Source: Lachnospiraceae bacterium AC2029 (GTDB lineage: Bacteria > Bacillota > Clostridia > Lachnospirales > Lachnospiraceae). Taken from it: 64,000 bases of DNA. Positions 1 through 64,000 of this stretch are shown here, in pieces (the stretch's first letter is position 1; every line of letters starts with the position of its first letter). Both the position numbers and the translations under genes were made by a program. Below the pieces are notes generated by a model. The model made no database searches. It was given only the letters and a program-made list of their open reading frames with translations, and was not told where the DNA came from. The stretch lies in assembly GCA_000703065.1 (NCBI GenBank), contig JNLK01000001.1:2564001-2628000 (forward strand). Reading direction: 5' to 3'.

Positions 1-2
1 GC

Positions 3-119
3 AACGGTTTTGAATTGTACGGAAAGGCAAATGGAAAGCCGGTTCGTGTATCCTGCTCCGGATTCAAGTTCGACAGCCCCGAGACAAAGGCAGTTCTTGA
101 ATCGCTGAAAATAAAATAA
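3..119 (+). CDS. 3' end of an unidentified gene (partial)
   Basis: The reading frame is open from the left edge and ends in TAA, giving the last 38 residues of a protein that starts outside the window. The tail ends SPETKAVLESLKIK. It has no motif I recognise. The frame is open without stops and uses ordinary codons, which is the only support for its being coding. The next frame (a LanM-like scrap) begins just beyond it. Confidence 0.4.
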   Translation, partial: NGFELYGKANGKPVRVSCSGFKFDSPETKAVLESLKIK

Positions 120-250
120 CTTCGGTGAATAATACAAAGCTGATAGGGCCTGTAAAATGGCAGCCAGCTGCACATTTCTTTGGACTGGCGGGAATCGGCT
201 ATGAGCTGATCCGTTTTACGGATCCGAAATTTTATGAGACTGTGTTATAA
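104..250 (+). pseudogene. Scrap of a lanthipeptide synthetase (LanM) C-terminus
   Basis: A short open frame after an in-frame stop near 101 encodes a peptide containing HFFGLAGIGYELIRFTDP and ends at TAA. The pattern FxGLAGIGYxLLRxxDP is the hallmark of the very end of LanM lanthipeptide synthetases (end of the LanC-like cyclase domain). Only about 40 residues remain, no cyclase zinc ligands are present and there is no good start, so it is a remnant. It suggests a lantibiotic cluster once lay, or still lies, to the left of the window. The assignment rests on this single motif. Confidence 0.5.
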
Positions 251-255
251 GGTAT

Positions 256-315
256 GACAGGGGGACAGGTACAGTGTCACATGAAAATGTGACACTGTAC
301 CTGTCCCCCCTCTGT
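256..315. repeat. Long inverted repeat, REP-like, copy 1
   Basis: Arms 260-282 and 287-309 are perfectly complementary over 23 bp around a GAAA loop; the core is GGGACAGGTACAGTGTCACAT and its complement. It sits between the LanM scrap and the stop of the LysR gene read from the other strand, where it could act as a bidirectional terminator. A second member lies at 2681-2759. Palindromes with a GGGACAGGT-type core are dispersed in many bacterial genomes, often linked to REP-associated (TnpA-REP) transposases; none is seen here. Confidence 0.8.
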
Positions 316-321
316 CATGCC

Positions 322-1170
322 TCACCCGAAAATCTCCTTGCAGATCTCCTCATGGCTCTTCCTGAAAATGATATAGCTGTTGATCACGGGGGTGTTGAAA
401 TCGATAAGCGGAACCTCTCTTAGTTTACCTTTTGATACATAATGCTCAGCCATGTCCCTGGGCAGGAAGGTGTAGTTGTCCCTGTCCATAAGAAAGGGAA
501 CGATCTTCATACAGTCATCGATCTCAAGCTCAAACTGATGATATTTCGGGAAAAGCTTGCGGATATACTGTCCGACTTCCTGAAGCGCAAAGTTGCACAT
601 CAGGTATTGCTCGGCAAGCAGCTGAGCCTCGGTGATCCCGTCCTTATATTTCTTGTTTCTGCTTCTTGTCACCAGCACCAGCTGATCCTGCTTATACAGC
701 TCACAGTGGAGAGAATTCTTTTTGATGGGAAGATAGCTGAAGACCACGTCCAGCATATCATTCTGAACCTGTTCCAGCAGATTATCCGAAAGACCGATGG
801 ATATCTTCAGATAATCCCCGGGATGCGTTCTTCTGTGCTCCAGGATGCGCTCTGCCAGATGCCCCTCGTATATGGAGTCTGCGCAGCCGATCCGCAGATA
901 ACGGTCATATTGCTGAACCTCGTGGATCTCCGCCAGGGAATTCTCCGTAAGCTCCATCATTTTCTCGGCATATACTCTGAACTTTTCACCCTTTACAGTC
1001 AACTCGACGCTTCTGTTGGTACGTTGGAACAGGACGAATCCAAGCTCCTTCTCCAGCTCATTTATCCGGTTGGTCACTGTGGACTGGGCCACAAAAAGCT
1101 GATCCGCCGCTCTTGTATAATTCCTGGTTTTCGAAAGCACAAGAAATGTTCTGATCGATTCGGTATCCAT
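322..1170 (-). CDS. LysR-family transcriptional regulator
   Basis: The product is 282 residues, the usual LysR length. Residues 1-60 form the winged HTH (FLVLSKTRNYTRAADQLFVA, then STVTNRINELEKELG), followed by a linker helix and a periplasmic-binding-protein-like effector domain from about residue 88. The start at 1170 is chosen over one six codons upstream because AGGAG lies 8 nt before it. It is divergent from the Re-citrate synthase-like gene, and a palindrome with LysR T-N11-A character lies between them, so it probably controls that gene and itself. The effector is unknown. Confidence 0.9.
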   Translation of the reverse strand: MDTESIRTFLVLSKTRNYTRAADQLFVAQSTVTNRINELEKELGFVLFQRTNRSVELTVKGEKFRVYAEKMMELTENSLAEIHEVQQYDRYLRIGCADSIYEGHLAERILEHRRTHPGDYLKISIGLSDNLLEQVQNDMLDVVFSYLPIKKNSLHCELYKQDQLVLVTRSRNKKYKDGITEAQLLAEQYLMCNFALQEVGQYIRKLFPKYHQFELEIDDCMKIVPFLMDRDNYTFLPRDMAEHYVSKGKLREVPLIDFNTPVINSYIIFRKSHEEICKEIFG

Positions 1171-1189
1171 GCCGCATTCTCCTAACATG

Positions 1190-1274
1190 ACGCAATGATT
1201 CGATTTTCGAATCGTTGCTATTTATTTTATCCATTTTACAAATAATATAATATGTGCCTATACTTGTAAAGTAT
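1190..1274. promoter_or_regulatory. Divergent control region with LysR-type operators
   Basis: Between the divergent starts are two inverted repeats. GATTCGA-TTT-TCGAATC spans 1197-1213 (the match extends to 12 bp per arm with one mismatch). ATACTT-GTA-AAGTAT spans 1260-1274. Both have the T-N11-A form that LysR proteins bind. A TATAAT at 1246-1251 is a possible -10 for the rightward gene, although no good -35 stands before it. The second palindrome would then overlap the transcription start, as for a repressor or co-effector site. Confidence 0.55.
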
Positions 1275-1307
1275 CTAATGATCCGGTCAGAGACAAGGAG
1301 ACACATT

Positions 1308-2669
1308 ATGAATGATATCGTACTCAGCAATAAGACCTATAAACTTGAACAGGATCCCTATATCTATCAGTTACAGGACGCTCCGGAACCCGAGCTGTTC
1401 AGGGAAATGTTCCCCTATACGGAAACGCCGAAGATCGCATTCAATTACCGCCGCGTGCCGGAAAATATGCCCGAAGATATCTTCATTACCGATACCACCT
1501 TCCGGGACGGACAGCAGTCCAGAACTCCTTATACAACAGAGCAGATGGTGCATATCTACAAGCTGCTGCACGAGCTGGGCGGACCGAAGGGGATGATCCG
1601 TCAGACCGAATTCTTTGTGTATTCCGAGAAGGACCGGAGGGCACTTGAAAAATGTATGGAGCTTGGCTACGAATTCCCGGAGATCACCACCTGGATCCGT
1701 GCAAGCAAGAAGGATTTCGAACTGGTACGTTCCATCGGGATCAGGGAAACCGGAATACTGGTGAGCTGCTCGGATTATCACATTTTCCACAAGATGGGTC
1801 TTACCAGAAGGGAAGCGCTGGATAAATACCTTGGCATAGTGAAGGAGTGTATTGAAGCTGGCCTTCGCCCCAGATGTCATTTCGAGGATATCACCAGAGC
1901 CGATTTCTACGGCTTCGTGGTTCCTTTTGCAAATGAACTCATGAAGCTTTCAAGGGAAAGCGGTATCCCCATCAAGATCAGAGCTTGTGACACCATGGGC
2001 TATGGAGTTCCCTATCCGGGAGCCGCGCTGCCGCGAAGCGTATCCGGAATCATTTACGGACTCCAGCATTACTCGGATGTTCCTTCGGAAATGATCGAGT
2101 GGCACGGACATAATGATTTCTATAAGGGCGTTGTGAATGCCACCACCGCCTGGATGTACGGTGCGAGTGCCGTCAACTGTTCACTGCTGGGTATCGGTGA
2201 AAGGACCGGAAATGTTCCGCTGGAAGCCATGGTATTCGAATACGCTTCCTTAAGAGGTCATCTGAACGGCATGAATACGAAGAAGATCACGGAGATCGCT
2301 GAATATCTGCAGAAAGAGACCGGTTACGATATTCCGCCCATGACGCCCTTCGTAGGGGAGAATTTCAACCTGACCAGAGCCGGGATCCATGCCGACGGCA
2401 TGATGAAGAATCCAGAGATCTATAATATCTTCGATACGGAAACGATCCTGAACCGTCCTCCGAAGGTATCCGTGAATAACGCATCCGGTCTTGCCGGAGT
2501 GGCTTACTGGGTCAATGAATATCGAAGAAAGCTGGGACTGGAAGAGCTTTCCAAGACAGATGAGCTGATCAGAAAGATCCACGAATGGGTGAGCAGTGAG
2601 TATGAGGCAGGAAGGATCACGATGATCAGCGACAGAGAACTGGTGGAAAAGTATAACGAGCTTGGCTGA
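1308..2669 (+). CDS. Re-citrate synthase-like / isopropylmalate synthase-family aldolase
   Basis: The 453-residue protein is a member of the HMGL-like (DRE-TIM) family, which condenses acetyl-CoA with a 2-oxo acid on a divalent metal. The DRE-TIM signature is DTTFRDGQQS at residues 62-71, and the metal-binding HGHND lies near 266-270. It lacks the LeuA-type C-terminal regulatory domain. The N-terminal EMFPYTE segment, the DTTFRDGQQSR variant and the length agree with my memory of clostridial Re-citrate synthases, which make citrate from oxaloacetate in anaerobes lacking the Si enzyme. The start at 1308 has AAGGAG 8 nt upstream. No aconitase or isocitrate dehydrogenase gene follows. A 2-isopropylmalate or homocitrate synthase role is the alternative. 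Confidence 0.65.
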   Translation: MNDIVLSNKTYKLEQDPYIYQLQDAPEPELFREMFPYTETPKIAFNYRRVPENMPEDIFITDTTFRDGQQSRTPYTTEQMVHIYKLLHELGGPKGMIRQTEFFVYSEKDRRALEKCMELGYEFPEITTWIRASKKDFELVRSIGIRETGILVSCSDYHIFHKMGLTRREALDKYLGIVKECIEAGLRPRCHFEDITRADFYGFVVPFANELMKLSRESGIPIKIRACDTMGYGVPYPGAALPRSVSGIIYGLQHYSDVPSEMIEWHGHNDFYKGVVNATTAWMYGASAVNCSLLGIGERTGNVPLEAMVFEYASLRGHLNGMNTKKITEIAEYLQKETGYDIPPMTPFVGENFNLTRAGIHADGMMKNPEIYNIFDTETILNRPPKVSVNNASGLAGVAYWVNEYRRKLGLEELSKTDELIRKIHEWVSSEYEAGRITMISDRELVEKYNELG

Positions 2670-2680
2670 TCTCCTGATCA

Positions 2681-2759
2681 TGACAGAGGGACAGGTATGA
2701 CAGAGGGACAGGTACAGTGTCGCATGAAAATGTGACACTGTACCTGTCCCTCTGTCATA
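2681..2759. repeat. Long inverted repeat, REP-like, copy 2, with a 17-bp direct duplication
   Basis: Arms 2696-2725 and 2730-2759 pair over 30 bp with one G/T mismatch around the same GAAA loop as copy 1. The outer 17 bp of the left arm (TGACAGAGGGACAGGTA) is duplicated in tandem at 2681-2697. It directly follows the stop of the Re-citrate synthase-like gene and may end its transcript. Confidence 0.8.
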
Positions 2760-2791
2760 TCTCTGCCGGAACGAAATGTTTCGGTGCATTC

Positions 2792-2819
2792 TTGATTGTT
2801 CTCCGAAATCCTTTATAAT
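2792..2819 (+). promoter_or_regulatory. Probable sigma-A promoter of the ABC transporter gene
   Basis: TTGATT at 2792-2797 and TATAAT at 2814-2819 are separated by 16 bp. The start codon used is about 87 nt downstream. No operator was recognised. Confidence 0.5.
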
Positions 2820-2905
2820 TATAAGGAGAAGCCCGTACAGCGAAGAGATTTTCGCGGGTGATGACGGATCATAGTTTGGAGGGGACAGATTACAGAGGGG
2901 TAACT

Positions 2906-4462
2906 ATGATGAGACGGAGAATGATCGTGGCTCTTGTGATGTTTATGCTGCTGGCATTGACAGCCCTTACGCTGGTTTCCTGCGGTCAGAAGGAGGAGAT
3001 CAGGCAGTACACTTCACTTGAGGAGTTCAAAGACAAGCGAATAGGTGTCTGCACCGGTACGATACAGGGAGCTGCGGCGGAGAAGGAGTTTCCTGATGCC
3101 GAGATTTATTATTACGATTCCCATACCGATATGCTGGCTTCGCTCCGGCAGGGCAAAATAGACGCATTTGCGGACTCGGATATTATTATCCGCTATACAA
3201 TGATCGAAAACGGTGATCTGACATATCTGGATGAGCACCTCACCGAGCCGGTCAGGATTGGAGCTATTTTCAGAAAGGATGAGAAGGGGGAGCGGCTGCG
3301 CGATCAGTTCAATGTATTTCTTCAAAAATCCAGAGAAGACGGAACCATTGAAGCCATTGACAAAATCTGGTATGGAACAGACAACAGCCTGAAGAAAGTG
3401 AAGGAACCGAAGTCGCTTTCCGCGGAGAACGGCGTCCTCAGACTGGCAACGGATTCCGGCAATCCTCCGGTTTCGTACAGAGGAGAAAATCAGGTCATCG
3501 GACTGGATATAGATATCGTAACGAGATTTTGCGAAGAGTACGGCTACGGTCTTGAGATCGTCGACATGAGCTTTCCCGTCATCGTGAATTCGGTGGAAAC
3601 CGGGAAATGCGATTTCGGAGCGGGTGGGATAGGTATTACCAGGGAACGTGCCGAGAGCGTCAATTTCTCCGATCCCATGTATGAGGGCAACTCCGTGATT
3701 GCCTATTTACAGGAGGACAGCGGCGGCAAAGGCGGTTTCTTCGAATCTCTGAAGGAGAGCTTTGAAAAGACCTTTATCCGTGAAAACAGATGGCAGCTTT
3801 TTCTGGAGGGCATCGGGACGACTCTTCTTATCACCGTTCTTTCGATCCTGTTCGGTACGCTGCTGGGCTTTGTCGTATTTATGCTCTGCCGCAAAGGCGC
3901 TCCTGTGGCAAATGCGGTTACCCGGTTCTGCATATGGCTGATCGATGGCATGCCGATCGTCGTGCTGCTGATGATCCTGTATTATATCATATTCAGCAAG
4001 TCCCAGATATCAGGCACTGCGGTATCCGTGATCGCTTTCACACTTGTATTCGGTTCGGCGGTATTCAGCATTTTGAAGCTGGGTGTCACCACCGTGGGCA
4101 CGGGTCAGATGGAAGCGGCCTATTCCCTTGGATATACGGACAGAAAGGCCTTCTTCAGGATCATTCTTCCGCAGGCGCTGCCCCATGCCATGCCGTCTTA
4201 CAAGGGTCAGATCAAGTCCCTGATCAAGGCCACCGCCGTTGTCGGCTATGTGGCGGTACAGGATCTGACGAAAATGGGAGACATCATCCGCAGTCGAACC
4301 TATGAGGCGTTCTTCCCGCTGATAGCCGTTGCGGTATTCTACTTTATTCTTGCCGCCATTCTGATCTGGATCGTAAACAGGATAGAAATACACACTGTCC
4401 CGGGACGCAGAGCCGGTAAGGGTGACCGGCAGTCGGGTGATCTGAATGTGCCGGAGGGTTAA
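2906..4462 (+). CDS. Amino-acid ABC transporter: lipoprotein binding domains fused to permease
   Basis: The 518-residue protein is a polar amino acid uptake component with binding and membrane parts in one chain. A lipoprotein signal (LTLVSC, Cys26) is followed by two solute-binding family 3 modules, the first complete to about residue 155, the second (LRLATDSGNPPVSY, DIDIVTRF) apparently shortened at about 280. A HisM/GlnP-type permease domain (residues 300-500) carries the EAA loop EAAYSLGYTDRKAFFRIILP. The start at 2906 has GAGGGG 5 nt upstream. No ATPase gene lies next to it, so the ATPase must be encoded elsewhere, or was lost when the MATE scrap arrived downstream. Substrate is not determinable. 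Confidence 0.85.
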   Translation: MMRRRMIVALVMFMLLALTALTLVSCGQKEEIRQYTSLEEFKDKRIGVCTGTIQGAAAEKEFPDAEIYYYDSHTDMLASLRQGKIDAFADSDIIIRYTMIENGDLTYLDEHLTEPVRIGAIFRKDEKGERLRDQFNVFLQKSREDGTIEAIDKIWYGTDNSLKKVKEPKSLSAENGVLRLATDSGNPPVSYRGENQVIGLDIDIVTRFCEEYGYGLEIVDMSFPVIVNSVETGKCDFGAGGIGITRERAESVNFSDPMYEGNSVIAYLQEDSGGKGGFFESLKESFEKTFIRENRWQLFLEGIGTTLLITVLSILFGTLLGFVVFMLCRKGAPVANAVTRFCIWLIDGMPIVVLLMILYYIIFSKSQISGTAVSVIAFTLVFGSAVFSILKLGVTTVGTGQMEAAYSLGYTDRKAFFRIILPQALPHAMPSYKGQIKSLIKATAVVGYVAVQDLTKMGDIIRSRTYEAFFPLIAVAVFYFILAAILIWIVNRIEIHTVPGRRAGKGDRQSGDLNVPEG

Positions 4463-4615
4463 ACTGATTTTGTTGAAGTCATGCGGGATCTGCGGTATAA
4501 TTACTGTTAAGACCGGGGGTTTTATATAGTTATGAATGCTGAGAGGTTGACTTTTCATAATGCGGTACCATGCAGTTTGTCGACTGTTCTTTTTGGCTTG
4601 CAATAGTATTCCATG

Positions 4616-4656
4616 GAGTCGGATAAATGACGGAAGTCTTTTGTCCGACTCTTTTT
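4616..4656 (+). terminator. Rho-independent terminator
   Basis: GAGTCGGA (4616-4623) pairs with TCCGACTC (4644-4651) and is followed by a T-rich run. It lies about 150 nt after the ABC transporter stop. Confidence 0.65.
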
Positions 4657-4664
4657 ATTTCTGA

Positions 4665-4844
4665 AAAAATGCTTCAAAAGAGCTGCAACCTGAAGGCGGC
4701 GAATACAGGGAGATCCTGAAGCTCGGACTGCCCTCGTTTCTTGAGACGCTGTTTACCACATTTGCATCGATCATCGACTCTGGGATGGTCCATAGAAATA
4801 CAGTCGGAGGAAATATTGACCGTGATCCGAATTCTGAAAAGTAA
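4665..4844 (+). pseudogene. N-terminal scrap of a MATE efflux transporter
   Basis: The frame after a stop at 4662 reads GEYREILKLGLPSFLETLFT and continues with a segment ending IIDSGMV. This matches the first transmembrane helix of MATE (multidrug and toxic compound extrusion) proteins, with their conserved LP...D.xMVG motif. After GMV the match stops and the frame closes at TAA; there is no start codon and about 400 residues are missing. The remnant overlaps the start region of the sensor kinase gene in another frame, so the kinase gene was probably joined to it by deletion or recombination. Confidence 0.55.
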
Positions 4845-6723
4845 ATTATGGACATGCATTGCCATGGTTGTGACACTGGTCCTGCTACTGACCGGAGTGA
4901 TTTTTACCGTGCGCTTTTATGTGAGTATGGATATCTATGAGAAGTCGCCTACGCTTCTGGAAGGCAGCTATTCCGTGGACGGAGGAGAATGGAAGGAGAT
5001 CCGGAGAGACGAAGCCATCGATGAGCGTTTTCATTCCCTGGAGCTGAGGGGGAGATTTCCGAATAAACTGCTCATCATATTCGAAGAGATCAATCTGTCA
5101 ACGAAGGATGTCTGGTTTGAACTGAAGACCGCAGACGGGGAAGAACTCTGCACCTATACCTATGAGGAAATGAAGCTTTCCTATGAGCATATGAGGGAGG
5201 GACGCCCTTATGCGTTAGATCTTCCCGAAACACCGGGTTATAAGGTTACTACGCTCAGTACGCAGTCTTTAACTGCTTCCGGAGTAACGGGTGAGACGGA
5301 GCTGGTCCTTACCGTGACCTATCCCTATTCCGGAAAAGGTCCCGGTTTTGCGGACTGTTTTCAGGTAACCACCGGCATTCCATCCGGTATGTACCTTCGT
5401 TTCTTCTACGAAGCCCTTCCGCTGATCCTGCTTTTTGTTCTGGTCTGCTTCTTCGGACTTTTCTTCTTCCCCATCGCGGGACGCGTCCTGGGAAAGACGG
5501 ACTATACATATCTTTCTTTTGGCGCTCTGTGCTTCTTCTGGGGCTTCTACATGATCGTGCAGAGCATGAGCGGATACCTGAACCTGTGGATCAATGATCC
5601 TACCATGTGTATGCTTCTCTCGCATGTTACGGAATATGCCTTCGTTGCATCCCTGATCTTCTATACAAAGACCAGGATGAAGGAAGATGGATTCCGTGCC
5701 TCTGCAAATGTTATAGGAAGCGCCTATCTGATCCTGGCGTTCATCCTGATGATCCTTCAGCTTAGCGGAGGGGCAGATCTTACAGCCACAGCATTCCTTA
5801 TGAATATCGTGACGGGGATCGTGCTTCTGATCCTTGTGGGACTCCTTATCCTGGAGGTGAAGAAAAGCCGTGAGATCCTTTATTTCGTTCTGTCGTGGAT
5901 CCCTTTGGTGCTTTCTCTGGGCGCGGACATCCTGGATCGGATCATCCATCTTCCGGGATCCTATTTCTTTCGGTACGGTATGGCCGTCACCATGGTGGTG
6001 CAGATCATCGGACTGATCTACGATCTCCGTCAGCAGTATCTGGAAAGACTGAAATATGAGAGAATGCAGAAGGAACTCTATGAGGCAGAGGTTGCGGTCA
6101 TGGTGAGCCAGATACAGCCTCATTTTATGTACAATGCCCTGACCTCCATCGCCATGATGTGTGTCAATGATCCGAAGAAGGCCCAGGAGGCAACGATAAC
6201 CTTCGCCAAGTATCTCAGGGGAAATATGGATTCTCTGAAGCAGAAGGAGCCGGTGCCCTTCAGTCAGGAGCTGGAGCATCTGAAGAAGTATCTCTATATC
6301 GAAAAGCTGCGTTTCGGCAAGAGGCTGAATGTGGAATATGACATACAGACGGAGGATTTCAAACTGCCGCAACTCAGTGTACAGCCGCTGGTGGAAAATG
6401 CGGTGAAACACGGAGTGGGGATGAAGAAGAAGGGCGGTACCGTTACGATAGCCACCCGGGAAAGCGACGATTTCTACGAGGTGATCATTTCCGACGACGG
6501 AGTGGGCTTTGATCCCACGGCGATCCCTACTGAGAACGCTGTACAGGATGGGAAGAACGACCTGCAGAAGGAGAAGCGTTCTCACGTAGGCATGGAGAAT
6601 ACGAAACGCCGGATCCGTGATATGTGCGGCGGAGAGATCGTGACGGAGAGTAAGATAGATGAAGGAACCACCGTGCGGATCATTCTGCCGAAGGCAGGAC
6701 AGTCTAAAACGGAGGCGGAATAA
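4816..6723 (+). CDS. LytS/YehU-type sensor histidine kinase
   Basis: The 635-residue kinase has an N-terminal membrane helix, an extracytoplasmic region of about 160 residues, then a multi-helix membrane domain resembling 7TM sensor modules (residues 190-410). A His_kinase (PF06580-type) dimerisation segment contains SQIQPHFMYNALTS with the phospho-acceptor His near 436. A HATPase domain has the N box VENAVKHG, DDGVGFD and a G-rich lid. The start is set at TTG 4816 because GGAGG lies 5 nt upstream; frame upstream of it overlaps a MATE relic. It forms a pair with the response regulator that follows after 39 bp. The signal is unknown. Confidence 0.85.
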   Translation: MTVIRILKSKLWTCIAMVVTLVLLLTGVIFTVRFYVSMDIYEKSPTLLEGSYSVDGGEWKEIRRDEAIDERFHSLELRGRFPNKLLIIFEEINLSTKDVWFELKTADGEELCTYTYEEMKLSYEHMREGRPYALDLPETPGYKVTTLSTQSLTASGVTGETELVLTVTYPYSGKGPGFADCFQVTTGIPSGMYLRFFYEALPLILLFVLVCFFGLFFFPIAGRVLGKTDYTYLSFGALCFFWGFYMIVQSMSGYLNLWINDPTMCMLLSHVTEYAFVASLIFYTKTRMKEDGFRASANVIGSAYLILAFILMILQLSGGADLTATAFLMNIVTGIVLLILVGLLILEVKKSREILYFVLSWIPLVLSLGADILDRIIHLPGSYFFRYGMAVTMVVQIIGLIYDLRQQYLERLKYERMQKELYEAEVAVMVSQIQPHFMYNALTSIAMMCVNDPKKAQEATITFAKYLRGNMDSLKQKEPVPFSQELEHLKKYLYIEKLRFGKRLNVEYDIQTEDFKLPQLSVQPLVENAVKHGVGMKKKGGTVTIATRESDDFYEVIISDDGVGFDPTAIPTENAVQDGKNDLQKEKRSHVGMENTKRRIRDMCGGEIVTESKIDEGTTVRIILPKAGQSKTEAE

Positions 6724-6762
6724 CAGGAATTCCGCAAACAGGAAAATGAGGGGGGAAATGTC

Positions 6763-7545
6763 ATGCGAGTATTATGTCTGGATGATGAGGAACTGGCGCT
6801 TCAGATGATAGTGACCTGTGTGAAGGAGGCAAAACCCGATGCGGATGTAGAGGGATTCGATGACCAGGACGAGCTGTTGGAGGAAGCGGAGAAGAACGGC
6901 TGCGATGTAGTCTTTCTGGATATTCATATGCCGGGCATGAACGGCGTGGAGGTTGCAAAACGTCTGAAGGAGATCAACCGGAAGATGAATATCATTTTTG
7001 TCACGGGCTTCGCCGAGTACAAGGGAGAAGCGATGGACATGAAGGCCTCCGGTTATATTATGAAGCCGGTGATGACAGAAGAGGTGGCTGCCGAGCTGGA
7101 GGATCTGAGGTTCCCCATCGTTCCGAAGAAGAATGCAAAGCTGCGCATCCAGTGCTTCGGCAATTTTGACGTTTTTAAACCAAACGGGGAGCATGTGCGC
7201 TTCGAGCGGTCCAAGGCGAAGGAGGTCTTTGCCTATCTGGTGCATCGTCATGGAAGCTCCTGCACCCTGCGGGAGATATTCGCCGTGATCTTTGAGGACG
7301 AGCCCTACGAGAAGAAGCTCCAGAATCTGCTGCAGACCTACATTTACGCCATGATCAAGAGCCTGAAGGATATCGGTGCAGAGGATGTGATCGTCAGAAG
7401 CTACAACGCCCTGGCGGTGAATCCGGATCTGCTGGACTGCGATTACTACCGGTTCAAGGAGCTGGATGCGGGAGCGGTGAACGCTTATGAGTGCGAGTAT
7501 ATGGCCCAGTATTCCTGGGCGGATTTCCTGTATAATGATTTCTAG
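6763..7545 (+). CDS. Response regulator: receiver plus BTAD/SARP-type DNA-binding output
   Basis: This 260-residue protein has a receiver domain with acid pocket DDEE (residues 7-10), phospho-acceptor Asp53 in FLDIHMPGMNG and the conserved Lys (IMKPV). From about residue 127 an OmpR/SARP-like winged helix (FDVFKPNGEHVRFERSKAKE) is followed by a helical BTAD-like tail. It should be phosphorylated by the upstream LytS-type kinase. A GAGGGGG ribosome site precedes the ATG. SARP proteins bind direct repeats one helical turn apart just upstream of a -10, and exactly such repeats precede the next gene, the likely target. Confidence 0.85.
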   Translation: MRVLCLDDEELALQMIVTCVKEAKPDADVEGFDDQDELLEEAEKNGCDVVFLDIHMPGMNGVEVAKRLKEINRKMNIIFVTGFAEYKGEAMDMKASGYIMKPVMTEEVAAELEDLRFPIVPKKNAKLRIQCFGNFDVFKPNGEHVRFERSKAKEVFAYLVHRHGSSCTLREIFAVIFEDEPYEKKLQNLLQTYIYAMIKSLKDIGAEDVIVRSYNALAVNPDLLDCDYYRFKELDAGAVNAYECEYMAQYSWADFLYNDF

Positions 7546-7638
7546 TGTAACTGTCTCAAAATAACTCGACGAATGCACCGAACGCTTGCCCGAGAGTGCG
7601 CCTCAAAAAACGCAGGCGTAGGCAGCACACATAAAAGA

Positions 7639-7678
7639 AGAGGGCAGAACCACCTTGCAGTGATTCCGCCCTCTTTTT
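7639..7678 (+). terminator. Rho-independent terminator of the two-component operon
   Basis: AGAGGGCAGAA (7639-7649) pairs with TTCCGCCCTCT (7664-7674) with one mismatch and is followed by five T. Confidence 0.8.
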
Positions 7679-7750
7679 ATCGGGCTGTGATAAGTGCCCT
7701 CCTTTTTTGTTGCTGGTTGGATGCAGTGTTATTGACTGTGTAATAATTTC

Positions 7751-7804
7751 GTAACAATCCGTAACATTTCTGTGACACTTTTGTGACAAATGAGCTGATA
7801 TAAT
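7751..7804 (+). promoter_or_regulatory. Direct-repeat activator site and -10 of the secreted-protein gene
   Basis: Four hexamers, GTAACA at 7751 and 7761 and GTGACA at 7772 and 7783, are spaced 10, 11 and 11 bp. The last ends 10 bp before TATAAT (7799-7804), and no -35 hexamer is present at the normal distance. Direct repeats with 11-bp spacing that replace the -35 element are the known arrangement for SARP-type activators, and a SARP-type response regulator is encoded directly upstream. The assignment is inference from pattern and position. Confidence 0.6.
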
Positions 7805-7877
7805 GAGATCACAAAATACAAAAACAGCCTCTGATCAGGAAAGGATCAGAGAAAAAAAGAAAAAGGAGGAAATCACT

Positions 7878-9311
7878 ATGAAGAAAACAATGCTTAAGCT
7901 TAAATTCAAGATCACTGCAGTTATGATGTCGGCCCTCATGGCCTTCAGTGCCTTATCTCTTTCCTCCGGAGTTGCATTTGCCGCGGAGGGAAAGGGGTCG
8001 GCTGACTCCGTTATTCCGGGACCCGCCTATGACATCGGGCTCCTGCTGATGGAAAACTTCGTTCCCGGCGGATCCGTCATCGGTCCCGGAATCGATATCA
8101 TCGTCAAATCCTTTGATGACGGAGGGCCTTCTCTCGCTGATATCTCTGATCAGATCAATGAGCTTCGTCAGGAGATCAGCAACCAGTTTGCGGATATCAA
8201 GAAACAGATGGCGGACTACAAGCAGGAGATCGAAGATAAGATCGTAGATCAGACCGTGATCGCACAAAAGGGCGCAGGCTTTGACGCACTTCTGACAGCA
8301 CTTCAGATCACTGACAGACAGATCAAGGCCATCACAGATGATACATCGATCACTGATAATGAGAAAGCAGTTGAGATCGCAATGCTTATCGGCCGGAATG
8401 ATCAGTGGACCCTGGATAACAACCTGTATTTCAAGTATCAGAGCTTTATGAATACACTGGCATCCCCCAGCTTCGCAGACCAGAAGAACCGCGATCTCTA
8501 TCAGGTGGTATATGATGATTTCAAATCACAGTCCATGTTCAGCGGTGAAGCACTCAATCTGTCGAGACCTTATATCGAAAGAGTTATCCTGCTTGGAATG
8601 TATGCCTACAGCATCAATGCAGAGTGCCTGAATGCAGCAAAGCGTGTATCCGAATTCACACCTGAGGATGTAGCAGGTCTGAATGAAGATGAACAGTATA
8701 ACTACAAAAATGTAAAATCCCTTACAAGTGTAGTGGATGCAGAGATCACAGCAATGAATGACCGCATGTTTAACGTGAATGAGGATGATACGGTGGCTAC
8801 GCATCTGAACAACTACGATACCATGAACAGACGGGTCTACCTGAATTGCGGAACCACATCCGTTGAACTTCCCGAGACGATCAGGGTCGGAAATCTGGAA
8901 GATGTCACCGATCAGGGTACATACGCTACAGTCTATGATATTTTGTTTAACGGATTCCTCTCACATGATGATCTTGCAAAGATTGCTGATCATGTAAGAT
9001 CTGTATATCCGGGAACGAGCTTACGGGATTTTCTGACGGATATGGGCTTCAATATGGCAGATGTTCCTCAGGATGCATTCCTTCCCTTAGCTGATCCGGA
9101 AGTATACTATTCGGAAGGGTTCATCTACGGCGGGGGTATCGGAATGAAACTCTACTACGACGTAAAGGATGTCTCCATCGATGATACGAATGTTGCGACG
9201 AGCACCGAGAAATGCTTCATTTATGCCGGATATCCCGATGGACATGGAGAAATTGAACAGCTTGCAACGGGACATGTTATTACCTTCTCAAATCCTCAGA
9301 GTTCTAAATAA
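7878..9311 (+). CDS. Secreted protein of unknown function with coiled-coil segment
   Basis: The 477-residue product has a classical signal peptide ending AFA near residue 35. A Gly/Pro-rich stretch (SVIPGPAYDIGLLLMENF) is followed by an amphipathic helix rich in heptads (DISDQINELRQEISNQFADI), then a mostly helical and finally mixed region. I do not recognise the family. The glycine-rich hydrophobic opening followed by long helices recalls helical pore-forming or adhesin-type domains, but no diagnostic motif is visible. The ATG at 7878 has AGGAGG 9 nt upstream; an in-frame ATG 25 codons earlier would hide the signal peptide. Probable target of the neighbouring two-component system. Confidence 0.75.
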   Translation: MKKTMLKLKFKITAVMMSALMAFSALSLSSGVAFAAEGKGSADSVIPGPAYDIGLLLMENFVPGGSVIGPGIDIIVKSFDDGGPSLADISDQINELRQEISNQFADIKKQMADYKQEIEDKIVDQTVIAQKGAGFDALLTALQITDRQIKAITDDTSITDNEKAVEIAMLIGRNDQWTLDNNLYFKYQSFMNTLASPSFADQKNRDLYQVVYDDFKSQSMFSGEALNLSRPYIERVILLGMYAYSINAECLNAAKRVSEFTPEDVAGLNEDEQYNYKNVKSLTSVVDAEITAMNDRMFNVNEDDTVATHLNNYDTMNRRVYLNCGTTSVELPETIRVGNLEDVTDQGTYATVYDILFNGFLSHDDLAKIADHVRSVYPGTSLRDFLTDMGFNMADVPQDAFLPLADPEVYYSEGFIYGGGIGMKLYYDVKDVSIDDTNVATSTEKCFIYAGYPDGHGEIEQLATGHVITFSNPQSSK

Positions 9312-9321
9312 ACTAAGACAC

Positions 9322-9388
9322 AACAGATCAAAAACGAAGACGCCGTTCCTTATCAGACAGGGAACGGCGTCTTCGTTTTTGATCTGTT
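9322..9388. terminator. Perfect 28-bp bidirectional terminator
   Basis: Arms 9322-9349 and 9361-9388 are complementary without mismatch around an 11-nt loop. A/T runs inside the arms (AAAAACGAAG and CTTCGTTTTT) let it serve both strands. It separates the convergent secreted-protein gene (+) and a small membrane-peptide gene (-). Confidence 0.9.
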
Positions 9389-9390
9389 TA

Positions 9391-9510
9391 CTATTTATCC
9401 TCTTTGTGCCAGTGCCAAAAGATAAATCCGAGAAGAAATACATAGATTGCCACGGAATAGAAAAAAGTAAACGCCAACAATGGGATCGGCACGTCTCTGT
9501 CCTTTTTCAT
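9391..9510 (-). CDS. 39-residue single-span membrane peptide
   Basis: The frame reads MKKDRDVPIPLLAFTFFYSV and continues with a hydrophobic stretch to the tail FWHWHKEDK. It has a charged N-terminus, one transmembrane helix of about 22 residues, and a His/Trp-rich end. AGGAGG stands 9 nt before the ATG on the minus strand, and its stop lies 3 nt from the strong shared terminator, so the gene is well framed despite its size. No family was recognised; roles such as membrane-complex accessory or toxin-like peptide cannot be told apart. Confidence 0.65.
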   Translation of the reverse strand: MKKDRDVPIPLLAFTFFYSVAIYVFLLGFIFWHWHKEDK

Positions 9511-9658
9511 GATTCTGGTCCTCCTGCCATACGGCTACACAAAACACGCATCAGATGCGAAAACCACACCTCTATTTTATCGTATTTCAGGGAGACGGGC
9601 AAGAAAAAAGAATATGAAAATAGAATGCAACAGGGTCTGCGATGAGAAAGAAGAAATC

Positions 9659-9687
9659 TTGAGTTAACGCCTGGATGATGATAGAAT
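9659..9687 (+). promoter_or_regulatory. Probable promoter of the STAS-kinase gene
   Basis: TTGAGT (9659-9664) and TAGAAT (9682-9687) are 17 bp apart, leaving a leader of about 90 nt before the start codon. Confidence 0.45.
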
Positions 9688-9782
9688 TGTAATAGTTCAT
9701 ATATAACAAAAATACAGTGTATATTGCAGGATAGTATGATATCGGTGAAAGGCCAAAGGAGCTTCACTGAGAAGGAGACAAA

Positions 9783-10949
9783 ATGGAATTTAAAACTGAA
9801 GGAAATGAGAAGATCATTTATCTGGAAGGCAGGATCAGTACGGATACGGTAAAGGCGGTGGAACAGGAGATCATGAAGATCATCGAGGAGCATCCGGAGC
9901 CGGTGCTGGTATTTGATCTGGAGCGTCTGGTATACATTTCCAGCGCGGGACTTCGCTTATTCCTTAAGTTTGCCAAGATATATAAGGAGAATCTGATCAT
10001 TCGCAATGTTCCGACCGAAATATATGAGATTTTTACCGTGACAGGTTTCACAACGATGATGAAGATTGAGAAGAAGCTTCGGGAAATCTCCATAGACGGG
10101 TGCAAGCTCCTGGGCCGGGGTGCCTGCGGAGCAATCTACAGGATTGATAATGAGACCATTGTAAAGGTATACAGAGACATCATGCCTAAGGAGAAGATCG
10201 AAGAGGGACAGGCTCTGGCACGGTACGCATTTCAGAGAGGGGTTCCGACGGCGATCGCTTTTGACAGGGTCAGAGTAGATGGATGTGACGGGGCGGTGTA
10301 TGAGCTGCTGGATGCGAAAAGCTTCCAGGAGATCGTACGTTCGGAACCGGAGCGACTGGAGGAAATGACGGGGATCTATGTGGATTTTCTTCGCGAGCTG
10401 CATGAGATCACTGCGGAAAAACCGGGAGATCTGAGGGATGCAAGGAAAGTGTACCAAAAACCCCTGGATCTGCTGAAGGGATATCTTCCGGATGACGTGA
10501 GCGACGGGATACGAAAGCTTCTTCAGGATATGCCGGAGGACATCCATATCGTGCATGGGGATCTTCATATGAAAAACCTGATGTACGTGGGCGGAGAGCC
10601 CATGGTGATCGACATGGACACCCTGTGCGTCGGTGATTTCGTCTTTGAGATCGGAAGACTTGCAACCTTCTATCATCTTGCACCTGAGGTATTTCCGGGT
10701 TTTGAGTCTGAATTCTATGGATTCCCGGAGGGAACCATTGACTATATCTGGAACAGGCTCCTGGAGACCTTTACGGATCCCGTCGACAGTCGGAGCCTGG
10801 ATAAGATCATGCTGGTCGGTTATCTGAATCTTACGAGGATCACGGTCCATCTTTATAGAAATGACCCGGAGAAGCTGGGCCCGAGCCTCGAGCATTGTGC
10901 GAAGCGGCTGGCGGATTATCTGCCCAAGGTGGATTCGCTGGTATTATGA
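9783..10949 (+). CDS. STAS domain fused to an aminoglycoside-phosphotransferase-like kinase
   Basis: The 388-residue protein begins with a STAS domain (residues 1-95) of the anti-sigma-factor-antagonist type, including the phosphorylatable serine context YISSAGLRLFLKF. From residue 105 comes an APH/choline-kinase fold: glycine loop LLGRGACGAIYRI, invariant Lys in IVKVYRD, catalytic HGDLHMKN and Mg-binding VIDMDTL. The kinase part fits a small family of APH-like proteins of unknown substrate. STAS domains are usually partners of SpoIIE-type phosphatases, one of which is encoded at 50184. GAAGGAG precedes the start. It could head the succinate dehydrogenase operon, 61 bp downstream. Confidence 0.8.
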   Translation: MEFKTEGNEKIIYLEGRISTDTVKAVEQEIMKIIEEHPEPVLVFDLERLVYISSAGLRLFLKFAKIYKENLIIRNVPTEIYEIFTVTGFTTMMKIEKKLREISIDGCKLLGRGACGAIYRIDNETIVKVYRDIMPKEKIEEGQALARYAFQRGVPTAIAFDRVRVDGCDGAVYELLDAKSFQEIVRSEPERLEEMTGIYVDFLRELHEITAEKPGDLRDARKVYQKPLDLLKGYLPDDVSDGIRKLLQDMPEDIHIVHGDLHMKNLMYVGGEPMVIDMDTLCVGDFVFEIGRLATFYHLAPEVFPGFESEFYGFPEGTIDYIWNRLLETFTDPVDSRSLDKIMLVGYLNLTRITVHLYRNDPEKLGPSLEHCAKRLADYLPKVDSLVL

Positions 10950-11010
10950 TCCTATAAGCAGGAGTTCAGGCTTCTGCGCTCTGATACCGGAAATGAATAT
11001 GGAGGTTGTT

Positions 11011-11580
11011 ATGATCCTAAAGAAAATGAATGCCATCATCTCCCTCTTACTTGTCACCGCGTGCCTGGCGCATGTGGGGGCTGAGCTTGTGTTCATTTTA
11101 TCCAAAGGAAAATACATGAGCCATTTCGGAATGGGGATCATGTCGGATATTGTCATGGGCACTGCGATGACGCATGTCCTGATCACGGTCATCATATTCT
11201 TCTTCCACGACAGTAAGCTGAAGATCCGGTACCCGGGGACAAATGTGCGCACCCTTCTTCAGAGGATCAGCGGAGTTCTTATGCTGGTCTTTCTTTTCCT
11301 GCATATCGGAACCGGTGACCGCCTGGCCTCGCAGGCGGACTCCGGGACGGGATATTATCTTCTCAATTATGTGAGCATGGCTCTGTTTTTTGCCATGGTT
11401 TTTTTGCATATTTCCGTGTCATTTTCCAATGCGCTGGTGACACTGGGAGCCGTGGAGTCCATGGAGAAAAAAAGGACGATCGATCGTATCGTCTGGGTGA
11501 TCTCCGGGCTCTTTTTTCTTGCGTCGACGGTCATCGTGATATACGGCTACTGCACTATGATCGGAGGTGAGGGCGTATGA
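11011..11580 (+). CDS. Succinate dehydrogenase/fumarate reductase membrane anchor subunit
   Basis: The 189-residue protein has five predicted transmembrane helices and conserved histidines within them (LAHVGAELVF, FLFLHIGTGD, FLHISVSFSN), as expected for the haem-b anchor of a succinate:quinone oxidoreductase. It precedes the flavoprotein gene with ATGA overlap and the iron-sulfur gene, so identity is set mostly by context. GGAGG lies 5 nt before the ATG; the open frame upstream is out-of-frame overlap with the kinase gene. It would pass electrons between the membrane carrier pool and the FrdAB/SdhAB catalytic part. Confidence 0.7.
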   Translation: MILKKMNAIISLLLVTACLAHVGAELVFILSKGKYMSHFGMGIMSDIVMGTAMTHVLITVIIFFFHDSKLKIRYPGTNVRTLLQRISGVLMLVFLFLHIGTGDRLASQADSGTGYYLLNYVSMALFFAMVFLHISVSFSNALVTLGAVESMEKKRTIDRIVWVISGLFFLASTVIVIYGYCTMIGGEGV

Positions 11581-13217
11581 AGCGGATTTTAGTGGTCGGA
11601 AGCGGTATCTCGGGTCTTACCACGGCGATTGAATGTGCGTACCGTGGGATGAAGGCGATCCTGGTTTCTCCCTTCCCCTCCGAGCGTTCTCAGTCCGTGC
11701 TGGCAGCGGGAGGGATCAATGCGGTGCTGGATCATAAGGGAGAGCAGGACAGTGTGGAAGCTCATATAGAGGACACCTTAAAGGGCGGCTGTTATATCGC
11801 CGGAGACCAGGCGGTTACAGGACTTTGCAAAGCGGCTCCGGAGATACTGGAGTGGCTGGAGCAACTGGGAACGGTATTTACCCGGATGGAGGATGGGAAG
11901 ATCGACCAGAGAGCCTTCGGAGGACAGTCCCGCAGGAGAACCTGCTACTGCGGCGCTTCCACGGGGAAGCAGATCGTTACGGCGCTTGTGATGGAGGCCC
12001 GTCGTTTTGAAGCACAGGGACTGATCGAACGGAGACTCTGGACGGACTTTCATTCTGCGTTGATCCGGGACGGTGTATGCTACGGAGCACGGTTCTATAA
12101 TGAAGCGGCCCGGACATTGGATGATATCACCGCGGATGCGGTTGTGATGGCTGTCGGCGGGCAGAATGCTCTGTTCGGAAAGACCACCGGAGCTACCCAG
12201 TGTGACGGTTATGCGGCCGGAAAACTCTTTCTTCAGGGAGTGGAGCTGAAGAATCTGGAGTTTATCCAGTATCATCCAACCACCATAATGACAGGACAGA
12301 AGAAGATGCTGATCTCCGAAGCGGCACGTGGAGAGGGAGGACGGCTCTACTACGAAGACAATGGAAACCGTGTATATTTCATGGAAGAAAGGTTCGGGGA
12401 GAGAGGAAATCTCATGCCCCGGGATGTGGTTTCCGGAACCATGTATGAGATGAACCGGCAGATCTGGCTGGATGTCAGCTTCCTCGGGAAAAAGAAGATC
12501 ATGGAACGGATCCCGGAGGTCTACGAGCTCTGTCTGAAATACAGAGGGCTGGATATCACAAAGGAGAGCATCCCCGTGGAGCCGTCGGTACATTTCTTTA
12601 TGGGCGGACTGGCTGTGAATCTTCTGCATGAGACAAATATAAAGCATCTTTACGCCGTGGGCGAGTGTGCTTCCATGTACCATGGAGCAAACCGCCTGGG
12701 CGGAAACTCGCTTCTGGCCGCGGTCTACAGCGGACGTGTGGCGGCAAGGGCCATATCGGAAGAGGAGCCTGTGTCCGAAAATGCGATCCCTGACTTCTCC
12801 TCCGGACTTGAGGAGGATACCCGCAGTCTGCAGGCGGGCTTCGGGTCAAAGAGCAAATTCTCCGTGGTATATGTGAAGAACATGCTGGCAGAACTGATGC
12901 AGAAGCATATGGGCATCGTTCGTGACGAAGCTGACCTGGAACAGGGCATTGCCGATACCTCCTACCTGTTGGATATTTCGGATCAGCTTAAGTATGACAG
13001 CTCCGAACTGCCGTATTTCAATTACAGCGCAAAGGGGATCCTGGCACTGGGGAAGGCTGCACTGATCTCGGCAAAGAGCCGGCAGGAGACCCGGGGAGCT
13101 CATGTAAGAAGGGACTATCCGGAGACGAAGGACGATTATGGTGCGGCAACCATTATTTCCTATTCGGACGGAGTCTTCAAAACAAGACTGGACAAGGAGG
13201 GAAGGTATGAGAGTTAA
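11577..13217 (+). CDS. Succinate dehydrogenase/fumarate reductase flavoprotein subunit
   Basis: The 546-residue protein starts with the Rossmann FAD motif (VVGSGISGLTTAIECAYRG), has the FAD-attachment region and the catalytic HPTT (QYHPTTIM), the active-site R/H segment SEAARGEGG, and the C-terminal ANRLGGNSLL FAD motif. These identify the catalytic subunit that interconverts fumarate and succinate. It overlaps the anchor gene by 4 bp and the iron-sulfur gene by 11 bp, so the three are translationally coupled. In a fermenting anaerobe fumarate reduction is the more likely direction, an inference from lifestyle. L-aspartate oxidase is excluded by the partners. Confidence 0.9.
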   Translation: MKRILVVGSGISGLTTAIECAYRGMKAILVSPFPSERSQSVLAAGGINAVLDHKGEQDSVEAHIEDTLKGGCYIAGDQAVTGLCKAAPEILEWLEQLGTVFTRMEDGKIDQRAFGGQSRRRTCYCGASTGKQIVTALVMEARRFEAQGLIERRLWTDFHSALIRDGVCYGARFYNEAARTLDDITADAVVMAVGGQNALFGKTTGATQCDGYAAGKLFLQGVELKNLEFIQYHPTTIMTGQKKMLISEAARGEGGRLYYEDNGNRVYFMEERFGERGNLMPRDVVSGTMYEMNRQIWLDVSFLGKKKIMERIPEVYELCLKYRGLDITKESIPVEPSVHFFMGGLAVNLLHETNIKHLYAVGECASMYHGANRLGGNSLLAAVYSGRVAARAISEEEPVSENAIPDFSSGLEEDTRSLQAGFGSKSKFSVVYVKNMLAELMQKHMGIVRDEADLEQGIADTSYLLDISDQLKYDSSELPYFNYSAKGILALGKAALISAKSRQETRGAHVRRDYPETKDDYGAATIISYSDGVFKTRLDKEGRYES

Positions 13218-13890
13218 GATACTCAGGCAGCAGTCGCCCTTTTCCGAACCCTACTGGCAGACCTTTTCCCATGATGGTTCTCCAGAGAAAAGCGTTGCGG
13301 CGGTTTTGGACGAATTGAATTATACGGATGATATCTTTGATATTGACGGGAATCCTGCCGGACGGATCTCCTGGGAGTGCTCCTGCCTGCAGGGAATGTG
13401 CGGCGGATGCGCTATGGTGATCTGCGGAAGACCGGCACTGGCCTGTGAAACATTTCTTCGGGATCTGCCGAAGGACGAGATCACCCTGGAACCTCTCAGG
13501 AAGTTTCCCACGGTCAGTGATCTGGTGGTGGACCGAAGCATCATCCAGGAGAATCTGAAGATCGCCAATGCCTGGATCGAGGAATATCAGCCCACGGATG
13601 AAAAGGAGCATGAACATCAGTATACCGCTGCGAGATGCCTGAAGTGCGGTCTCTGTCTGGAGATCTGTCCCAACTATTCCCGGGGACAGAGATTCTATGG
13701 TGCGGAGTTCGCCAACGATGCGTATCTGGTTGCGTCCCGCAGTGCGAATCATAAGAAGGAGGTCCGGGAAGCCTACAAGAAGCATTTTGCAGCGGGCTGT
13801 TCCAAGAGCCTGTCCTGCGAGGAGATCTGCCCCATGAAGATCCCTACGCTGGTATCCATGGCGAAGATGAACCGCGGCAGAAAATTCTGA
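13207..13890 (+). CDS. Succinate dehydrogenase/fumarate reductase iron-sulfur subunit
   Basis: The 227-residue protein has a [2Fe-2S] ferredoxin-type motif (CSCLQGMCGGCAMVICG with the distant Cys in LACETF), then CLKCGLCLEICPNY and a second cysteine set (CSKSLSCEEICP) for the remaining clusters. It relays electrons between the flavoprotein and the anchor. AAGGAGG precedes the ATG, which lies inside the end of the flavoprotein gene. Last gene of the operon. Confidence 0.9.
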   Translation: MRVKILRQQSPFSEPYWQTFSHDGSPEKSVAAVLDELNYTDDIFDIDGNPAGRISWECSCLQGMCGGCAMVICGRPALACETFLRDLPKDEITLEPLRKFPTVSDLVVDRSIIQENLKIANAWIEEYQPTDEKEHEHQYTAARCLKCGLCLEICPNYSRGQRFYGAEFANDAYLVASRSANHKKEVREAYKKHFAAGCSKSLSCEEICPMKIPTLVSMAKMNRGRKF

Positions 13891-13910
13891 TCTCGTTCAA
13901 ATATGGAACG

Positions 13911-13938
13911 TTACAGGCTACGAGGTTTATAGTATAAT
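13911..13938 (+). promoter_or_regulatory. Probable promoter of the APC-GGDEF-EAL gene
   Basis: TTACAG (13911-13916) and TATAAT (13933-13938) stand 16 bp apart in the gap after the iron-sulfur gene. Confidence 0.45.
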
Positions 13939-14004
13939 AGACAGGGGATGCTCCGAACGAAGAGAGGTGTGTTGTTTTGGGATAAGTGATTGAGGGGTGT
14001 AGGC

Positions 14005-17000
14005 ATGGAGAAACGGAGTCTGGACAGACATTTGAGCATGCCGGGAGCGCTTGCCTTCTCGGTAGGAACCAGTGTCGGATGGGGATCACTGGTCGTAACC
14101 TGCAATACCTATCTGGCGCAGGCCGGACCGCTGGGAAGCGTGTTGGGCCTGGCTCTTGGTGCGATAGTCATGCTGGTCATCAGCAGGAGTTATTCCGCTC
14201 TGATGAAGGCATATCCGGAAGCAGGAGGAGCCTATTCCTATACCAAGGAGATCTTCGGCTATGACTACGGTTTCCTTGCGGCATGGTTCATGGCTATGAC
14301 CTATATGGCCGTACTGTGGGCAAATGCCACCTCGCTTCCTCTTTTCGGCAGGATCTTCCTGGGCGGATTCTTCAAGGTCGGAAAGCTGTACACGATCTTC
14401 GGCTATGATGTCTATCTCGGAGAAATACTGTTATCCGTTGCGGCCCTCGTTCTGATCGGCCTTCTATGTATGCATTTTAAAAAGGCCGTAAATGTGTTCA
14501 TGATCATTCTGTTCGGCCTGTTCAGTCTTGGAATCCTGATCTGTTTCGGCGTGGCACTGTTCGGCAGGACGGGAAGTATGGAACCGCTCTTCCTGGAGGA
14601 CTCCTCCATGATCTCCCAGATCGCAAAGATCGCGGTCATTTCACCCTGGGCATTTATCGGTTTTGAAAGTATCTCACATGCGACGGAGGAACTTTCCTTC
14701 GAGCGAAAGAAGATCCACCGTCTGCTTGTCATTTCCGTGATCGTAACCCTGGCGCTCTACGTCTTCGTTACGCTTCTTTCCGTTACGGCATATCCCAGCC
14801 AGTACGGCAGCTGGTTCGATTATATCAAGGATCTGGACAACCTCAGCGGGATCGAAGCTCTTCCACCCTTCTATGCTGCACAGGCATACATGGGTGAAGC
14901 GGGCGTTTACGTCCTGATGATCGCACTTCTGGCGCTGGTCATCACCAGCCTGATCGGAAATATCTCCGCCCTCAGCCGGCTCTTCTACTCCATGGCAAAG
15001 GATCACGTCCTTCCGAAGAAGGTGGCAACGCTGAACAAGAAGAATATCCCTTCTGCTGCCATCCTCATGGTCGTACTGATCTCCGTGCTGATCCCGTTCC
15101 TCGGCAGAACCGCCATCGGCTGGATCGTGGATGTGACCACCATCGGTGCAACTCTGATCTACGGCGTAGTCTCTGCGGCGGGGATCAAGCTGGCAAGGGA
15201 ATCCAAGGACAGGAGAGGACTCATTGCCGGGATCGCCGGTCTTGTCATCATGATCGGATTCGGTATTTACATTCTGGTTCCCAACTTCGTTTCGCAGAGT
15301 ACCATGGCGAAGGAGACCTTCCTTCTCTTCATCATCTGGAGTATTCTGGGCTTCCTGTTCTTCCGATACATCCTGCGCAGGGACAAGGAGCACCGTTTCG
15401 GAACCTCGGTAGTGGTCTGGGTGGCGCTGCTCAGTCTGGTGCTTTTCATTTCCCTGGTATGGATGCGCCAGAGTATGCTGGCCTCCGATGAGGAGATGAA
15501 GACAAATGTGGAACAGTACTACGAAACCGCCCCGGCGGACCGGGACTCCGCGGAGGATGTCAGATTTATCAGCGATCAGCTGGATGAACAGAGGCAGGAT
15601 ACCACCCGGACCCTGCTGATGGCCATGGGAATGTTCGGCTTCGTTCTGGTCATCATGCTGACCAATCACTCCTACATGAGCAAGCGATCCCAGGAAAGCG
15701 AAATGAAGGCCAATACCGATACCATGACAGGCGTGAAGAACAAACATGCCTTCATGACACGGGAGAAGGAGATCAACACAAATATCAAGGATGAGGTCAT
15801 GGGCGGATTCGCTGTGGTTGTCTGTGACGTAAACGGATTGAAGAAGATCAATGATACCCTGGGACATAAAGCGGGAGATGAGTACATCATAGCCGCATGC
15901 CGGATGGTATGTGAGATCTTTCAGCACAGCCCGGTCTACAGGATCGGCGGTGATGAGTTCGTAGCCATTCTGGGCGGACGGGATTTTCATATGCGGGCGG
16001 AACTGATGCGCATCCTGCATGACCGTTCGGTACAGCATATCACGGACGGCGGAGCCGTGGTGTCCGGCGGTATTTCGGACTACGTGCCCGGCGATGACGA
16101 GGATTTCCACGCGGTCTTCGCAAGGGCCGATGAGCTGATGTATGTGGAGAAGAAGCTGCTGAAGAGCCTTGGCGCAGTTACCCGGGATGACGAGTCTGAT
16201 GCGGAGGCTGAGGTTGAGAAGGATCCTCTCGATGACATGATGAACACGATCGTGGAAGAACGGGCCATTCTGAATGTCCGCCGTAGCGTCCTGATCGTGG
16301 AGGATGAGATCATCAACCAGCAGATCCTTGGAAATGTACTGCACGAGGATTATCAGATCCTCTACGCATCAGATGGTGTGGAGGCCCTGGAATGCCTGGA
16401 GGAGCATAAGGAGGATGTGGCCCTGATCATGCTGGATCTGCTGATGCCCCGTATGGGAGGCGCAGAGCTGATCAGTCGCGTGCGTGAAGATGACAATCTG
16501 CAGAATATCCCCATCATCGTGCTGACGGCGGATCAGAAGACAGAGGTGGAGTGCCTTCAGCTGGGTGCATTTGACTTCATTCCGAAGCCCTATCCGGATC
16601 CGGAGATCATCCGTGCCCGTGTAAATAAGGCAATCGAGCTCTGTGAGGACAGAAATATCATTCATTCCACGGAGAGAGACGCTCTTACGAAACTTTTCAA
16701 TATCGGCCATTTCTTCCGCTATGTGAGTCTCTTTGATCAGCATTATCCCGACAGGCCGGCAGATGCAATCGTTGTGGATATCAATCATTTCCATATGGTC
16801 AATGAGCGTTACGGTAAGGAATATGGTGACGAGGTACTTCGGCAGATCGGTGATAAGGTGCGTCTGCAGGCCAGAAAGCTGGGTGGCGTAGGCTGCCGTC
16901 AGTCGGCGGATACCTTCCTGATCTATGCACCACACAGGGACAACTATGAAGAGATCCTTGCAAAACTGTCCGAGGGACTTGGACAGCTGAGCGAGGTGGA

Positions 17001-17970
17001 GAAGGACAGACAGATCCGTCTTCGTATGGGAATCTACTACGATGTGGATAAATCCATCGATATCGAGCGGCGCTTCGACCGGGCAAAGATGGCGGCGGAT
17101 TCCATCCGGGGCAATTACTCAGAAGCCATCGGAGAGTTCGATGCGAAGATGCATGACGAAATGATGTTCCATGACCGTCTTTTGGAGGAGTTTAAAGATG
17201 CCATTCAGGAGAAGCAGTTTGACGTCTTCCTCCAGCCGAAGTATGATATTCGGCCGGATACGCCTACTCTTACAAGCGCGGAGGCGCTGGTGCGCTGGAA
17301 GCATCCGGAGCTGGGCATGATCAGTCCCGGGGTCTTCATTCCGCTTCTGGAGGAGCACGGCCTGATCTTCGACCTGGATTATTATGTATGGGACGCGACT
17401 GCCGCATACATCCGTTATTGTAAGGATACCTACGGCTTCTCCGTTCCCGTTTCGGTAAATGTATCGCGGATCGACATGCTGCTTCCGAATCTGAAGTCCA
17501 TCTTCGAGGGCATTCTGGAGAAGTATTCGCTGACTACGGAGGATATCATCCTGGAGATCACGGAATCCGCCTACACCGGTGACGCCGAGCAGGTAATCTC
17601 CACAGTGACCCTGTTCCGGGAGGACGGCTTCGGTATCGAGATGGATGATTTTGGTACGGGCTACTCGTCTCTGGGCATGCTGTCCAAGCTGCCGATCGAC
17701 GCGCTGAAGCTGGATATGTCCTTCGTCCGCAGCGCTTTCAGCGAGAATCGGGATATGCGGATGATCGAGCTGATCATCGACATTTCCGACCGCCTGGGTG
17801 TGCCCGTTATCGCAGAGGGTGTGGAGACGGAAGAGCAGTACCGGGCATTGAAGGAAATGGGCTGCGACATCGTTCAGGGCTTCTTCTTCTCGAAACCTGT
17901 CCCGAGACAGGAGTTTGATCGGTTTATCCGGGAGCGTTCGAAGGGAACTGACGGTAAGCAGGGAGAATGA
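14005..17970 (+). CDS. APC transporter fused to GGDEF, receiver, degenerate GGDEF and EAL domains
   Basis: The 1321-residue protein opens with an APC-family amino acid permease of 12 or more helices (residues 1-490; GTSVGWGSLVV, EAGGAYSYTKEIFGYDYGF). A further two helices lead to a GGDEF domain (about 570-720) with intact RIGGDEF and CDVNGLKKINDTLGH, so it can make cyclic di-GMP. A receiver follows (760-880; phospho-Asp in IMLDLLMPRMGG, KPYP). A second GGDEF has SADTF in place of the signature, so it is inactive. The EAL domain (1070-1305) has AEALVRW, NVS, DDFGTGYSSL and AEGVET, so hydrolysis is likely. A GAGGGGTG site sets the ATG. Transport-coupled cyclic di-GMP control is inferred. Confidence 0.85.
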   Translation: MEKRSLDRHLSMPGALAFSVGTSVGWGSLVVTCNTYLAQAGPLGSVLGLALGAIVMLVISRSYSALMKAYPEAGGAYSYTKEIFGYDYGFLAAWFMAMTYMAVLWANATSLPLFGRIFLGGFFKVGKLYTIFGYDVYLGEILLSVAALVLIGLLCMHFKKAVNVFMIILFGLFSLGILICFGVALFGRTGSMEPLFLEDSSMISQIAKIAVISPWAFIGFESISHATEELSFERKKIHRLLVISVIVTLALYVFVTLLSVTAYPSQYGSWFDYIKDLDNLSGIEALPPFYAAQAYMGEAGVYVLMIALLALVITSLIGNISALSRLFYSMAKDHVLPKKVATLNKKNIPSAAILMVVLISVLIPFLGRTAIGWIVDVTTIGATLIYGVVSAAGIKLARESKDRRGLIAGIAGLVIMIGFGIYILVPNFVSQSTMAKETFLLFIIWSILGFLFFRYILRRDKEHRFGTSVVVWVALLSLVLFISLVWMRQSMLASDEEMKTNVEQYYETAPADRDSAEDVRFISDQLDEQRQDTTRTLLMAMGMFGFVLVIMLTNHSYMSKRSQESEMKANTDTMTGVKNKHAFMTREKEINTNIKDEVMGGFAVVVCDVNGLKKINDTLGHKAGDEYIIAACRMVCEIFQHSPVYRIGGDEFVAILGGRDFHMRAELMRILHDRSVQHITDGGAVVSGGISDYVPGDDEDFHAVFARADELMYVEKKLLKSLGAVTRDDESDAEAEVEKDPLDDMMNTIVEERAILNVRRSVLIVEDEIINQQILGNVLHEDYQILYASDGVEALECLEEHKEDVALIMLDLLMPRMGGAELISRVREDDNLQNIPIIVLTADQKTEVECLQLGAFDFIPKPYPDPEIIRARVNKAIELCEDRNIIHSTERDALTKLFNIGHFFRYVSLFDQHYPDRPADAIVVDINHFHMVNERYGKEYGDEVLRQIGDKVRLQARKLGGVGCRQSADTFLIYAPHRDNYEEILAKLSEGLGQLSEVEKDRQIRLRMGIYYDVDKSIDIERRFDRAKMAADSIRGNYSEAIGEFDAKMHDEMMFHDRLLEEFKDAIQEKQFDVFLQPKYDIRPDTPTLTSAEALVRWKHPELGMISPGVFIPLLEEHGLIFDLDYYVWDATAAYIRYCKDTYGFSVPVSVNVSRIDMLLPNLKSIFEGILEKYSLTTEDIILEITESAYTGDAEQVISTVTLFREDGFGIEMDDFGTGYSSLGMLSKLPIDALKLDMSFVRSAFSENRDMRMIELIIDISDRLGVPVIAEGVETEEQYRALKEMGCDIVQGFFFSKPVPRQEFDRFIRERSKGTDGKQGE

Positions 17971-18030
17971 TTTCTCTTTTCTCAATGACATTTCAAAAAA
18001 ACAAGGATTCATTCCTGACAGCAGGAACAG

Positions 18031-18066
18031 AGGGCCGGAAGATCGTCCGGCCCTTTAGCGTTTTTT
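18031..18066 (+). terminator. Rho-independent terminator
   Basis: AGGGCCGGA and TCCGGCCCT form a 9-bp stem with a 6-nt loop, followed after a short spacer by six T. Confidence 0.8.
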
Positions 18067-18072
18067 CGACTC

Positions 18073-18129
18073 TTGACAGGCTAACATATGTTAGCTATAA
18101 TGGCTGTGATATGGCTAATAACTATTAGC
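18073..18129 (+). promoter_or_regulatory. Promoter with two TetR-type operators
   Basis: TTGACA (18073-18078), a 17-bp spacer and TATAAT (18096-18101) form a consensus sigma-A promoter. The spacer is almost wholly a perfect 16-bp palindrome, GCTAACATATGTTAGC (18080-18095). A second copy, GCTAATAACTATTAGC (18114-18129), follows in the leader with the same GCTAAYA half sites. A dimer bound here would block polymerase, so autorepression by the TetR protein encoded next is expected. Confidence 0.85.
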
Positions 18130-18149
18130 AGTATGTGTATGGAGGAATC

Positions 18150-18737
18150 ATGACAACAAAAGAAAGAATACTGGAATCGGCGCTGACGCTTTTTGCGAAG
18201 AATGGATATGACGGAACAAGTGTGGAGCAGATCGCGACGGAAGTCGGGATCAAGGCTCCGTCTCTTTACAAGCATTATAAGGGCAAGGAGGACATTCTGA
18301 ATGCCCTGATCGATTCTGCGGAAGTGCGGTATGAGGAAATGTTCGGCTCGGAGAGAAATACCGGGAAGGTTCCTAAGAATCCGGAAGAGTTTATACAGGT
18401 GACCATGGGAAGGATCGCTTTTACGATAAAGGATCCGGTCATCCGAAAGACACGGATGCTGCTTGTGCAGGAACAGTTCCGAAATGAGCGGATCGCCGAG
18501 GTTACCACCAGGCATCAGCTGGACGGAATTCAGCGGATGTTTGCGAAGATCATCGAAGGAATGATGGAGGCGGGAATCTTCAGGAAGGATGATCCTGCGC
18601 TTCTTGCAGTGGAGCTGACAGCTCCCGCGGTTCTTTGGATCGCCCAGGCGGACAGGCAGCCCCGGTACGCGGATGAGGTCATGGGAAATATCGAGAAACA
18701 CATCCGGCATTTCTGCGATGTATATATGAAGCAGTAA
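18150..18737 (+). CDS. TetR-family transcriptional repressor
   Basis: The 195-residue protein has the TetR N-terminal HTH (ILESALTLFAKNGYDGTSVE, then VGIKAPSLYKHYKGKEDIL) and a variable helical ligand domain. GGAGG lies 4 nt before the ATG; a start five codons earlier is possible but lacks a site. Its own promoter contains two matching palindromes, so autoregulation is likely. The genes downstream (transglutaminase-like onward) may be in its regulon, but a gap of 143 bp with no clear terminator leaves that open. Ligand unknown. Confidence 0.9.
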   Translation: MTTKERILESALTLFAKNGYDGTSVEQIATEVGIKAPSLYKHYKGKEDILNALIDSAEVRYEEMFGSERNTGKVPKNPEEFIQVTMGRIAFTIKDPVIRKTRMLLVQEQFRNERIAEVTTRHQLDGIQRMFAKIIEGMMEAGIFRKDDPALLAVELTAPAVLWIAQADRQPRYADEVMGNIEKHIRHFCDVYMKQ

Positions 18738-18880
18738 ACGAGGTGTTAATCATGCGTGTGACGCAAAGGTCCGGGAGCACGGGGAGATGACTCGGGAGCA
18801 TGGGGACTGTGAGATCCTATACTGCAGAGAGTGATGATCGGTTCCGGTATTCACGGGAAACGGAAAGGAAGGATGATTTG

Positions 18881-19507
18881 ATGAAGGTATCGATATACAC
18901 GAATGACATCAGCGAATATCTCAAATGTGACGCTGTAATCGATTTTGATCATCCGTCGGTCAGTAAACTGGCAGATCATTTATACGATGAATCGGAGAAT
19001 GAAACGGATTTCATTCGGCGGGCCTATGAATATGTCAGGGAGCGTATATCCCATTCTGCAGATGCAGGAGAGGATGCCGTAACCTGTTCCGCATCAGAGG
19101 TTCTTGCCGCCGGGCATGGGATCTGCTTTGCAAAGTCGCATCTTCTGGCGGCAATCCTACGCAGTAAGTCCGTTCCCGCAGGCTTCTGCTATCAGAAGCT
19201 GATCCTGGATGATGAAACGGCACCGGTTCTGATCTATCATGGACTGAACGGCGTATACATCAGGGAATATGAGAAGTGGATACGTCTGGATGCAAGAGGA
19301 AATAAGTCCGGAGTGGATGCGCAGTTTTCCATCGACTTTGAACAGCTGGCATTTCCGATACGTCCTGAAAAGGGCGAAGTCGATAACTGCGTCATTTATC
19401 CGGATCCGGATACAGAGGTGGTACGGACGCTGAGATCGCATGATTCCAGGGAAGAGTTGTGGAAGAATCTTCCGATGGAACTGGGATATGAAACGGTGAA
19501 AGAGTAA
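18881..19507 (+). CDS. Transglutaminase-like cysteine protease-fold protein
   Basis: The 208-residue protein has the transglutaminase core triad: Cys in GHGICFAKSHLLAAILR, His in LIYHGLNGVYI, Asp in WIRLDARGNK. There is no signal peptide, so it is cytoplasmic. Such stand-alone members act as peptidases or amidases of unknown substrate. GGAAGG stands before the ATG. It begins a run of seven co-directional small-enzyme genes with gaps of 13 to 57 bp. Confidence 0.8.
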   Translation: MKVSIYTNDISEYLKCDAVIDFDHPSVSKLADHLYDESENETDFIRRAYEYVRERISHSADAGEDAVTCSASEVLAAGHGICFAKSHLLAAILRSKSVPAGFCYQKLILDDETAPVLIYHGLNGVYIREYEKWIRLDARGNKSGVDAQFSIDFEQLAFPIRPEKGEVDNCVIYPDPDTEVVRTLRSHDSREELWKNLPMELGYETVKE

Positions 19508-19564
19508 AGATAGCCGAAAGACGGAAACATACAGACATTTTATGAATTGTCAGGAGAGATATGT

Positions 19565-20029
19565 ATGAAAGTGATAAGTTTCTTTGACAGTGACAGACAG
19601 AGTCATTGGCTGAATGAAATTAAAAAGGGTGACTGGGGAGCCGCCGGATTTTTATATGAACTTTTGAGCAAGGGGACATTCTTTGAAACCGTGGGGGATA
19701 GATCAAAGGTACTGCTACTTACGGACAGTGACAATCTGGTATCCTTCTGCACTTATGCGGAAAAGGATGATATACAGTCCACAGACCTTACTCCGTGGAT
19801 GGGATTTGTATATACCTTCCCGGAATACAGAGGGCATCATTATGTGAGCCTCTTGATGGAAGAAATAGAACGGCTTGCAAGGAAAGACGGTGTATCTGAG
19901 GTCTACATCTCGACAAATCACATCGGACTTTATGAGAAATATGGGTGCGAGTTTAAAGCGGAGATGAAAGACATCGAAGGTGAAACGTCCAGGGTATATG
20001 TGAAGAAGATCACGGCCGCAACGGAATAA
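19565..20029 (+). CDS. GNAT-family N-acetyltransferase
   Basis: The 154-residue product has the GNAT fold features: a beta-strand pair ending GFVYTFPEYRGHHYVSLLME, where PEYRGHHY corresponds to the acetyl-CoA loop (Q/RxxGxG/A, here with H replacing the usual G), then ISTNHIGLYEKYGCEF matching motif B with the conserved Tyr. CAGGAG precedes the ATG. Substrate unknown. Confidence 0.8.
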   Translation: MKVISFFDSDRQSHWLNEIKKGDWGAAGFLYELLSKGTFFETVGDRSKVLLLTDSDNLVSFCTYAEKDDIQSTDLTPWMGFVYTFPEYRGHHYVSLLMEEIERLARKDGVSEVYISTNHIGLYEKYGCEFKAEMKDIEGETSRVYVKKITAATE

Positions 20030-20082
20030 CTATTCGCTACGGAGCGCCGGAAGGCACGAAGTATGGAATGGAGGTGCAGGAT

Positions 20083-20871
20083 ATGCAGTTTTCAGATATA
20101 GATAACGGAAAGACCTTTGATTGGGAAAATACCTCAAAGGATTATGCGAAATACAGAGACATCTATCCGGAGGAATTCTATCAGAGCATTTTGGATCTGG
20201 GGCTCTGCAGGGACGGACAGAAGGTGCTGGATATCGGAACGGGAACCGGCGTTCTTCCACGCAATATGTATCGGTACGGTGCGAAATGGATCGGAACGGA
20301 TATTTCGGAAAATCAGATCCAGCAGGCAAAGCTGCTTTCGGCGGAGAGCGGGATGGGTATAGAATATTATGCATGCCCGGCTGAGGGTGTTGATTATCCG
20401 GAGGATACCTTTGATGTGATCACGGTATGTCAGTGTATCTGGTACTTGGATCCGAAGGTGATCACCGGAAAATTCGCCCGGATGCTGAAGCCGGGTGGAA
20501 AACTTCTGATCCTCTACATGGGATGGCTTCCCTATGAGGACGAGATTGCGGGAAAGAGCGAAGAGATTATCTTAAAGCATAATCCCAACTGGTCTTCTTA
20601 TGGAGATACCGTTCACCCGGTTTATGTTCCGGAAGAGCTGCTTACGAACTTTGATATGGTACTGCAAAAGGAGTTTCGGGTAGATGTTTCATTTTCAAGA
20701 GAAGGCTGGCATGGACGCATGCGCGCCTGCAGGGGAGTGGGAGCGGCCATGAACGAGGCACAGCTGCAGGCATGGAATGAAGAACATATGCGAATGCTGA
20801 ATGAAAATGCACCGGAGGTCTTTGACGTTAAGCATTATGTATCGATTGCTGAGTTACAGGTGAAAAAATAA
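20083..20871 (+). CDS. Class I SAM-dependent methyltransferase
   Basis: The 262-residue protein has motif I VLDIGTGTGVLPRNMYRYG, an acidic residue after strand 2 (WIGTDISENQI), and the motif IV/post region FDVITVCQCIWYLDPK and MLKPGGKLLIL, all typical of Methyltransf_11-like small-molecule methyltransferases. The start at 20083 has GGAGG 9 nt upstream. The acceptor is unknown; the neighbours (acetyl- and nucleotidyl-transferases) suggest small-molecule modification. Confidence 0.85.
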   Translation: MQFSDIDNGKTFDWENTSKDYAKYRDIYPEEFYQSILDLGLCRDGQKVLDIGTGTGVLPRNMYRYGAKWIGTDISENQIQQAKLLSAESGMGIEYYACPAEGVDYPEDTFDVITVCQCIWYLDPKVITGKFARMLKPGGKLLILYMGWLPYEDEIAGKSEEIILKHNPNWSSYGDTVHPVYVPEELLTNFDMVLQKEFRVDVSFSREGWHGRMRACRGVGAAMNEAQLQAWNEEHMRMLNENAPEVFDVKHYVSIAELQVKK

Positions 20872-20912
20872 AATGATCGGACAACAGGAAAATCGGAAGA
20901 CAGGAGATGGAA

Positions 20913-21806
20913 ATGACAGACGGCACAGACAGATTTTCAGAAATTAAAAACAGACTTTGTGAATTTGCAATGAAGGATAGGGACATTTGGGCGGTAATCG
21001 CCATCGGATCATCCACCAGGTCGGATATTCCGGCTGATGAGTATTCGGACCTGGATCTTTTCGTCGTGACGGAAGAGCCTGATCCCTGGTTCTCCGGGGA
21101 GTATCCGAAGAAACTGGGGAGGGTAAGCATTTCCTTTCTCGAGCCCACTCTCGGTGGGGGAAAAGAGAGACGGTGCATTTTCGATGAAGATAAGGATGTG
21201 GACATGATCGTCCTTACGCCGGATCAGTTTGAGACAGCAGTCCGGGAAGGCGTTGCCGGATGGGTGATGAACCGGGGATACCGGATTCTTTATGATGCGG
21301 GATATATGGAGGAAAAATGTGGAAGTTCGCTTTCGGATATGCTGAAGAAGTATGTCTCATCGGCGACTGCCGGGGAGGTAATATCCAAGACGGATTATCT
21401 GAATCTGGTTAATGATTTTTATTTTCATAATATCTGGTCATGTAAGAAATTGCTCCGGGGAGAGCTTTGGTCAGCAAAGATGTGTATTGATGCTTACCTG
21501 AAACCACATCTGCTACATATGATCGAGCAGTACCAGCTGGCTCAGGGGAGTGAAGATGTATGGCATGACGGCAGATTCCTGGACCGCTGGGCGGATCCTG
21601 AAGTTAGGGAGGAACTAAAGGACTGCTTCGCACACTATGACAGTAAAGATTGCGGAGCGGCGCTTATGGCAACACATAAGCTTTTCGCGAAGATTGCACC
21701 TGTTGTAGCAGAGAAATTGATGATCGATTATCCGCGGGAGGCTGAGCACTGTGCTTATGATTATCTGAGTCGAAATCTTGGCAGGATATTGGATACGGGA
21801 AACTGA
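20913..21806 (+). CDS. ANT(6)-like nucleotidyltransferase
   Basis: The 297-residue protein matches the streptomycin 6-adenylyltransferase family (AadE/ANT(6)): the nucleotidyltransferase signature is GSSTRSDIPADEYSDLDLFV, with the catalytic Asp pair in DLD and the third acid in KDVDMIVL. The family C-terminal domain follows. The second ATG is chosen because AGGAG abuts the first but is 7 nt from the second. Many clostridial relatives have not been shown to give resistance, so the substrate is left open. Confidence 0.8.
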   Translation: MTDGTDRFSEIKNRLCEFAMKDRDIWAVIAIGSSTRSDIPADEYSDLDLFVVTEEPDPWFSGEYPKKLGRVSISFLEPTLGGGKERRCIFDEDKDVDMIVLTPDQFETAVREGVAGWVMNRGYRILYDAGYMEEKCGSSLSDMLKKYVSSATAGEVISKTDYLNLVNDFYFHNIWSCKKLLRGELWSAKMCIDAYLKPHLLHMIEQYQLAQGSEDVWHDGRFLDRWADPEVREELKDCFAHYDSKDCGAALMATHKLFAKIAPVVAEKLMIDYPREAEHCAYDYLSRNLGRILDTGN

Positions 21807-21821
21807 AAGAAGAGGACGGAT

Positions 21822-22877
21822 ATGGATAAAGGCTGGTCGGAAAAGAATAAAGAAGTTCAAAAACTACTGGCGAAGGAAGCAACCTTCGATGAGGCGATCC
21901 AAAAGCTTCTTACCTTCCGGGCGGAAATGTTCGAGCAGATCACGCAGATCGTGAACGGATATCCGGAGAAGGCTTTTTCCGAAATGCCTTTTGCGGGAGC
22001 GGACGGATATCATAGTAAAACCCTTGCGTATTCCATCTGGCATATCTTCCGGATCGAGGATATCGTGGCCCATGAGATGATCGCGGGTGACAGTCAGGTG
22101 CTTTTTGAACAGAACTTTCTGGACCGCATAGGTTCACCCATCATTACCACGGGTAATGAATTACAGGGGGACGGGATCGTGGAGTTCTCGAAACAGTTAA
22201 ATATCCGGGAACTGTATCTCTATGCAAAGGCGGTGACGGAGTCTACGGATCAGATCCTGCAGTATCTGACTTTCAAAGAATTGAAACAGAAATACGGAGA
22301 GGATGTGAGGGAGAAGTTGATCCGCAGCAAGTGTGTAAGTGAGGATGAAAATGCATTCTGGCTCATCGATTACTGGTGCGGTAAGGATGTAAAAGGTTTG
22401 ATCCAGATGCCTTTCAGCAGACATTGGATCATGCATATCGAAGCCATGCGCCGGATCAAGAATAAACTCTGCAAGATAGCGCGGAAGGGTGTGGATCCCA
22501 TTGCCTACTGTGGTTTCTCCTGCAATCACTGTTTCCTTGCCGAGTGGTGCGGATCTTGCAGAACCGAGTATAACACCTGTTCCTTTGCCACCTGTTCGGA
22601 GGACGGGATCTGCCCGAATGTGAAGTGTTGCAAGGAAAAGGGTATCGATGGATGCTATGAATGTGAGGACATGGAGACCTGTGAAAAAGGGTTTTATATC
22701 CCCTCAAATGACGGCGCGAACGCAGCTAAGGCCCAGGCGTTATATATCCGGAAGTACGGGAAGAAAGCCTTCCTGAAAGTTCAGGACAGACTGCATGAGA
22801 AATATGAATTTCAGAAGACCCAGGAGATCCTGGGACAGGATTATGAAGAAGGGCTGAGGATCCTGGAAGATATTTGA
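21822..22877 (+). CDS. DinB-like domain fused to cysteine-rich DUF3795 domain
   Basis: The 351-residue protein has an N-terminal four-helix DinB-like part (residues 1-215) with the spaced histidines HSKTLAYSIWHIF and HWIMHIEAM that bind metal in that superfamily. From about 225 a cysteine-rich module begins IAYCGFSCNHCFLAEWCGSC and continues with ten or more further cysteines, as in DUF3795 proteins, which probably bind zinc or a cluster. DinB-fold enzymes include thiol S-transferases. Gap to the preceding gene is 15 bp. Function unknown. Confidence 0.75.
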   Translation: MDKGWSEKNKEVQKLLAKEATFDEAIQKLLTFRAEMFEQITQIVNGYPEKAFSEMPFAGADGYHSKTLAYSIWHIFRIEDIVAHEMIAGDSQVLFEQNFLDRIGSPIITTGNELQGDGIVEFSKQLNIRELYLYAKAVTESTDQILQYLTFKELKQKYGEDVREKLIRSKCVSEDENAFWLIDYWCGKDVKGLIQMPFSRHWIMHIEAMRRIKNKLCKIARKGVDPIAYCGFSCNHCFLAEWCGSCRTEYNTCSFATCSEDGICPNVKCCKEKGIDGCYECEDMETCEKGFYIPSNDGANAAKAQALYIRKYGKKAFLKVQDRLHEKYEFQKTQEILGQDYEEGLRILEDI

Positions 22878-22890
22878 TGATGGAGGACTT

Positions 22891-23385
22891 ATGAAACTGA
22901 GAGAATTTAAACAGGAAGATGCAAAGATCATAGCCGGATGGCTTCGGACCGAAGAAGAATTATACAGATGGTCTGCTGACAGATTTAATAAATTCCCGCT
23001 TTCGGGAGACGATATCAACGAAAGCTATGGACCGCAGAAGGAATCCGGCCGATTCTTTCCGCTGACGGCGGTTGATGATCAGGGGGATGTTTTGGGACAT
23101 TTCATCATAAGGTATCCGAGAGAGGATGATGACAGCTCGGTACGTTTCGGTTTTGTCATCGTGGATCCTTCTCTGAGAGGAAAAGGATACGGAAAGGAAA
23201 TGCTCCGCCTGGGAATCGAATATGCAAGGGAGAAGCTTTCCGCTTCAAGGATCGATCTGGGCGTATTCGAGAATAATGATGGAGCAAGACACTGCTACGA
23301 GGCTGTAGGTTTTCGGGAGTATGGAAGAAGAGAATGCGAGATGCCCATCGGAACCTGGACCTGCATCGATATGGAGATCGTATGA
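22891..23385 (+). CDS. GNAT-family N-acetyltransferase (RimJ/RimL-like)
   Basis: The 164-residue protein has the acetyl-CoA loop in VDPSLRGKGYGKEMLRLGIEYA (R-x-x-G-x-G) and the later LGVFENNDGARHCYEAVGF motif, both standard for GNAT enzymes. It starts 13 bp after the DinB/DUF3795 gene with GGAGG close upstream. Substrate unknown. Confidence 0.85.
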   Translation: MKLREFKQEDAKIIAGWLRTEEELYRWSADRFNKFPLSGDDINESYGPQKESGRFFPLTAVDDQGDVLGHFIIRYPREDDDSSVRFGFVIVDPSLRGKGYGKEMLRLGIEYAREKLSASRIDLGVFENNDGARHCYEAVGFREYGRRECEMPIGTWTCIDMEIV

Positions 23386-23404
23386 TCCAAAGAGGAGAAC
23401 AAAA

Positions 23405-24052
23405 ATGAATTACAGAGTTATCGATAAGGAGAAGTACTACCGGAGCGGGGTGTACCGCCATTTCACAGAGGATTGCAAATGCTCCACCTCCATGACGGCG
23501 AGGATCGATGTTACGGATCTGGTGGAGTATTCCAAGCGGGCAGGCACTAAATTCTACATCAACTTTCTGTATGTGCTTTCCAAGGTGCTGAACTCAAGGG
23601 ATGACTATAAGATGGGATATCTCTGGCAGTCGGAGGAACTGATCTGTTATGACAGCATCAATCCGATCCAGTACATTTTTCACGAGGATACGGAAACCTG
23701 CACGCCGGTGTATACGACCTATTATGAGGATTACGAAGAGTTTTACCGGAACGCCATAAGCGATGTGGAGAACGCAAAGAAGATAAGGGAATACGGTCTG
23801 GATCTGATGAACCATCCGAACTGGTTCGATGCATCGTATATTTCCTGGCTGTCCTACGATTCGCTGAATATCGAGCTGCCGGACGGATACTTACATTTTC
23901 CTCCCATCATTAACTGGGGGAAGTACCGAGAGGAAGGCGGCAGGCTGATGATGCCGGTGAGCGTCCGCCTGAACCATGCCATAGCGGACGGATTTCTGGT
24001 GGCAAATGTATATCGGCTGCTGGAGCAGGAAATGTCGGTATTGGTGAGATGA
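23405..24052 (+). CDS. Chloramphenicol acetyltransferase-like (CAT-fold) protein
   Basis: The 215-residue chain matches type A CAT: the catalytic motif HHxxxDG appears as NHAIADGFLVANVYRLL, with the catalytic His and structural Asp kept; the YINFLYVLSKVLN and SWLSYDSLNIELPD segments also fit. The start at 23405 has AGGAG 7 nt upstream. Many divergent CAT-like proteins of gut Firmicutes do not confer chloramphenicol resistance, so activity is uncertain. Last gene of the cassette. Confidence 0.8.
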   Translation: MNYRVIDKEKYYRSGVYRHFTEDCKCSTSMTARIDVTDLVEYSKRAGTKFYINFLYVLSKVLNSRDDYKMGYLWQSEELICYDSINPIQYIFHEDTETCTPVYTTYYEDYEEFYRNAISDVENAKKIREYGLDLMNHPNWFDASYISWLSYDSLNIELPDGYLHFPPIINWGKYREEGGRLMMPVSVRLNHAIADGFLVANVYRLLEQEMSVLVR

Positions 24053-24057
24053 ATGAC

Positions 24058-24098
24058 AAACAGCCGTCAGATGATGATCTGACGGCTGTCTTTCTTTG
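24058..24098. terminator. Bidirectional terminator between convergent genes
   Basis: CAGCCGTCAGAT (24061-24072) and ATCTGACGGCTG (24077-24088) pair perfectly around a 4-nt loop, flanked by A and T runs. It ends the CAT-like gene and the MutS-like gene from opposite sides. Confidence 0.9.
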
Positions 24099-24108
24099 TA
24101 GATATTAT

Positions 24109-25836
24109 TTAGGATCCGCTGACGAGCATATCATAGGTCACGCCGTACTTTTCGGCGATATCCTTTGCGTAGGAGGAGCCCTCCGGCTGCGCCAGGGCGA
24201 CCTTGAAGGAGCGTTTGCCGTCCTCGGTTCGCATGATCAGTGAAGCGGCTCCCGCACCGGTGCTTTCACGGGTAAGCTCGTCGGCATCCTCTCCCAGCTT
24301 GTGCATGTGGGTATTGTAGATCGTCCGCACTGCCCTGGTCAGAAGCGCCTTGACGGAATCCCTTGCGATATAGTAGCCTTCCTCAAATGAGGTTGTGGAG
24401 AAGGTCTCATTCAGAAGCAGAAGGCTTCTGCCGGTAGCTTCGGAGAACATCTCCTTGAAGCGGATGCATTCCTCCCCGAGTCTTCCCAGATTCATCGTCT
24501 TATCTTCGTCTGCAGGAAAATGTGTGTAAATACAGTCACAGGGAACATACCGGAAGCTTTCCGCCGGAACGAAGAGTCCTCCCTGTGCCAGAACGAACAA
24601 CTGTCCCACAGCCTGTGTGATGGTGGTCTTTCCGCCCCGGTTTGCACCTGTGAGGATGTAGACGGTGTGCTTCTCATCGAAGATAAGGTCGTTGGGCACG
24701 ATCTCACTGACATTTTCCATGTTCATGGCAAGCTTCAGATTGTAGAAGCCTTTTGCGGACATGGTAGTCTCGCCGGCATTTTCCGGCTGTGCCTCGCAGA
24801 ATACACAACCCTTATCCATCAGTTTGCTTATAAACTCCGCACATCGGATGTAATAGATAAACTCCGGTACCAGTCCGGATACATTTACGATGGCCACATC
24901 CGCGTACCTGGTAAGCGTGTCTCTCAACTTCTTCACAAGGGAGCCGAGCATTTTATTTACCACGGTATCCAGATAGTACGTGGAGCTGGATGTTACTGCA
25001 TCCGCTTTCGTATTCACCAGTGTGGAGTTGGCTCCGGAGAGAGCGTCGAAGACAGCCTTCCCCGAAAGTACGTCCACCTGATTCTTCATACGGCCGATGA
25101 CGCCGCTCTTTTCCTCCGTGTCGATGAGCTGATAATGCAGATCACCGTCCCAGTCTGCGGTATCACGGAGCTTGTCTTTTGCCGCGATGGCATCGGCGAA
25201 ATTGCTGACGATGCCCGACTTCTTAAAGGGCTTCTTATTGATGGAGACAAGACCGATGCTGACGGCTTCAAAGCGCTCGTTGACATTGATGCCGAGAGTG
25301 ACGCTCTGTACATCGGATGCACTCATTTTCAGATCGGCGATGTCCTTCTTCATTTCGGCAAAACAGGCATCCTCGTAAAGTCTCGAAATGTAGTCCCGCA
25401 GCCGGGTCAGCCCCTCGGACTGAATCCGCTCATCGGACAGGCAGTCCCGCAGGGTTTCTACGGTCTTGATATAACTGTCCAGGTCATCGAGACGACGAAA
25501 GAGATGTGACAGGCCCAGTTCCTCGTCGGAGGTTTTATGCATGGAGGAAAAATCCTTCATGAACTGAATCCTGTCGAACAGCTCCATCAGGGTCTTTCTG
25601 AGCTCCGGCAGCCGGAGAATATCCACGAAGATCTTTCGGCGGTATGCAGCGACATCTGCATCATCCGTCATCTGCGAAAGTACATTTGTGATCATACGGC
25701 GTTCTATGGCATCGTCTGATGTGGCATTGCAGAATGCCTCCAAACCGAGGTCATGCATCACCTGATCGGGAAGCCGATGGTATTTGACGTCTGTGTGAGC
25801 AGGCTGCATCAGACTGAATCCGGTATTTTTATCCAT
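24109..25836 (-). CDS. MutS-family ATPase lacking the mismatch-recognition domain
   Basis: The 575-residue protein has a MutS-type helical core and ABC ATPase: Walker A LTGANRGGKTTITQ, the glycine-rich region FVPAESFRYVPCDCIYTHFP, Walker B-like SLLLLNETFSTTS, and the final His in IYNTHMH. The N-terminal mismatch-binding (Phe-x-Glu) and connector domains of MutS1 and the Smr domain of MutS2 are absent. This is a MutS-like subfamily seen in Firmicutes with unknown role, perhaps recombination intermediate handling. AGGAGG precedes the ATG on the minus strand. Confidence 0.85.
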   Translation of the reverse strand: MDKNTGFSLMQPAHTDVKYHRLPDQVMHDLGLEAFCNATSDDAIERRMITNVLSQMTDDADVAAYRRKIFVDILRLPELRKTLMELFDRIQFMKDFSSMHKTSDEELGLSHLFRRLDDLDSYIKTVETLRDCLSDERIQSEGLTRLRDYISRLYEDACFAEMKKDIADLKMSASDVQSVTLGINVNERFEAVSIGLVSINKKPFKKSGIVSNFADAIAAKDKLRDTADWDGDLHYQLIDTEEKSGVIGRMKNQVDVLSGKAVFDALSGANSTLVNTKADAVTSSSTYYLDTVVNKMLGSLVKKLRDTLTRYADVAIVNVSGLVPEFIYYIRCAEFISKLMDKGCVFCEAQPENAGETTMSAKGFYNLKLAMNMENVSEIVPNDLIFDEKHTVYILTGANRGGKTTITQAVGQLFVLAQGGLFVPAESFRYVPCDCIYTHFPADEDKTMNLGRLGEECIRFKEMFSEATGRSLLLLNETFSTTSFEEGYYIARDSVKALLTRAVRTIYNTHMHKLGEDADELTRESTGAGAASLIMRTEDGKRSFKVALAQPEGSSYAKDIAEKYGVTYDMLVSGS

Positions 25837-25917
25837 GGTTCTCCTCCTGTTCCATACTTCGCACTGATTAACAGGTTAGCTGCGTACTCCGTTTTTCAGG
25901 CCGTGCTCCCAAGATGA

Positions 25918-26751
25918 TCACACCTTCTTCAGGGGAATACAGATATAGCTGACCGTATCGGCAGGGTTCTTCGCCGGCGGCAGATAGAATTCCAATGAAT
26001 AGTTGCCTGCCAAAGTGTAGTCCTTCAAAGAGGGAAGCCACTGGGTCCAGATCTCGGTGTTGACCTTCTGCATACTGTCGGGAAGAGGACCCTCGCATTT
26101 GAACAGGGCCCACAGTCCTCCCGGGATCTGATAGGCAGAGCAGCCTTCCGGGATATCCTGCCATGGCAGATACAGGTCGGCGATCCAGTAGTCAAAGTTT
26201 TTTCCGTCCATGTCGGTACATATACCGAACATTCCCTTTAAACCCTTCATGTCCGACATCCATTCGTTCCAGAACTTCGGGATTTCCCCGTAGCTTGTAT
26301 CGGCATCAAATCTCTTTTTAATACCCACAACAGTAAATGGTGCTTTTTCAACGATTTTGTAATCCAGCATAGTTCCGCCCTCCAATGTGATTTTGATATG
26401 CAGCGGAGCGAAGGACCGTAATTCAGCCCCTGCTTCTCTGGCCTGTGCAGGGGTGATGCCGTGAAAACGCTGGAAGGCTTTCGTAAAGCTGTCAGGAGAA
26501 TCATATCCGTACTTCATGGCAATGTCGATCACCTTACGATCGGAGCAGGACAGCTCCTGGGCTGCAAGTGTCATACGACGGGCTCGGATGTATTCTCCAA
26601 CGGTCATACCGCACATGGCACCGAAGATACGCTGATAATAGAACGAAGAAAGTGCGGCTTTCTTTGCAACCTCTTCGATGTTCAGCTCTTTCGTCAGATT
26701 TTGTTCCATATAGTCAACGGAATCCTGAAACCCTTCAATCCAGTCTTTCAT
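25918..26751 (-). CDS. AraC-family regulator with GyrI-like effector domain
   Basis: The 277-residue protein has two AraC HTH motifs at the N-terminus (IEEVAKKAALSSFYYQRIF and IDIAMKYGYDSPDSFTKAFQ), then a GyrI-like/SOUL-type small-molecule domain from about 125 (DYKIVEKAPFTVVGIKKRF). Rob/SoxS-like and BmrR-like regulators with this effector domain respond to hydrophobic compounds. The ATG at 26751 is preferred because GAGGTG lies 6 nt upstream. Target genes not evident. Confidence 0.85.
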   Translation of the reverse strand: MKDWIEGFQDSVDYMEQNLTKELNIEEVAKKAALSSFYYQRIFGAMCGMTVGEYIRARRMTLAAQELSCSDRKVIDIAMKYGYDSPDSFTKAFQRFHGITPAQAREAGAELRSFAPLHIKITLEGGTMLDYKIVEKAPFTVVGIKKRFDADTSYGEIPKFWNEWMSDMKGLKGMFGICTDMDGKNFDYWIADLYLPWQDIPEGCSAYQIPGGLWALFKCEGPLPDSMQKVNTEIWTQWLPSLKDYTLAGNYSLEFYLPPAKNPADTVSYICIPLKKV

Positions 26752-26920
26752 AACAGTCACCTCACTGGCGCTAATCTTATTATTTCACATCGGAACATTT
26801 TTCTCCCGACTTTTTCTGCACTCTTTGTCGGGGTCGATCTTATGGGTAAATTATATACTAAAAAGTCTTGCCTAGAAAGTCAATTGACGAGGTATAAGCA
26901 GAGTTTACATTGTTTTGGGG

Positions 26921-26949
26921 TTGAATAAGGTAATGATTCGGGTTATAAT
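26921..26949 (+). promoter_or_regulatory. Promoter of the DUF4143 ATPase gene
   Basis: TTGAAT (26921-26926), 17 bp, TATAAT (26944-26949). The start codon follows 53 nt later. Confidence 0.6.
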
Positions 26950-27002
26950 GTCTGTGAACAAAAAATGCATCCGGGTGCAAAAATAGTTCGGAGGTTCAAA
27001 GG

Positions 27003-28313
27003 GTGGAAATCAAAAGAGATCAATATCTGAATCAACTGATTCGAAAAAAAGACAATGGACGAGTTAAGATCATCACGGGTATACGACGTTGTGGGAAGTC
27101 CTTCCTGTTGTTCGAGCTGTTCAGGAAGTATCTCCGTGAAGAGGGTGTTGCGGATAGTCAGATCATAGAAGTGCAGCTGGATGAGATAGACAACATCAAG
27201 TACAGAAATCCGTTTGCACTCAACGATCACATCAAACAACAGATTGTGGATAATGGACAACGATACTATGTGATGATCGATGAGGTTCAGTTATGCGCTG
27301 AGATTCCAAATCCGTATGTTGACGATCCTGATGAGAAAGTAACATTTATAGATACGGTACTGGGTTTAATGAAAATGAAAAATGTGGACATCTATGTAAC
27401 GGGAAGCAATTCGAAAATGCTCTCCCAGGAAGTTCTAACCCAGTTCCGTGACAGAGGTGATGAAATACATTTGCAGCCATTGTCATTTGCTGAGTTTAAG
27501 TCGTGCTATCCCGATCAGGAACATGCATGGAGGGATTACTGCATATATGGTGGGATGCCATATGTATTACAGTTGGAAACCAGGGAAGAGAAAAGCCGAT
27601 ATCTAAAGGAACTGTTTGAAGAAACATACCTGAGGGATATTGTGGAACGAAAAGATGTCCGAAATGATCAGGAGATCCTTGAAGTGCTTTTGGATTTTAT
27701 CTCTTCCGCGATTGGTTCACTTACAAATCCGTCGAAACTGGAGAACCGATTTTTAACGGAGAAGAAGATGAACGTATCGCATACAACGATATCGAAGTAC
27801 CTCGGTTATTTTAAAGAAGCATATATAATCGATAGTGCTAAGCGATATGATGTAAAAGGCGCCGCTTATTTCGACACTCCGCTGAAATATTATTTTTCGG
27901 ATATCGGGCTTAGGAATGCAAGGCTTAATTTCCGGCAGGTAGAAGAGAGCCACATCATGGAAAATGTACTCTATAATGATCTTGTTCGGAGAGGGTACAA
28001 CGTAGATGTGGGTGTGGTAGGGTATTCAAAGAAAGAAAAGGACCATACTGGAAAAGTCAAGTCTGTTCGTGTTCAGTTGGAGGTTGATTTCGTGGTAAAC
28101 CGGGGAGATCAACGTTACTACATTCAGTCCGCACTGAATATTGATTCTCAGGAGAAGCAGGAACAGGAGACAAACTCTCTAAAAAGAATAGATGATTCTT
28201 TTAGAAAGATTGTTGTTGTCAAGGATGATATTATTCCGTGGCATGATGAACGAGGTATTCTTTACATTGGTGTACAGGAATTCCTGTTAAATGAAAATGC
28301 CATCGATATGTGA
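27003..28313 (+). CDS. AAA ATPase with DUF4143 nuclease-like C-terminal domain
   Basis: The 436-residue protein begins with P-loop VKIITGIRRCGKSFLLFEL, Walker B YYVMIDEVQLC and the sensor VYVTGSNSKML, then a winged helix and the DUF4143 domain containing LEVDFVVNR, which resembles a restriction-endonuclease-like core. Such proteins are common, scattered accessory ATPases of unknown function. GTG start with GGAGG 8 nt upstream. The gene has lower GC than its neighbours, as is usual for this mobile family. Confidence 0.85.
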   Translation: MEIKRDQYLNQLIRKKDNGRVKIITGIRRCGKSFLLFELFRKYLREEGVADSQIIEVQLDEIDNIKYRNPFALNDHIKQQIVDNGQRYYVMIDEVQLCAEIPNPYVDDPDEKVTFIDTVLGLMKMKNVDIYVTGSNSKMLSQEVLTQFRDRGDEIHLQPLSFAEFKSCYPDQEHAWRDYCIYGGMPYVLQLETREEKSRYLKELFEETYLRDIVERKDVRNDQEILEVLLDFISSAIGSLTNPSKLENRFLTEKKMNVSHTTISKYLGYFKEAYIIDSAKRYDVKGAAYFDTPLKYYFSDIGLRNARLNFRQVEESHIMENVLYNDLVRRGYNVDVGVVGYSKKEKDHTGKVKSVRVQLEVDFVVNRGDQRYYIQSALNIDSQEKQEQETNSLKRIDDSFRKIVVVKDDIIPWHDERGILYIGVQEFLLNENAIDM

Positions 28314-28331
28314 ACCAAAACATGGTGCGTA

Positions 28332-29462
28332 TCATTTGCCTGCATCCGGCCACTCCAGGGTAAAGCTGTCCTGTGTGACGCTGAGACGCACCTTCTCGCC
28401 CATAAGTAAGGGGTAGTTATTCTCCCCGTGGCCTGCGGGAAATCCATATGCAATGGGGACATCCAGATCCTTCAGGAACTGCCGGTAGACCATATCATAA
28501 ACGCCACGGAACTGACCACCTCTGGAATCCCCTGTATAATCGCCGGGTTCCGGATCCGTGTCGGTCCATTCTCCCAAAATGATCCCGGATGCATGATCCA
28601 GAACACCGCTGTTCTTAAGAACCGTCATACTGTAATGTACCTGGTGATAATCGCATTCGCAGTCCTCGAGGAACAGGATGTACGGCTGATCCAGTTTCGT
28701 GCTGTCATATTCGGTACTCACCACGGTGGTCATGATCGTCAGATTTCCGCCAACCAGGATTCCCTCTGCGGTTCCCTGTTTGTCATATTCACTGCCGGCA
28801 CATTTATAGGTCGGGATCTCTCCCTGGAGCATCTTTTTTTCTACATCTACGCACTCCGCCGGAAGATCGGTAAAAGCGGCGCTCATGGATGCATGTATGG
28901 AAGAAACTCCTGCTCTGGTCCAGGTGGAATGACAGGCTGTGATGTCACTGAATCCGATGATCGTTTTTTTCGCTTCTGTGATAAGCTTCCGGTCTATCAC
29001 TTCCATAACCTCACAGGATGCATACCCGCCCCGCACGCAGAAAACCGCTTTGATCTCGGGATCGGAGAGAGCCCATTCCAGGTCCTCGCGGCAGTTATCC
29101 AATGTACGATCCACCGTACAGACATATTTACCCTCTACCGGAACATAACCCCATTTCTTTAGGCCGTCGATCGTGGCATCCGCCTGGGCTCTGGTAGGAA
29201 GAGATGACGGGGAGATCACCGCCACTTTATCTCCGGCTTTCAGAAAGCAGGATGCATCAGCTCCCGTAAATTGATTATATCCGGTCACTTCGATGGGGGT
29301 ATCCACTCCTTCCGAGAACAGGTGATCCTCTTCAGCGGCCTGCGTATCCGCAGGCTCTGTCGTAGCTTCTTCTTTTTTCACGCATCCGGAAAGCATGCTG
29401 CAGATCAGCATGGCTGAAACAGTGATTGTCAGCATCCGTCTGAATTTCATTTTCATTCGCAT
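28332..29462 (-). CDS. S66-family LD-carboxypeptidase-like lipoprotein
   Basis: The 376-residue protein has a lipoprotein signal (MLICSMLSGC, Cys near 27) and the S66/MccF fold: KAGDKVAVISPSS at the N-lobe, nucleophile Ser in IIGFSDITACHS, Glu in LFLEDCEC and His in FPAGHGENNYPLLMG. Family members cut L,D bonds of muropeptides or release modified peptides such as microcin C. Membrane anchoring on the outside suggests cell wall recycling. The start is one of three close ATGs. Confidence 0.85.
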   Translation of the reverse strand: MRMKMKFRRMLTITVSAMLICSMLSGCVKKEEATTEPADTQAAEEDHLFSEGVDTPIEVTGYNQFTGADASCFLKAGDKVAVISPSSLPTRAQADATIDGLKKWGYVPVEGKYVCTVDRTLDNCREDLEWALSDPEIKAVFCVRGGYASCEVMEVIDRKLITEAKKTIIGFSDITACHSTWTRAGVSSIHASMSAAFTDLPAECVDVEKKMLQGEIPTYKCAGSEYDKQGTAEGILVGGNLTIMTTVVSTEYDSTKLDQPYILFLEDCECDYHQVHYSMTVLKNSGVLDHASGIILGEWTDTDPEPGDYTGDSRGGQFRGVYDMVYRQFLKDLDVPIAYGFPAGHGENNYPLLMGEKVRLSVTQDSFTLEWPDAGK

Positions 29463-29524
29463 TATCCCACACCCGCTTTCGTTATTCGAATTAACCCCTC
29501 ACTTTGTTCGGAATCATGGGTCAA

Positions 29525-29794
29525 CCCATGACTATTGTGCCATGATTTCGTTTCACGAAATCATGCTCGGACGCTTTGCGTCCGCGGCTGTGCTTCGCAC
29601 AGCGCCCCCTGCTCTTCGAGCAGGGTCACGGGGCCCACCCGCTTCGCGGGCACCCATGACTATTGTGCCATGATTTCGTTTCACGAAATCATGCTCGGAC
29701 GCTTTGCGTCCGCGGCTGTGCTTCGCACAGCGCCCCCTGCTCTTCGAGCAGGGTCACGGGGCCCACCCGCTTCGCGGGCACCCATGACTATTGT
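29525..29794. repeat. Tandem 128-bp hairpin-array repeat (two identical units plus 14 bp)
   Basis: Units 29525-29652 and 29653-29780 are identical, and 29781-29794 starts a third. Each unit is a string of five hairpins: CATGATTTCG/CGAAATCATG, CGGACGC/GCGTCCG, GCTGTGC/GCACAGC, CCTGCTC/GAGCAGG and CCCGC/GCGGG, mostly with TTC or TTT loops. Nothing coding is apparent, although frames stay open by chance. The first hairpin recurs, with a changed loop, inside a tRNA gene at 44498-44521. It separates the S66 peptidase gene (-) from the hybrid kinase promoter. Confidence 0.9.
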
Positions 29795-29839
29795 ATCATA
29801 TTTCTTTTATTCAGAGCAGCACTTCTTTGGAGACTGTAC

Positions 29840-29868
29840 TTCACATTGGTGTGGGTTCACAGTATAAT
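29840..29868 (+). promoter_or_regulatory. Promoter of the hybrid histidine kinase gene
   Basis: TTCACA (29840-29845), 17 bp, TATAAT (29863-29868), 48 bp before the start codon and 45 bp after the hairpin repeat. Confidence 0.6.
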
Positions 29869-29916
29869 ATACCTATGGGGCGATATAAGGCATTTTGAAG
29901 AGAGAAGGTGTATAAC

Positions 29917-32900
29917 GTGAAGTCGATCAGAGCCAAAATTTCAGTTATTACTATAAGTGCGATCATCATTACCATGATAATTGCGGCCGTTTTTGGCGTG
30001 GTGGCCATCCGAAATATCAGTACCAACAGCTCCCGGCAGATGCTGCGTCTGCTCTGTGAGGCGGGGCAGAAGAATCTGGATACAAGCCTGATCAGTGTGG
30101 AAAAGGATGTGGAGTCGATCTCCGCCTATGTTGAGGAAGACCTGAAGGGACTTGATGACAGGGAGCTTCAGGAACATCTTGACCGGATAAGTGCCTTTTT
30201 CAGAAAAGTCCTGAACAAAACGCACGGTATCCTGACATATTACTACAGGATCGATCCGTCGGTTTCATCCGAGGTGAAGGGATTCTGGTATGTTAAATCG
30301 GAGAGCGGAGGCTTTCAGGAGCATGAGGTGACTGATATCACCATGTATGATACGAATGATACCTCCCAGCTGGTATGGTTTACCGTCCCCAAGGCGACCG
30401 GTAAGCCTGTCTGGCTTCCGCCCTATATAACGGATAACCTGGGTGCCAGAGTTATTTCCTATAATACGCCGGTCTATCTGAACGGACAGTTCGTGGGTGT
30501 GATCGGTATTGAGCTTGATTATTCTTTTATGGCTGAGATGGTGGATAATATCAAGCTTTATGAGAACGGATATGCATTCATTAATGATGATAAGGGAACG
30601 ATCATCTATCATCCGAAAATGGATGTGCCGACCATGGAGAAGCTGCCTGATGCTCCGGAGGGAATCACGGAGAGGGGTGATATCATCCATTACAACTACG
30701 AAGGAGTCGATAAAATAGCAGTCAGTCTTCCTCTGGTGAACGGGGACTGCCTGAATGTATCTGTTCCGGTAAATGAGATCAATGCCGACATGAATAAATG
30801 GGTCAATATGATCATCATCGCCTTCTGTGTTCTTTTGGCAGCGTTCATTGTCTTTATTATCAGGTTCACCGGAAGGATCACAAAACCCCTGAAGGAACTT
30901 ACCCGTGTGGCGAAGCAGATCGATGAAGGTAATTACGATTCTCAGCTTCACTATGACGGGGATGACGAGATCGGAAAACTCACGGGGACCGTCAACAACC
31001 TGTCATCACATCTTAAAACGTACATTTCCGAACTCAACGATCTGACAAAACAGCTTACCACACAGAACGAATCACTTAGTTCACTGCTGGACAACATGCC
31101 GGCAATGAGCTTCTCCAAGGATGTGGAAACGGGAGTATATCGGGCCTGCAATCAGACATTTGCAGACTATGCAAATCTATCGAGTCCGGAGGATGCGGTC
31201 GGGCTGACCGACGCAGAGATGTTTGATCCCGTAACCGCCGAACATTTCTCCGAGACGGATCGTAAAACCCTCTCCATGGATGAACCCTTCATATATTTTG
31301 AGGAGGTGCTGGATGCCGGAGGAAGGCCCAGGCAGTTCCAGACCACAAAGATCAAATATACCAATCCGAACGGAAGAGTGTGTATTCTGGGTGTTTGCAC
31401 CGATATAACGGATACCCGGGCCAGGAATCAGGCGGACAGTATGATCACGGCAATGGCTGCGGACTACCGTTGTGTCTATTATATCAATCTTGATAAAAAT
31501 GACGGCGTATGCTACCGCAATGATCCGGGAGATCCCGATCTGACGCCCTCGGGAGTTCATTTTCAGTATATGGACAGGGCGAAATGGTATGCTGAGAACT
31601 ACGTTACCGAATTATACAGGGACGGTTTCCTGGAGTTTGTCGATCCGGACAATATCAGGGAGCGCCTTTCCACGGAGCCCATCATAGCTTACCGTTATCT
31701 GGCCAGGAAGGGTGAGCATGAATATTATGAAATGATACGTGTGGCCGGCGTTCGCCGTGCAGAGGAAAGAGACGATCATATGGTTCATGCGATCGGACTC
31801 GGCCTTACGGAGATCGATGCCGAGATGCGTGAGACCATGTCGAAGAATGACGCACTGGTCGAAGCTCTGACCCTGGCGGAAGAGGCAAATAAGGCGAAGA
31901 CCGCATTCCTTTCCAACATGAGCCATGAGATCCGTACGCCGATGAATGCGATCATCGGACTGGATACGCTTGCGCTGCATGATGAAACGATTTCGGAGCA
32001 TACCCGGGATTATCTGGAGAAGATCGGAGGAAGCGCCCGTCATCTGCTTGCCCTGATCAACGATATTCTGGACATGAGCCGTATCGAGTCCGGCCGACTG
32101 GTTCTCAAAAAAGAAGAGTTTTACTTCAGCGCCATGCTGGAGCAGATCAATTCCATGGTGTCATCACAGTGTTCTGATAAGGGACTTTATTACGAATGCC
32201 GGATGCTGAGCCGTGTGGATGAATACTATATCGGTGATGACATGAAGCTGAAGGAAGTGATCATCAATATCCTTTCGAATGCTGTAAAGTTCACGGATGC
32301 ACCGGGCAATATCACCATGACAGTTGAAAAGACGGCCGAATATGAAGAGCAGTCCACATTGAAGTTCTGCATTAAGGATACCGGCATCGGAATGAGTAAG
32401 GAGTATATCCCCCGGATATTTGAACCGTTCTCACAGGAGGACGGAAGTACGAAGAATAAATATGGCAGTACCGGTCTTGGTATGGCGATAACAAAAAATA
32501 TCGTTGAAATGATGAACGGTACCATCAGTGTGGAATCAAAGAAGGGTGTCGGAACCGAGTTTACTGTGGTGGTCACCCTCAGAAATTCCCTGCGCAAAGA
32601 TTCCAACAAGGAAAATCTCCTTGATCTGAACCAGCTGAGAGCTCTGATCGTTGATGATGAGGAAATTCCGGCGGAGCACGCACGAATGGTGCTGGACGAG
32701 GTAGGGATCAGGGCAGATGTCTGCATGAGCGGTGAGGATGCGCTCCGAATGATGGAGGTACAGCATCTGAAGCAGGAACCCTATAATCTGGTATTGCTGG
32801 ACTGGAAGATGCCGGATAAGGATGGTGTCGATACTGCGAAGGAAATCAGGGAGCTTTATGATAATGAGACAACGATCATTATCCTGACGGCATATAACTG

Positions 32901-33450
32901 GGATGAGATCATGGATAAGGCTCTTTCCTCAGGCGTTGACGGATTTATCTCCAAGCCGTTATTTGCTTCTAATGTGATGACGGAATTTGAAAGAATCGCC
33001 AACCGCAACAATCTGAACCTCTTCAAGGAGAAGCAGCGTGCGGATCTGGCGGGTCGACGTGTCCTTGTGGTTGAAGACATTGAAATGAATGCCGAGATCA
33101 TTATGGATGTTCTTGAAATGGAAGAAGTGGAATCGGATCACGCCGAGAATGGAAAGATAGCCGTGGAGATGTTTGAAAGCAGTGAGCCGGGAACCTATGC
33201 AGCCATCCTGATGGATATCCGAATGCCTGTTATGGACGGCTTGGAAGCAACGACGGCGATACGTGCATTGAACAGGAAGGACTCAAAGACGATCCCGATC
33301 ATTGCGCTGACGGCCAACGCCTTTGATGAAGATGTGCAGAGATCGCTGCAGGCCGGAATGAATGCGCATCTATCCAAGCCTGTTGAACCGGATCAGCTGT
33401 ATCAGACTCTGGGAGAACTGATCTATGAAGCGGAGCAGGAAACCGGATGA
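29917..33450 (+). CDS. Hybrid sensor histidine kinase (dCache-HAMP-PAS-HisKA-HATPase-REC-REC)
   Basis: The 1177-residue protein has an N-terminal membrane helix, an extracellular double-Cache ligand domain (about 40-295; [23 protein letters not shown]), a second helix, HAMP, one clear PAS (about 385-500) and a second PAS-like region. HisKA has [16 protein letters not shown]; HATPase has N, G1 (DTGIGM) and G2 boxes. Two receivers follow: the first with [11 protein letters not shown], the second with [11 protein letters not shown] and KPVEP. No output domain is attached, so it is a phosphorelay or an end-point scaffold. GTG 29917 is chosen with AGAAGG 8 nt upstream. Confidence 0.9.
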
Positions 33451-33479
33451 AGTCCGGATAAACAAAGGAGAACTGTTTA

Positions 33480-34358
33480 ATGCACTTTGTTGATGCAAAA
33501 GGGATTCTGACCGGTAAGGGCGGATACTTCGGAATGAATATCTACCGTGGATGTACCCACGGCTGTATATACTGTGACAGCAGAAGCAGGTGTTATCAGT
33601 TCACACATCCCTTTGAGGATATTGAGGTGAAGCAGAATGCACCGGAGCTGTTGGAACGGGCGCTGAGGTCGAAAAGAAAAAAGTGCATGATCGGAACGGG
33701 TGCAATGTCGGATCCGTATATGCATTGTGAAGAAGATTTACGGTTGACGAGGCGATGCCTGGAGATCATCCGGAAATATGGCTTTGGGGTTGCGATTCAG
33801 ACTAAATCCGACCGGATCCTTCGGGATCTCGATCTGCTGTCGGAGATCAACGAGTCTGCAAAATGCGTGGTGCAGATGACGCTTACAACCTATGATGATG
33901 ACCTGTGCCGGATCCTGGAGCCGAATGTCTGTAATACAAAGCGCAGGATCGAGGTTCTGGAAGAAATGCAGAGAAGAGGCATTCCGACGATCGTCTGGAT
34001 CACGCCCATTCTGCCGTTTATCAATGATACGGAGGAGAATATCACCGCCATTCTGAATGAGTGTGTCAGAGTCGGTGTAAAGGGTATTATCGATTTCGGC
34101 ATGGGTCTTACACTTCGGGAGGGTGATCGGGAATACTATTACGCTGCACTGGACAGACATTTTCCGGGAATGAAGGATCGGTACATAAAGAGGTATGGAA
34201 ATGCGTATGAACTGCCAAGTCCGAACTCAAAGGGCTTGATGGAGGTGTTCCGGAGAATCTGTAAGGAGAATGGGATCCTGTCGACCCCGGATGAGTGTTT
34301 CAGATTTATGGGAGAGTTGCCGGAGAAGTATCCGCAGATGAGCATATTCGATCTGTAA
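33480..34358 (+). CDS. Radical SAM protein, SPL (spore photoproduct lyase)-like
   Basis: The 292-residue enzyme has the cluster motif RGCTHGCIYCDSRS (CxxxCxxC) at about residue 24, followed by GTGAMSDPYMHCEED and a TIM-barrel with IQTKSDRILRDLDLL and WITPILPFINDTEEN. This is the SPL-like radical SAM family that is widespread, often as a DNA-repair-like or uncharacterised enzyme. A true SplB is unlikely, since it lacks the SplB C-terminal layout. AAAGGAG 9 nt before ATG; 29 bp after the hybrid kinase gene. Confidence 0.85.
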   Translation: MHFVDAKGILTGKGGYFGMNIYRGCTHGCIYCDSRSRCYQFTHPFEDIEVKQNAPELLERALRSKRKKCMIGTGAMSDPYMHCEEDLRLTRRCLEIIRKYGFGVAIQTKSDRILRDLDLLSEINESAKCVVQMTLTTYDDDLCRILEPNVCNTKRRIEVLEEMQRRGIPTIVWITPILPFINDTEENITAILNECVRVGVKGIIDFGMGLTLREGDREYYYAALDRHFPGMKDRYIKRYGNAYELPSPNSKGLMEVFRRICKENGILSTPDECFRFMGELPEKYPQMSIFDL

Positions 34359-34410
34359 AGCAAAGGAGAATGATATCCCTTTCCTGGCGGTTTCCGCTTA
34401 AAATTACAAC

Positions 34411-34489
34411 TTGAAGTTATTGAAGTTTGTTTGAAGTGACTTTGAAGTTGACTTTGAAGTTGCATTGAAGTAAGATTGAAGTACTTCAA
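34411..34489 (+). promoter_or_regulatory. Seven TTGAAGT direct repeats and one inverted copy upstream of the AlbA_2 gene
   Basis: TTGAAGT begins at 34411, 34420, 34431, 34442, 34454, 34465 and 34476, so the copies face the same side of the helix with about 11-bp spacing. The last forms a palindrome, TTGAAGTACTTCAA, with an inverted copy at 34483-34489. GAAGGAGG and the GTG start follow at once. The array is best read as a cooperative operator, probably for the winged-helix-bearing product of the gene itself. No separate -35/-10 is visible in it. Confidence 0.8.
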
Positions 34490-34510
34490 AGAAGAAGGAG
34501 GAAAATCGCC

Positions 34511-35965
34511 GTGTACCTGGAAGAAATCATTGGAAAAGTTCAGCTTGAAGGCCTGACCTCGGAGTGTAAGCGCATTTTGAATCGGAACGATAACGAGGGG
34601 TGGTTGAAGACGGTTGCCGGATTTGCAAATGCATCCGGTGGTGATCTGTATATCGGCGTAGAAGATAAAACGAATAAACTGATCGGGTTTGATCGGACGG
34701 AAGCGGATAATGAGCGAAATTATTTCAATAATCAGGTGAATGAGCATATTACACCCAGGCCGCAGATCAACATTTCCTTTCTTCCCTACAAGATAAGGAA
34801 CAGTGAGCGCTTTGTCCTACGTGTGCAGGTGATGGAGTCTGCGGTTAAGCCGGTAATCCTGAAATACAATAACACGCCGTCCATTTACATGCGAAGAGAC
34901 GGCTTTACCAATGGAGCCACCTATGAAGAGATCATTGAAATGAGTGTCCGGAGCAAAAACACACAGTATGATCTCCTTGTATCAGATGTAACGTATGATC
35001 CCGGGGATTTCACCGGGTTACAGGCGTTTTTCCGTGAACATCAGGATGAAAAGAACAAAGGGAAAGAACTGAAGGAGAAAGCGCTTCGTTCCATGGGCTT
35101 TATGGACGAGAAGGGATACCTTCTGAATGGAGCGGTTTTGTTCCGGGATGATTATGATGGGCGGAAGACAGGTGTTCAGTGTTCGGTCTTCTCCGGATTC
35201 CATAAGGGAAGCGAGCGGATCATAACGATCAATCGTTTCAATGGAAATATTCAGGATACGATTGAATATATTATGGAATTTGTGAATCAGAGAATGAATC
35301 ATTCCATGATAAAGCTTGGAGATAACCGGATCAATATTGACGCTTATCCGCAGCGTGCACTTTTCGAGGGTGTGATTAATGCTGTGGCACATCGGGATTA
35401 TTATCTGGATGGGACGGAGATCCAGGTGGATATGTTTAAGGATCGGCTGGAGATATCTTCACCGGGCGGTTTTTATCGTGGGGAGAAATTCGGGAAGACC
35501 TATGATCTGTCCGGCGTGATCTCTAAGAGGAGGAATGAACTGATCTCTAATGTTCTGGTGGCATGTAATGTGATGGAGGCTGCAGGTACGGGCTTTGACA
35601 AGATCATGGAGGAGTACGCGGATGCGGATGAGCTGCATAAACCGTATATCTGCTCGGCCTCAGACCATTTTACGCTTGTGCTTCCGGATCTCACCTATGC
35701 AGAAGGGGTTGCGGATGACCGCCTGCCGGAAATCTCCTTTGTTCCGGTTCCGGATGGTACAGAGCATGATGAAAAGGTGCTCGCATTCTGCTACAGTCAG
35801 GCACACAAGGCGGCAGAAATCGCAGAGTATCTTGGAGTCAGCGATTCCACCTATTTCCGAAAGAAAGTGCTGGAGAATCTGGAAAAGCAAGGGTACCTTC
35901 TTGCAAGCAAGGTATCCAGGGCAAGTTACTACAAAACCAATCGGGAGTTGGTAAGAGCGGAGTAA
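34511..35965 (+). CDS. AlbA_2 (Schlafen-like) ATPase/transcriptional regulator with C-terminal HTH
   Basis: The 484-residue protein has an AlbA_2/DUF294-like domain (residues 15-140; VAGFANASGGDLYIGVED, YMRRDGFTNGAT), then the RecG-like HATPase_c_4 region (ALFEGVINAVAHRDYYLDG, MEAAGTGFDKI), and a C-terminal winged helix (HKAAEIAEYLGVSDSTYFRK). Such proteins are often mislabelled RecG-like helicases and are probably regulators. The GTG start is set by AAGGAGG. Repeat arrays directly upstream suggest autoregulation through the HTH. A nuclease role of Schlafen relatives is an alternative. Confidence 0.8.
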   Translation: MYLEEIIGKVQLEGLTSECKRILNRNDNEGWLKTVAGFANASGGDLYIGVEDKTNKLIGFDRTEADNERNYFNNQVNEHITPRPQINISFLPYKIRNSERFVLRVQVMESAVKPVILKYNNTPSIYMRRDGFTNGATYEEIIEMSVRSKNTQYDLLVSDVTYDPGDFTGLQAFFREHQDEKNKGKELKEKALRSMGFMDEKGYLLNGAVLFRDDYDGRKTGVQCSVFSGFHKGSERIITINRFNGNIQDTIEYIMEFVNQRMNHSMIKLGDNRINIDAYPQRALFEGVINAVAHRDYYLDGTEIQVDMFKDRLEISSPGGFYRGEKFGKTYDLSGVISKRRNELISNVLVACNVMEAAGTGFDKIMEEYADADELHKPYICSASDHFTLVLPDLTYAEGVADDRLPEISFVPVPDGTEHDEKVLAFCYSQAHKAAEIAEYLGVSDSTYFRKKVLENLEKQGYLLASKVSRASYYKTNRELVRAE

Positions 35966-35977
35966 ACGGGGGGTAAA

Positions 35978-36673
35978 ATGATATCTGAGTATAAAGTTGT
36001 TCAAAGCTACGCAAAAGAAACCATAGAATACATCAAAACAGTGATCAGACCGGGTATGTCTCTCCCGGAGGTACGCCGGTTATGCGAAGAAAAATTGAAA
36101 AGTCTGGGGGCGGATTCCTTCTGGTACTACGATATCGGAGCCTTTGTTTTTGCAGGGGATGAGACAACCGTTTCCGTGTCCGGAAGGGAGTATTCAACCT
36201 CGGACAGAGTGATCGGATCCGATGATATTATCACGATCGATCTCAGTCCGCAGGTAGGAGATACCTGGGGGGATTACGCAAGGACCGTTATTGTGGAAGG
36301 CGGCAAGGTCATACCGACTGTTGATGAGATAGTTAACGATGAGTGGCGCGGTGGTCTGCTCATGGAGAAGAAGCTTCATGACAAGATGACACAGATCGTG
36401 AGTCCGCAGATGACATTTGAAGAGCTCTATTATCAGATGAATGAATTCATAAAAGCGGAGGGTTTTATCAACCTGGACTTCTTGGGGAATCTGGGACATT
36501 CGATCGTTCGCAGGAAAGAAGATCGGATCTATATTGAAAAGGGGAATAACACGAAGCTTGGAGATGTCAGCTTCTTTACCTTTGAGCCGCACATCAGTGT
36601 CAGCGGATCGAAGTATGGTTATAAGATGGAGAATATCTATTATTTTGAGGATGGTGTGATCAAAGAACTGTAA
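35978..36673 (+). CDS. M24 (methionine aminopeptidase/prolidase-fold) metallopeptidase
   Basis: The 231-residue pita-bread-fold protein keeps metal ligands in order: Asp in TIDLSPQVG, Asp in WGDYARTV, His in LGHSIVRR, Glu in FTFEPHIS and Glu in YKMENIYYF. It lacks the N-terminal domain of aminopeptidase P, so it is a compact member of the Xaa-Pro/creatinase-like group; it is too divergent to be the housekeeping MAP. It lies 12 bp after the AlbA_2 gene and is probably co-transcribed. Confidence 0.85.
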   Translation: MISEYKVVQSYAKETIEYIKTVIRPGMSLPEVRRLCEEKLKSLGADSFWYYDIGAFVFAGDETTVSVSGREYSTSDRVIGSDDIITIDLSPQVGDTWGDYARTVIVEGGKVIPTVDEIVNDEWRGGLLMEKKLHDKMTQIVSPQMTFEELYYQMNEFIKAEGFINLDFLGNLGHSIVRRKEDRIYIEKGNNTKLGDVSFFTFEPHISVSGSKYGYKMENIYYFEDGVIKEL

Positions 36674-36705
36674 ATCGGAATGTGTACAAAAAAGGAGATC
36701 TCTCT

Positions 36706-39366
36706 ATGAAAAAACGCATTAAAGCTTTCATACTCATAATGGTGATGCTGATCTCAAGCTCATTTTCATCATTCAGATCCGATGCAGCTACTACAGGCTG
36801 GCACCATGACAAAACCGGTTGGTGGTATGTGACCTCAACCTCTGGTTCATATGTCAAAAATCAATGGAAACAGATTGGTGGAGTATGGTATTTCTTTAAG
36901 TCAACAGGGTACATGGCTGCCAATGAATATGTTAATGGTTATTGGCTTAATAAAGATGGATCATGGACATATAAGTATAAGGCTGCATGGAAGAAGAATT
37001 CTATTGGTTGGTGGTTTGGTGATTCAAGTGGGTATTATGCTAAGAATACAAACTTCAAGATAAATGATGTTGTATACCATTTTGATAAGAAAGGGTACAA
37101 CAAAGCTGAGTGGGTTAAGCGAAACAATAAGTGGAGTTATATTAAGGCAAATGCAACTTATACAGTGGGGTTAAGTAGTATTGATGGGGCAAAATACTAC
37201 TTTGATTCTAATGGATATATGCTTACCGGCTGGCAGACCATAAATGGAAAGAAATATTATTTTATTTCAGATGGCCGGATGAATACAAAATCTGAGCTTA
37301 CGATTTCCGGTACTACATATCTGTTTGATTCAAATGGAGTATGTAAGGGAAAGAAGGAGCCTGTTCATCAGCATACGATGAAAGAAGAAATCATAGAACC
37401 GACCTGTACCACAGATGGATATACAAGGCATTATTGTACTACATGCGATTATTCTTACAATACGGATACGATCAAAGCACATCATGATATTGTGATCGAT
37501 AAAGCTGTACCTGCAACCTGTACTGTGCCCGGAAAGACACAGGGGGAGCATTGTACAAAATGTGATTATAAGGTTAAGCAGAAAAAGATTCCTGCATTGA
37601 ACCATGATTTTACCGGTGTAGTAAGATATTATTCGGATGTGGAATGTTTAAATGAATTAAGCTCTGCAGATCTGAAATGTGATAAGGATTATTATACCCA
37701 GACGAAATGTTCCAGATGTGATGAAACGGAAGTAGTTAAACATGAGGCCGGTACGCATACGGGTATAAAGCAGTCTACTTCAGAAGCAAGTACATGTGAG
37801 AAGAAGGGACATGATGATTATAAGTGTTCAGTATGTGGATATGAATGGTCTGATGAACTTGAACTTGCAGAACATACATATGGAGAGTGGTCGGTAAAAA
37901 CGGTAGCCACATGTAGTAAAAAGGGCAAGGAACATAGCTTCTGCTCAGTATGTGGTGATGAAGATATCAGGGCTACAAAAAAAGATCCGAACAATCATAA
38001 CTATAAGATTAATAAGGTTTATGTGGAATTAGATGGAGATACCTATGTAGCAACTACATGTGATCCTACTATTGAAACCTATTGGGAAGAAGAATGTGAA
38101 TGGTGTCATGATATTAGAAAAAATACTGTAGAACATCTTGATCATGATTTCAATAGTGAAAGAAAGTATTATGAAGATGAAGCTTGTACAATAGAAGCAC
38201 CTGAACAGCTTGATTGTGAAACAACTTACTACTATAAGACAAAATGTATTAATTGTGATACATGGTCTGATGTAAAAGTAAAAGAAGCTGGACAGCATAA
38301 TTGGATTGATGATACTTCTAAGGAAGATATAAAGTCAACATGTCATACACATGGTACTCATTATAAGAAGTGTAGTATTTGTGGAAAGCAGGATGCAGAT
38401 GAACTTGAACTTGATCCTAAGAACCATGAAGGGATTGAAATATCTGATAATAATGCAGTAGCAGCAACTTGCAAGGATAAGGGTAAAACTGCAAGTACAC
38501 ATTGTTCAGTATGTGGTAATACAATTAAATCACAGATAGATACTCCTATTGATCCTAAGAACCATATTGGTGAACTTGTTATTGATGAAGCAGTAACAGC
38601 AACATGTCAGCATACTGGATTAAAGGAAGGTAGCCATTGGAATTGCTGTGGTAAGGTAGAAGTAGAACAGGAAGAAACAGGAATTGATCCTAATAATCAT
38701 GAACATACAAGTAAAGCACCTGATATCTTTGAATACTATATGATAATAGATGGTAAGAGAGTAGATGATACAATTCAGAACTTTCAGGATGTAACAAATT
38801 CTAAGTATTATAGATATCATGGTACAAATAATAACTTAGAAATTGAACCTGGTTGGGGAATGCATTGGTGGATTTATGATAATAAAGAAAATAAATATTA
38901 TGTAGAAGATTATGAATCTTATGGAACTACTAATATAGATGTATCATGGTATTGGTGGAAGAATTTTGGAAAGATTCTTGATCCTAAGGATTATACTACA
39001 TGGTTAATTCCTGAAAATCCTCTTATTATAGAACAGGCAAAGCTTGAAGAAACAACACCTGAACAACTTGTAGAAAAGTTTACAGATTATATGAAAAATC
39101 CAATAACTCTTCATTCATATCCTTATAATACCATAAGAACAGTTGGTTGTCAGGATAGAAATTCAGCAGATTTTGTAACAGCATTATGTCAACCTGCTAG
39201 TACAGGAAATGGACAAGCTTGGATTTATAAGGAAACTTGTTATCAAGTACAAATTCACACAGCATATTGTAAAGATGAAGGAATAAGATATGAAACTTCT
39301 AGAGAAGAACCTAAGAAGTTATGGGATGCTGAAACTGTGGTTGGATATACTAAAGAATATAGATAA
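36706..39366 (+). CDS. Secreted cell-wall-binding protein with cysteine-pair repeats
   Basis: The 886-residue product has a signal peptide (KKRIKAFILIMVMLIS...SDA), then choline-binding-type repeats to about residue 210 (NQWKQIGGVWYFFKSTGYMA, GWQTINGKKYYFISDG). Residues 215-670 hold repeated motifs of the form ATCxxxGxxxxxCxxCG with preceding His, a pattern common in clostridial surface proteins. The last 220 residues form an unidentified Trp/Tyr-rich domain. GC content and codon choice change toward AT from about 38.0 kb on, suggesting a composite origin. AAAGGAG sets the ATG at 36706. Probably anchored noncovalently to the wall. Confidence 0.8.
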   Translation: MKKRIKAFILIMVMLISSSFSSFRSDAATTGWHHDKTGWWYVTSTSGSYVKNQWKQIGGVWYFFKSTGYMAANEYVNGYWLNKDGSWTYKYKAAWKKNSIGWWFGDSSGYYAKNTNFKINDVVYHFDKKGYNKAEWVKRNNKWSYIKANATYTVGLSSIDGAKYYFDSNGYMLTGWQTINGKKYYFISDGRMNTKSELTISGTTYLFDSNGVCKGKKEPVHQHTMKEEIIEPTCTTDGYTRHYCTTCDYSYNTDTIKAHHDIVIDKAVPATCTVPGKTQGEHCTKCDYKVKQKKIPALNHDFTGVVRYYSDVECLNELSSADLKCDKDYYTQTKCSRCDETEVVKHEAGTHTGIKQSTSEASTCEKKGHDDYKCSVCGYEWSDELELAEHTYGEWSVKTVATCSKKGKEHSFCSVCGDEDIRATKKDPNNHNYKINKVYVELDGDTYVATTCDPTIETYWEEECEWCHDIRKNTVEHLDHDFNSERKYYEDEACTIEAPEQLDCETTYYYKTKCINCDTWSDVKVKEAGQHNWIDDTSKEDIKSTCHTHGTHYKKCSICGKQDADELELDPKNHEGIEISDNNAVAATCKDKGKTASTHCSVCGNTIKSQIDTPIDPKNHIGELVIDEAVTATCQHTGLKEGSHWNCCGKVEVEQEETGIDPNNHEHTSKAPDIFEYYMIIDGKRVDDTIQNFQDVTNSKYYRYHGTNNNLEIEPGWGMHWWIYDNKENKYYVEDYESYGTTNIDVSWYWWKNFGKILDPKDYTTWLIPENPLIIEQAKLEETTPEQLVEKFTDYMKNPITLHSYPYNTIRTVGCQDRNSADFVTALCQPASTGNGQAWIYKETCYQVQIHTAYCKDEGIRYETSREEPKKLWDAETVVGYTKEYR

Positions 39367-39398
39367 GTATATTAATAAAAATTAATAAAATATAATGT

Positions 39399-39427
39399 AA
39401 GGCTCCTAGAAATAGGGGCCTTATTTT
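39399..39427 (+). terminator. Rho-independent terminator
   Basis: AAGGCTCCTA pairs with TAGGGGCCTT (one G-T pair) around GAAA, followed by a T-rich run. It ends the cell-wall-binding protein gene just before the insertion sequence. Confidence 0.8.
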
Positions 39428-39460
39428 AATTGAGAGAAGAAAATATGGAAATTAAATAAA

Positions 39461-41064
39461 TAGTGTTTGGTCAACAACCCCTTTTTAGGGGCTGATACCA
39501 GGTTTCCTTCCTTGTTTTTTCTGCCTTGATGGCAGTGATGCAATCTCCGCCTCATACTCATCAACTGCAGATTTGAATGTGCTAAATATATTAGTCACCA
39601 AAACCGACATGGCAATGGTTGAAAGAGATGTATCCTTTCGCTTTCTGTTGATCTTGCCCATGCCGTTCCGCCTTTTGGCAGTGCTGAAGTAGCGTTCCAC
39701 TTCGATCCGGTCCGAATTATCTTTGGAAGCCGTCCTATGGTCTTTTCTTGTTTTATCGGCATCCAACGCTGGGCGTCCTAGCTTGGGGCCGCTGATCCGG
39801 ATCCCATTTTCGTTGCAGAATGCAATGTTGCTGCGCGTTCGATATATCTGATCCACAAGGACTCTTTCGGGGTAGAAGCCATTCCGATACTTGTACGCTT
39901 TCAACGCATCTATCAGCTGAGGCCCTTCATTGTAGCCGTCAAAAGAGATATGCTCTATTCTGGCGAAACCGGTCTCATCAATGCTGAGATGTAATTTTGC
40001 ACCGAACTCCGTAGGCGATTTTGCTTTGCCTCTTACGATTGGCCGGACGTACGGTTGGCTTATGCTTACGATTCGATCATCGACCTTGTGAATATGGTTT
40101 TGATACATGTATAACTGCTGCTCGTATAGGACATGAATGGTGATGATGTTATCAATAAACCTCCGTGCTGGTGCATATCCATCCTGCATGAACCTGTCGA
40201 TGTATTCTATGTCTCTCCGGACGTATCCAAGTTGCCCCTTCACGGCTGTACGAGTTTTCTCAAAGCCGGGACGTTTGGACTTTGCAAACGAGAGATATTC
40301 ACTGTGTGCTTTCTTCCGATAGGTCCGAGGCATTGGAATGTCATATTCGTTGTGAAAGAAATCGATCATCGCTTCCAACTTCAGGCGCGCTTCATTCAGT
40401 AGTGATACATCCTGTGGAAAGCGGATGTTCTGTGGTGCAACCGTGGCATCACAGATCTGTGTGGCGAGTAGTGTTCCATTCTTGAACTGGCTCTTGCCTC
40501 TGCGGAACCTGAATGATTTAGGCGTAGCGTCACCCAGCATATCGTTGATCTTGATGACAAGATCAATATCTAATCGCTTTCGCCACTCTACAAGAAGAGT
40601 CCTGGAATACGGAGCAACATGCTGAAACGCTTTGATTCCGACAAAGTACTGATAATACGGGTTTTGTTGAATCTGCGAAACCAGTTCCCGATCCGTAAAA
40701 CCCATACGCATCTGAAGGATTAACGAGCCGATCACCATTCTGCAAGGTTTTGCAACATTCCCGGTATCTGACGGGAAGAGAATAGAATACAGAGATTCCC
40801 ACGCTCTCCATGGAAGTTTCTTGGAGATATGGACCCACTCATTCTCTGGATCAAGTTGCATACCACAGGTTGCGTTGAAACTGGTGAAACTAAGTTGCTC
40901 GTTGTCGTAATCAGGTGTTTTATACATGATTATTGCCCCCAAAGTGCAAGCTTTTTTGCTTGAAAATGCGTATTTACGCCATTTTCACCTTGCACTTTAT
41001 ACTAGCAAAAATCGTTATAAATGCCCATATTTACTGGGCTCAGAGGGTTGTTGACCAAACACTA
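39461..41064. mobile_element. Complete IS5-like insertion sequence
   Basis: The ends are a perfect 20-bp inverted repeat, TAGTGTTTGGTCAACAACCC at 39461-39480 and its complement at 41045-41064. The outermost TA/TA can be read as a 2-bp target duplication, which leaves 18-bp terminal repeats. The single gene inside is an intact DDE transposase on the minus strand. It lies between the terminator of one surface-protein gene and the 3' end of another, without breaking either. Confidence 0.9.
39485..40927 (-). CDS. IS5-family-like DDE transposase
   Basis: The 480-residue protein has the DUF772-type N-terminal domain (LYSILFPSDTGNVAKPCRMV, MRMGFTDRELVSQIQQNPYY), first catalytic Asp in ATQICDATVAP, second in RVLVDQIYRTRSN and the C-terminal DNDRIE/VERYFSTAKRRNG with the catalytic Glu. 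It is full length with no frameshift, so the element may be active. The ATG at 40927 is preferred over a TTG five codons upstream. Confidence 0.85.
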   Translation of the reverse strand: MYKTPDYDNEQLSFTSFNATCGMQLDPENEWVHISKKLPWRAWESLYSILFPSDTGNVAKPCRMVIGSLILQMRMGFTDRELVSQIQQNPYYQYFVGIKAFQHVAPYSRTLLVEWRKRLDIDLVIKINDMLGDATPKSFRFRRGKSQFKNGTLLATQICDATVAPQNIRFPQDVSLLNEARLKLEAMIDFFHNEYDIPMPRTYRKKAHSEYLSFAKSKRPGFEKTRTAVKGQLGYVRRDIEYIDRFMQDGYAPARRFIDNIITIHVLYEQQLYMYQNHIHKVDDRIVSISQPYVRPIVRGKAKSPTEFGAKLHLSIDETGFARIEHISFDGYNEGPQLIDALKAYKYRNGFYPERVLVDQIYRTRSNIAFCNENGIRISGPKLGRPALDADKTRKDHRTASKDNSDRIEVERYFSTAKRRNGMGKINRKRKDTSLSTIAMSVLVTNIFSTFKSAVDEYEAEIASLPSRQKKQGRKPGISP

Positions 41065-41077
41065 AATAGTAAGGAAT

Positions 41078-41103
41078 ATTAAAATATAAGATTAAAATAT
41101 AAG
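41078..41103. repeat. Two tandem copies of a 13-bp AT-rich repeat
   Basis: ATTAAAATATAAG occurs twice in a row 14 bp outside the right end of the insertion sequence. It matches the AT-rich character of the segment the element landed in. Function not evident. Confidence 0.6.
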
Positions 41104-41191
41104 ATTAAAAAAGGTTCAATCACAAATTCTGTGTGTTGACTGATTCCGAACATACTCCTTCCAGCTTGCATGGGGAACTCTAAAACAGAAT

Positions 41192-41232
41192 AAGAGACAG
41201 GGAACGATATTATATTCCCTGCCTCTCTCTTT
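41192..41232. terminator. Hairpin downstream of the LRR/cell-wall-binding gene
   Basis: AGAGACAGGGAA and TTCCCTGCCTCT pair with one mismatch. On the minus strand it follows the stop at 41320 by about 90 nt; on the plus strand a pyrimidine run with four T follows. Between it and the stop is another unstructured GC-rich segment. Confidence 0.55.
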
Positions 41233-41319
41233 TGGTGTTTACGGATTTATGTTCTCACTTCGCTTGATGTCGCGGTATTCGCTGAATGAGTATGCAAGCA
41301 AGCACGCTCGCTCGGCTCA

Positions 41320-42453
41320 TCACTCGAGCAAGTACCCAGCCTTATCAAATGTATAACTCTTATCGTCAATTGTCAGCGTCTGGTTCTTTGCGTACCAGCC
41401 TGCCGTATCACCGTACCACCAGCCCTTGGCATTGTGCTTCCAGCTTGCCTTCGGCTTGTAGGTCCAGGTACCATCCGAATTCAGCCAGTAACCCTTGCAG
41501 TATTCGTTTGCAGCCATGATACCGCTGGTCTTGAAGTAATACCATTTACCACTGATCTGCTTCCAGCCGGTAACCATCTGGCCTGACGTCGGATCCAGAT
41601 AGTACCACTTGCCACCGGACTTCTTCCAACCGGTCTGCATGATACCGGAATTATTGAAGAAATACCATTTCTTGCCAACCTTCAGCCAACCGGTCTGCAT
41701 GACACCGGAATTATTGAAATAGAACCAATTCTTGCCGATCCGCTTCCAGCCGACACAGGTATTTCCTTCTTCTGAAATGAAATACCAATTATCTTTAAAC
41801 TCCTCCCATCCTGTGCGGTCAATGATCAATACTGAAGGATCCACATCCAGATAATGAATAGTCCATTCTTCAGTCTCTTCATCCTGAACACTATATTCAT
41901 ACTCATCGCCGTCATAAAGAGCGTGCCCTCCTACCTCATCGGCAGAAATAAAAGCCCCTTTGCTCACCGCAAGCTTCAGTCCCGGATTATTCCGAATATC
42001 CAAGGTCTTCATAGGATTTGTATCAAGAGCCAGCTCCCTCAGTGACGGATTTTCACTGATATTCACTTCTGTCAGATCATTATCCACACAATATAAAATC
42101 TCAAGCTTCGAATTTTTACTAATATCCAGAGTCGTCAACCGCCCCTTATCACTTCCTACACACTCAAGGTGCGTAAGATTTTGGAAGTACTCAATTCCTG
42201 TCAGGTCTTTGACACCTTGACAATTTACATCGATAAAGGTCACCGCGTCAGCCTCTTCAGCACTCAGAACGCCATCCTTAACGGTATCAAGATTGTCCGA
42301 AACATAAGCCCGAAAGGCCGGATCCGAAAAACTTTCTTCGATACTTACCCCATTTTCTGCATAAACAGCATTCCCCTGAGATATAAGAAACAATCCTCCG
42401 CCAAAAAGAACGGCTGTCATCCCCATTTTCCAAAACTTCGTAGTCAGTTTCAT
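41320..42453 (-). CDS. Secreted leucine-rich-repeat protein with cell-wall-binding repeats
   Basis: The 377-residue protein has a signal peptide (FWKMGMTAVLFGGGLFLISQ...VYA), an LRR segment (LTHLECVGSDKGRLTTLDIS, LEILYCVDNDLTEVNISENP) and from about 210 five to six choline-binding-type repeats (GWKKSGGKWYYLDPTSGQMV, GWKQISGKWYYFKTSG). The last module, GYWLNSDGTWTYKPKASWKH, closely resembles the module of the 36706 protein, pointing to domain duplication within the locus. AAGGAGGGG precedes the ATG at 42453. Adhesion or recognition on the surface is likely. Confidence 0.85.
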   Translation of the reverse strand: MKLTTKFWKMGMTAVLFGGGLFLISQGNAVYAENGVSIEESFSDPAFRAYVSDNLDTVKDGVLSAEEADAVTFIDVNCQGVKDLTGIEYFQNLTHLECVGSDKGRLTTLDISKNSKLEILYCVDNDLTEVNISENPSLRELALDTNPMKTLDIRNNPGLKLAVSKGAFISADEVGGHALYDGDEYEYSVQDEETEEWTIHYLDVDPSVLIIDRTGWEEFKDNWYFISEEGNTCVGWKRIGKNWFYFNNSGVMQTGWLKVGKKWYFFNNSGIMQTGWKKSGGKWYYLDPTSGQMVTGWKQISGKWYYFKTSGIMAANEYCKGYWLNSDGTWTYKPKASWKHNAKGWWYGDTAGWYAKNQTLTIDDKSYTFDKAGYLLE

Positions 42454-42610
42454 CGTCACCCCTCCTTTTTTTAGTTTTTCAACTGACATTAAGAATTGTG
42501 ATTTTTGCAATTCTCTATCATACCACAGCCAGCAGGAAATTTAAAGTTTTCAAGTCGAAAATGAAAGCAAAATGCACACAAGCCGGAACATCCCAAAACA
42601 CAGTCGGTAC

Positions 42611-42660
42611 AAAAAACAGCAACCGCCTGCGGGAAACCCACAGGGACTGCTGTTTTTCTT
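42611..42660 (-). terminator. Terminator of the ppdK relic
   Basis: Complementary arms AAAAACAGCA and TGCTGTTTTT enclose a second small stem. Read on the minus strand, a six-T run follows the hairpin, 50 nt after the ppdK stop. Confidence 0.7.
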
Positions 42661-42710
42661 TAATGATTTATATTTCTATCACATGGATAGATCTCTGTCT
42701 CAACTTAAGA

Positions 42711-43636
42711 TTAGTTCTCGTCAGCGATAGCTGCCTGAGCTGCTGCAAGACGTGCTACCGGTACACGGAACGGTGAGCAGGATACATAGTCAAGACCGAT
42801 CTTGTGGCAGAACTCTACGGATGAAGGATCTCCACCGTGCTCGCCGCAGATACCTACGTGAAGCTTCGGATTAACCGGCTTGCCGAGCTTGATAGCCATC
42901 TCCATAAGCTTGCCGACACCTGTCTGGTCCAGCTTAGCGAACGGGTCATTCTCGAAGATCTTGGTGTCATAGTATGCATCCAGGAACTTGCCTGCATCAT
43001 CACGGGAGAAACCAAAGGTCATCTGAGTAAGGTCATTGGTACCGAAGCAGAAGAAGTTTGCCTCTGCAGCGATCTCGTCAGCGGTAAGAGCTACTCTCGG
43101 GATCTCGATCATCGTACCAACTTCGTACTCAAGCGCTACGCCTGCTGCTGCGATCTCTGCATCTGCAGTCTCAACAACAACCTTCTTTACGAACTTAAGC
43201 TCCTTAACTTCGAAGGTAAGCGGGATCATGATCTCCGGCTTTACATTCCAATCCGGATGAGCTGCCTTTACTTCCAGAGCTGCACGGATAACAGCCTTGG
43301 TCTGCATCTTAGCGATCTCAGGATACCGGTGATATCTTCCGGAGAGGTCTCAAGACGAACCAGAACGACCTTCTCGCCACGAGCTGCCCATGCAACTGCA
43401 TCATCAGCTGTGAATACTGCCTTACCGCAAGCAGCACCCGGAGAAGCACCAAGACCCTTGCCAAGAGGTGTAGCAGCCTTAAGAGCCTTTGTATCGAACT
43501 GCGGGTGAAGCAGGGTATCCAGGTTTCTCGGATCGATCATGGCTACTGCTTCCTTCTCGGTCTTGTGACCTTCCTTAACCAGGTCGCAAGCAATCTTCAG
43601 AGCAGCGGGAGCAGTTCTCTTACCGTTACGGCACTG
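42711..43636 (-). pseudogene. ppdK: Pyruvate phosphate dikinase with internal deletion and frameshift
   Basis: Two parts of PpdK are readable. The upstream part (43330-43636) begins QCRNGKRTAPAALKIACDL and reaches LGASPGAACGKAVF and VRLETSPEDI, the region just before the phosphohistidine swivel site. At about 43320 it changes frame directly to PEIAKMQTKAVIRAAL, which belongs near the start of the PEP-binding barrel, and continues to the normal C-terminus (FFCFGTNDLTQMTFGFSRDD, CGEHGGDPSSVEF). Some 250 residues, including the catalytic His loop, are missing, and the N-terminal ATP-grasp third is absent beyond 43636, where tRNA-like sequence starts. Codon use is that of a highly expressed gene. 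Probably a duplicate; a working copy is expected elsewhere. Confidence 0.85.
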
Positions 43637-43639
43637 ATG

Positions 43640-43682
43640 CAGTTCCGGAGACGGAGTAAGGGTTCGACTCCCTTTATGCGCA
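43640..43682 (+). tRNA. 3' half of a tRNA gene fused to the ppdK relic (partial)
   Basis: A T-arm AAGGG-TTCGACT-CCCTT (43658-43674) is followed by a 7-nt acceptor strand TATGCGC and A. No matching GCGCATA is found upstream, where ppdK sequence begins instead. TTCC...GGA ahead of the T-arm could be a class II variable stem. This marks the recombination joint between the ppdK relic and the tRNA array. Confidence 0.5.
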
Positions 43683-43688
43683 CGACAT

Positions 43689-43879
43689 GCTGGACTGGTG
43701 AAATGGTTTCAGCCTTTGAGAACGGTCAATGAAACCGTTCTCAAACCTCGCTTCGCGAGGCAACTCCTTCGGAGTTGGGCATATACGGACACAAAATTCC
43801 TGATGGAATTTTGCGTCCTACACAGGAGCTTCAAATACTCCGGTAGAAATGCATGAGGGTTCGACTCCCTCGTCCAGTA
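43689..43879 (+). tRNA. tRNA gene split by a hairpin-array insert (anticodon CAA or TCA)
   Basis: The ends form an acceptor stem GCTGGAC/GTCCAGT with one G-T pair, the T-arm is GAGGG-TTCGACT-CCCTC, and a D-arm TGAA/TTCA follows the 5' strand. Between the D-arm and the anticodon arm lie about 110 extra bases made of hairpins: GAGAACGG/CCGTTCTC, CCTCGC/GCGAGG, AACTCC/GGAGTT and CAAAATTCC/GGAATTTTG. The anticodon arm GGAGC-TTCAAAT-ACTCC reads CAA (Leu) with a C/A mismatch; shifted by one it would read TCA. A normal tRNA would be about 80 nt. No CCA is encoded. Confidence 0.55.
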
Positions 43880-43883
43880 TTAT

Positions 43884-43957
43884 GCCCTCGTAGTCCAATC
43901 GGAAGAGGCAACCGGTTTAAGCCCGGTCACGTGTGGGTCCGAATCCCGCCGAGGGTA
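43884..43957 (+). tRNA. Class I tRNA with anticodon TAA
   Basis: A 74-nt gene folds with acceptor GCCCTCG/CGAGGGT, anticodon arm ACCGG-TTTAAGC-CCGGT and T-arm GTGGG-TCCGAAT-CCCGC. The anticodon is TAA, which would read UUA (Leu), but the 5-nt variable loop is that of a class I tRNA whereas bacterial tRNA-Leu is class II. The T-loop has TCC instead of TTC, and the D-stem is weak. No CCA is encoded. It could be a non-canonical or degenerate array tRNA. Confidence 0.65.
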
Positions 43958-43988
43958 CGATCTAAAATGAGAGAGGAGAAATTTCGAA

Positions 43989-44213
43989 ATGGTTACGATC
44001 AATGTAACAGCGACCGGAGCAAACATCAAAGCGATGATGAAAGCCCGTCAGATGACCACCGCAGACCTTCAAAAAGCCTGTGGCTTTGGCACTCCGCAGG
44101 CAATCTTTAAATGGTTCCGCGGCGACACCATGCCGACGATCGACAACATGGTCATCGTGGCAGATCTGTTCGGCTGCACGGTCAACGATATCATTCGGGT
44201 AAACCGGGGATAA
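43989..44213 (+). CDS. 74-residue XRE-type helix-turn-helix protein inside the tRNA array
   Basis: The product contains an HTH (MTTADLQKACGFGTPQAIFK) and a typical XRE tail (DTMPTIDNMVIVADLFGCTVNDIIR). It is a bare DNA-binding domain without an effector part. AGAGGAG lies 9 nt before the ATG. The gene begins 31 bp after one tRNA and ends 15 bp before the next, so it is part of the array and may control it; this is inference. Its codon use matches the neighbouring array rather than the AT-rich genes that follow. Confidence 0.8.
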   Translation: MVTINVTATGANIKAMMKARQMTTADLQKACGFGTPQAIFKWFRGDTMPTIDNMVIVADLFGCTVNDIIRVNRG

Positions 44214-44228
44214 GGTTTACCCCAACAT

Positions 44229-44299
44229 GGCGGTTTCGTCTAATGGAAGGATCTCCGGTTCTCAGCCGGAAGATACGGGTTCAAGTCCCGTAACCGTTA
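44229..44299 (+). tRNA. tRNA-Glu (anticodon CTC)
   Basis: The 71-nt gene folds with acceptor GGCGGTT/AACCGTT (two G-T pairs at the end), a D-arm GTC/GAT, anticodon arm TCCGG-TTCTCAG-CCGGA and T-arm ACGGG-TTCAAGT-CCCGT. CTC reads GAG. The 3' CCA is not encoded. The loose acceptor end is unlike a housekeeping tRNA-Glu. Confidence 0.75.
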
Positions 44300-44304
44300 C
44301 TTAT

Positions 44305-44378
44305 GGTCCCATCGAATAAATGGCCAGTTCACCGGCCTTTCAAGCCGGAAATGCCGGGTTCGAGTCCCGCTGGGATCA
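44305..44378 (+). tRNA. tRNA-Glu (anticodon TTC)
   Basis: The 74-nt gene folds with acceptor GGTCCCA/TGGGATC, D-arm GAA/TTC, anticodon arm CCGGC-CTTTCAA-GCCGG and T-arm CCGGG-TTCGAGT-CCCGC (one mismatch at the outer pair). No CCA is encoded. It lies 5 bp after the CTC gene. Confidence 0.75.
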
Positions 44379-44380
44379 CT

Positions 44381-44582
44381 GTGACTGTCGTACAACAGCC
44401 ACGGGATTGCCCGAACGTAGTGAGGGAGGGTCCCGTGGTCTCGACCGAAGGGAGAGATACCCATGCGTAGCATGGACGCGGATGCGTAGCATCCGGGCAT
44501 GATTTCGCCTGCGAAATCATGGTACGGGTCAGTACCTCAGATTGTGAATCTGATGATTTGGGTTCGAATCCCAGCAGCCACA
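44381..44582 (+). tRNA. tRNA-His (anticodon GTG) split in the D-loop by a 132-bp hairpin array
   Basis: The outer parts form acceptor GTGACTG/CAGCCAC (one mismatch), anticodon arm TCAGA-TTGTGAA-TCTGA and T-arm TTGGG-TTCGAAT-CCCAG. The D-stem GTAC at 44390-44393 is followed by an insert to 44525 that ends in a second GTAC; then GGGTCA-GTAC completes the D-arm. Removing 44394-44525 restores a full tRNA. The insert folds into CCACGGGA/TCCCGTGG, CCATGC/GCATGG, GGATGC/GCATCC and CATGATTTCG/CGAAATCATG; the last hairpin is shared with the 29525 repeat. Confidence 0.7.
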
Positions 44583-44594
44583 TTTCCATATTAT

Positions 44595-44734
44595 GCCGTG
44601 TGTCCGGGTGGTGAGGGAGCGGTCCTCCCAACCGTTGGCCCGTCAGGGCGGCAAGGCCCCGGTGGGGCCTGTTCTGCCGCGAATCGACCAAGCCGGCAGG
44701 CGCGACCTTGCATGTTCGAATCGTGTACACGGCG
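44595..44734 (+). tRNA. tRNA-Gly-like (anticodon TCC) with hairpin insert at the variable loop
   Basis: The ends pair perfectly as acceptor GCCGTGT/ACACGGC; the T-arm is GCATG-TTCGAAT-CGTGT, the D-arm CCG/CGG, and the anticodon arm GCGGT-CCTCCCA-ACCGT, giving TCC with C instead of the near-universal U at position 33. About 70 extra bases between anticodon arm and T-arm hold AGGCCCC/GGGGCCT nested in GCGGCA/TGCCGC. No CCA is encoded. Confidence 0.55.
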
Positions 44735-44739
44735 CTTTT

Positions 44740-44906
44740 GGGTAGGTAATCCCGTAATTGGTAGCAATGAGCCAAAGCGTCTGCGTCGTGCTTGCACGAA
44801 ATGCAGACGCCTTGGCGAATGCAAGCCTCGAGCACGTAGTGCGAGAGGGTGCGGTCCGTAAAATCGCCGGCTTCGGCCCCTGGAGGTTCAAGTCCTCTCC
44901 TGCCCA
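44740..44906 (+). tRNA. tRNA-Tyr-like (anticodon GTA) with a hairpin insert before the anticodon arm
   Basis: Acceptor GGGTAGG/CCTGCCC, anticodon arm GCGGT-CCGTAAA-ATCGC (GTA, again C at position 33), class II variable stem GCCG-GCTT-CGGC and T-arm GGAGG-TTCAAGT-CCTCT agree with bacterial tRNA-Tyr. About 80 extra bases before the anticodon arm fold as CCAAAGCGTCTGC/GCAGACGCCTTGG around CGTGC/GCACG, and CTCGAGCAC/GTGCGAG. No CCA is encoded. Confidence 0.6.
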
Positions 44907-44912
44907 CTTTAT

Positions 44913-45004
44913 GCCTGTATAAGCCTCAATTGGTAAGGCGGGAGATTGCTAATCTCCGAGTAGCCAGGTTCCCTGGTGTTCTGGTTCGAATCCAGATGCA
45001 GGAG
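44913..45004 (+). tRNA. tRNA-Ser (anticodon GCT)
   Basis: The uninterrupted 92-nt class II gene has D-arm GCCT/AGGC, anticodon arm GGAGA-TTGCTAA-TCTCC, long variable stem CCAGG-TTC-CCTGG, T-arm TCTGG-TTCGAAT-CCAGA and discriminator G as in tRNA-Ser. The acceptor GCCTGTA/TGCAGGA has a G/A mismatch at the first pair. No CCA is encoded. It is the last member of the array. Confidence 0.8.
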
Positions 45005-45127
45005 CTCATTTTCCCGAATACCGGTGGTGCCTCCCAGATCGATAGATCCCGTTTCCAGTCGTCCACCTGACAGATGATCAGCCGGAGATCATCCTGGATG
45101 AAAAATAAAAAAAGGAGTAAAAAAATT

Positions 45128-45190
45128 ATGTCATTACCATTTGAAGTAGAAGTAGATGAAGAGTTTATTGATTGTGAAGTAACACCTTGA
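45128..45190 (+). CDS. Possible 20-residue peptide after the tRNA array
   Basis: The peptide MSLPFEVEVDEEFIDCEVTP has a strong AAAAAAGGAG site 8 nt upstream of ATG. It is acidic and has no hydrophobic segment. It may be the 5' end of a gene cut by the AT-rich segment that follows, or a leader peptide. GATGATC/GATCATC forms a hairpin just before it. Confidence 0.35.
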   Translation: MSLPFEVEVDEEFIDCEVTP

Positions 45191-45336
45191 GCCAAATGCT
45201 AAGAGTATTAACGTGCTTGCTTAGTGAGAACGAGGATGGTTTGGGATAGGTCGGTACTTGTTTTTTCCAGATGGTAAATGTAAAATATATATAAAGAGGC
45301 TATTATGTCGACGTTCGAATAAGGAGGTGAGATTGT
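45191..45336. other. AT-rich gap before the toxin-antitoxin operon
   Basis: No gene or stable structure stands out. GC content drops clearly at about 45.1 kb compared with the tRNA array, marking a boundary of transferred DNA. AAGGAGGTGAG for the antitoxin gene lies at its end. Confidence 0.4.
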
Positions 45337-45591
45337 ATGTGCAGAATCGCATTTGATATTCCGAATGAAATATTGCTTAGTACCCGACAGAGTGAAGCGG
45401 ATGCTGTTAAGTTTGTGAGAAAGTATGCCGCCTTGAATTATTATGTACAAGGTGGAGTCTCTTTGGGGTATGCAGCTCAGATCGCTGATATGGATAAGGA
45501 ATCCTTCATAAAGTTTCTGGGTGAGAATAAAGTATCGATATTCCAATATGATAGCAAAGAAGAGTTTTTGGAGGAGCTGAAGAATGGATAA
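45337..45591 (+). CDS. UPF0175-family antitoxin
   Basis: The 84-residue protein begins with a ribbon-helix-type region (RIAFDIPNEILLSTRQSEAD), followed by the UPF0175 hallmark YYVQGGVSLGYAAQIADMDKESFIKFLGE, where a helix-turn-helix-like segment binds operator DNA. GGAGGTGA stands before the ATG. It overlaps the PIN gene by 8 bp, so the pair is translationally coupled, as is standard for UPF0175-PIN (DUF3368) modules. Confidence 0.85.
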   Translation: MCRIAFDIPNEILLSTRQSEADAVKFVRKYAALNYYVQGGVSLGYAAQIADMDKESFIKFLGENKVSIFQYDSKEEFLEELKNG

Positions 45592-46069
45592 GGTGTTGTC
45601 GAATACAACTCCACTGATTGCTCTGGCCGATATAGATCAGCTCGATCTTCTGCATAAGCTATATAATATAGTAGTGATTCCTCAAGCTGTTATGGATGAA
45701 ATCATGAGCGAACCTGCCAGAAGTAGAGTATCCGGATGTGATTGGATCGTGGTTGAAGACATTGGAGATCCGTCACAGAGAAATGATTTTACGACGCGGT
45801 TACATGCAGGTGAAGTTGACACTATTATATTGGCTATGGAACAGGCTGCTGATCTGGTAATCATGGATGATGCTGAAGCAAAGAAAGCGGCTAAGGATAA
45901 AGGACTTAAAGTGATCGGAACTATGGGTGTTCTGGTGAGAGCTAAACAGGAGGGATTCTTAAATAAGATAGAACCGGTTATGAACAGGCTGATTCAAGAT
46001 GGATTGTATATCAGTGATTCTGTTAGAAATTTGGTATTGGAGATGGCCGGAGAACTGAATAATCAATAA
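45584..46069 (+). CDS. PIN-domain (DUF3368) toxin
   Basis: The 161-residue PIN-like nuclease has the N-terminal SNTTPLIALADIDQLDLL, Glu in AVMDEIM, Asp/Glu in HAGEVDTIILA and the acid pair VIMDDAEAKKAAKDKGL that together make the metal-binding site. VapC-like PIN toxins cut tRNA or rRNA; whether this one does is unknown, but it stands right after a tRNA array. The upstream UPF0175 protein is its antitoxin. Confidence 0.85.
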   Translation: MDKVLSNTTPLIALADIDQLDLLHKLYNIVVIPQAVMDEIMSEPARSRVSGCDWIVVEDIGDPSQRNDFTTRLHAGEVDTIILAMEQAADLVIMDDAEAKKAAKDKGLKVIGTMGVLVRAKQEGFLNKIEPVMNRLIQDGLYISDSVRNLVLEMAGELNNQ

Positions 46070-46072
46070 AAA

Positions 46073-46105
46073 ACCCCTGACGCAAATGTGGTCAGGGGTA
46101 TTATT
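46073..46105 (+). terminator. Terminator of the toxin-antitoxin operon
   Basis: ACCCCTGAC (46073-46081) pairs with GTCAGGGGT (46091-46099), followed by a T-rich run. Confidence 0.85.
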
Positions 46106-46136
46106 ATGCCTGAAAATGGTTATTTCTTTAAAATGA

Positions 46137-46388
46137 TCAAAGTGTTATCGACATGGAATTGATATGCTTTCCTTTTTGCTTGTAGTGCCGTATTACAATG
46201 GAGTCCTCTGATTTCTCATGGGAAAAACGAACACCGAGTACGGTTTTACCGTTGCTTTCGCCTTCCAAAAACTGAGCGTATTGATAATGTTTTTCTTGGT
46301 CATTGACCAAAGTACAAGCAGATGAATTAAAGTCAAATTGTCCGGTTGTGCTGATGGATACAAATGGTGATCCTGTTCTGTGTTTATG
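46137..46388 (-). pseudogene. C-terminal part of an unidentified gene (minus strand)
   Basis: An open frame of 83 codons ends TGA at 46137 and begins directly after a stop. It reads TGSPFVSISTTGQFDFNSSA, then NDQEKHYQYAQFLEGESNGK and ends KQKGKHINSMSITL. It has no usable start, so it is a truncated gene; ordinary amino acid composition supports past coding. Family not recognised; small beta-rich proteins of this sort occur on mobile elements. Confidence 0.45.
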
Positions 46389-46681
46389 TTACAACAACTG
46401 AAACTGAGATGCTGAAGGAAATAGATATCGTATCACATGCACTTCTGGCATAAACTCTATATTTTTATATATCTGCTCATACTTCCACGGCTCGTGTAGC
46501 ACTAAATGTAACACTAAGAGGTATAATGACGATTTGATGATCATAAATGTGATATTTGTGGAGAGCCCGCGTAGGAAGGTAAAATGCCTGACAACTTTTG
46601 ATTTATAAGGGTTTCTCTACTCTCCGTAGGTACCAAATATCGACATGCTGCGCTATACTCTGTAGCAGGAGGTAAGAAATT
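46389..46681. other. Non-coding AT-rich gap
   Basis: No credible open frame or strong hairpin was found. TATACT at 46654-46659 may be the -10 of the XRE gene that follows, but no -35 is visible at the right distance. Confidence 0.4.
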
Positions 46682-47353
46682 ATGAACCAATATGTTACAG
46701 GCACGGTCATTAAGAACCTGCGGGAGAAGAACAAGATGACGCAGCTGCAGCTGGCGGAGCAGCTGGGCGTCAGCGATAAGACGGTTTCAAAATGGGAAAC
46801 AGGCAAGGGCTATCCGGATATTACGCTTCTGGAACCGATCGCGGAGGCGTTTCGGATCTCGGTGACGGAGCTGATATCAGGGAATACGATCCATAACGAG
46901 AATGTATCGGCAAATATGATGCGGTCGAAGTTCTATGTCTGCCCGGTCTGCGGAAATGTGATCCACAGCATGGGCGAGGCGGCGATTCATTGCCACGGTA
47001 TCCAGCTTACGCCGCTGGATGCGGAACCGACAGATGAACATCACATGATTTTCATCGAGCGGATCGAGGATGAGTATTATGTGCGTATTGATCATGGCAT
47101 GACGAAGGAGCATTACATTTCGTTTATTGCGGCAGCATCGACCGATGATATGCAGATGGTTAAGCTCTATCCGGAAGGTAGGGCCGAAGCGCGGTTCAAG
47201 ATCAGAGGAGTCAGAAGGATCTTCTTTTACTGCAATCGTGACGGCCTCTTTGCCATCGATCCGGTGAAGGGGATCGATGATAAGGAAAGCGGATATGATG
47301 ATTCACAGGAACGCAGGGAACTGGAGAAGGCGGCAGATATGCTGTTGGGATAG
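46682..47353 (+). CDS. XRE regulator fused to a desulfoferrodoxin-like domain
   Basis: The 223-residue protein has an XRE HTH (MTQLQLAEQLGVSDKTVSKWETG) to about residue 65. From about 80, FYVCPVCGNVIHSMGEAAIHC resembles the rubredoxin-like start of desulfoferrodoxin, and IDHGMTKEHYISFIAAAS with VKLYPEGRAEARFKI matches the superoxide-reductase (neelaredoxin) core, including the HxMxxEHYI motif. Such fusions suggest a regulator that senses oxidants or iron through the metal domain; this is inference. The flavodoxin gene with a palindromic operator lies downstream. AGGAGG precedes the ATG. Confidence 0.75.
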   Translation: MNQYVTGTVIKNLREKNKMTQLQLAEQLGVSDKTVSKWETGKGYPDITLLEPIAEAFRISVTELISGNTIHNENVSANMMRSKFYVCPVCGNVIHSMGEAAIHCHGIQLTPLDAEPTDEHHMIFIERIEDEYYVRIDHGMTKEHYISFIAAASTDDMQMVKLYPEGRAEARFKIRGVRRIFFYCNRDGLFAIDPVKGIDDKESGYDDSQERRELEKAADMLLG

Positions 47354-47382
47354 ATTCCTGTCATAGCTGATACAAGAACTAT

Positions 47383-47424
47383 GAGGCCGGTAGAGATGGA
47401 TAACTCTATCGGCTCTCTTTTTCG
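47383..47424 (+). terminator. Rho-independent terminator
   Basis: GAGGCCGGTAGAG pairs with CTCTATCGGCTC (with wobble and a small mismatch), followed by five T. Confidence 0.75.
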
Positions 47425-47467
47425 TTCCCTCAAATGCTGATTTGGACGTAAGAAATGTAACGGAGTC

Positions 47468-47496
47468 TTGACAAAATATATTGTGCGCAATATAAT
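47468..47496 (+). promoter_or_regulatory. Consensus promoter with palindromic operator of the flavodoxin gene
   Basis: TTGACA (47468-47473), 17 bp and TATAAT (47491-47496) match consensus at every base. The palindrome TATATTG-TGCG-CAATATA (47477-47494) covers the spacer and half of the -10. A dimeric repressor of MarR or similar type, or the adjacent XRE protein, could bind it. Confidence 0.8.
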
Positions 47497-47526
47497 ATGA
47501 CAAAAGGTAATAATGGAGGGTCAGTT

Positions 47527-48257
47527 ATGACATTTGCGGTTAGATATTATACGAAGACTGGGAATACGAAGCGTCTGGCAGAGGCCGTCGCGAAGGAACT
47601 GGGTGTGGAGGCACTGCCGATCAGTGAGTCGGTTACGGAACCGGTGGACGCGTTGTTCCTTGGAAATTCCTATGGCTATTTACCAACTCATGGTTGATAT
47701 TTATAAATTCCCGAAATAATTTACATCATCCCGGTCTTTTAATGGCACTAGCCTGATGCCTCTACCTGATCTAATTCAGGCTACTTATATAGTTATTTGT
47801 ATATAGCGAGTTGGCCTTTGTTCGGTTTCAGCCTATATACCTTTAAGATTTTACACTATCAAGGAAATCTAAGCAATATAGATCCAATTTGTGATAGAAA
47901 CCGCATATCTTAACTTGTCAATGAACTATATACAAATATATTATATCGAACGCGTGTTCGGTTGTCGACCATGAATCATAAAATAGCCATTCCTATTATG
48001 CGTTTAACATCGATCCGGAGGTGAAGGCATTTGTTTCATCGCTGGACAAGAGTAAGGTCGGGCGGATCGTCAATTTCGGTTCTGCAGCAATGCTGAATTC
48101 AACATACAAGAAGGTGAAGGCTGTAGCCGATAAGGTGGGAATCCCTATGGATGAACGTGAGTTTCATTGTAAGGGAGAATTCAAGGCGTTCCACAAGGGA
48201 AGGCCGAATGACGAGGATTTAAAGGCAGCAGCGGAATTTGCAGGACAATTCAAATAG
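47527..48257 (+). pseudogene. Flavodoxin gene interrupted by a MITE
   Basis: The 5' part (47527-47673) encodes MTFAVRYYTKTGNTKRLAEA, with the FMN phosphate loop, up to FLGNSY; the 3' part (from 47997) continues in frame as YAFNIDPEVKAF and ends in AAAEFAGQFK. Removing the 315-bp insert and one target-site copy restores a 135-residue flavodoxin exactly, so the break is recent. As it stands, translation stops at a TGA 24 nt inside the insert. GGAGGG before the ATG. Confidence 0.85.
47674..47988. mobile_element. 315-bp MITE with 8-bp target-site duplication
   Basis: The element is flanked by ATTCCTAT at 47666-47673 and 47989-47996. Its ends are imperfect inverted repeats beginning GGCTATTT and matching again at TCATGGTYGA. 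A second inner inverted pair is TATTTGTATATAG / CTATATACAAATA. It carries no gene. Eight-bp duplications and GGCTNTTT-like ends fit the ISL3 family, which would have to supply the transposase from elsewhere. Confidence 0.85.
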
Positions 48258-48294
48258 TGCCTGTCGGATACACGATACAAAAAAGGATTACGAT

Positions 48295-49395
48295 ATGGAA
48301 GCAGGATTTGATATTCAGGAATATATGACCGGAGGAGTCGAGCGGATCGTGAAGGACGCATTAAGAGCAACTCTTCGAAATCCCAGGGAGAGTGCCTTCA
48401 TGGCCAGATTTGCTGCCGCAAGCAGAAAAGCATCCCAAAAGAGATCCTCCATGGAAAAGAAGGGAGAACACATCCCGCCGTTTCTGATCGCAAGTATTAC
48501 GAGCAGCTGCAATCTACATTGTGAAGGCTGCTATTCGAGGCATAACCATGCGACGACGGATGAAGCGCCGGTCAGTCAGCTCACAGATCAGGAATGGCTG
48601 AGAGTATTCGAAGAGGCGGATGAACTGGGTGTCAGTTTTATTCTTCTGGCAGGCGGTGAGCCTTTGCTTCGCCATAAGGTGATCGAAGCTGCGGGAGAGA
48701 AGAAGAACATTCTCTTCCCGGTTTTTACAAACGGAACCTTCATGAATAAAAGGTATTATGAGCTTTTCGACAGATGCCGGAATATCATTCCGATCATGAG
48801 TATCGAGGGAGGAAGGGAGATTACGGATTCCAGAAGAGGAGCGGGCGTCTATGATAAGCTGATGGCCAATATGGATGCGCTTATGCAAAGAGGGCTGATC
48901 TTCGGAGCGTCCGTAACTGTTACCACAGAGAATTTCCGGGAGGTTTCATCGGAAGACTTTATTGCAAAGCTTTCAGAAAAAGGATGCAAGGCAGTTATCT
49001 TTGTTGAGTTCGTTCCGGTAACCGAGGAGAGCACGGAGCTTGCTCCCGGTGATGAGGAGAGGGAATATCTCACCAAAGAGATTGAACGCCTTCGGAAAGA
49101 ACATCCGGAGATGGTATTTGTTTCATTTCCGGGAGATGAGAAGAGTTCCGGAGGATGTATTGCTGCAGGAAGGGGATTCTTTCATATCAATTCCCACGGG
49201 AGTGCGGAACCCTGTCCCTTCTCACCCTTCTCAGATACCAATGTAAGAGACACATCCCTTCGGGATGCTATGAGATCCAAATTGTTTCGGTCGATGATCG
49301 ACGGAGGCCTGCTGAAAGACGAGCATAAGGGCGGTTGTGTGCTTTTCGATAAAAGAGCGCAGGTGCTGGAAATGGAAACGAATTGCAGAAAATGA
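48295..49395 (+). CDS. Radical SAM protein
   Basis: The 366-residue enzyme has the CxxxCxxC motif in ITSSCNLHCEGCYSR (about residue 87-95), GGEPLL for SAM binding, then a barrel. Towards the C-terminus GGCIAAGRGFFHINSHGSAE and PCPFSP suggest a short SPASM/twitch-like cluster region with few cysteines. The 80-residue N-terminal extension is helical. ATG chosen with AAAGGA 7 nt upstream. It overlaps the next membrane-protein gene by 4 bp, so the two may act together. Substrate unknown. Confidence 0.8.
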   Translation: MEAGFDIQEYMTGGVERIVKDALRATLRNPRESAFMARFAAASRKASQKRSSMEKKGEHIPPFLIASITSSCNLHCEGCYSRHNHATTDEAPVSQLTDQEWLRVFEEADELGVSFILLAGGEPLLRHKVIEAAGEKKNILFPVFTNGTFMNKRYYELFDRCRNIIPIMSIEGGREITDSRRGAGVYDKLMANMDALMQRGLIFGASVTVTTENFREVSSEDFIAKLSEKGCKAVIFVEFVPVTEESTELAPGDEEREYLTKEIERLRKEHPEMVFVSFPGDEKSSGGCIAAGRGFFHINSHGSAEPCPFSPFSDTNVRDTSLRDAMRSKLFRSMIDGGLLKDEHKGGCVLFDKRAQVLEMETNCRK

Positions 49396-50066
49396 AGAAC
49401 AAAATAACTAAAAGACAGATCATATCCATCATAATGAATTGTCTGGTCATTGCTTTCACGGTGACCGGAACAGTTGTGATGCTTTCTCCGAGGGTGTCAC
49501 CCGAAGGTGCTGTGCTTGCTTCGAGGGGATGGAGGAACCTGCGTTATTTCACAGTCCTGTCCAATGAATTCTGCGGGATCGTATCGCTCCTGTGGATCGT
49601 CCGGACTGTTCGGGGGAAGACCTTTCCGGCTCTCCTCAAGCTTATGGCTGTATCCGGCGTGGGACTGACATTTGCCATCGTGGCATTCTTTCTGGCTCCG
49701 ATGAATCCGCAGCTGAATCTGTATCAGGGCGGAAATCTCTGGTTCCATCTGATCGTTCCGGTAACGGCGATGATCGAATTTCTGATTCTTGATACGAAGA
49801 GGCTGCCGGTGAAGCAAACCCTGATCGCAGCGATTCCGTCGCTGATCTACGGCCTGGGGTACTTGATCAACATTCTGATCAACGGGAGAGGTGAGTGGCC
49901 GAATACAAATGACTGGTACGGTTTTCTCACCTGGGGCTATCCCATCGGCTTTCTGATCTTTGGGTTTATTTTCCTCATGCACTGGGGAATTGCGTGTCTC
50001 ATGCAGCTGTTCAACAAATGGGGGCAGCTGCTCATGGCACGGCTTGGTTTTCACCAGATTGGATAA
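49392..50066 (+). CDS. Pr6Pr-family six-helix membrane protein
   Basis: The 224-residue protein has six hydrophobic helices. The pattern FTVLSNEFCGIVSLLWIV near the second helix and APMNPQLNLYQGGNLWFHLIVP match the Pr6Pr/FAR-17a-AIG1-like family, some members of which hydrolyse lipids. Its ATG overlaps the radical SAM stop (ATGA), so no separate ribosome site is needed. Function not known. Confidence 0.75.
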   Translation: MKNKITKRQIISIIMNCLVIAFTVTGTVVMLSPRVSPEGAVLASRGWRNLRYFTVLSNEFCGIVSLLWIVRTVRGKTFPALLKLMAVSGVGLTFAIVAFFLAPMNPQLNLYQGGNLWFHLIVPVTAMIEFLILDTKRLPVKQTLIAAIPSLIYGLGYLINILINGRGEWPNTNDWYGFLTWGYPIGFLIFGFIFLMHWGIACLMQLFNKWGQLLMARLGFHQIG

Positions 50067-50077
50067 GGCCGGAAACG

Positions 50078-50107
50078 TTGCATTTCCATGGGTAGACGGG
50101 TTATAAT
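50078..50107 (+). promoter_or_regulatory. Probable promoter of the SpoIIE-type phosphatase gene
   Basis: TTGCAT (50078-50083), 18 bp, TATAAT (50102-50107), 76 bp before the start codon. Confidence 0.5.
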
Positions 50108-50183
50108 AGTAGAGTCTGAGCCACACTGATCCGGTGGTTGGGGATGGAGTGCGGAATACTTCAAACTAGGAAGGACTTAAACT

Positions 50184-51665
50184 ATGGATGTAACCATGAC
50201 TTGGGGAAATTTCATCAATGTGATCATTATCGCGGTCGGTATCGGAGTCTGCGGCCTCAGTGTTATGCAGGTCAGCTCCGGAATCCACATCCGGCCCGAG
50301 GTTAAGCGGTATTTTCAGCTGTTCTTCAGTCTGATCATTATCTACATTTCCATGCATCTGACCAGACAGATGATGGACGGACAGAGCGGACAGGGGATCC
50401 GTGTGGCGATCATGACGGTTACCTTTATTGAATTCCTGGTATCCGGATTTATGGTTTATATGATCTCCATGCTGATCCTTTTTGTTGCGAATCCGCCGGA
50501 GCATAGGAAGGGGATTGAGAGATACTACCTGGTGGTGCTGATCATTCATGCGATCCTGCTGATCATATCCCAGTTCACGGATCTTTTCTATTATTTTGAT
50601 TCCACCAATACCTATCACAGAGGGTCGGGATATATCCTGTCCAATCTGGCTGCGATCCTGCTCCTGATCTCTAATATGGTTCTTCTGATCCGTTATCGGG
50701 ACAATGTTCCGAGAAGAATCGCCATCGCTTTCTGGATCTACATCCTGGCACCGCTTGTGGCCATCGGGATCCAGGCGATGATGAGCGATATACAGTTTAT
50801 CATCCTGGCAACGGTCGGAGCTGCGGTTTACATGTATTCGGCGATCATCCGGGAACAGACGGAACGTTACGAGATACAGCAGAAGGAGGCAGGTCGTCTG
50901 GAAACGGAGCTTTCCATGGCGACGCGGATCCAGGCGGATACACTTCCGAACATATTCCCCGCATTTCCGGAACGGGATGATTTCAATATCTATGCATCTA
51001 TGAATCCGGCAAAGGAAGTGGGCGGAGATTTCTATGATTTCTTCCTGATTGATGATAAGCATCTGGGGATCGTAATGGCGGATGTGTCCGGAAAGGGTGT
51101 TCCGGCAGCGCTGTTTATGATGATATCGAAGATCCTGGTTCAGAATTATGCGTCCATGGGGCTGGAGCCCAAGAAGGTACTGGAAAATGTAAACCGTCAG
51201 ATCTGTCTGAACAACCGGGAGGAAATGTTTGTAACCGTATGGTTCGGTTCACTGGATCTTGAAAGCGGTAAGCTGGTGGCTGCAAATGCGGGACATGAGT
51301 ATCCGGTACTGAAGAAGCCGGGCGAGCATTTCGAACTGATCAAGGATAAGCACGGATTTGTCATCGGCGGTATGGAGGGCATGAAGTACAGCCAGTATGA
51401 ACTTCAGATGGATCCGGGTGCGAAACTGTTCCTTTACACCGACGGTGTGGCTGAAGCGACAAATGCGGAAGAAGAGCTTTTCGGAACGGACCGGATGGTG
51501 GAAGCGCTCCGGCTTGCGGAGGAGGATACGCCGAAGGAGGTTCTGGAAATGGTACATGCGGCAGTGGACAGCTTTGTAAAGGAGGCACCTCAGTTCGATG
51601 ACCTGACCATGCTGTGCCTTGAGTACATAGGAAGAGAGAAGGAAGAGCAGACCGGGGAAGAGTAG
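50184..51665 (+). CDS. Membrane-bound SpoIIE/RsbU-type PP2C phosphatase
   Basis: The 493-residue protein has six to seven transmembrane helices (residues 1-225), a coiled linker (ETELSMATRIQADTLPNIFP) and a PPM phosphatase domain with metal-binding Asp in KEVGGDFYDFF and VMADVSGKGVPAALFM, and LYTDGVAEATN and FDDLTMLCL at the end. Such enzymes remove phosphate from STAS anti-anti-sigma proteins; the STAS-kinase fusion in this window is one possible partner, though 40 kb away. GGAAGGA precedes the start. The NRPS gene follows after 56 bp without a terminator. Confidence 0.85.
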   Translation: MDVTMTWGNFINVIIIAVGIGVCGLSVMQVSSGIHIRPEVKRYFQLFFSLIIIYISMHLTRQMMDGQSGQGIRVAIMTVTFIEFLVSGFMVYMISMLILFVANPPEHRKGIERYYLVVLIIHAILLIISQFTDLFYYFDSTNTYHRGSGYILSNLAAILLLISNMVLLIRYRDNVPRRIAIAFWIYILAPLVAIGIQAMMSDIQFIILATVGAAVYMYSAIIREQTERYEIQQKEAGRLETELSMATRIQADTLPNIFPAFPERDDFNIYASMNPAKEVGGDFYDFFLIDDKHLGIVMADVSGKGVPAALFMMISKILVQNYASMGLEPKKVLENVNRQICLNNREEMFVTVWFGSLDLESGKLVAANAGHEYPVLKKPGEHFELIKDKHGFVIGGMEGMKYSQYELQMDPGAKLFLYTDGVAEATNAEEELFGTDRMVEALRLAEEDTPKEVLEMVHAAVDSFVKEAPQFDDLTMLCLEYIGREKEEQTGEE

Positions 51666-51721
51666 TATTAGGAAAGATTGTTCCGGGTGGACAATGGGCC
51701 TTAACAGGAGGATTTGACAGA

Positions 51722-54700
51722 TTGTTAAGCGAAGGTTATAAGACCAGGGAGGACAGCACTCTTTCCTCCGGGTTTGCAGAGGATTCCGGGTATTGGTCAC
51801 GGCTGATCTCGGAGTCCGGAAGCTACATCAAATTCCATAACGTAAAAACATCCGAATATAACTCCGTAAAAATCAGCATAAGGGGAAATGATATTTCCTC
51901 CTTTATCAGGGAACAGAACTGTTCCCGGCTTGATTTTTACGGGGGCATTTTTGCTTTATATCTTTCACGGGTCAACAGACTCGATGGCTTTCTTTTAAAT
52001 ACACGGATCCCTGCAGCTTCTTCCGAACCGCCCGGTAAGAAGACGCTTCTCCGGATCACCATTGGTCAGGAGGACAGCTTCTCTGATCTGCTTGGGGCGT
52101 TTCAGGCGGCCTATCAGGAGGCCGCGGAGCATACGACCGTGGATGTGGATCGCTATCTGAAGGAGAAGGCTTCTTATTATTCTGTTTATGATCTTTCGGA
52201 TTTTGATCCTGCCGATTCCAAACATTCAGATTTCAATGAAATAATAGGTGCATGTCATGACGATGGATCTGTCATGACACTGAATATATACGAAGATGTG
52301 CTGGAGCTTCGGTATCATACGGAGCTTTTTTCAGATGTCTATATCCGTCACATGCTGAAGAATCTGGAAAGCATAATAGATCGTGTTCTCCGTGCTCCGG
52401 AGCAGATTGTTTCGGAGATCGATATTCTTTCGCAGGAGGAGAAGGACTGTCTTTCTGCATTTAACAGGGGGAAGACCATAGAGGTAGATCAGGACAGGAT
52501 GTTTGCCGAGTCCTTCCGCCGCTTTGCCGCGGAGAATCCGGACGCCCTGGCAGTGGATGACGGCGTGAATATGATCAGCTACGGAGAACTTGAAAGATCC
52601 AGTAATTCCGTGGCTTATGATCTGGCACAAAATCATAAGATCGGTCCCGGCTGCCGTGTGGCCCTGATGCTTCCGAGAAACTATCATTTCCCGGAACTGG
52701 TACTGGCTTTAAATAAGGCCGGTGCGGCCTATGTGCCCATCGATATGCAGTTCCCGGTGAACCGGATCAGGCATATGATGAGTATCGCTGAGTCGGATTG
52801 TCTGATCACAGTCAGAGCCGTTGCAGAGAGGCTGGAACTGGATGCAAAGATCATCTGCCTGGAAGATCTGACGTATGACTATGACGCTCCGGTGGAGATC
52901 CGCAGCAGGAAGGAGGATCTCTTCGCGATCCTCTTTACCTCAGGTACTACCGGTGTTCCCAAGGGAGTCATGTTCTACAACCGACAGTTCCCATGGGCTG
53001 CGGTTGCCGTTATAGAGATGTTTCATACCTCGCAGGGAGACTGCATGGGCTCTTTCTTCAGCTTCAGCTTTGTAGCGTCCTATGTGGTCTGCGCAGCGCT
53101 TTATATGGGCTGCTCACTCAGACTGTTCAACGAAGAGGAGCAGAAGAACAGTCTGCTTCTGGCAAAGGCATTGAAGGAAACCCATTTGAACAGCCTGATC
53201 CTGCCTCCGACAGTAGGAATCCCTCTTTATGAGAGGGAGGATCTGAACCTGGATTATCTGGTTCTGGCCGGTGCAAAGCTGAATGAACTTAGCAAAAAAG
53301 AGAGACATACCAGACTGGTGAATTTCTACGGAACTACTGAAGTCATCGTAGCCATCAGTAAGATCTATGATCAGAGAAACAGCAAGGACGGTCGGGTACC
53401 GTTGGGAAAGCCGGTTGCGAATACCTGTGCTTATATTCTGGATGCGAAGGGTCGTCAGATGCCGGTGGGCGTTCCCGGCGAGATCTGCATTTCCGGTGGG
53501 CTTTGTACGCCGGGATACTGTAATGATCCGGAGCTTACAGCACAGAAATTTGTGGAGAATCCCTACTCCGACTGCGAAGTGAACAGGATCATGTACCGCA
53601 CCGGAGATATCGGCTTCTATAATTTCGACGGTGAGATAGAGATCATCGGGCGGGAGGACAGTCAGTTGTCCGTCAGGGGCTTCCGGATCGAATCTGATGA
53701 GATCTTAACCATAATGAAGGGCATAGCGGGAATCTCCGACGTCTGTCTGGACGTTGAAAATGATACTCTGATCGCTTATTATACCGCCTCGGATGAGCTG
53801 GAGGTGGATCGGATCAGGGAAGCTCTGGAAAGAGAACTGCCTTACTATATGATCCCTTCCCTTTTCATCAGGCTGGATAAGATTCCGCTCAATATCAACG
53901 GAAAGATCGACAAAGCCGGTCTGAAAAGGGCGACGCGGAATGAGAATATTGAGATCACGGATGAGACGCTCCGTTTGGTTGTGGAGGCCTTCCGGGAGGT
54001 TCTTAAGCTGGAGACGGTTCTGCCGGATGACAGCTTTGTCGCTCTGGGTGGAAATTCCCTGTCCGCAATGAAGCTTCAGCTATTATTGCGCGACAAACTG
54101 AACATCAGTCTGTCCGCCAATGAACTCATCGGCCTTTCCACGCCGGAGGATGTTGCGGATTACATCAAAATGAACGGAAATGCCCGCCCGGTGTTTGACG
54201 AGAACCGGTATTCCTTTGATGCACCATGCCCGTTATCGGAGTCCCAGCTGAACATTTATCTGGATGAAAGTGTGCATGATCGTGGCACCGCGTACAACAA
54301 TCCTTTTGTCCTGCGGTTTCAGGATGCAGACAGTTGTTCTCCGGAGAAGATCAAAGCAGCGCTGAAGAAGCTGTTTGAAGTATATCCGGTCTTAAAGGCA
54401 CGGGTTCTGAATAAGGACGGTGCGTTGTCTCTGATCTTTGATACGGAGCCTGAGATCGCGGAGGGTTCTCCGGAGGAGATCGGGTCCTTTGTCATGCCCT
54501 TTGCAACGGATAAAGGTCTGACCAGATTCCTGATCGCCGGGGAAAGCGGCTCCACGGTTCTCTGCGCAGATTTCCATCATCTGATCTTCGACGGCGTTTC
54601 ATTAAGCGTATTTCTGAACAGTCTCTTTTCGGTTTTACGGGGAGAGGATATCGAATGTGCAGATGAGGGGATGTTAAAGGAACTGTCTCTTGAGGAGACG

Positions 54701-57700
54701 ATCGTGTCCGCAGGTATGGACGAGGCTGAGGCATTTTATGATCAGATGCTTGCTGACAGAGATGAGGCTTATGAGTTGCTTCCTTCCGTTGTCGGCGCCG
54801 GGGAAGATTTTGAATATGTAACGAGCTTTGACATGGATACGGAGCAGTTGGATTCCTTCCTGCGTGGCCATGCCATCACGCGCAATCAGTTTTTTGCGGG
54901 TGTTTTTGCCTATACGCTGTCAAGGTTCAGTGGTTCTGAAAAGATTCTTTTCAACCTGATCGGGGACGGAAGAGGTCATATGGATCTGTCCCGGTCTGTC
55001 GGAATGTTTGTAAAGACGCTTCCTGTTCTGGTGGACTGTCATGATCAGGCCGTCGATTCGTTCCTTTCATACTCGTCGGCGCTGGTTAATTCCGTTATGA
55101 AATACGACCTGGTTCCGTTCCGTATCCTGGCGTCCAAATTTGAGTTGAATGCAGGAATCCTGTTCCAGTATTCCCATGCTATGTATACGGATGCCGTGAA
55201 CCGGGACGGACTGAAAGTTGAGCTGGATGCATTAAAGCATGATTCGGACGCGGATCTGTCCTTTAATATTCTGAACAACGGAGAGAAGGGCTTCACCATA
55301 AGGATCCTTTCTTCCTCCCGCTATGCAAAGGATTTCATCGAGCGTTTCGCAACAGGCTATCAGCAGATCCTTCAGGAGATGATGGTAACGGATCATCTGG
55401 AAGATATCCTTCTTACGAACGCGGAAGATCTGCAGAAGCTGAACCGCTGGAACAGGACAGAAACAAAGCTTTCTTACGGAGACATCCTGGAGGCTTTCAA
55501 TGATACCCTATCCAAATATCCGGGGCATAAAATGGTGGAATATAATGATACTTCCTACACCTTTGCCCAGGGTGCTTATATCGTGGAGCAGATTCGGCAA
55601 AATCTGCTTTCCATTGGTGTGAAACCGCAGGACAGGATCGGTTTTCTGGTTCCCCGGTCCGAGCTGTACATGTTCGCGGTTATGGGAATTCTGTCAACGG
55701 GTGCTGCCTACGTCCCGATGGACGGGAAGCTGCCGGATGAGCGGATCGCTTTTATGATCCGGGATGCGGTCACAGGCTGCATGATCGTCAGTGATGATAC
55801 GGCGGAGCGGGCAGGAAAACTGGTAGGGGATGATACAAAGCTCATCAACCTGTCGGAAATCATCCGGCAGAAGGTTGTGCATGAGGAGGTCATGCAACAG
55901 GAGATTGTGCATGGGGAGACCATGCAGCACAAGATCGGACATGATGAGTCCCGAATAGGGGAAATCGGAACCCTGAACCGGCTGCCCTACGCTGTGGGGG
56001 ATATTGCCGCCATATTATATACAAGCGGAAGTACCGGCATTCCCAAGGGCGCACGGATCACCAGGAAGGCTTTGCTTTCTTTTGTAGATTATCAGGTAAA
56101 GGCTCTGAAGCTGCAGCCGGGAACTGTATATGGATTATTCGCTTCCGTAGGCTTTGATGTATCCATGGGGGGAATCTTGTCTACGATTTATTCCGGTGCC
56201 TGTCTGGATATTATTCCTGACGAGATCAAGAAAGACATCTGGGCGATGAACCGTCATTTTGAGGAGCATAGTGTAACCCACACTCATATCACAACTCAGG
56301 TTGCCAGACTGTTTATCAGCGAGATCCGTGAATCCTCCTTAAAGGTGCTGGTCACCGGAGGAGAGAAGCTGGGTCAGATCGAGGAGACCGGTAATTACAG
56401 TATCACTGATACCTATGGCCCGACAGAAGCATGCGTATATGTAACCAGTATTCCGCTGAAGGAGAAGATCGATCCCTCCAGTGTGGGCTTCCTTCTCAGC
56501 AATATGAAGGCGTATGTTCTGGACAGAGAACGTAGAAGAGTACCGGTGGGTGCAGTGGGAGAACTGTATCTGTCAGGGCCACAGCTTGCAGACGGGTATC
56601 TGAACCGGGAAGAGGAAACTGCCCGGGCATTCCTGCCGAATCCCTATGAAGAAGATGAGGAATACGGAACCATCTACGCCACAGGGGATGTGGCAAGGGT
56701 TTTGCCGGATGGAACCTACGATATCATCGGCAGACGGGACGGTCAGGTGAAGATCCGCGGAAACCGGGTGGAACTGTCCGAGGTGGAAGCGGTCATCCGC
56801 GAGATGGATGGGGTAAGTGACGTCACCGCACAGATCAGGAAGTCGGGCGGCAATAACGAACTGATCGTTTATGTGGTATCCGATGATCCGGATCAGGAAA
56901 CGGCAACAATCAGAGTTACAGCGTATTTGTCAGGACGTGTGCCGGATTATATGGTTCCTTCCTTTGTGATCCGGATGGACAGCATTCCACTGAATGTGAA
57001 CGGGAAGGTAGACCGGCGGGCTCTGCCGAATGTAGATTATGATCTGCTGCACGCCGAGTATGTGGCACCACGGGATGAAGCGGAAGAACGTATCGTCCGT
57101 GAATTTGAAAAGGTGTTTGAACTGGAACGGATCGGCATCAATGACGATTTCGTCCGCCTGGGCGGAGATTCCCTCATGGCGGTGAGGCTGGTCTCTGTTC
57201 TGGGGAACACAGGCATTACCGTGGGGGATATACTGCGCCTTCGGACACCGGCGGCCATAGCCGGGCATATGAAGGCCTGTATGGATTCTCAAATGAATTC
57301 AGGCTCCTTTGACGAGGAGAAATACTCCTTTGATGAATCCTGTCCCTTATCGGAATCCCAGTTAAATATATATCTGGATGAAAGCGTTCATGACAAGGGA
57401 ACGGCATATCACGTCCCCTATATGATCCGACTGAAGAATTGCTCACCGGAGCAGGTGACGAAAGCGCTGCAGAGGTTGTTCAGGATGTTCCCGGTTTTAA
57501 GGGGCCGGGTTCGGAATACGGAGGACTCCCTGTCCCTGGTTTTTGATGCGGAACCTGAGATCACGGAAGGCTCTGTGGAGGAGTGCAGTTCTTTTGTGAT
57601 GCCCTTTGATCTGGGTAACAGCCTGTCGCGGTTTATGATCGCAAGGGATGGGGATACCACGGTCCTTTGCGTTGATTTTCATCACCTGATCTTTGACGGT

Positions 57701-60700
57701 GTTTCATTGAATGTTTTCATGGACAGTTTTCTCTCTGTTCTGAAGGGGGAGAATATCGACTTTGTGGATCAGGGGATGTTAAGAGAGACAGCCCTTGAGG
57801 AACAGCTCCGCTCGTCCTGTATGGAGGAGGCTGAGGCATTTTACGACCGGATGCTTGCCGACAGGGATGAGGTATTTCCGCTGATCTCTCCTGTCAACGG
57901 CGCCGGAGAAGTATTTGAATATATCCATACCTTCGACATTGGGAAGAAGGGACTGGATTCCTTCTTACGGAAGCACTCCATCACCCGCAATCAGTTTTTC
58001 ACAGGCGTCTTTGCCTATACTTTGTCCAGGTTCAGCGGCTCGGATAAGGTGCTGTTCAATCTGATCGAAGATGGCAGAGGTCATATGGATCTGTCCCGAT
58101 CCATCGGCATGTATGTAAAGACCCTGCCTGTGATGGTGGATTGTAAAAATACGGATATCGATGCATTTCTTTCGTATACATCGGATCTGGTGAATTCCAT
58201 CATGAAATACGACCTGATGCCATTCCGTATTCTGGCGTCCAAATATGAACTGAACGCTGGTGTTCTGTTCCAGTATGCGCACGCCCTGTACACGGATGCG
58301 GTGAACCGGGACGAAATGCAAATGGAGCTTGAAGTATTAAAGCATGATCTGGATGCAGAGCTGTCCTTCTATGTTTTTGAAAATGTGGACGATGGGATGA
58401 TCCTCAGGATAAGGTCTTCCGCCGATTATTCACAGGATTTTGCCCGGCGTTTTGCGTTAGTATACGAGAGAATCCTCAGGGATATGATGGAGGCGGAGGA
58501 GTTAAAGGACATTCGTTTTACGCCGGAAGAAGATCTCACGCGCCTGGCCGGCTGGAACCAAACGGACGCGGATGTACCCTGCGCGGATATTCTGGATGCG
58601 TTTAATGAAAGTCTTGCGCGGTATGGTGGCAACCGACTGGTTGAGTATGAGAATGTTTCCTACACCTTTGCGGAAGGGGCCTATATCGCTGATCAGGTGC
58701 GTCAGAAGCTGCAGACACTCGGCATACAGGCTGAGGATAAGGTTGGTTTCCTGGTGCCACGTTCGGAATTGTATCTGTTCTGTGTTCTGGGGATCATGTC
58801 TCTGGGTGCTGCCTATGTTCCGTTGGATGATAAGATTCCGGATGAGCGCATCTCATTTATGCTCGGAGATACTGCATCCCGTGTCCTGATCGTCAGCGAT
58901 GATACATTAGAACGTGCTGAAAAGCTGGGTACGGAAGGAGTGGTTCTTCTCAATATTTCGGAGATCCTGAAGGGAGAGATCGGAACGCTGGAGCATCTGC
59001 CGGTAACTGTGGGTACTTTGGCATGTATCTTATATACCAGCGGCAGTACCGGGATTCCGAAGGGGGTAAAGATCACCAGAGACTCGCTGCGTTATTTCAT
59101 CGATTCGCATGTTAAGGATCTGGAGATCCATCCGGGAGACGTGTACGGATTATATGCGTCCATCGGTTTTGATGTATCTATGGGTGCCATGTTCTCCGTG
59201 ATGTATACCGGTGCGTGCATGAATGTTATCCCTGAGTGTAAGAAACTGGACATTCAGGCCTTGGCCGAGCATATAAATGCGCATCATATTACGCATTCCC
59301 ATATCACTACGCAGATCGCCAGACTGTTTATCAGCGAGATCCGTGAATCCTCCTTAAAGGTGCTTGTAACCGGCGGAGAAAAACTGGGTCAGGTAAGCAG
59401 AACCGGTAATTATAAGATCACGGATACCTATGGACCCACGGAAGCCTGTGTATATGTAACCAGCATCAATCTGGAGGAGAAGATGGATCCCTCCAGCGTG
59501 GGTTACCTTCTCGGCAATATGAAGGCGTATGTTCTTGATAAAGAACATAGAAGAATGCCGGTGGGGGCTGTAGGAGAACTGTATCTCTGTGGCCCGCAGC
59601 TTGCGGCCGGATATCTGAACAGGGAAGAGGAGACTGCCCGAGCGTTTTTGCCGAATCCTTTTGATGACAGCAAGGGATATGGAACCCTCTATGCCACAGG
59701 AGATGTGGCAAGGATGTTGCCGGACGGAACCATTGGTATCATCGGCAGACGGGATGGTCAGGTAAAGATCCGGGGAAACCGCGTGGAACTGTCAGAAGTT
59801 GAGGTGCTGATCCGAAAGATAGACGGAGTCAGTGATGTGACCGTACAGATTCGGAAGCATGGCGGCAATAATGAACTGATCGCTTTTGTTGTGTCGGATG
59901 ATCCGGATGATGAAACGGCTGCAGGAAGGATTTCAGAGTATCTGTCCGGACGGGTACCGGATTATATGGTTCCTTCCTTTGTGATCCGGTTGGACAAAAT
60001 ACCTGTCAATGTGAACGGGAAGGTAGATAAGCGTGCCCTTCCGGAGGTTGATTTCAGTAAGCTGCACGCTGAGTATGCTGCGCCGCGAAATGAGCTGGAA
60101 GCACGGATCGTCCATGAATTTGAAAGGGTTCTTGAACTGGAAAGGGTCGGTATCCATGATGATTTCGTCAGTCTGGGAGGTGATTCTCTGGCGGCGGTAA
60201 AGATCCTTGCGGGTCTCAGGGACAGCGGCATTTCCGTTGCGGATATCCTTAGCTTACGCACACCGGCAGCCATAGCAGCAGGCGTGGAGGATCTTTCTCT
60301 GGATCTGGATCTCTATACCCTGGAGAGTGGCTGTCCGCTGAATAACACCCAGACAATGTTCTACCACTGCGTGGAAAAGAATCCGAAGAAGGATTCCAAT
60401 CTGATCCCCTCCGTCATTCCGGTGGACAGGAAATGTACGGATGAACAGATCATGCAGGCGCTGGATGTTGTATTTACGGCACATCCCGTGCTGACCATGC
60501 ATATAGAGCAAAGAGACGGAGAACCGTATCTGGTAAAGGGTTCCAAACCTGTTGTCAGGAAGGGAGTCTTCACTCTGGTGAATGTCTTCACCCATATGGC
60601 GTCGGATTTTGATATCCATCAAAGCCTGGCGAAGTTTGTGATCGTAAGAGCCCTTGGAAAATGCTATCTGGTGTCGGTATTTCATCATATCATTTTTGAT

Positions 60701-61531
60701 CTGGTATCCGTGAATGTATTCCGGCGTGTTTTTGCCAATGCGCTGGAAGGCATCGTTCCGGATCATGTGGATACCGCGTTCCTGAAGATCGCTGCATTTC
60801 ATCATCAGCTTCAGTACAGCAGTGAATGTGAGGAGATCGTAAAGGAAACCCGAACCATGCTGACTCATCTGAAGACAGTGGGCTTCTACCGGAATCCGGG
60901 AAAGAAGGGGAAGGCCGGCTTTATCATGCGGGATCTGGCCGTGGAACCGGAGCAGATAAAACGCTTTACGGATAAGGCCAGGATCGATAAAACCGTTTTC
61001 TTCACGGCGGTCATGAGCCGTACGTTATCCAAACTGACGGAAAGGGAGGATGTATTCTTCGGAATTATTGAAAACGGACGTGACAGATTCCAGAACTTCG
61101 ATGCCATCGGGTTATATATCAATTGTCTTCCGATGGTTGCACATGTGGATCATCAGGATGAGGGCGCTTTTCTGAAGAATCTGTCCGATCAGTATTATAA
61201 ACTGGCAAGGAACGGCCATTATCCTTTTGTGCCGCTGTCGTTGGAGTATGACATTTCTCCCATCATCATGTTCCAGTTCTTCCCGAACTGGATCATAGAT
61301 GATGGAGACTATGATCATCTTCCGACCAAGGAGTGGATGGTTAACATGGTGCTTTCGACCATGACGGATCTTGTGGTAGAATCGTTGACAGAGGTGGTTG
61401 AAAGAAAGGACGGATATACGCTGCGGATCTTCTATTCGGGATACTATTCCAGAAAGATGATGAAGCTGCTGGCTGATACCTATCAGGAGACACTGTCTCA
61501 GATGATCGGGAGTGAAATATTTAAGGATTAA
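51722..61531 (+). CDS. Nonribosomal peptide synthetase, three adenylation modules
   Basis: The 3269-residue synthetase reads C*(1-245)-A1(257-735)-T1(about 775)-C2(830-1240)-A2(1255-1770)-T2(1813)-C3(1867-2275)-A3(2290-2775)-T3(2819)-C4(2867-3265). C* lacks the N-terminal half and the HHxxxDG motif. C2 and C3 have HHLIFDG; C4 has HHIIFDL. A cores: FTSGTTGVPKG, YTSGSTGIPKG (twice). Carrier sites: LGGNSL, LGGDSL (twice). A1 has no Asp at position 235, so it may take a substrate without an alpha-amino group. A2 and A3 both read DVGHVGTV-Y-K by my manual alignment. No thioesterase; C4 may release the product. TTG start with AGGAGG 10 nt upstream. Confidence 0.85.
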   Translation: MLSEGYKTREDSTLSSGFAEDSGYWSRLISESGSYIKFHNVKTSEYNSVKISIRGNDISSFIREQNCSRLDFYGGIFALYLSRVNRLDGFLLNTRIPAASSEPPGKKTLLRITIGQEDSFSDLLGAFQAAYQEAAEHTTVDVDRYLKEKASYYSVYDLSDFDPADSKHSDFNEIIGACHDDGSVMTLNIYEDVLELRYHTELFSDVYIRHMLKNLESIIDRVLRAPEQIVSEIDILSQEEKDCLSAFNRGKTIEVDQDRMFAESFRRFAAENPDALAVDDGVNMISYGELERSSNSVAYDLAQNHKIGPGCRVALMLPRNYHFPELVLALNKAGAAYVPIDMQFPVNRIRHMMSIAESDCLITVRAVAERLELDAKIICLEDLTYDYDAPVEIRSRKEDLFAILFTSGTTGVPKGVMFYNRQFPWAAVAVIEMFHTSQGDCMGSFFSFSFVASYVVCAALYMGCSLRLFNEEEQKNSLLLAKALKETHLNSLILPPTVGIPLYEREDLNLDYLVLAGAKLNELSKKERHTRLVNFYGTTEVIVAISKIYDQRNSKDGRVPLGKPVANTCAYILDAKGRQMPVGVPGEICISGGLCTPGYCNDPELTAQKFVENPYSDCEVNRIMYRTGDIGFYNFDGEIEIIGREDSQLSVRGFRIESDEILTIMKGIAGISDVCLDVENDTLIAYYTASDELEVDRIREALERELPYYMIPSLFIRLDKIPLNINGKIDKAGLKRATRNENIEITDETLRLVVEAFREVLKLETVLPDDSFVALGGNSLSAMKLQLLLRDKLNISLSANELIGLSTPEDVADYIKMNGNARPVFDENRYSFDAPCPLSESQLNIYLDESVHDRGTAYNNPFVLRFQDADSCSPEKIKAALKKLFEVYPVLKARVLNKDGALSLIFDTEPEIAEGSPEEIGSFVMPFATDKGLTRFLIAGESGSTVLCADFHHLIFDGVSLSVFLNSLFSVLRGEDIECADEGMLKELSLEETIVSAGMDEAEAFYDQMLADRDEAYELLPSVVGAGEDFEYVTSFDMDTEQLDSFLRGHAITRNQFFAGVFAYTLSRFSGSEKILFNLIGDGRGHMDLSRSVGMFVKTLPVLVDCHDQAVDSFLSYSSALVNSVMKYDLVPFRILASKFELNAGILFQYSHAMYTDAVNRDGLKVELDALKHDSDADLSFNILNNGEKGFTIRILSSSRYAKDFIERFATGYQQILQEMMVTDHLEDILLTNAEDLQKLNRWNRTETKLSYGDILEAFNDTLSKYPGHKMVEYNDTSYTFAQGAYIVEQIRQNLLSIGVKPQDRIGFLVPRSELYMFAVMGILSTGAAYVPMDGKLPDERIAFMIRDAVTGCMIVSDDTAERAGKLVGDDTKLINLSEIIRQKVVHEEVMQQEIVHGETMQHKIGHDESRIGEIGTLNRLPYAVGDIAAILYTSGSTGIPKGARITRKALLSFVDYQVKALKLQPGTVYGLFASVGFDVSMGGILSTIYSGACLDIIPDEIKKDIWAMNRHFEEHSVTHTHITTQVARLFISEIRESSLKVLVTGGEKLGQIEETGNYSITDTYGPTEACVYVTSIPLKEKIDPSSVGFLLSNMKAYVLDRERRRVPVGAVGELYLSGPQLADGYLNREEETARAFLPNPYEEDEEYGTIYATGDVARVLPDGTYDIIGRRDGQVKIRGNRVELSEVEAVIREMDGVSDVTAQIRKSGGNNELIVYVVSDDPDQETATIRVTAYLSGRVPDYMVPSFVIRMDSIPLNVNGKVDRRALPNVDYDLLHAEYVAPRDEAEERIVREFEKVFELERIGINDDFVRLGGDSLMAVRLVSVLGNTGITVGDILRLRTPAAIAGHMKACMDSQMNSGSFDEEKYSFDESCPLSESQLNIYLDESVHDKGTAYHVPYMIRLKNCSPEQVTKALQRLFRMFPVLRGRVRNTEDSLSLVFDAEPEITEGSVEECSSFVMPFDLGNSLSRFMIARDGDTTVLCVDFHHLIFDGVSLNVFMDSFLSVLKGENIDFVDQGMLRETALEEQLRSSCMEEAEAFYDRMLADRDEVFPLISPVNGAGEVFEYIHTFDIGKKGLDSFLRKHSITRNQFFTGVFAYTLSRFSGSDKVLFNLIEDGRGHMDLSRSIGMYVKTLPVMVDCKNTDIDAFLSYTSDLVNSIMKYDLMPFRILASKYELNAGVLFQYAHALYTDAVNRDEMQMELEVLKHDLDAELSFYVFENVDDGMILRIRSSADYSQDFARRFALVYERILRDMMEAEELKDIRFTPEEDLTRLAGWNQTDADVPCADILDAFNESLARYGGNRLVEYENVSYTFAEGAYIADQVRQKLQTLGIQAEDKVGFLVPRSELYLFCVLGIMSLGAAYVPLDDKIPDERISFMLGDTASRVLIVSDDTLERAEKLGTEGVVLLNISEILKGEIGTLEHLPVTVGTLACILYTSGSTGIPKGVKITRDSLRYFIDSHVKDLEIHPGDVYGLYASIGFDVSMGAMFSVMYTGACMNVIPECKKLDIQALAEHINAHHITHSHITTQIARLFISEIRESSLKVLVTGGEKLGQVSRTGNYKITDTYGPTEACVYVTSINLEEKMDPSSVGYLLGNMKAYVLDKEHRRMPVGAVGELYLCGPQLAAGYLNREEETARAFLPNPFDDSKGYGTLYATGDVARMLPDGTIGIIGRRDGQVKIRGNRVELSEVEVLIRKIDGVSDVTVQIRKHGGNNELIAFVVSDDPDDETAAGRISEYLSGRVPDYMVPSFVIRLDKIPVNVNGKVDKRALPEVDFSKLHAEYAAPRNELEARIVHEFERVLELERVGIHDDFVSLGGDSLAAVKILAGLRDSGISVADILSLRTPAAIAAGVEDLSLDLDLYTLESGCPLNNTQTMFYHCVEKNPKKDSNLIPSVIPVDRKCTDEQIMQALDVVFTAHPVLTMHIEQRDGEPYLVKGSKPVVRKGVFTLVNVFTHMASDFDIHQSLAKFVIVRALGKCYLVSVFHHIIFDLVSVNVFRRVFANALEGIVPDHVDTAFLKIAAFHHQLQYSSECEEIVKETRTMLTHLKTVGFYRNPGKKGKAGFIMRDLAVEPEQIKRFTDKARIDKTVFFTAVMSRTLSKLTEREDVFFGIIENGRDRFQNFDAIGLYINCLPMVAHVDHQDEGAFLKNLSDQYYKLARNGHYPFVPLSLEYDISPIIMFQFFPNWIIDDGDYDHLPTKEWMVNMVLSTMTDLVVESLTEVVERKDGYTLRIFYSGYYSRKMMKLLADTYQETLSQMIGSEIFKD
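55868..55948 (+). repeat. 30-bp tandem repeats within the second adenylation domain
   Basis: Units 55868-55897 and 55898-55927, and a decayed third, encode QKVVHEEVMQ, QEIVHGETMQ and HKIGHDESRI. They sit in a surface loop before the YTSGSTGIPKG core. The matching loop in A3 lacks them, so they expanded after the modules duplicated. Confidence 0.75.
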
Positions 61532-61543
61532 GGAGAAGAGAAA

Positions 61544-62251
61544 ATGGGAGAATCAATGAAGGATTTTGAGGAAATGCTGGAGCAGTCCTACAGCTTTATG
61601 GGAGACGGGGTTCATGATACGGATACCCTTCTGGCCTGGAAGAAGGCAGAGGAAATGAAGGAGTCGCAGGAGAATACCTTTGTGACCGTAAATGAGGTGG
61701 TAAAGGGAGGAGTGGTTGCCGATTTTGAAGGCTTAAGGGCATTTATCCCCATTTCCAAGCTGTCTCTTGAAAGGATTGAAAGCTGTGATCCGTTCCTCGG
61801 GAAGGAGATAGAGGTCAGAGTCTTCGAGGCTGATATGGAAGCTGATAAGCTGATCCTGTCCGCAAAGGAGATCCTGAAGGAACGGCAGGAACTCAGCAAA
61901 AAGAAGAAGCTGTCCGATATTAAGGAGGGACAGGTGTTCCATGGTGTGGTTGCTACGATCAAGGATTACGGGGCATTTGTCGACCTGGGAGACGGCCTGT
62001 CGGGACTGGTTCATATCTCGCAGATATCCCACAGCAGGATCAAGCATCCGGGAGTGGTCCTGAAGGAAGGACAGGAAGTGGATGTTAAGGTGATCGGGAT
62101 CAAGGATGGGAAGATATCCCTGTCCATAAAGGCTCTTCTGGAGGATACGGAAGAGCAGGCTGTGGCGGAAGAGGAGCTTGTGATCCCCGAGGTGGGAGAG
62201 ATCGGAACGTCACTGGGAGATCTCCTGAAGGACTTGAAACTTGATCTGTAG
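61544..62251 (+). CDS. S1-domain RNA-binding protein
   Basis: The 235-residue protein has two S1 (OB-fold) domains: a divergent first (VTVNEVVKGGVVADFEGLRA) at about 47-115 and a canonical second (VATIKDYGAFVDLGDGLSGL, VHISQISHSRIKHP) at about 130-205, then an acidic tail. It looks like a shortened S1-like protein of the YPO/CvfD or RpsA-like type that acts on RNA or the ribosome. It starts 12 bp after the NRPS with AAGGAG, so it is probably co-transcribed with it, though its role in peptide synthesis is doubtful. Confidence 0.85.
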   Translation: MGESMKDFEEMLEQSYSFMGDGVHDTDTLLAWKKAEEMKESQENTFVTVNEVVKGGVVADFEGLRAFIPISKLSLERIESCDPFLGKEIEVRVFEADMEADKLILSAKEILKERQELSKKKKLSDIKEGQVFHGVVATIKDYGAFVDLGDGLSGLVHISQISHSRIKHPGVVLKEGQEVDVKVIGIKDGKISLSIKALLEDTEEQAVAEEELVIPEVGEIGTSLGDLLKDLKLDL

Positions 62252-62301
62252 TATGAAAAATCGTAATCTTGTATATAGCAACCTGGTGAAACGGAGGAAT
62301 G

Positions 62302-63303
62302 ATGATCATGATAAGAAAATCTAATCGTATCCGACATAAAGCAGCAGTGATATTCTCCGTTCTGATCATGTTGTTATTGTCTTCCTGTGCTGAGAAGACG
62401 GAAAAATCCCAGGCGGATACCGGAGAGACGGTTACGACGGCAGATGCCGGAGAAACAGGTGCAATAACGGATACATCGAGGAAGAGCTACCCCTATCATG
62501 AAATCTCGACTACCTACAGTTCCAGGGGAGTTTCGGTTCCTGCCGCGGTGGTGATCCCCGAGGGTGTCAGTGATTATCCATTTGTTATCATACTTCACGG
62601 ACACGGAGGCTCAAAGGACGAGAACGGAGGCCTTACCACCATCGCCAATGCACTTGCCGCCCGGGGGATCGCTAGCATCCGTATGGATTTTCCGGGATGC
62701 GGAGACAGCGAAGAACCATTATCCAATAACTGTCTGTCCAATAATAAAGAGGACGTGTTAAATGCACTGGCCTATATCCGTTCCGAGTATTCCTTTACAA
62801 AGCTTGGATTCTTCGGCTACAGTATGGGAGGAAGGACCATTCTGGAGCTTCTGGCGGAAGGAAAGATAGAACCGGATGCGGTTTGCCTTTTGGCGCCGGC
62901 AGCCAGAACGGCGGATATGAAGCAGTTTGTCGGAGGTGACGCCACCTGGGACCAGGCTTATGCGGAGGCAGAGAAGAATGGTACCGTGCAGATTCAGGAC
63001 CCCTTCGGAAAAAAGCAAACGCTTGGTCTGAAATGGTTTCAGGACCTGCTGGTCTATGATGATGTGGCGCCCAAGGCAGCATCCGTATGGAAGGGTGATA
63101 TTCTTGTACTCTTCGGAGAAGATGATCAGATCATCGATCCGGAGAATACCAGCCGGGCAACTGCCGAAGCCTTCAAGGGTGAGATCGGAGATGCGACAGG
63201 TGACGGCCACGGGTACGGATTTTATTCGGATTATCTCCGGCTGCTCAGGCATGTAACGGATATGACGACAGAATTCTTTGCATGGAATCTGTTAGCTGAC
63301 TGA
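62302..63303 (+). CDS. Alpha/beta-hydrolase lipoprotein
   Basis: The 333-residue protein has a lipoprotein signal (MLLLSSC, Cys near 28), a Thr/Glu linker, then an alpha/beta hydrolase: oxyanion region ILHGHGGSKDENGGL, nucleophile elbow GFFGYSMGGRTI, acid in VLFGEDDQIIDPE and His in GDGHGYGF. It is the acyl-peptidase/dienelactone-hydrolase-like group, on the outer face of the membrane. Start is ambiguous among three ATGs near GGAGG (62299, 62302, 62308). As an extracellular hydrolase beside an NRPS it could trim or hydrolyse the product, which is speculation. Confidence 0.8.
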   Translation: MIMIRKSNRIRHKAAVIFSVLIMLLLSSCAEKTEKSQADTGETVTTADAGETGAITDTSRKSYPYHEISTTYSSRGVSVPAAVVIPEGVSDYPFVIILHGHGGSKDENGGLTTIANALAARGIASIRMDFPGCGDSEEPLSNNCLSNNKEDVLNALAYIRSEYSFTKLGFFGYSMGGRTILELLAEGKIEPDAVCLLAPAARTADMKQFVGGDATWDQAYAEAEKNGTVQIQDPFGKKQTLGLKWFQDLLVYDDVAPKAASVWKGDILVLFGEDDQIIDPENTSRATAEAFKGEIGDATGDGHGYGFYSDYLRLLRHVTDMTTEFFAWNLLAD

Positions 63304-63364
63304 CGGGTGAAGGTCGGGAGGTGACAGTACAGACCTTATCAGGAGTGTTGGGAGGTAGGAACCA

Positions 63365-63910
63365 GTGATATTTGAAACAGAACGACTGATCCTTCAGACA
63401 TCGGATCCGTCATTAGATGAAAAACTTCTGAAATACTATTCAGATAACCGGGATTTCTTTGCGAAGCATGAGCCGGTCCGGCCGGACCGGTATTTCACGT
63501 TGGAATATCAGAGATGGGCACTTGAGATGGAAGTGCAGAATATGGAGAAGGGTGTGTCCGCATATTATTACTACTTCCTGAAGGAAGAACCGGAGCGGAT
63601 GATCGGCTCCATCAGCTTTGCCAGGATACGGAGGGAACCGTATGCCAGTACCGTTTTCGGATACAATCTCCATGAGGCATATCAGGGACATGGTTACTGT
63701 ACCGAGGCGTGCAGGGCAGCCATACAGGAGGTGCTTCGCTTTGCGCATATCCATAGGATCGAGTCGCGGGTCATGCCGGATAACGAAAGATCCGTACGGA
63801 TCCTGAAGAACCTGGGCTTCGTTTATGAGGGGATAGAGTACGGAGGGATCCTGATCGGAGGAAGCTTCAGAGATCACTGGCGTTACGCGTTTCTCAATCC
63901 GGATTACTGA
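63365..63910 (+). CDS. GNAT-family acetyltransferase (RimJ/RimL-like)
   Basis: The 181-residue protein begins IFETERLILQTSDPSLDEKL, typical of RimJ-like enzymes, and has the acetyl-CoA loop YNLHEAYQGHGYCTEACRAA and the final motif VMPDNERSVRILKNLGF. GTG start with GGAGG 9 nt upstream. Substrate unknown; N-terminal or small-molecule amines are typical. Confidence 0.85.
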   Translation: MIFETERLILQTSDPSLDEKLLKYYSDNRDFFAKHEPVRPDRYFTLEYQRWALEMEVQNMEKGVSAYYYYFLKEEPERMIGSISFARIRREPYASTVFGYNLHEAYQGHGYCTEACRAAIQEVLRFAHIHRIESRVMPDNERSVRILKNLGFVYEGIEYGGILIGGSFRDHWRYAFLNPDY

Positions 63911-63979
63911 TACTAACGGAGATGCGGATTTTCTATACCCGCGGACTGGGCCTGAACGTCCTTCATATCACCATGTAGT

Positions 63980-63996
63980 GTGACAGTTCTGTGACA
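63980..63996 (+). promoter_or_regulatory. Two 11-bp spaced GTGACA direct repeats at the window edge
   Basis: GTGACA at 63980-63985 and 63991-63996 repeats the hexamer and spacing seen at 7772 and 7783 upstream of the secreted-protein gene. It may begin another promoter of the same regulon, whose gene lies beyond the window. Two short repeats alone are weak evidence. Confidence 0.35.
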
Positions 63997-64000
63997 GTGG

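Follow-up and report, generated by a model that had tools for sequence, protein, structure and literature searches.

The window analysed here is a 64,000-nucleotide stretch of the genome of Lachnospiraceae bacterium AC2029, a gut bacterium of rumen type. Positions 43640–45005 of it hold a tRNA array that is truncated at its 5′ end and in which the Leu-CAA, His and Tyr genes and a Ser-type gene are interrupted. Eight tRNA genes and one fragment lie within 1.37 kb, in keeping with the many, densely packed tRNA genes of a tRNA array unit. Upstream, on the minus strand, is a truncated fragment of a gene for a PEP-utilising enzyme (42711–43641; PF02896, 1.4e-43 for 42711–43304), which reads by eye as pyruvate phosphate dikinase; its piece 43268–43537 gave no Pfam match. 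The conserved DNA of this fragment stops at about 43641, where the array starts, and among the matches listed in genomes of the family dozens are confined to query 1–42 (window 43600–43641).

The array opens, on the plus strand like all features that follow, with the 3′ fragment of a Leu tRNA (43642–43684); 43636–43683 is 89.6% identical to positions 37–84 of Leu-AAG in the related array L063. The 5′ half of this first Leu tRNA is absent from the window copy, as are the leader and promoter region of its relatives. Behind the fragment lie tRNA-Leu(CAA) (43689–43879), with a D-loop insert at about 43708–43818 located by alignment to the uninterrupted gene of the array L062, continuous tRNA-Leu(TAA) (43884–43958; ARAGORN; Rfam 43.5 bits) and a small Cro/CI-type HTH gene of 74 codons (43989–44213; HTH_3, 2.9e-8). 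Such a small HTH gene is a marker of the array family; the window gene is 95% identical in a sister array of the same genome and 58% identical in an R. albus plasmid. The start of the array and this gene correct the initial annotation, which was made from the letters alone and could see neither the loss of the leader nor leader control in relatives. Next come the continuous tRNA-Glu(CTC) (44229–44300) and tRNA-Glu(TTC) (44305–44379), both found by ARAGORN and Rfam, and tRNA-His(GTG) (44381–44582), with a D-arm insert at about 44396–44525 that has an empty site in L062 and is common to the sister array. They are followed by a type II tRNA gene derived from Ser-TGA (44595–44735), whose variable-arm insert (about 44650–44706) was placed by the L062 alignment, the sister array and deletion trials, and by tRNA-Tyr(GTA) (44740–44907), where the L062 alignment puts an insert with uncertain boundaries at about 44766–44847, on the 3′ side of the D arm. 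Continuous tRNA-Ser(GCT) (44913–45005; ARAGORN; Rfam 26.7 bits) ends the array. Directly downstream are UPF0175 antitoxin-like and DUF3368/PIN-like toxin-like genes (45337–46069, plus strand; PF03683, 2.2e-20; PF11848, 2.6e-13), with a PADLOC match to PDC-S70 (2.6e-46); the pair adjoins the array, and a functional tie is putative.

ARAGORN detected four continuous tRNAs in the window (Leu-TAA, Glu-CTC, Glu-TTC and Ser-GCT), the same four that had been read as uninterrupted from the letters, and the Rfam tRNA model at its gathering score matched Leu-TAA, both Glu genes and part of His. With the inserts in place, none of the four interrupted genes was read as the expected tRNA; run with its intron option, ARAGORN called Leu-CAA once as SeC and reported nothing for the other three. 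The arrays of Eubacterium sp. RGIG6897 (L062, L063), from the same genus, are uninterrupted and served as the empty-site reference; L062 carries a leader. The existence of a homologous uninterrupted array with the same gene order rules out chance resemblance and bears out the initial annotation both in its count of at least four interrupted genes and in its suggestion that relatives with uninterrupted versions be sought. Measured against this reference, the window inserts span about 58–130 nt: the D-arm inserts of Leu-CAA and His measure about 110 and about 130, that of Tyr about 82 and that of the Ser-type gene about 58.

Insert removal was evaluated by deletions near the aligned boundaries and by shifted control deletions. 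Near-boundary deletions gave the expected anticodon in 76/77 windows for Leu-CAA (shifted controls, 4/112) and likewise in 76/77 for His (15/84), in agreement with the earlier proposal that excision restores a complete tRNA-His. The Ser-type gene was recovered in 58/77 near-boundary windows, read as TCC, versus 17/154 controls. Tyr was restored in 0/77 near-boundary and 6/154 shifted windows, and ARAGORN also misses the uninterrupted L062 Tyr gene; the comparison with and without inserts that had been recommended thus came out for three of the four genes but not for Tyr. The Ser-type gene had been called Gly. That identity is rejected, as the gene aligns to Ser-TGA of L062 and its anticodon loop has changed from CTTGAAA in the homologue to CCTCCCA.

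In predicted folds, many insert bases pair within the insert itself (90/130 in His, 76/111 in Leu-CAA, 54/82 in Tyr and 28/57 in the Ser-type gene). At gathering scores, Rfam matched nothing in the window besides tRNA, and a search of positions 4500–8300 of a second interrupted array (L127, described below) at E≤1 returned no intron family; a group I or II intron is rejected for both, consistent with the reported lack of an intron signature. The His insert, with GTAC on both sides as originally described, belongs as a single unit to a hairpin repeat that is dispersed and has GTAC at both termini. The GTAC pair is a candidate target-site duplication, but GTAC is also present twice in the D stem of the empty tRNA-His. 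BLAST of this repeat against the genome gave 42 rows, fragments included: two correspond to the His inserts, and the remaining 40 all lie clear of tRNA matches. Because the family is dispersed, RNA-gene targeting is not needed to explain the His insert, and RNA-gene-specific targeting is rejected for it. The proposal of an element that targets RNA genes, and the recommended genome search with the inserts, fared better for other inserts: that in the D arm of the window Tyr gene has a homologue in the D arm of Met in the sister array (74% over 93 nt), and the element of L127 was found in six tRNA genes only.

These observations bear on the fate of the interrupted genes. We lean towards reading them as pseudogenes, in which selfish MITE/REP-like hairpins have entered dispensable backup tRNAs and are kept by drift. 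The dispersed nature of the His insert, the truncated and leaderless state of the window array, the wrecked anticodon loop of the Ser-type gene and the intact Leu-CAA, His and Tyr genes elsewhere in the genome all point in this direction, and the window copy is probably a partly decayed relic that has lost its leader and is unexpressed or decaying. Sequence constraint argues the other way. Between the window and sister arrays the His exons differ by 5/73 substitutions but the insert by 24/130 plus 4 gap columns, the T-stem differences preserve pairing, and over its 60-nt 3′ part Leu-CAA matches a relative at 96.7% identity. By the His comparison, tRNA-His of the sister array, which has kept its leaders, still appears to be under constraint. 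Divergence is about as high as in His for the two uninterrupted Glu genes (5/72 and 9/74), and gene conversion may have acted between the arrays.

The sister array has three leaders and an RtcB gene (PF01139, 2.3e-57), whose product scores under the curated cut-offs of four matching NCBIfam RtcB models. RtcB does not mark inserts specifically, since the L063 array also encodes it and has no interruption in the homologous Leu-to-Tyr block. Neither Rfam nor ARAGORN detected housekeeping Ser-TGA or Ser-GGA genes in the genome. These genes may be interrupted, divergent or overlooked by the first-look filter of the Rfam tRNA search, which also misses the window's own interrupted Leu-CAA and Tyr at E≤10; an anticodon-arm scan for both covered 429 kb (overlaps included), and a Ser-TGA pattern search of the genome hit five places, none tRNA-like. 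A Fisher test of interrupted counts in array versus housekeeping tRNAs was withdrawn because the housekeeping value of 0/42 arises by construction, ARAGORN finding only uninterrupted genes.

Interrupted tRNA genes also occur in other genomes. In array L127 of the Lachnospiraceae genome G456, a 45–48 nt two-hairpin element is present six times, always in the same orientation and always in tRNA genes of this one array. The six copies score at least 61.6 bits and all other model matches in G456 at most 16.2 bits (150 of 1472 first-look candidates scored). The sites are the anticodon loop (Asp, Val; near position 37/38), the 3′ side of the anticodon arm (Asn), the D loop (Gln) and the T arm (Met, Leu); in the window it is D and variable arms that are interrupted. 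Among 396 other genomes of the family, searched with stricter filters and at most 15 candidates scored per genome, eight had a match at E≤0.001 (best 31.9 bits), two of them near tRNA genes (L218, L219). In the Ruminococcus flavefaciens group, a 37-nt insert occupies the anticodon loop of tRNA-Tyr in five loci on two Tyr scaffolds; R. flavefaciens FD-1 (L138) carries the interrupted gene. A pattern of this insert that includes flanking tRNA bases matched five of ten Ruminococcus genomes and had no match at ≤3 mismatches in the other five, a result that is not a frequency, the matching five being the genomes where the insert had already been seen. Neither this type of element nor that of L127 had an exact pattern match in the viral contigs.

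It is conceivable, if unlikely in our view, that the inserts are short protein-spliced tRNA introns, cut at the hairpins by a nuclease and the halves joined by RtcB. The confinement of the L127 element to tRNA genes in G456, which also speaks against pseudogenes, would fit such a process, as would the recurrent Tyr anticodon-loop insert and the RtcB gene of the sister array. The L127 sites in the anticodon, D and T arms should abolish function if unspliced, yet with the insert inside Rfam still scores Asp at 55.4, Val at 48.4 and Asn at 40.8 bits, and for each of the six genes at least one near-boundary deletion recovers the expected anticodon. The junctions are ambiguous, however, and carry no known splicing signal: L127 Val is restored more by shifted (64/154) than by near-boundary deletions (6/77), and Asp by only 7/77 of the latter. 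The R. flavefaciens-type insert replaces CTG, so that simple removal does not restore the loop of the paralogue. No RtcB was seen in the part of L127 examined, and the RtcB of L063 accompanies an uninterrupted block. Intervening sequences of 23S rRNA, which are excised without religation, offer a further analogy, and the inserts may be retained in the RNA as loop expansions that the tRNA tolerates, or be cut out without rejoining. The D- and variable-arm positions and extensive self-pairing of the window inserts are compatible with this; the anticodon- and T-arm insertions of L127 would hardly be tolerable unjoined, and we judge this account rather improbable.

The wider array family, which comprises members in rumen and gut Clostridia, the R. 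albus plasmid pRUMAL01 and predicted viral contigs, was retrieved through the HTH gene, and the sample therefore consists of HTH-bearing arrays. Intact members have a leader ORF of about 30–60 codons, a terminator-like hairpin and then a tRNA block or RtcB; the small HTH gene accompanies the tRNA block, and RtcB is present in some loci. Two predicted viral contigs have 26 detected tRNAs in less than 4 kb, and pRUMAL01 of R. albus 7 has three predicted terminators. A leader-plus-terminator detector that ignored composition and took a predicted hairpin plus T run as its search criterion, working from sequence only, returned 92 rows in 112 sequences; 90 rows, in 71/112 sequences, had a tRNA group and two did not. 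Among 80 loci from named genomes, 69 had any ARAGORN tRNA and 62 a leader plus tRNA group, the remaining 7/69 having no leader row with a tRNA group. As a control, no leader candidate was found near 42 tRNAs (39 distinct) at housekeeping loci of this genome. The detector also gave no leader row for the window copy, and leader control is proposed for its relatives rather than for that copy. Six of seven HTH-only loci retain a leader and terminator without an ARAGORN tRNA, and the seventh has 249 bases upstream; tRNA genes are thus not the sole target. In four loci with three distinct leaders, RtcB lies directly behind leader and terminator (terminators by eye); the terminators of the L257, L103/L107 and L251–L254 leaders were likewise read by eye, not by program.

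The codons of the leaders match the anticodons downstream. Across 40 non-redundant leaders (<80% identity), the leader ahead of a group contains a cognate codon for 165/173 anticodons. Anticodon coverage averaged 0.959 versus 0.728 when permuted (sd 0.042, maximum 0.863), and the cognate-residue fraction 0.319 versus 0.196 (sd 0.014; 0/5000 permutations as high); since the leaders fall into few homologous families, these permutation values are not independent tests. Thirteen of 14 amino acids tested, Asn being the exception, were commoner in the leader when their own tRNA was in the group (p<0.05, uncorrected), and leader composition tracks the tRNA set across lineages. A Solobacterium leader (...YFQHEQFIEAIDFIIQDSDFYHD), for example, precedes Gln, His, Phe, Glu, Ile and Asp tRNAs. 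On the held-out predicted viral contig L257, three leaders cover 25/25 of their own anticodons and 29/50 of those of the other groups, counting the ARAGORN Phe-AAA at 4895 as Leu-TAA and omitting Met; the long leader 1 also covers 8/9 anticodons of group 2. The three tRNA groups of L257 jointly cover all 20 amino acids, with Arg in two groups. Folding models weakly support an antiterminator: over 37 leaders the mean z against mononucleotide shuffles was −0.69, with 11 below −1 and 11 above 0. Three of the 90 leader rows (L125 minus strand, L111 and L139 15423) were dropped as false from this test and retained in the codon-match test. That the leader ORFs are coincidental, or serve the HTH gene alone with a composition unrelated to the tRNAs, would accommodate the HTH-only loci and the modest antiterminator signal, but with the codon match, its recurrence on the held-out contig and the covariation across lineages we regard it as very improbable.

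Taken together, the sequence data make it likely that the window region is a 5′-truncated copy of a spare-tRNA array whose relatives are operons for emergency tRNAs and tRNA repair, controlled by ribosome-mediated attenuation. When the charged tRNAs named by a leader are plentiful, the leader would be translated, the terminator would form and the array would be off. A shortage of these tRNAs, such as would follow their cleavage by an anticodon nuclease, would stall the ribosome and let an antiterminator form, allowing replacement tRNAs and RtcB to be made. The HTH protein would exert operator control. Hairpin DNA elements have lodged in some array tRNAs, those of the window including a unit of the dispersed GTAC-flanked repeat. 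A broader proposal, which we consider quite unlikely as a whole, is that bacteria and phages carry emergency tRNA sets gated by poly-specific leaders sensing a shortage of exactly those tRNAs, and that in some genomes these are interrupted by a new class of 37–134 nt hairpin introns, some confined to tRNAs, that are excised and sealed by RtcB.

If the leaders act as proposed, tRNA genes would be controlled by shortage of the very tRNAs that they encode, a direct feedback of which we met no earlier description in the literature searched, and the predicted viral copies would be a plausible answer to anticodon-nuclease defences. Among the matches listed, no title or abstract described tRNA genes or tRNA arrays controlled by a leader or an attenuator (subscription papers and preprints lay outside the search), and none presented a matching case of hairpin elements in tRNAs, tRNA introns or arrays. 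Removal of the inserts would mean that bacteria possess short tRNA introns other than group I; should the inserts not be removed, the arrays would record how hairpin elements invade tRNA genes in nature.

Several known systems share parts of this organization. In passages of Yoshihisa (2014; PMC4090602), the protein-spliced tRNA introns of archaea and eukaryotes are placed in part in the anticodon loop and in part elsewhere, and group I introns alone are named for bacterial tRNAs. RtcB joins archaeal tRNA exons. The array inserts resemble protein-spliced introns in being short, without group I or II features and in some cases in the anticodon loop; they are candidate introns. SDR5/STRR elements in cyanobacterial rnpB and the Rickettsia palindromic elements are short hairpin repeats within structural RNA genes or reading frames, whereas the array inserts lie inside tRNA arms and one type was found only in tRNA genes. 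The RtcR-controlled rtcBA operon of proteobacteria is an RNA-repair operon, and the arrays would likewise make RtcB upon tRNA damage; their RtcB gene differs in being preceded by a leader peptide and terminator and, in some loci, accompanied by spare tRNAs. In the ribosome-mediated attenuators of the trp, his, leu and ilv operons, an intrinsic terminator lies behind a short leader ORF that is enriched in regulatory codons. The relatives of the window array similarly have a codon-matched leader ORF and a predicted terminator, but these precede tRNAs, an HTH gene and an RNA ligase rather than biosynthetic enzymes, and a single leader names many amino acids with codons that match the anticodons of the controlled tRNAs. 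The tRNA array units described in parts of Morgado and Vicente (2018; PMC5966550) are dense groups of tRNA genes on chromosomes, plasmids and phages, with XRE regulator and HNH genes in ∼87% of G2 arrays, and the main text of that paper is without the words leader, attenuat, terminator, intron and interrupted. To these published units the present family adds leaders, RtcB and interrupted tRNA genes.

The tRNA array at window 43640-45005 lies on the + strand and comprises, in order, a 3' Leu fragment, Leu-CAA, Leu-TAA, a small Cro/CI-type HTH gene, Glu-CTC, Glu-TTC, His, a Ser-type gene, Tyr and Ser-GCT. Four of these tRNAs were detected by ARAGORN; the other four full genes contain extra sequence. 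The reference for empty sites was L062, a contig of a sheep-rumen Eubacterium sp. (RGIG6897) that shares its genus with the window genome, in which Leu-AAG, Leu-CAG, Leu-CAA, Leu-TAA, HTH, Glu-CTC, Glu-TTC, His, Ser-TGA, Tyr and Ser-GCT follow one another without interruption (the Tyr gene was missed by ARAGORN and placed by alignment). Alignment of the window to L062 and to a second array, L063, located inserts of ~110 nt in the D loop of Leu-CAA, ~130 nt in the D arm of His, ~82 nt on the 3' side of the D arm of Tyr and ~58 nt in the variable arm of the Ser-type gene. The interrupted tRNA genes described in the initial annotation are real, with empty counterparts in L062, but the gene called Gly there is a Ser-TGA homologue with a variable-arm insert, whose anticodon loop has changed from CTTGAAA to CCTCCCA in the window. 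Outside the arrays, neither Rfam nor ARAGORN found a tRNA for Ser-TGA or Ser-GGA in this genome, though both should be needed; the genes may be interrupted, divergent or missed. The array tRNA-Tyr carries C, not T, at position 33 of its anticodon loop (CCGTAAA) in the window (44851-44867), in L062 (4734-4750) and in the compared locus L031 (8486-8571). Directly downstream of the window array are a UPF0175 antitoxin-like gene and a DUF3368/PIN-like gene (PADLOC PDC-S70; 45337-46069).

Conserved DNA of an opposite-strand PEP-utilising enzyme gene (PF02896) stops at ~43641, and dozens of matches among those listed for the family genomes fall within 43600-43641. Homology to tRNA begins right at this junction, in the middle of a Leu gene. 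Compared with L062, the window lacks the leader (a short ORF and terminator-like hairpin ahead of the tRNA block) and the first one and a half Leu genes, and the leader and terminator scan detected no leader in its array. The window copy is most simply explained as a backup array, truncated, leaderless and partly decayed, in which hairpin repeats have lodged.

The His insert is one unit of a ~140 nt hairpin repeat with GTAC at its ends, and the empty D stem of array tRNA-His already reads GTAC...GTAC. At three other sites inspected the repeat is tandem or single, in DNA judged intergenic by eye. When a unit from one non-tRNA site was searched against the genome, 42 BLAST rows including fragments were returned; two of these correspond to the His inserts, and the other rows show no overlap with any tRNA match. 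The earlier proposal of an element that targets structured RNA genes is thus not supported for this dispersed repeat.

A sister array in the same genome (~C1:2092233-2095801; 85% identity to window 43932-44673) encodes RtcB (PF01139, 2.3e-57) and contains a Met insert homologous to the window Tyr insert (74% over 93 nt). Both arrays have the His insert at the same site, and likewise the start of the Ser insert, so these inserts appear older than the separation of the arrays. Comparison of the two copies gives differences at 5/73 positions in the His exons and at 24/130 plus 4 gap columns in the insert, with pairing retained at the T-stem differences; this pattern makes it likely that the sister-array tRNA-His has been under some constraint since insertion, with gene conversion as a possible alternative. 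The uninterrupted Glu genes show 5/72 and 9/74 differences.

Inserts also occur in other genomes. L127, an array of an uncultured Lachnospiraceae (G456), carries a 45-48 nt element with two GAA-loop hairpins in six tRNA genes, in the same orientation in all: in the anticodon loop of Asp and Val, on the 3' side of the anticodon arm of Asn, in the D loop of Gln and in the T arm of Met and Leu-TAA. A pattern search of the 4.2 Mb genome found six copies, all within that array; by covariance model these scored 61.6-80.5 bits and the rest ≤16.2 (150 of 1472 candidates scored). In the Ruminococcus flavefaciens group, five loci have a tRNA-Tyr, on two different Tyr scaffolds, whose anticodon loop holds a two-hairpin insert of 37 nt. 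The L127 and R. flavefaciens-type cases, together with RtcB linked to arrays, make removal of the inserts as introns a conceivable, though unlikely, explanation. Removal had been said to restore a complete tRNA-His; when inserts were deleted near the inferred boundary, ARAGORN read 11 of the 12 interrupted genes tested (all except window Tyr) with the expected anticodon in one or more trial windows, and shifted control deletions restored less often in 10 of 12 (all but L127 Val and window Tyr). Another tRNA-like gene of L127, at 5940-6084, ends GTGTCGGTTCAAGTCCGGTCGCCTGTA and is G+C-rich over a long interior stretch; it may be a further interrupted tRNA. A weak hit of the L127 element model in L219 (1-130, minus strand), from another genome of the family, shows a T arm and acceptor resembling tRNA-Arg behind two hairpins.

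The wider discovery is a family of tRNA arrays that are probably leader-controlled. Using the HTH gene as bait, 80 named-genome loci (best 80 of 120) and 29 further loci of the same genus were fetched, with some contigs present in both sets. Adding the R. albus plasmid pRUMAL01, the sister array and the window gave 112 sequences, in which we looked for a short ATG ORF carrying a ribosome-binding site, then a terminator-like hairpin, then tRNA, ignoring composition. Of the 92 rows returned, 90 have a tRNA group, spread over 71 of the 112 sequences; 62 of the 80 named loci have a leader and tRNA group, and 69 any ARAGORN tRNA. The leader peptides resemble lists of the tRNAs downstream: MNAFRNLYLHSEYLLLSSESESGEGIFVMH in L062 precedes Leu x4, Glu x2, His, Ser, (Tyr), Ser; SYDDYQCFFSFSFDWQDE in R. 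albus precedes Asp, Gln, Cys, Phe, Gln, Trp, and a second leader there, FSYSYSYSS, precedes Tyr and Ser x4; leaders containing YFQHEQFIEAIDFIIQDSDFYHD at two Solobacterium loci precede Gln, His, Phe, Glu, Ile, Asp. Among 40 leaders of <80% identity, a group's own leader holds a cognate codon for 165 of 173 anticodons; mean coverage per leader is 0.959, and permuting the leaders lowers it to 0.728 (sd 0.042, max 0.863). In the window genome, no leader candidate came from housekeeping tRNA loci (42 tRNAs, 39 distinct).

As a held-out check, the predicted viral IMG/VR contigs L256 and L257, from 55 and 253 kb records, were taken; each has 26 detected tRNAs, and L257 was scored. The three leaders of L257 name 25/25 anticodons of their own groups and 29/50 of the other groups (Met omitted; a tRNA called Phe-AAA taken as Leu-TAA), and its three tRNA groups jointly span all 20 amino acids, Arg twice. 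A GOLLD RNA (174.5 bits) lies within the L257 array at 2666-3102. RtcB sits directly behind a leader and terminator at four loci of the window's genus, with three distinct leaders, each naming many amino acids. At three of the four, ARAGORN reads no tRNA in 11-13 kb (in one, the HTH gene is followed by partial tRNA-like pieces); at the remaining locus three tRNAs lie 2.5 kb upstream. One short, unverified phage record from human faeces has, consecutively, an RtcB-like frame (by eye), HTH and tRNAs for Phe, Glu and Tyr.

Leader and terminator are kept without tRNAs at 6 of 7 HTH-only loci, which argues that the leader probably also controls the HTH gene, and we infer that the HTH protein is an autoregulator. 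Palindromes of the type TATACyaccGGTATA, candidate HTH operators picked out by eye, occur in promoter regions (L251 ~8577-8557, minus strand; upstream of the L103 and L259 leaders). A search for antiterminators gave a weak signal (mean z -0.69; 11/37 below -1, 11/37 above 0). No earlier description of such an array family was found in the literature searched, which was openly available and peer-reviewed. The model for leader action is the amino-acid operon attenuator. Codon match and terminator-like hairpins are seen directly in the sequences, and the arrays are probably controlled by attenuation under an inducing stress: when a charged tRNA named in the leader runs short, the ribosome would stall, freeing the transcript to pass the terminator, and read-through would then produce replacement tRNAs and RtcB, much as amino-acid operon attenuators operate.
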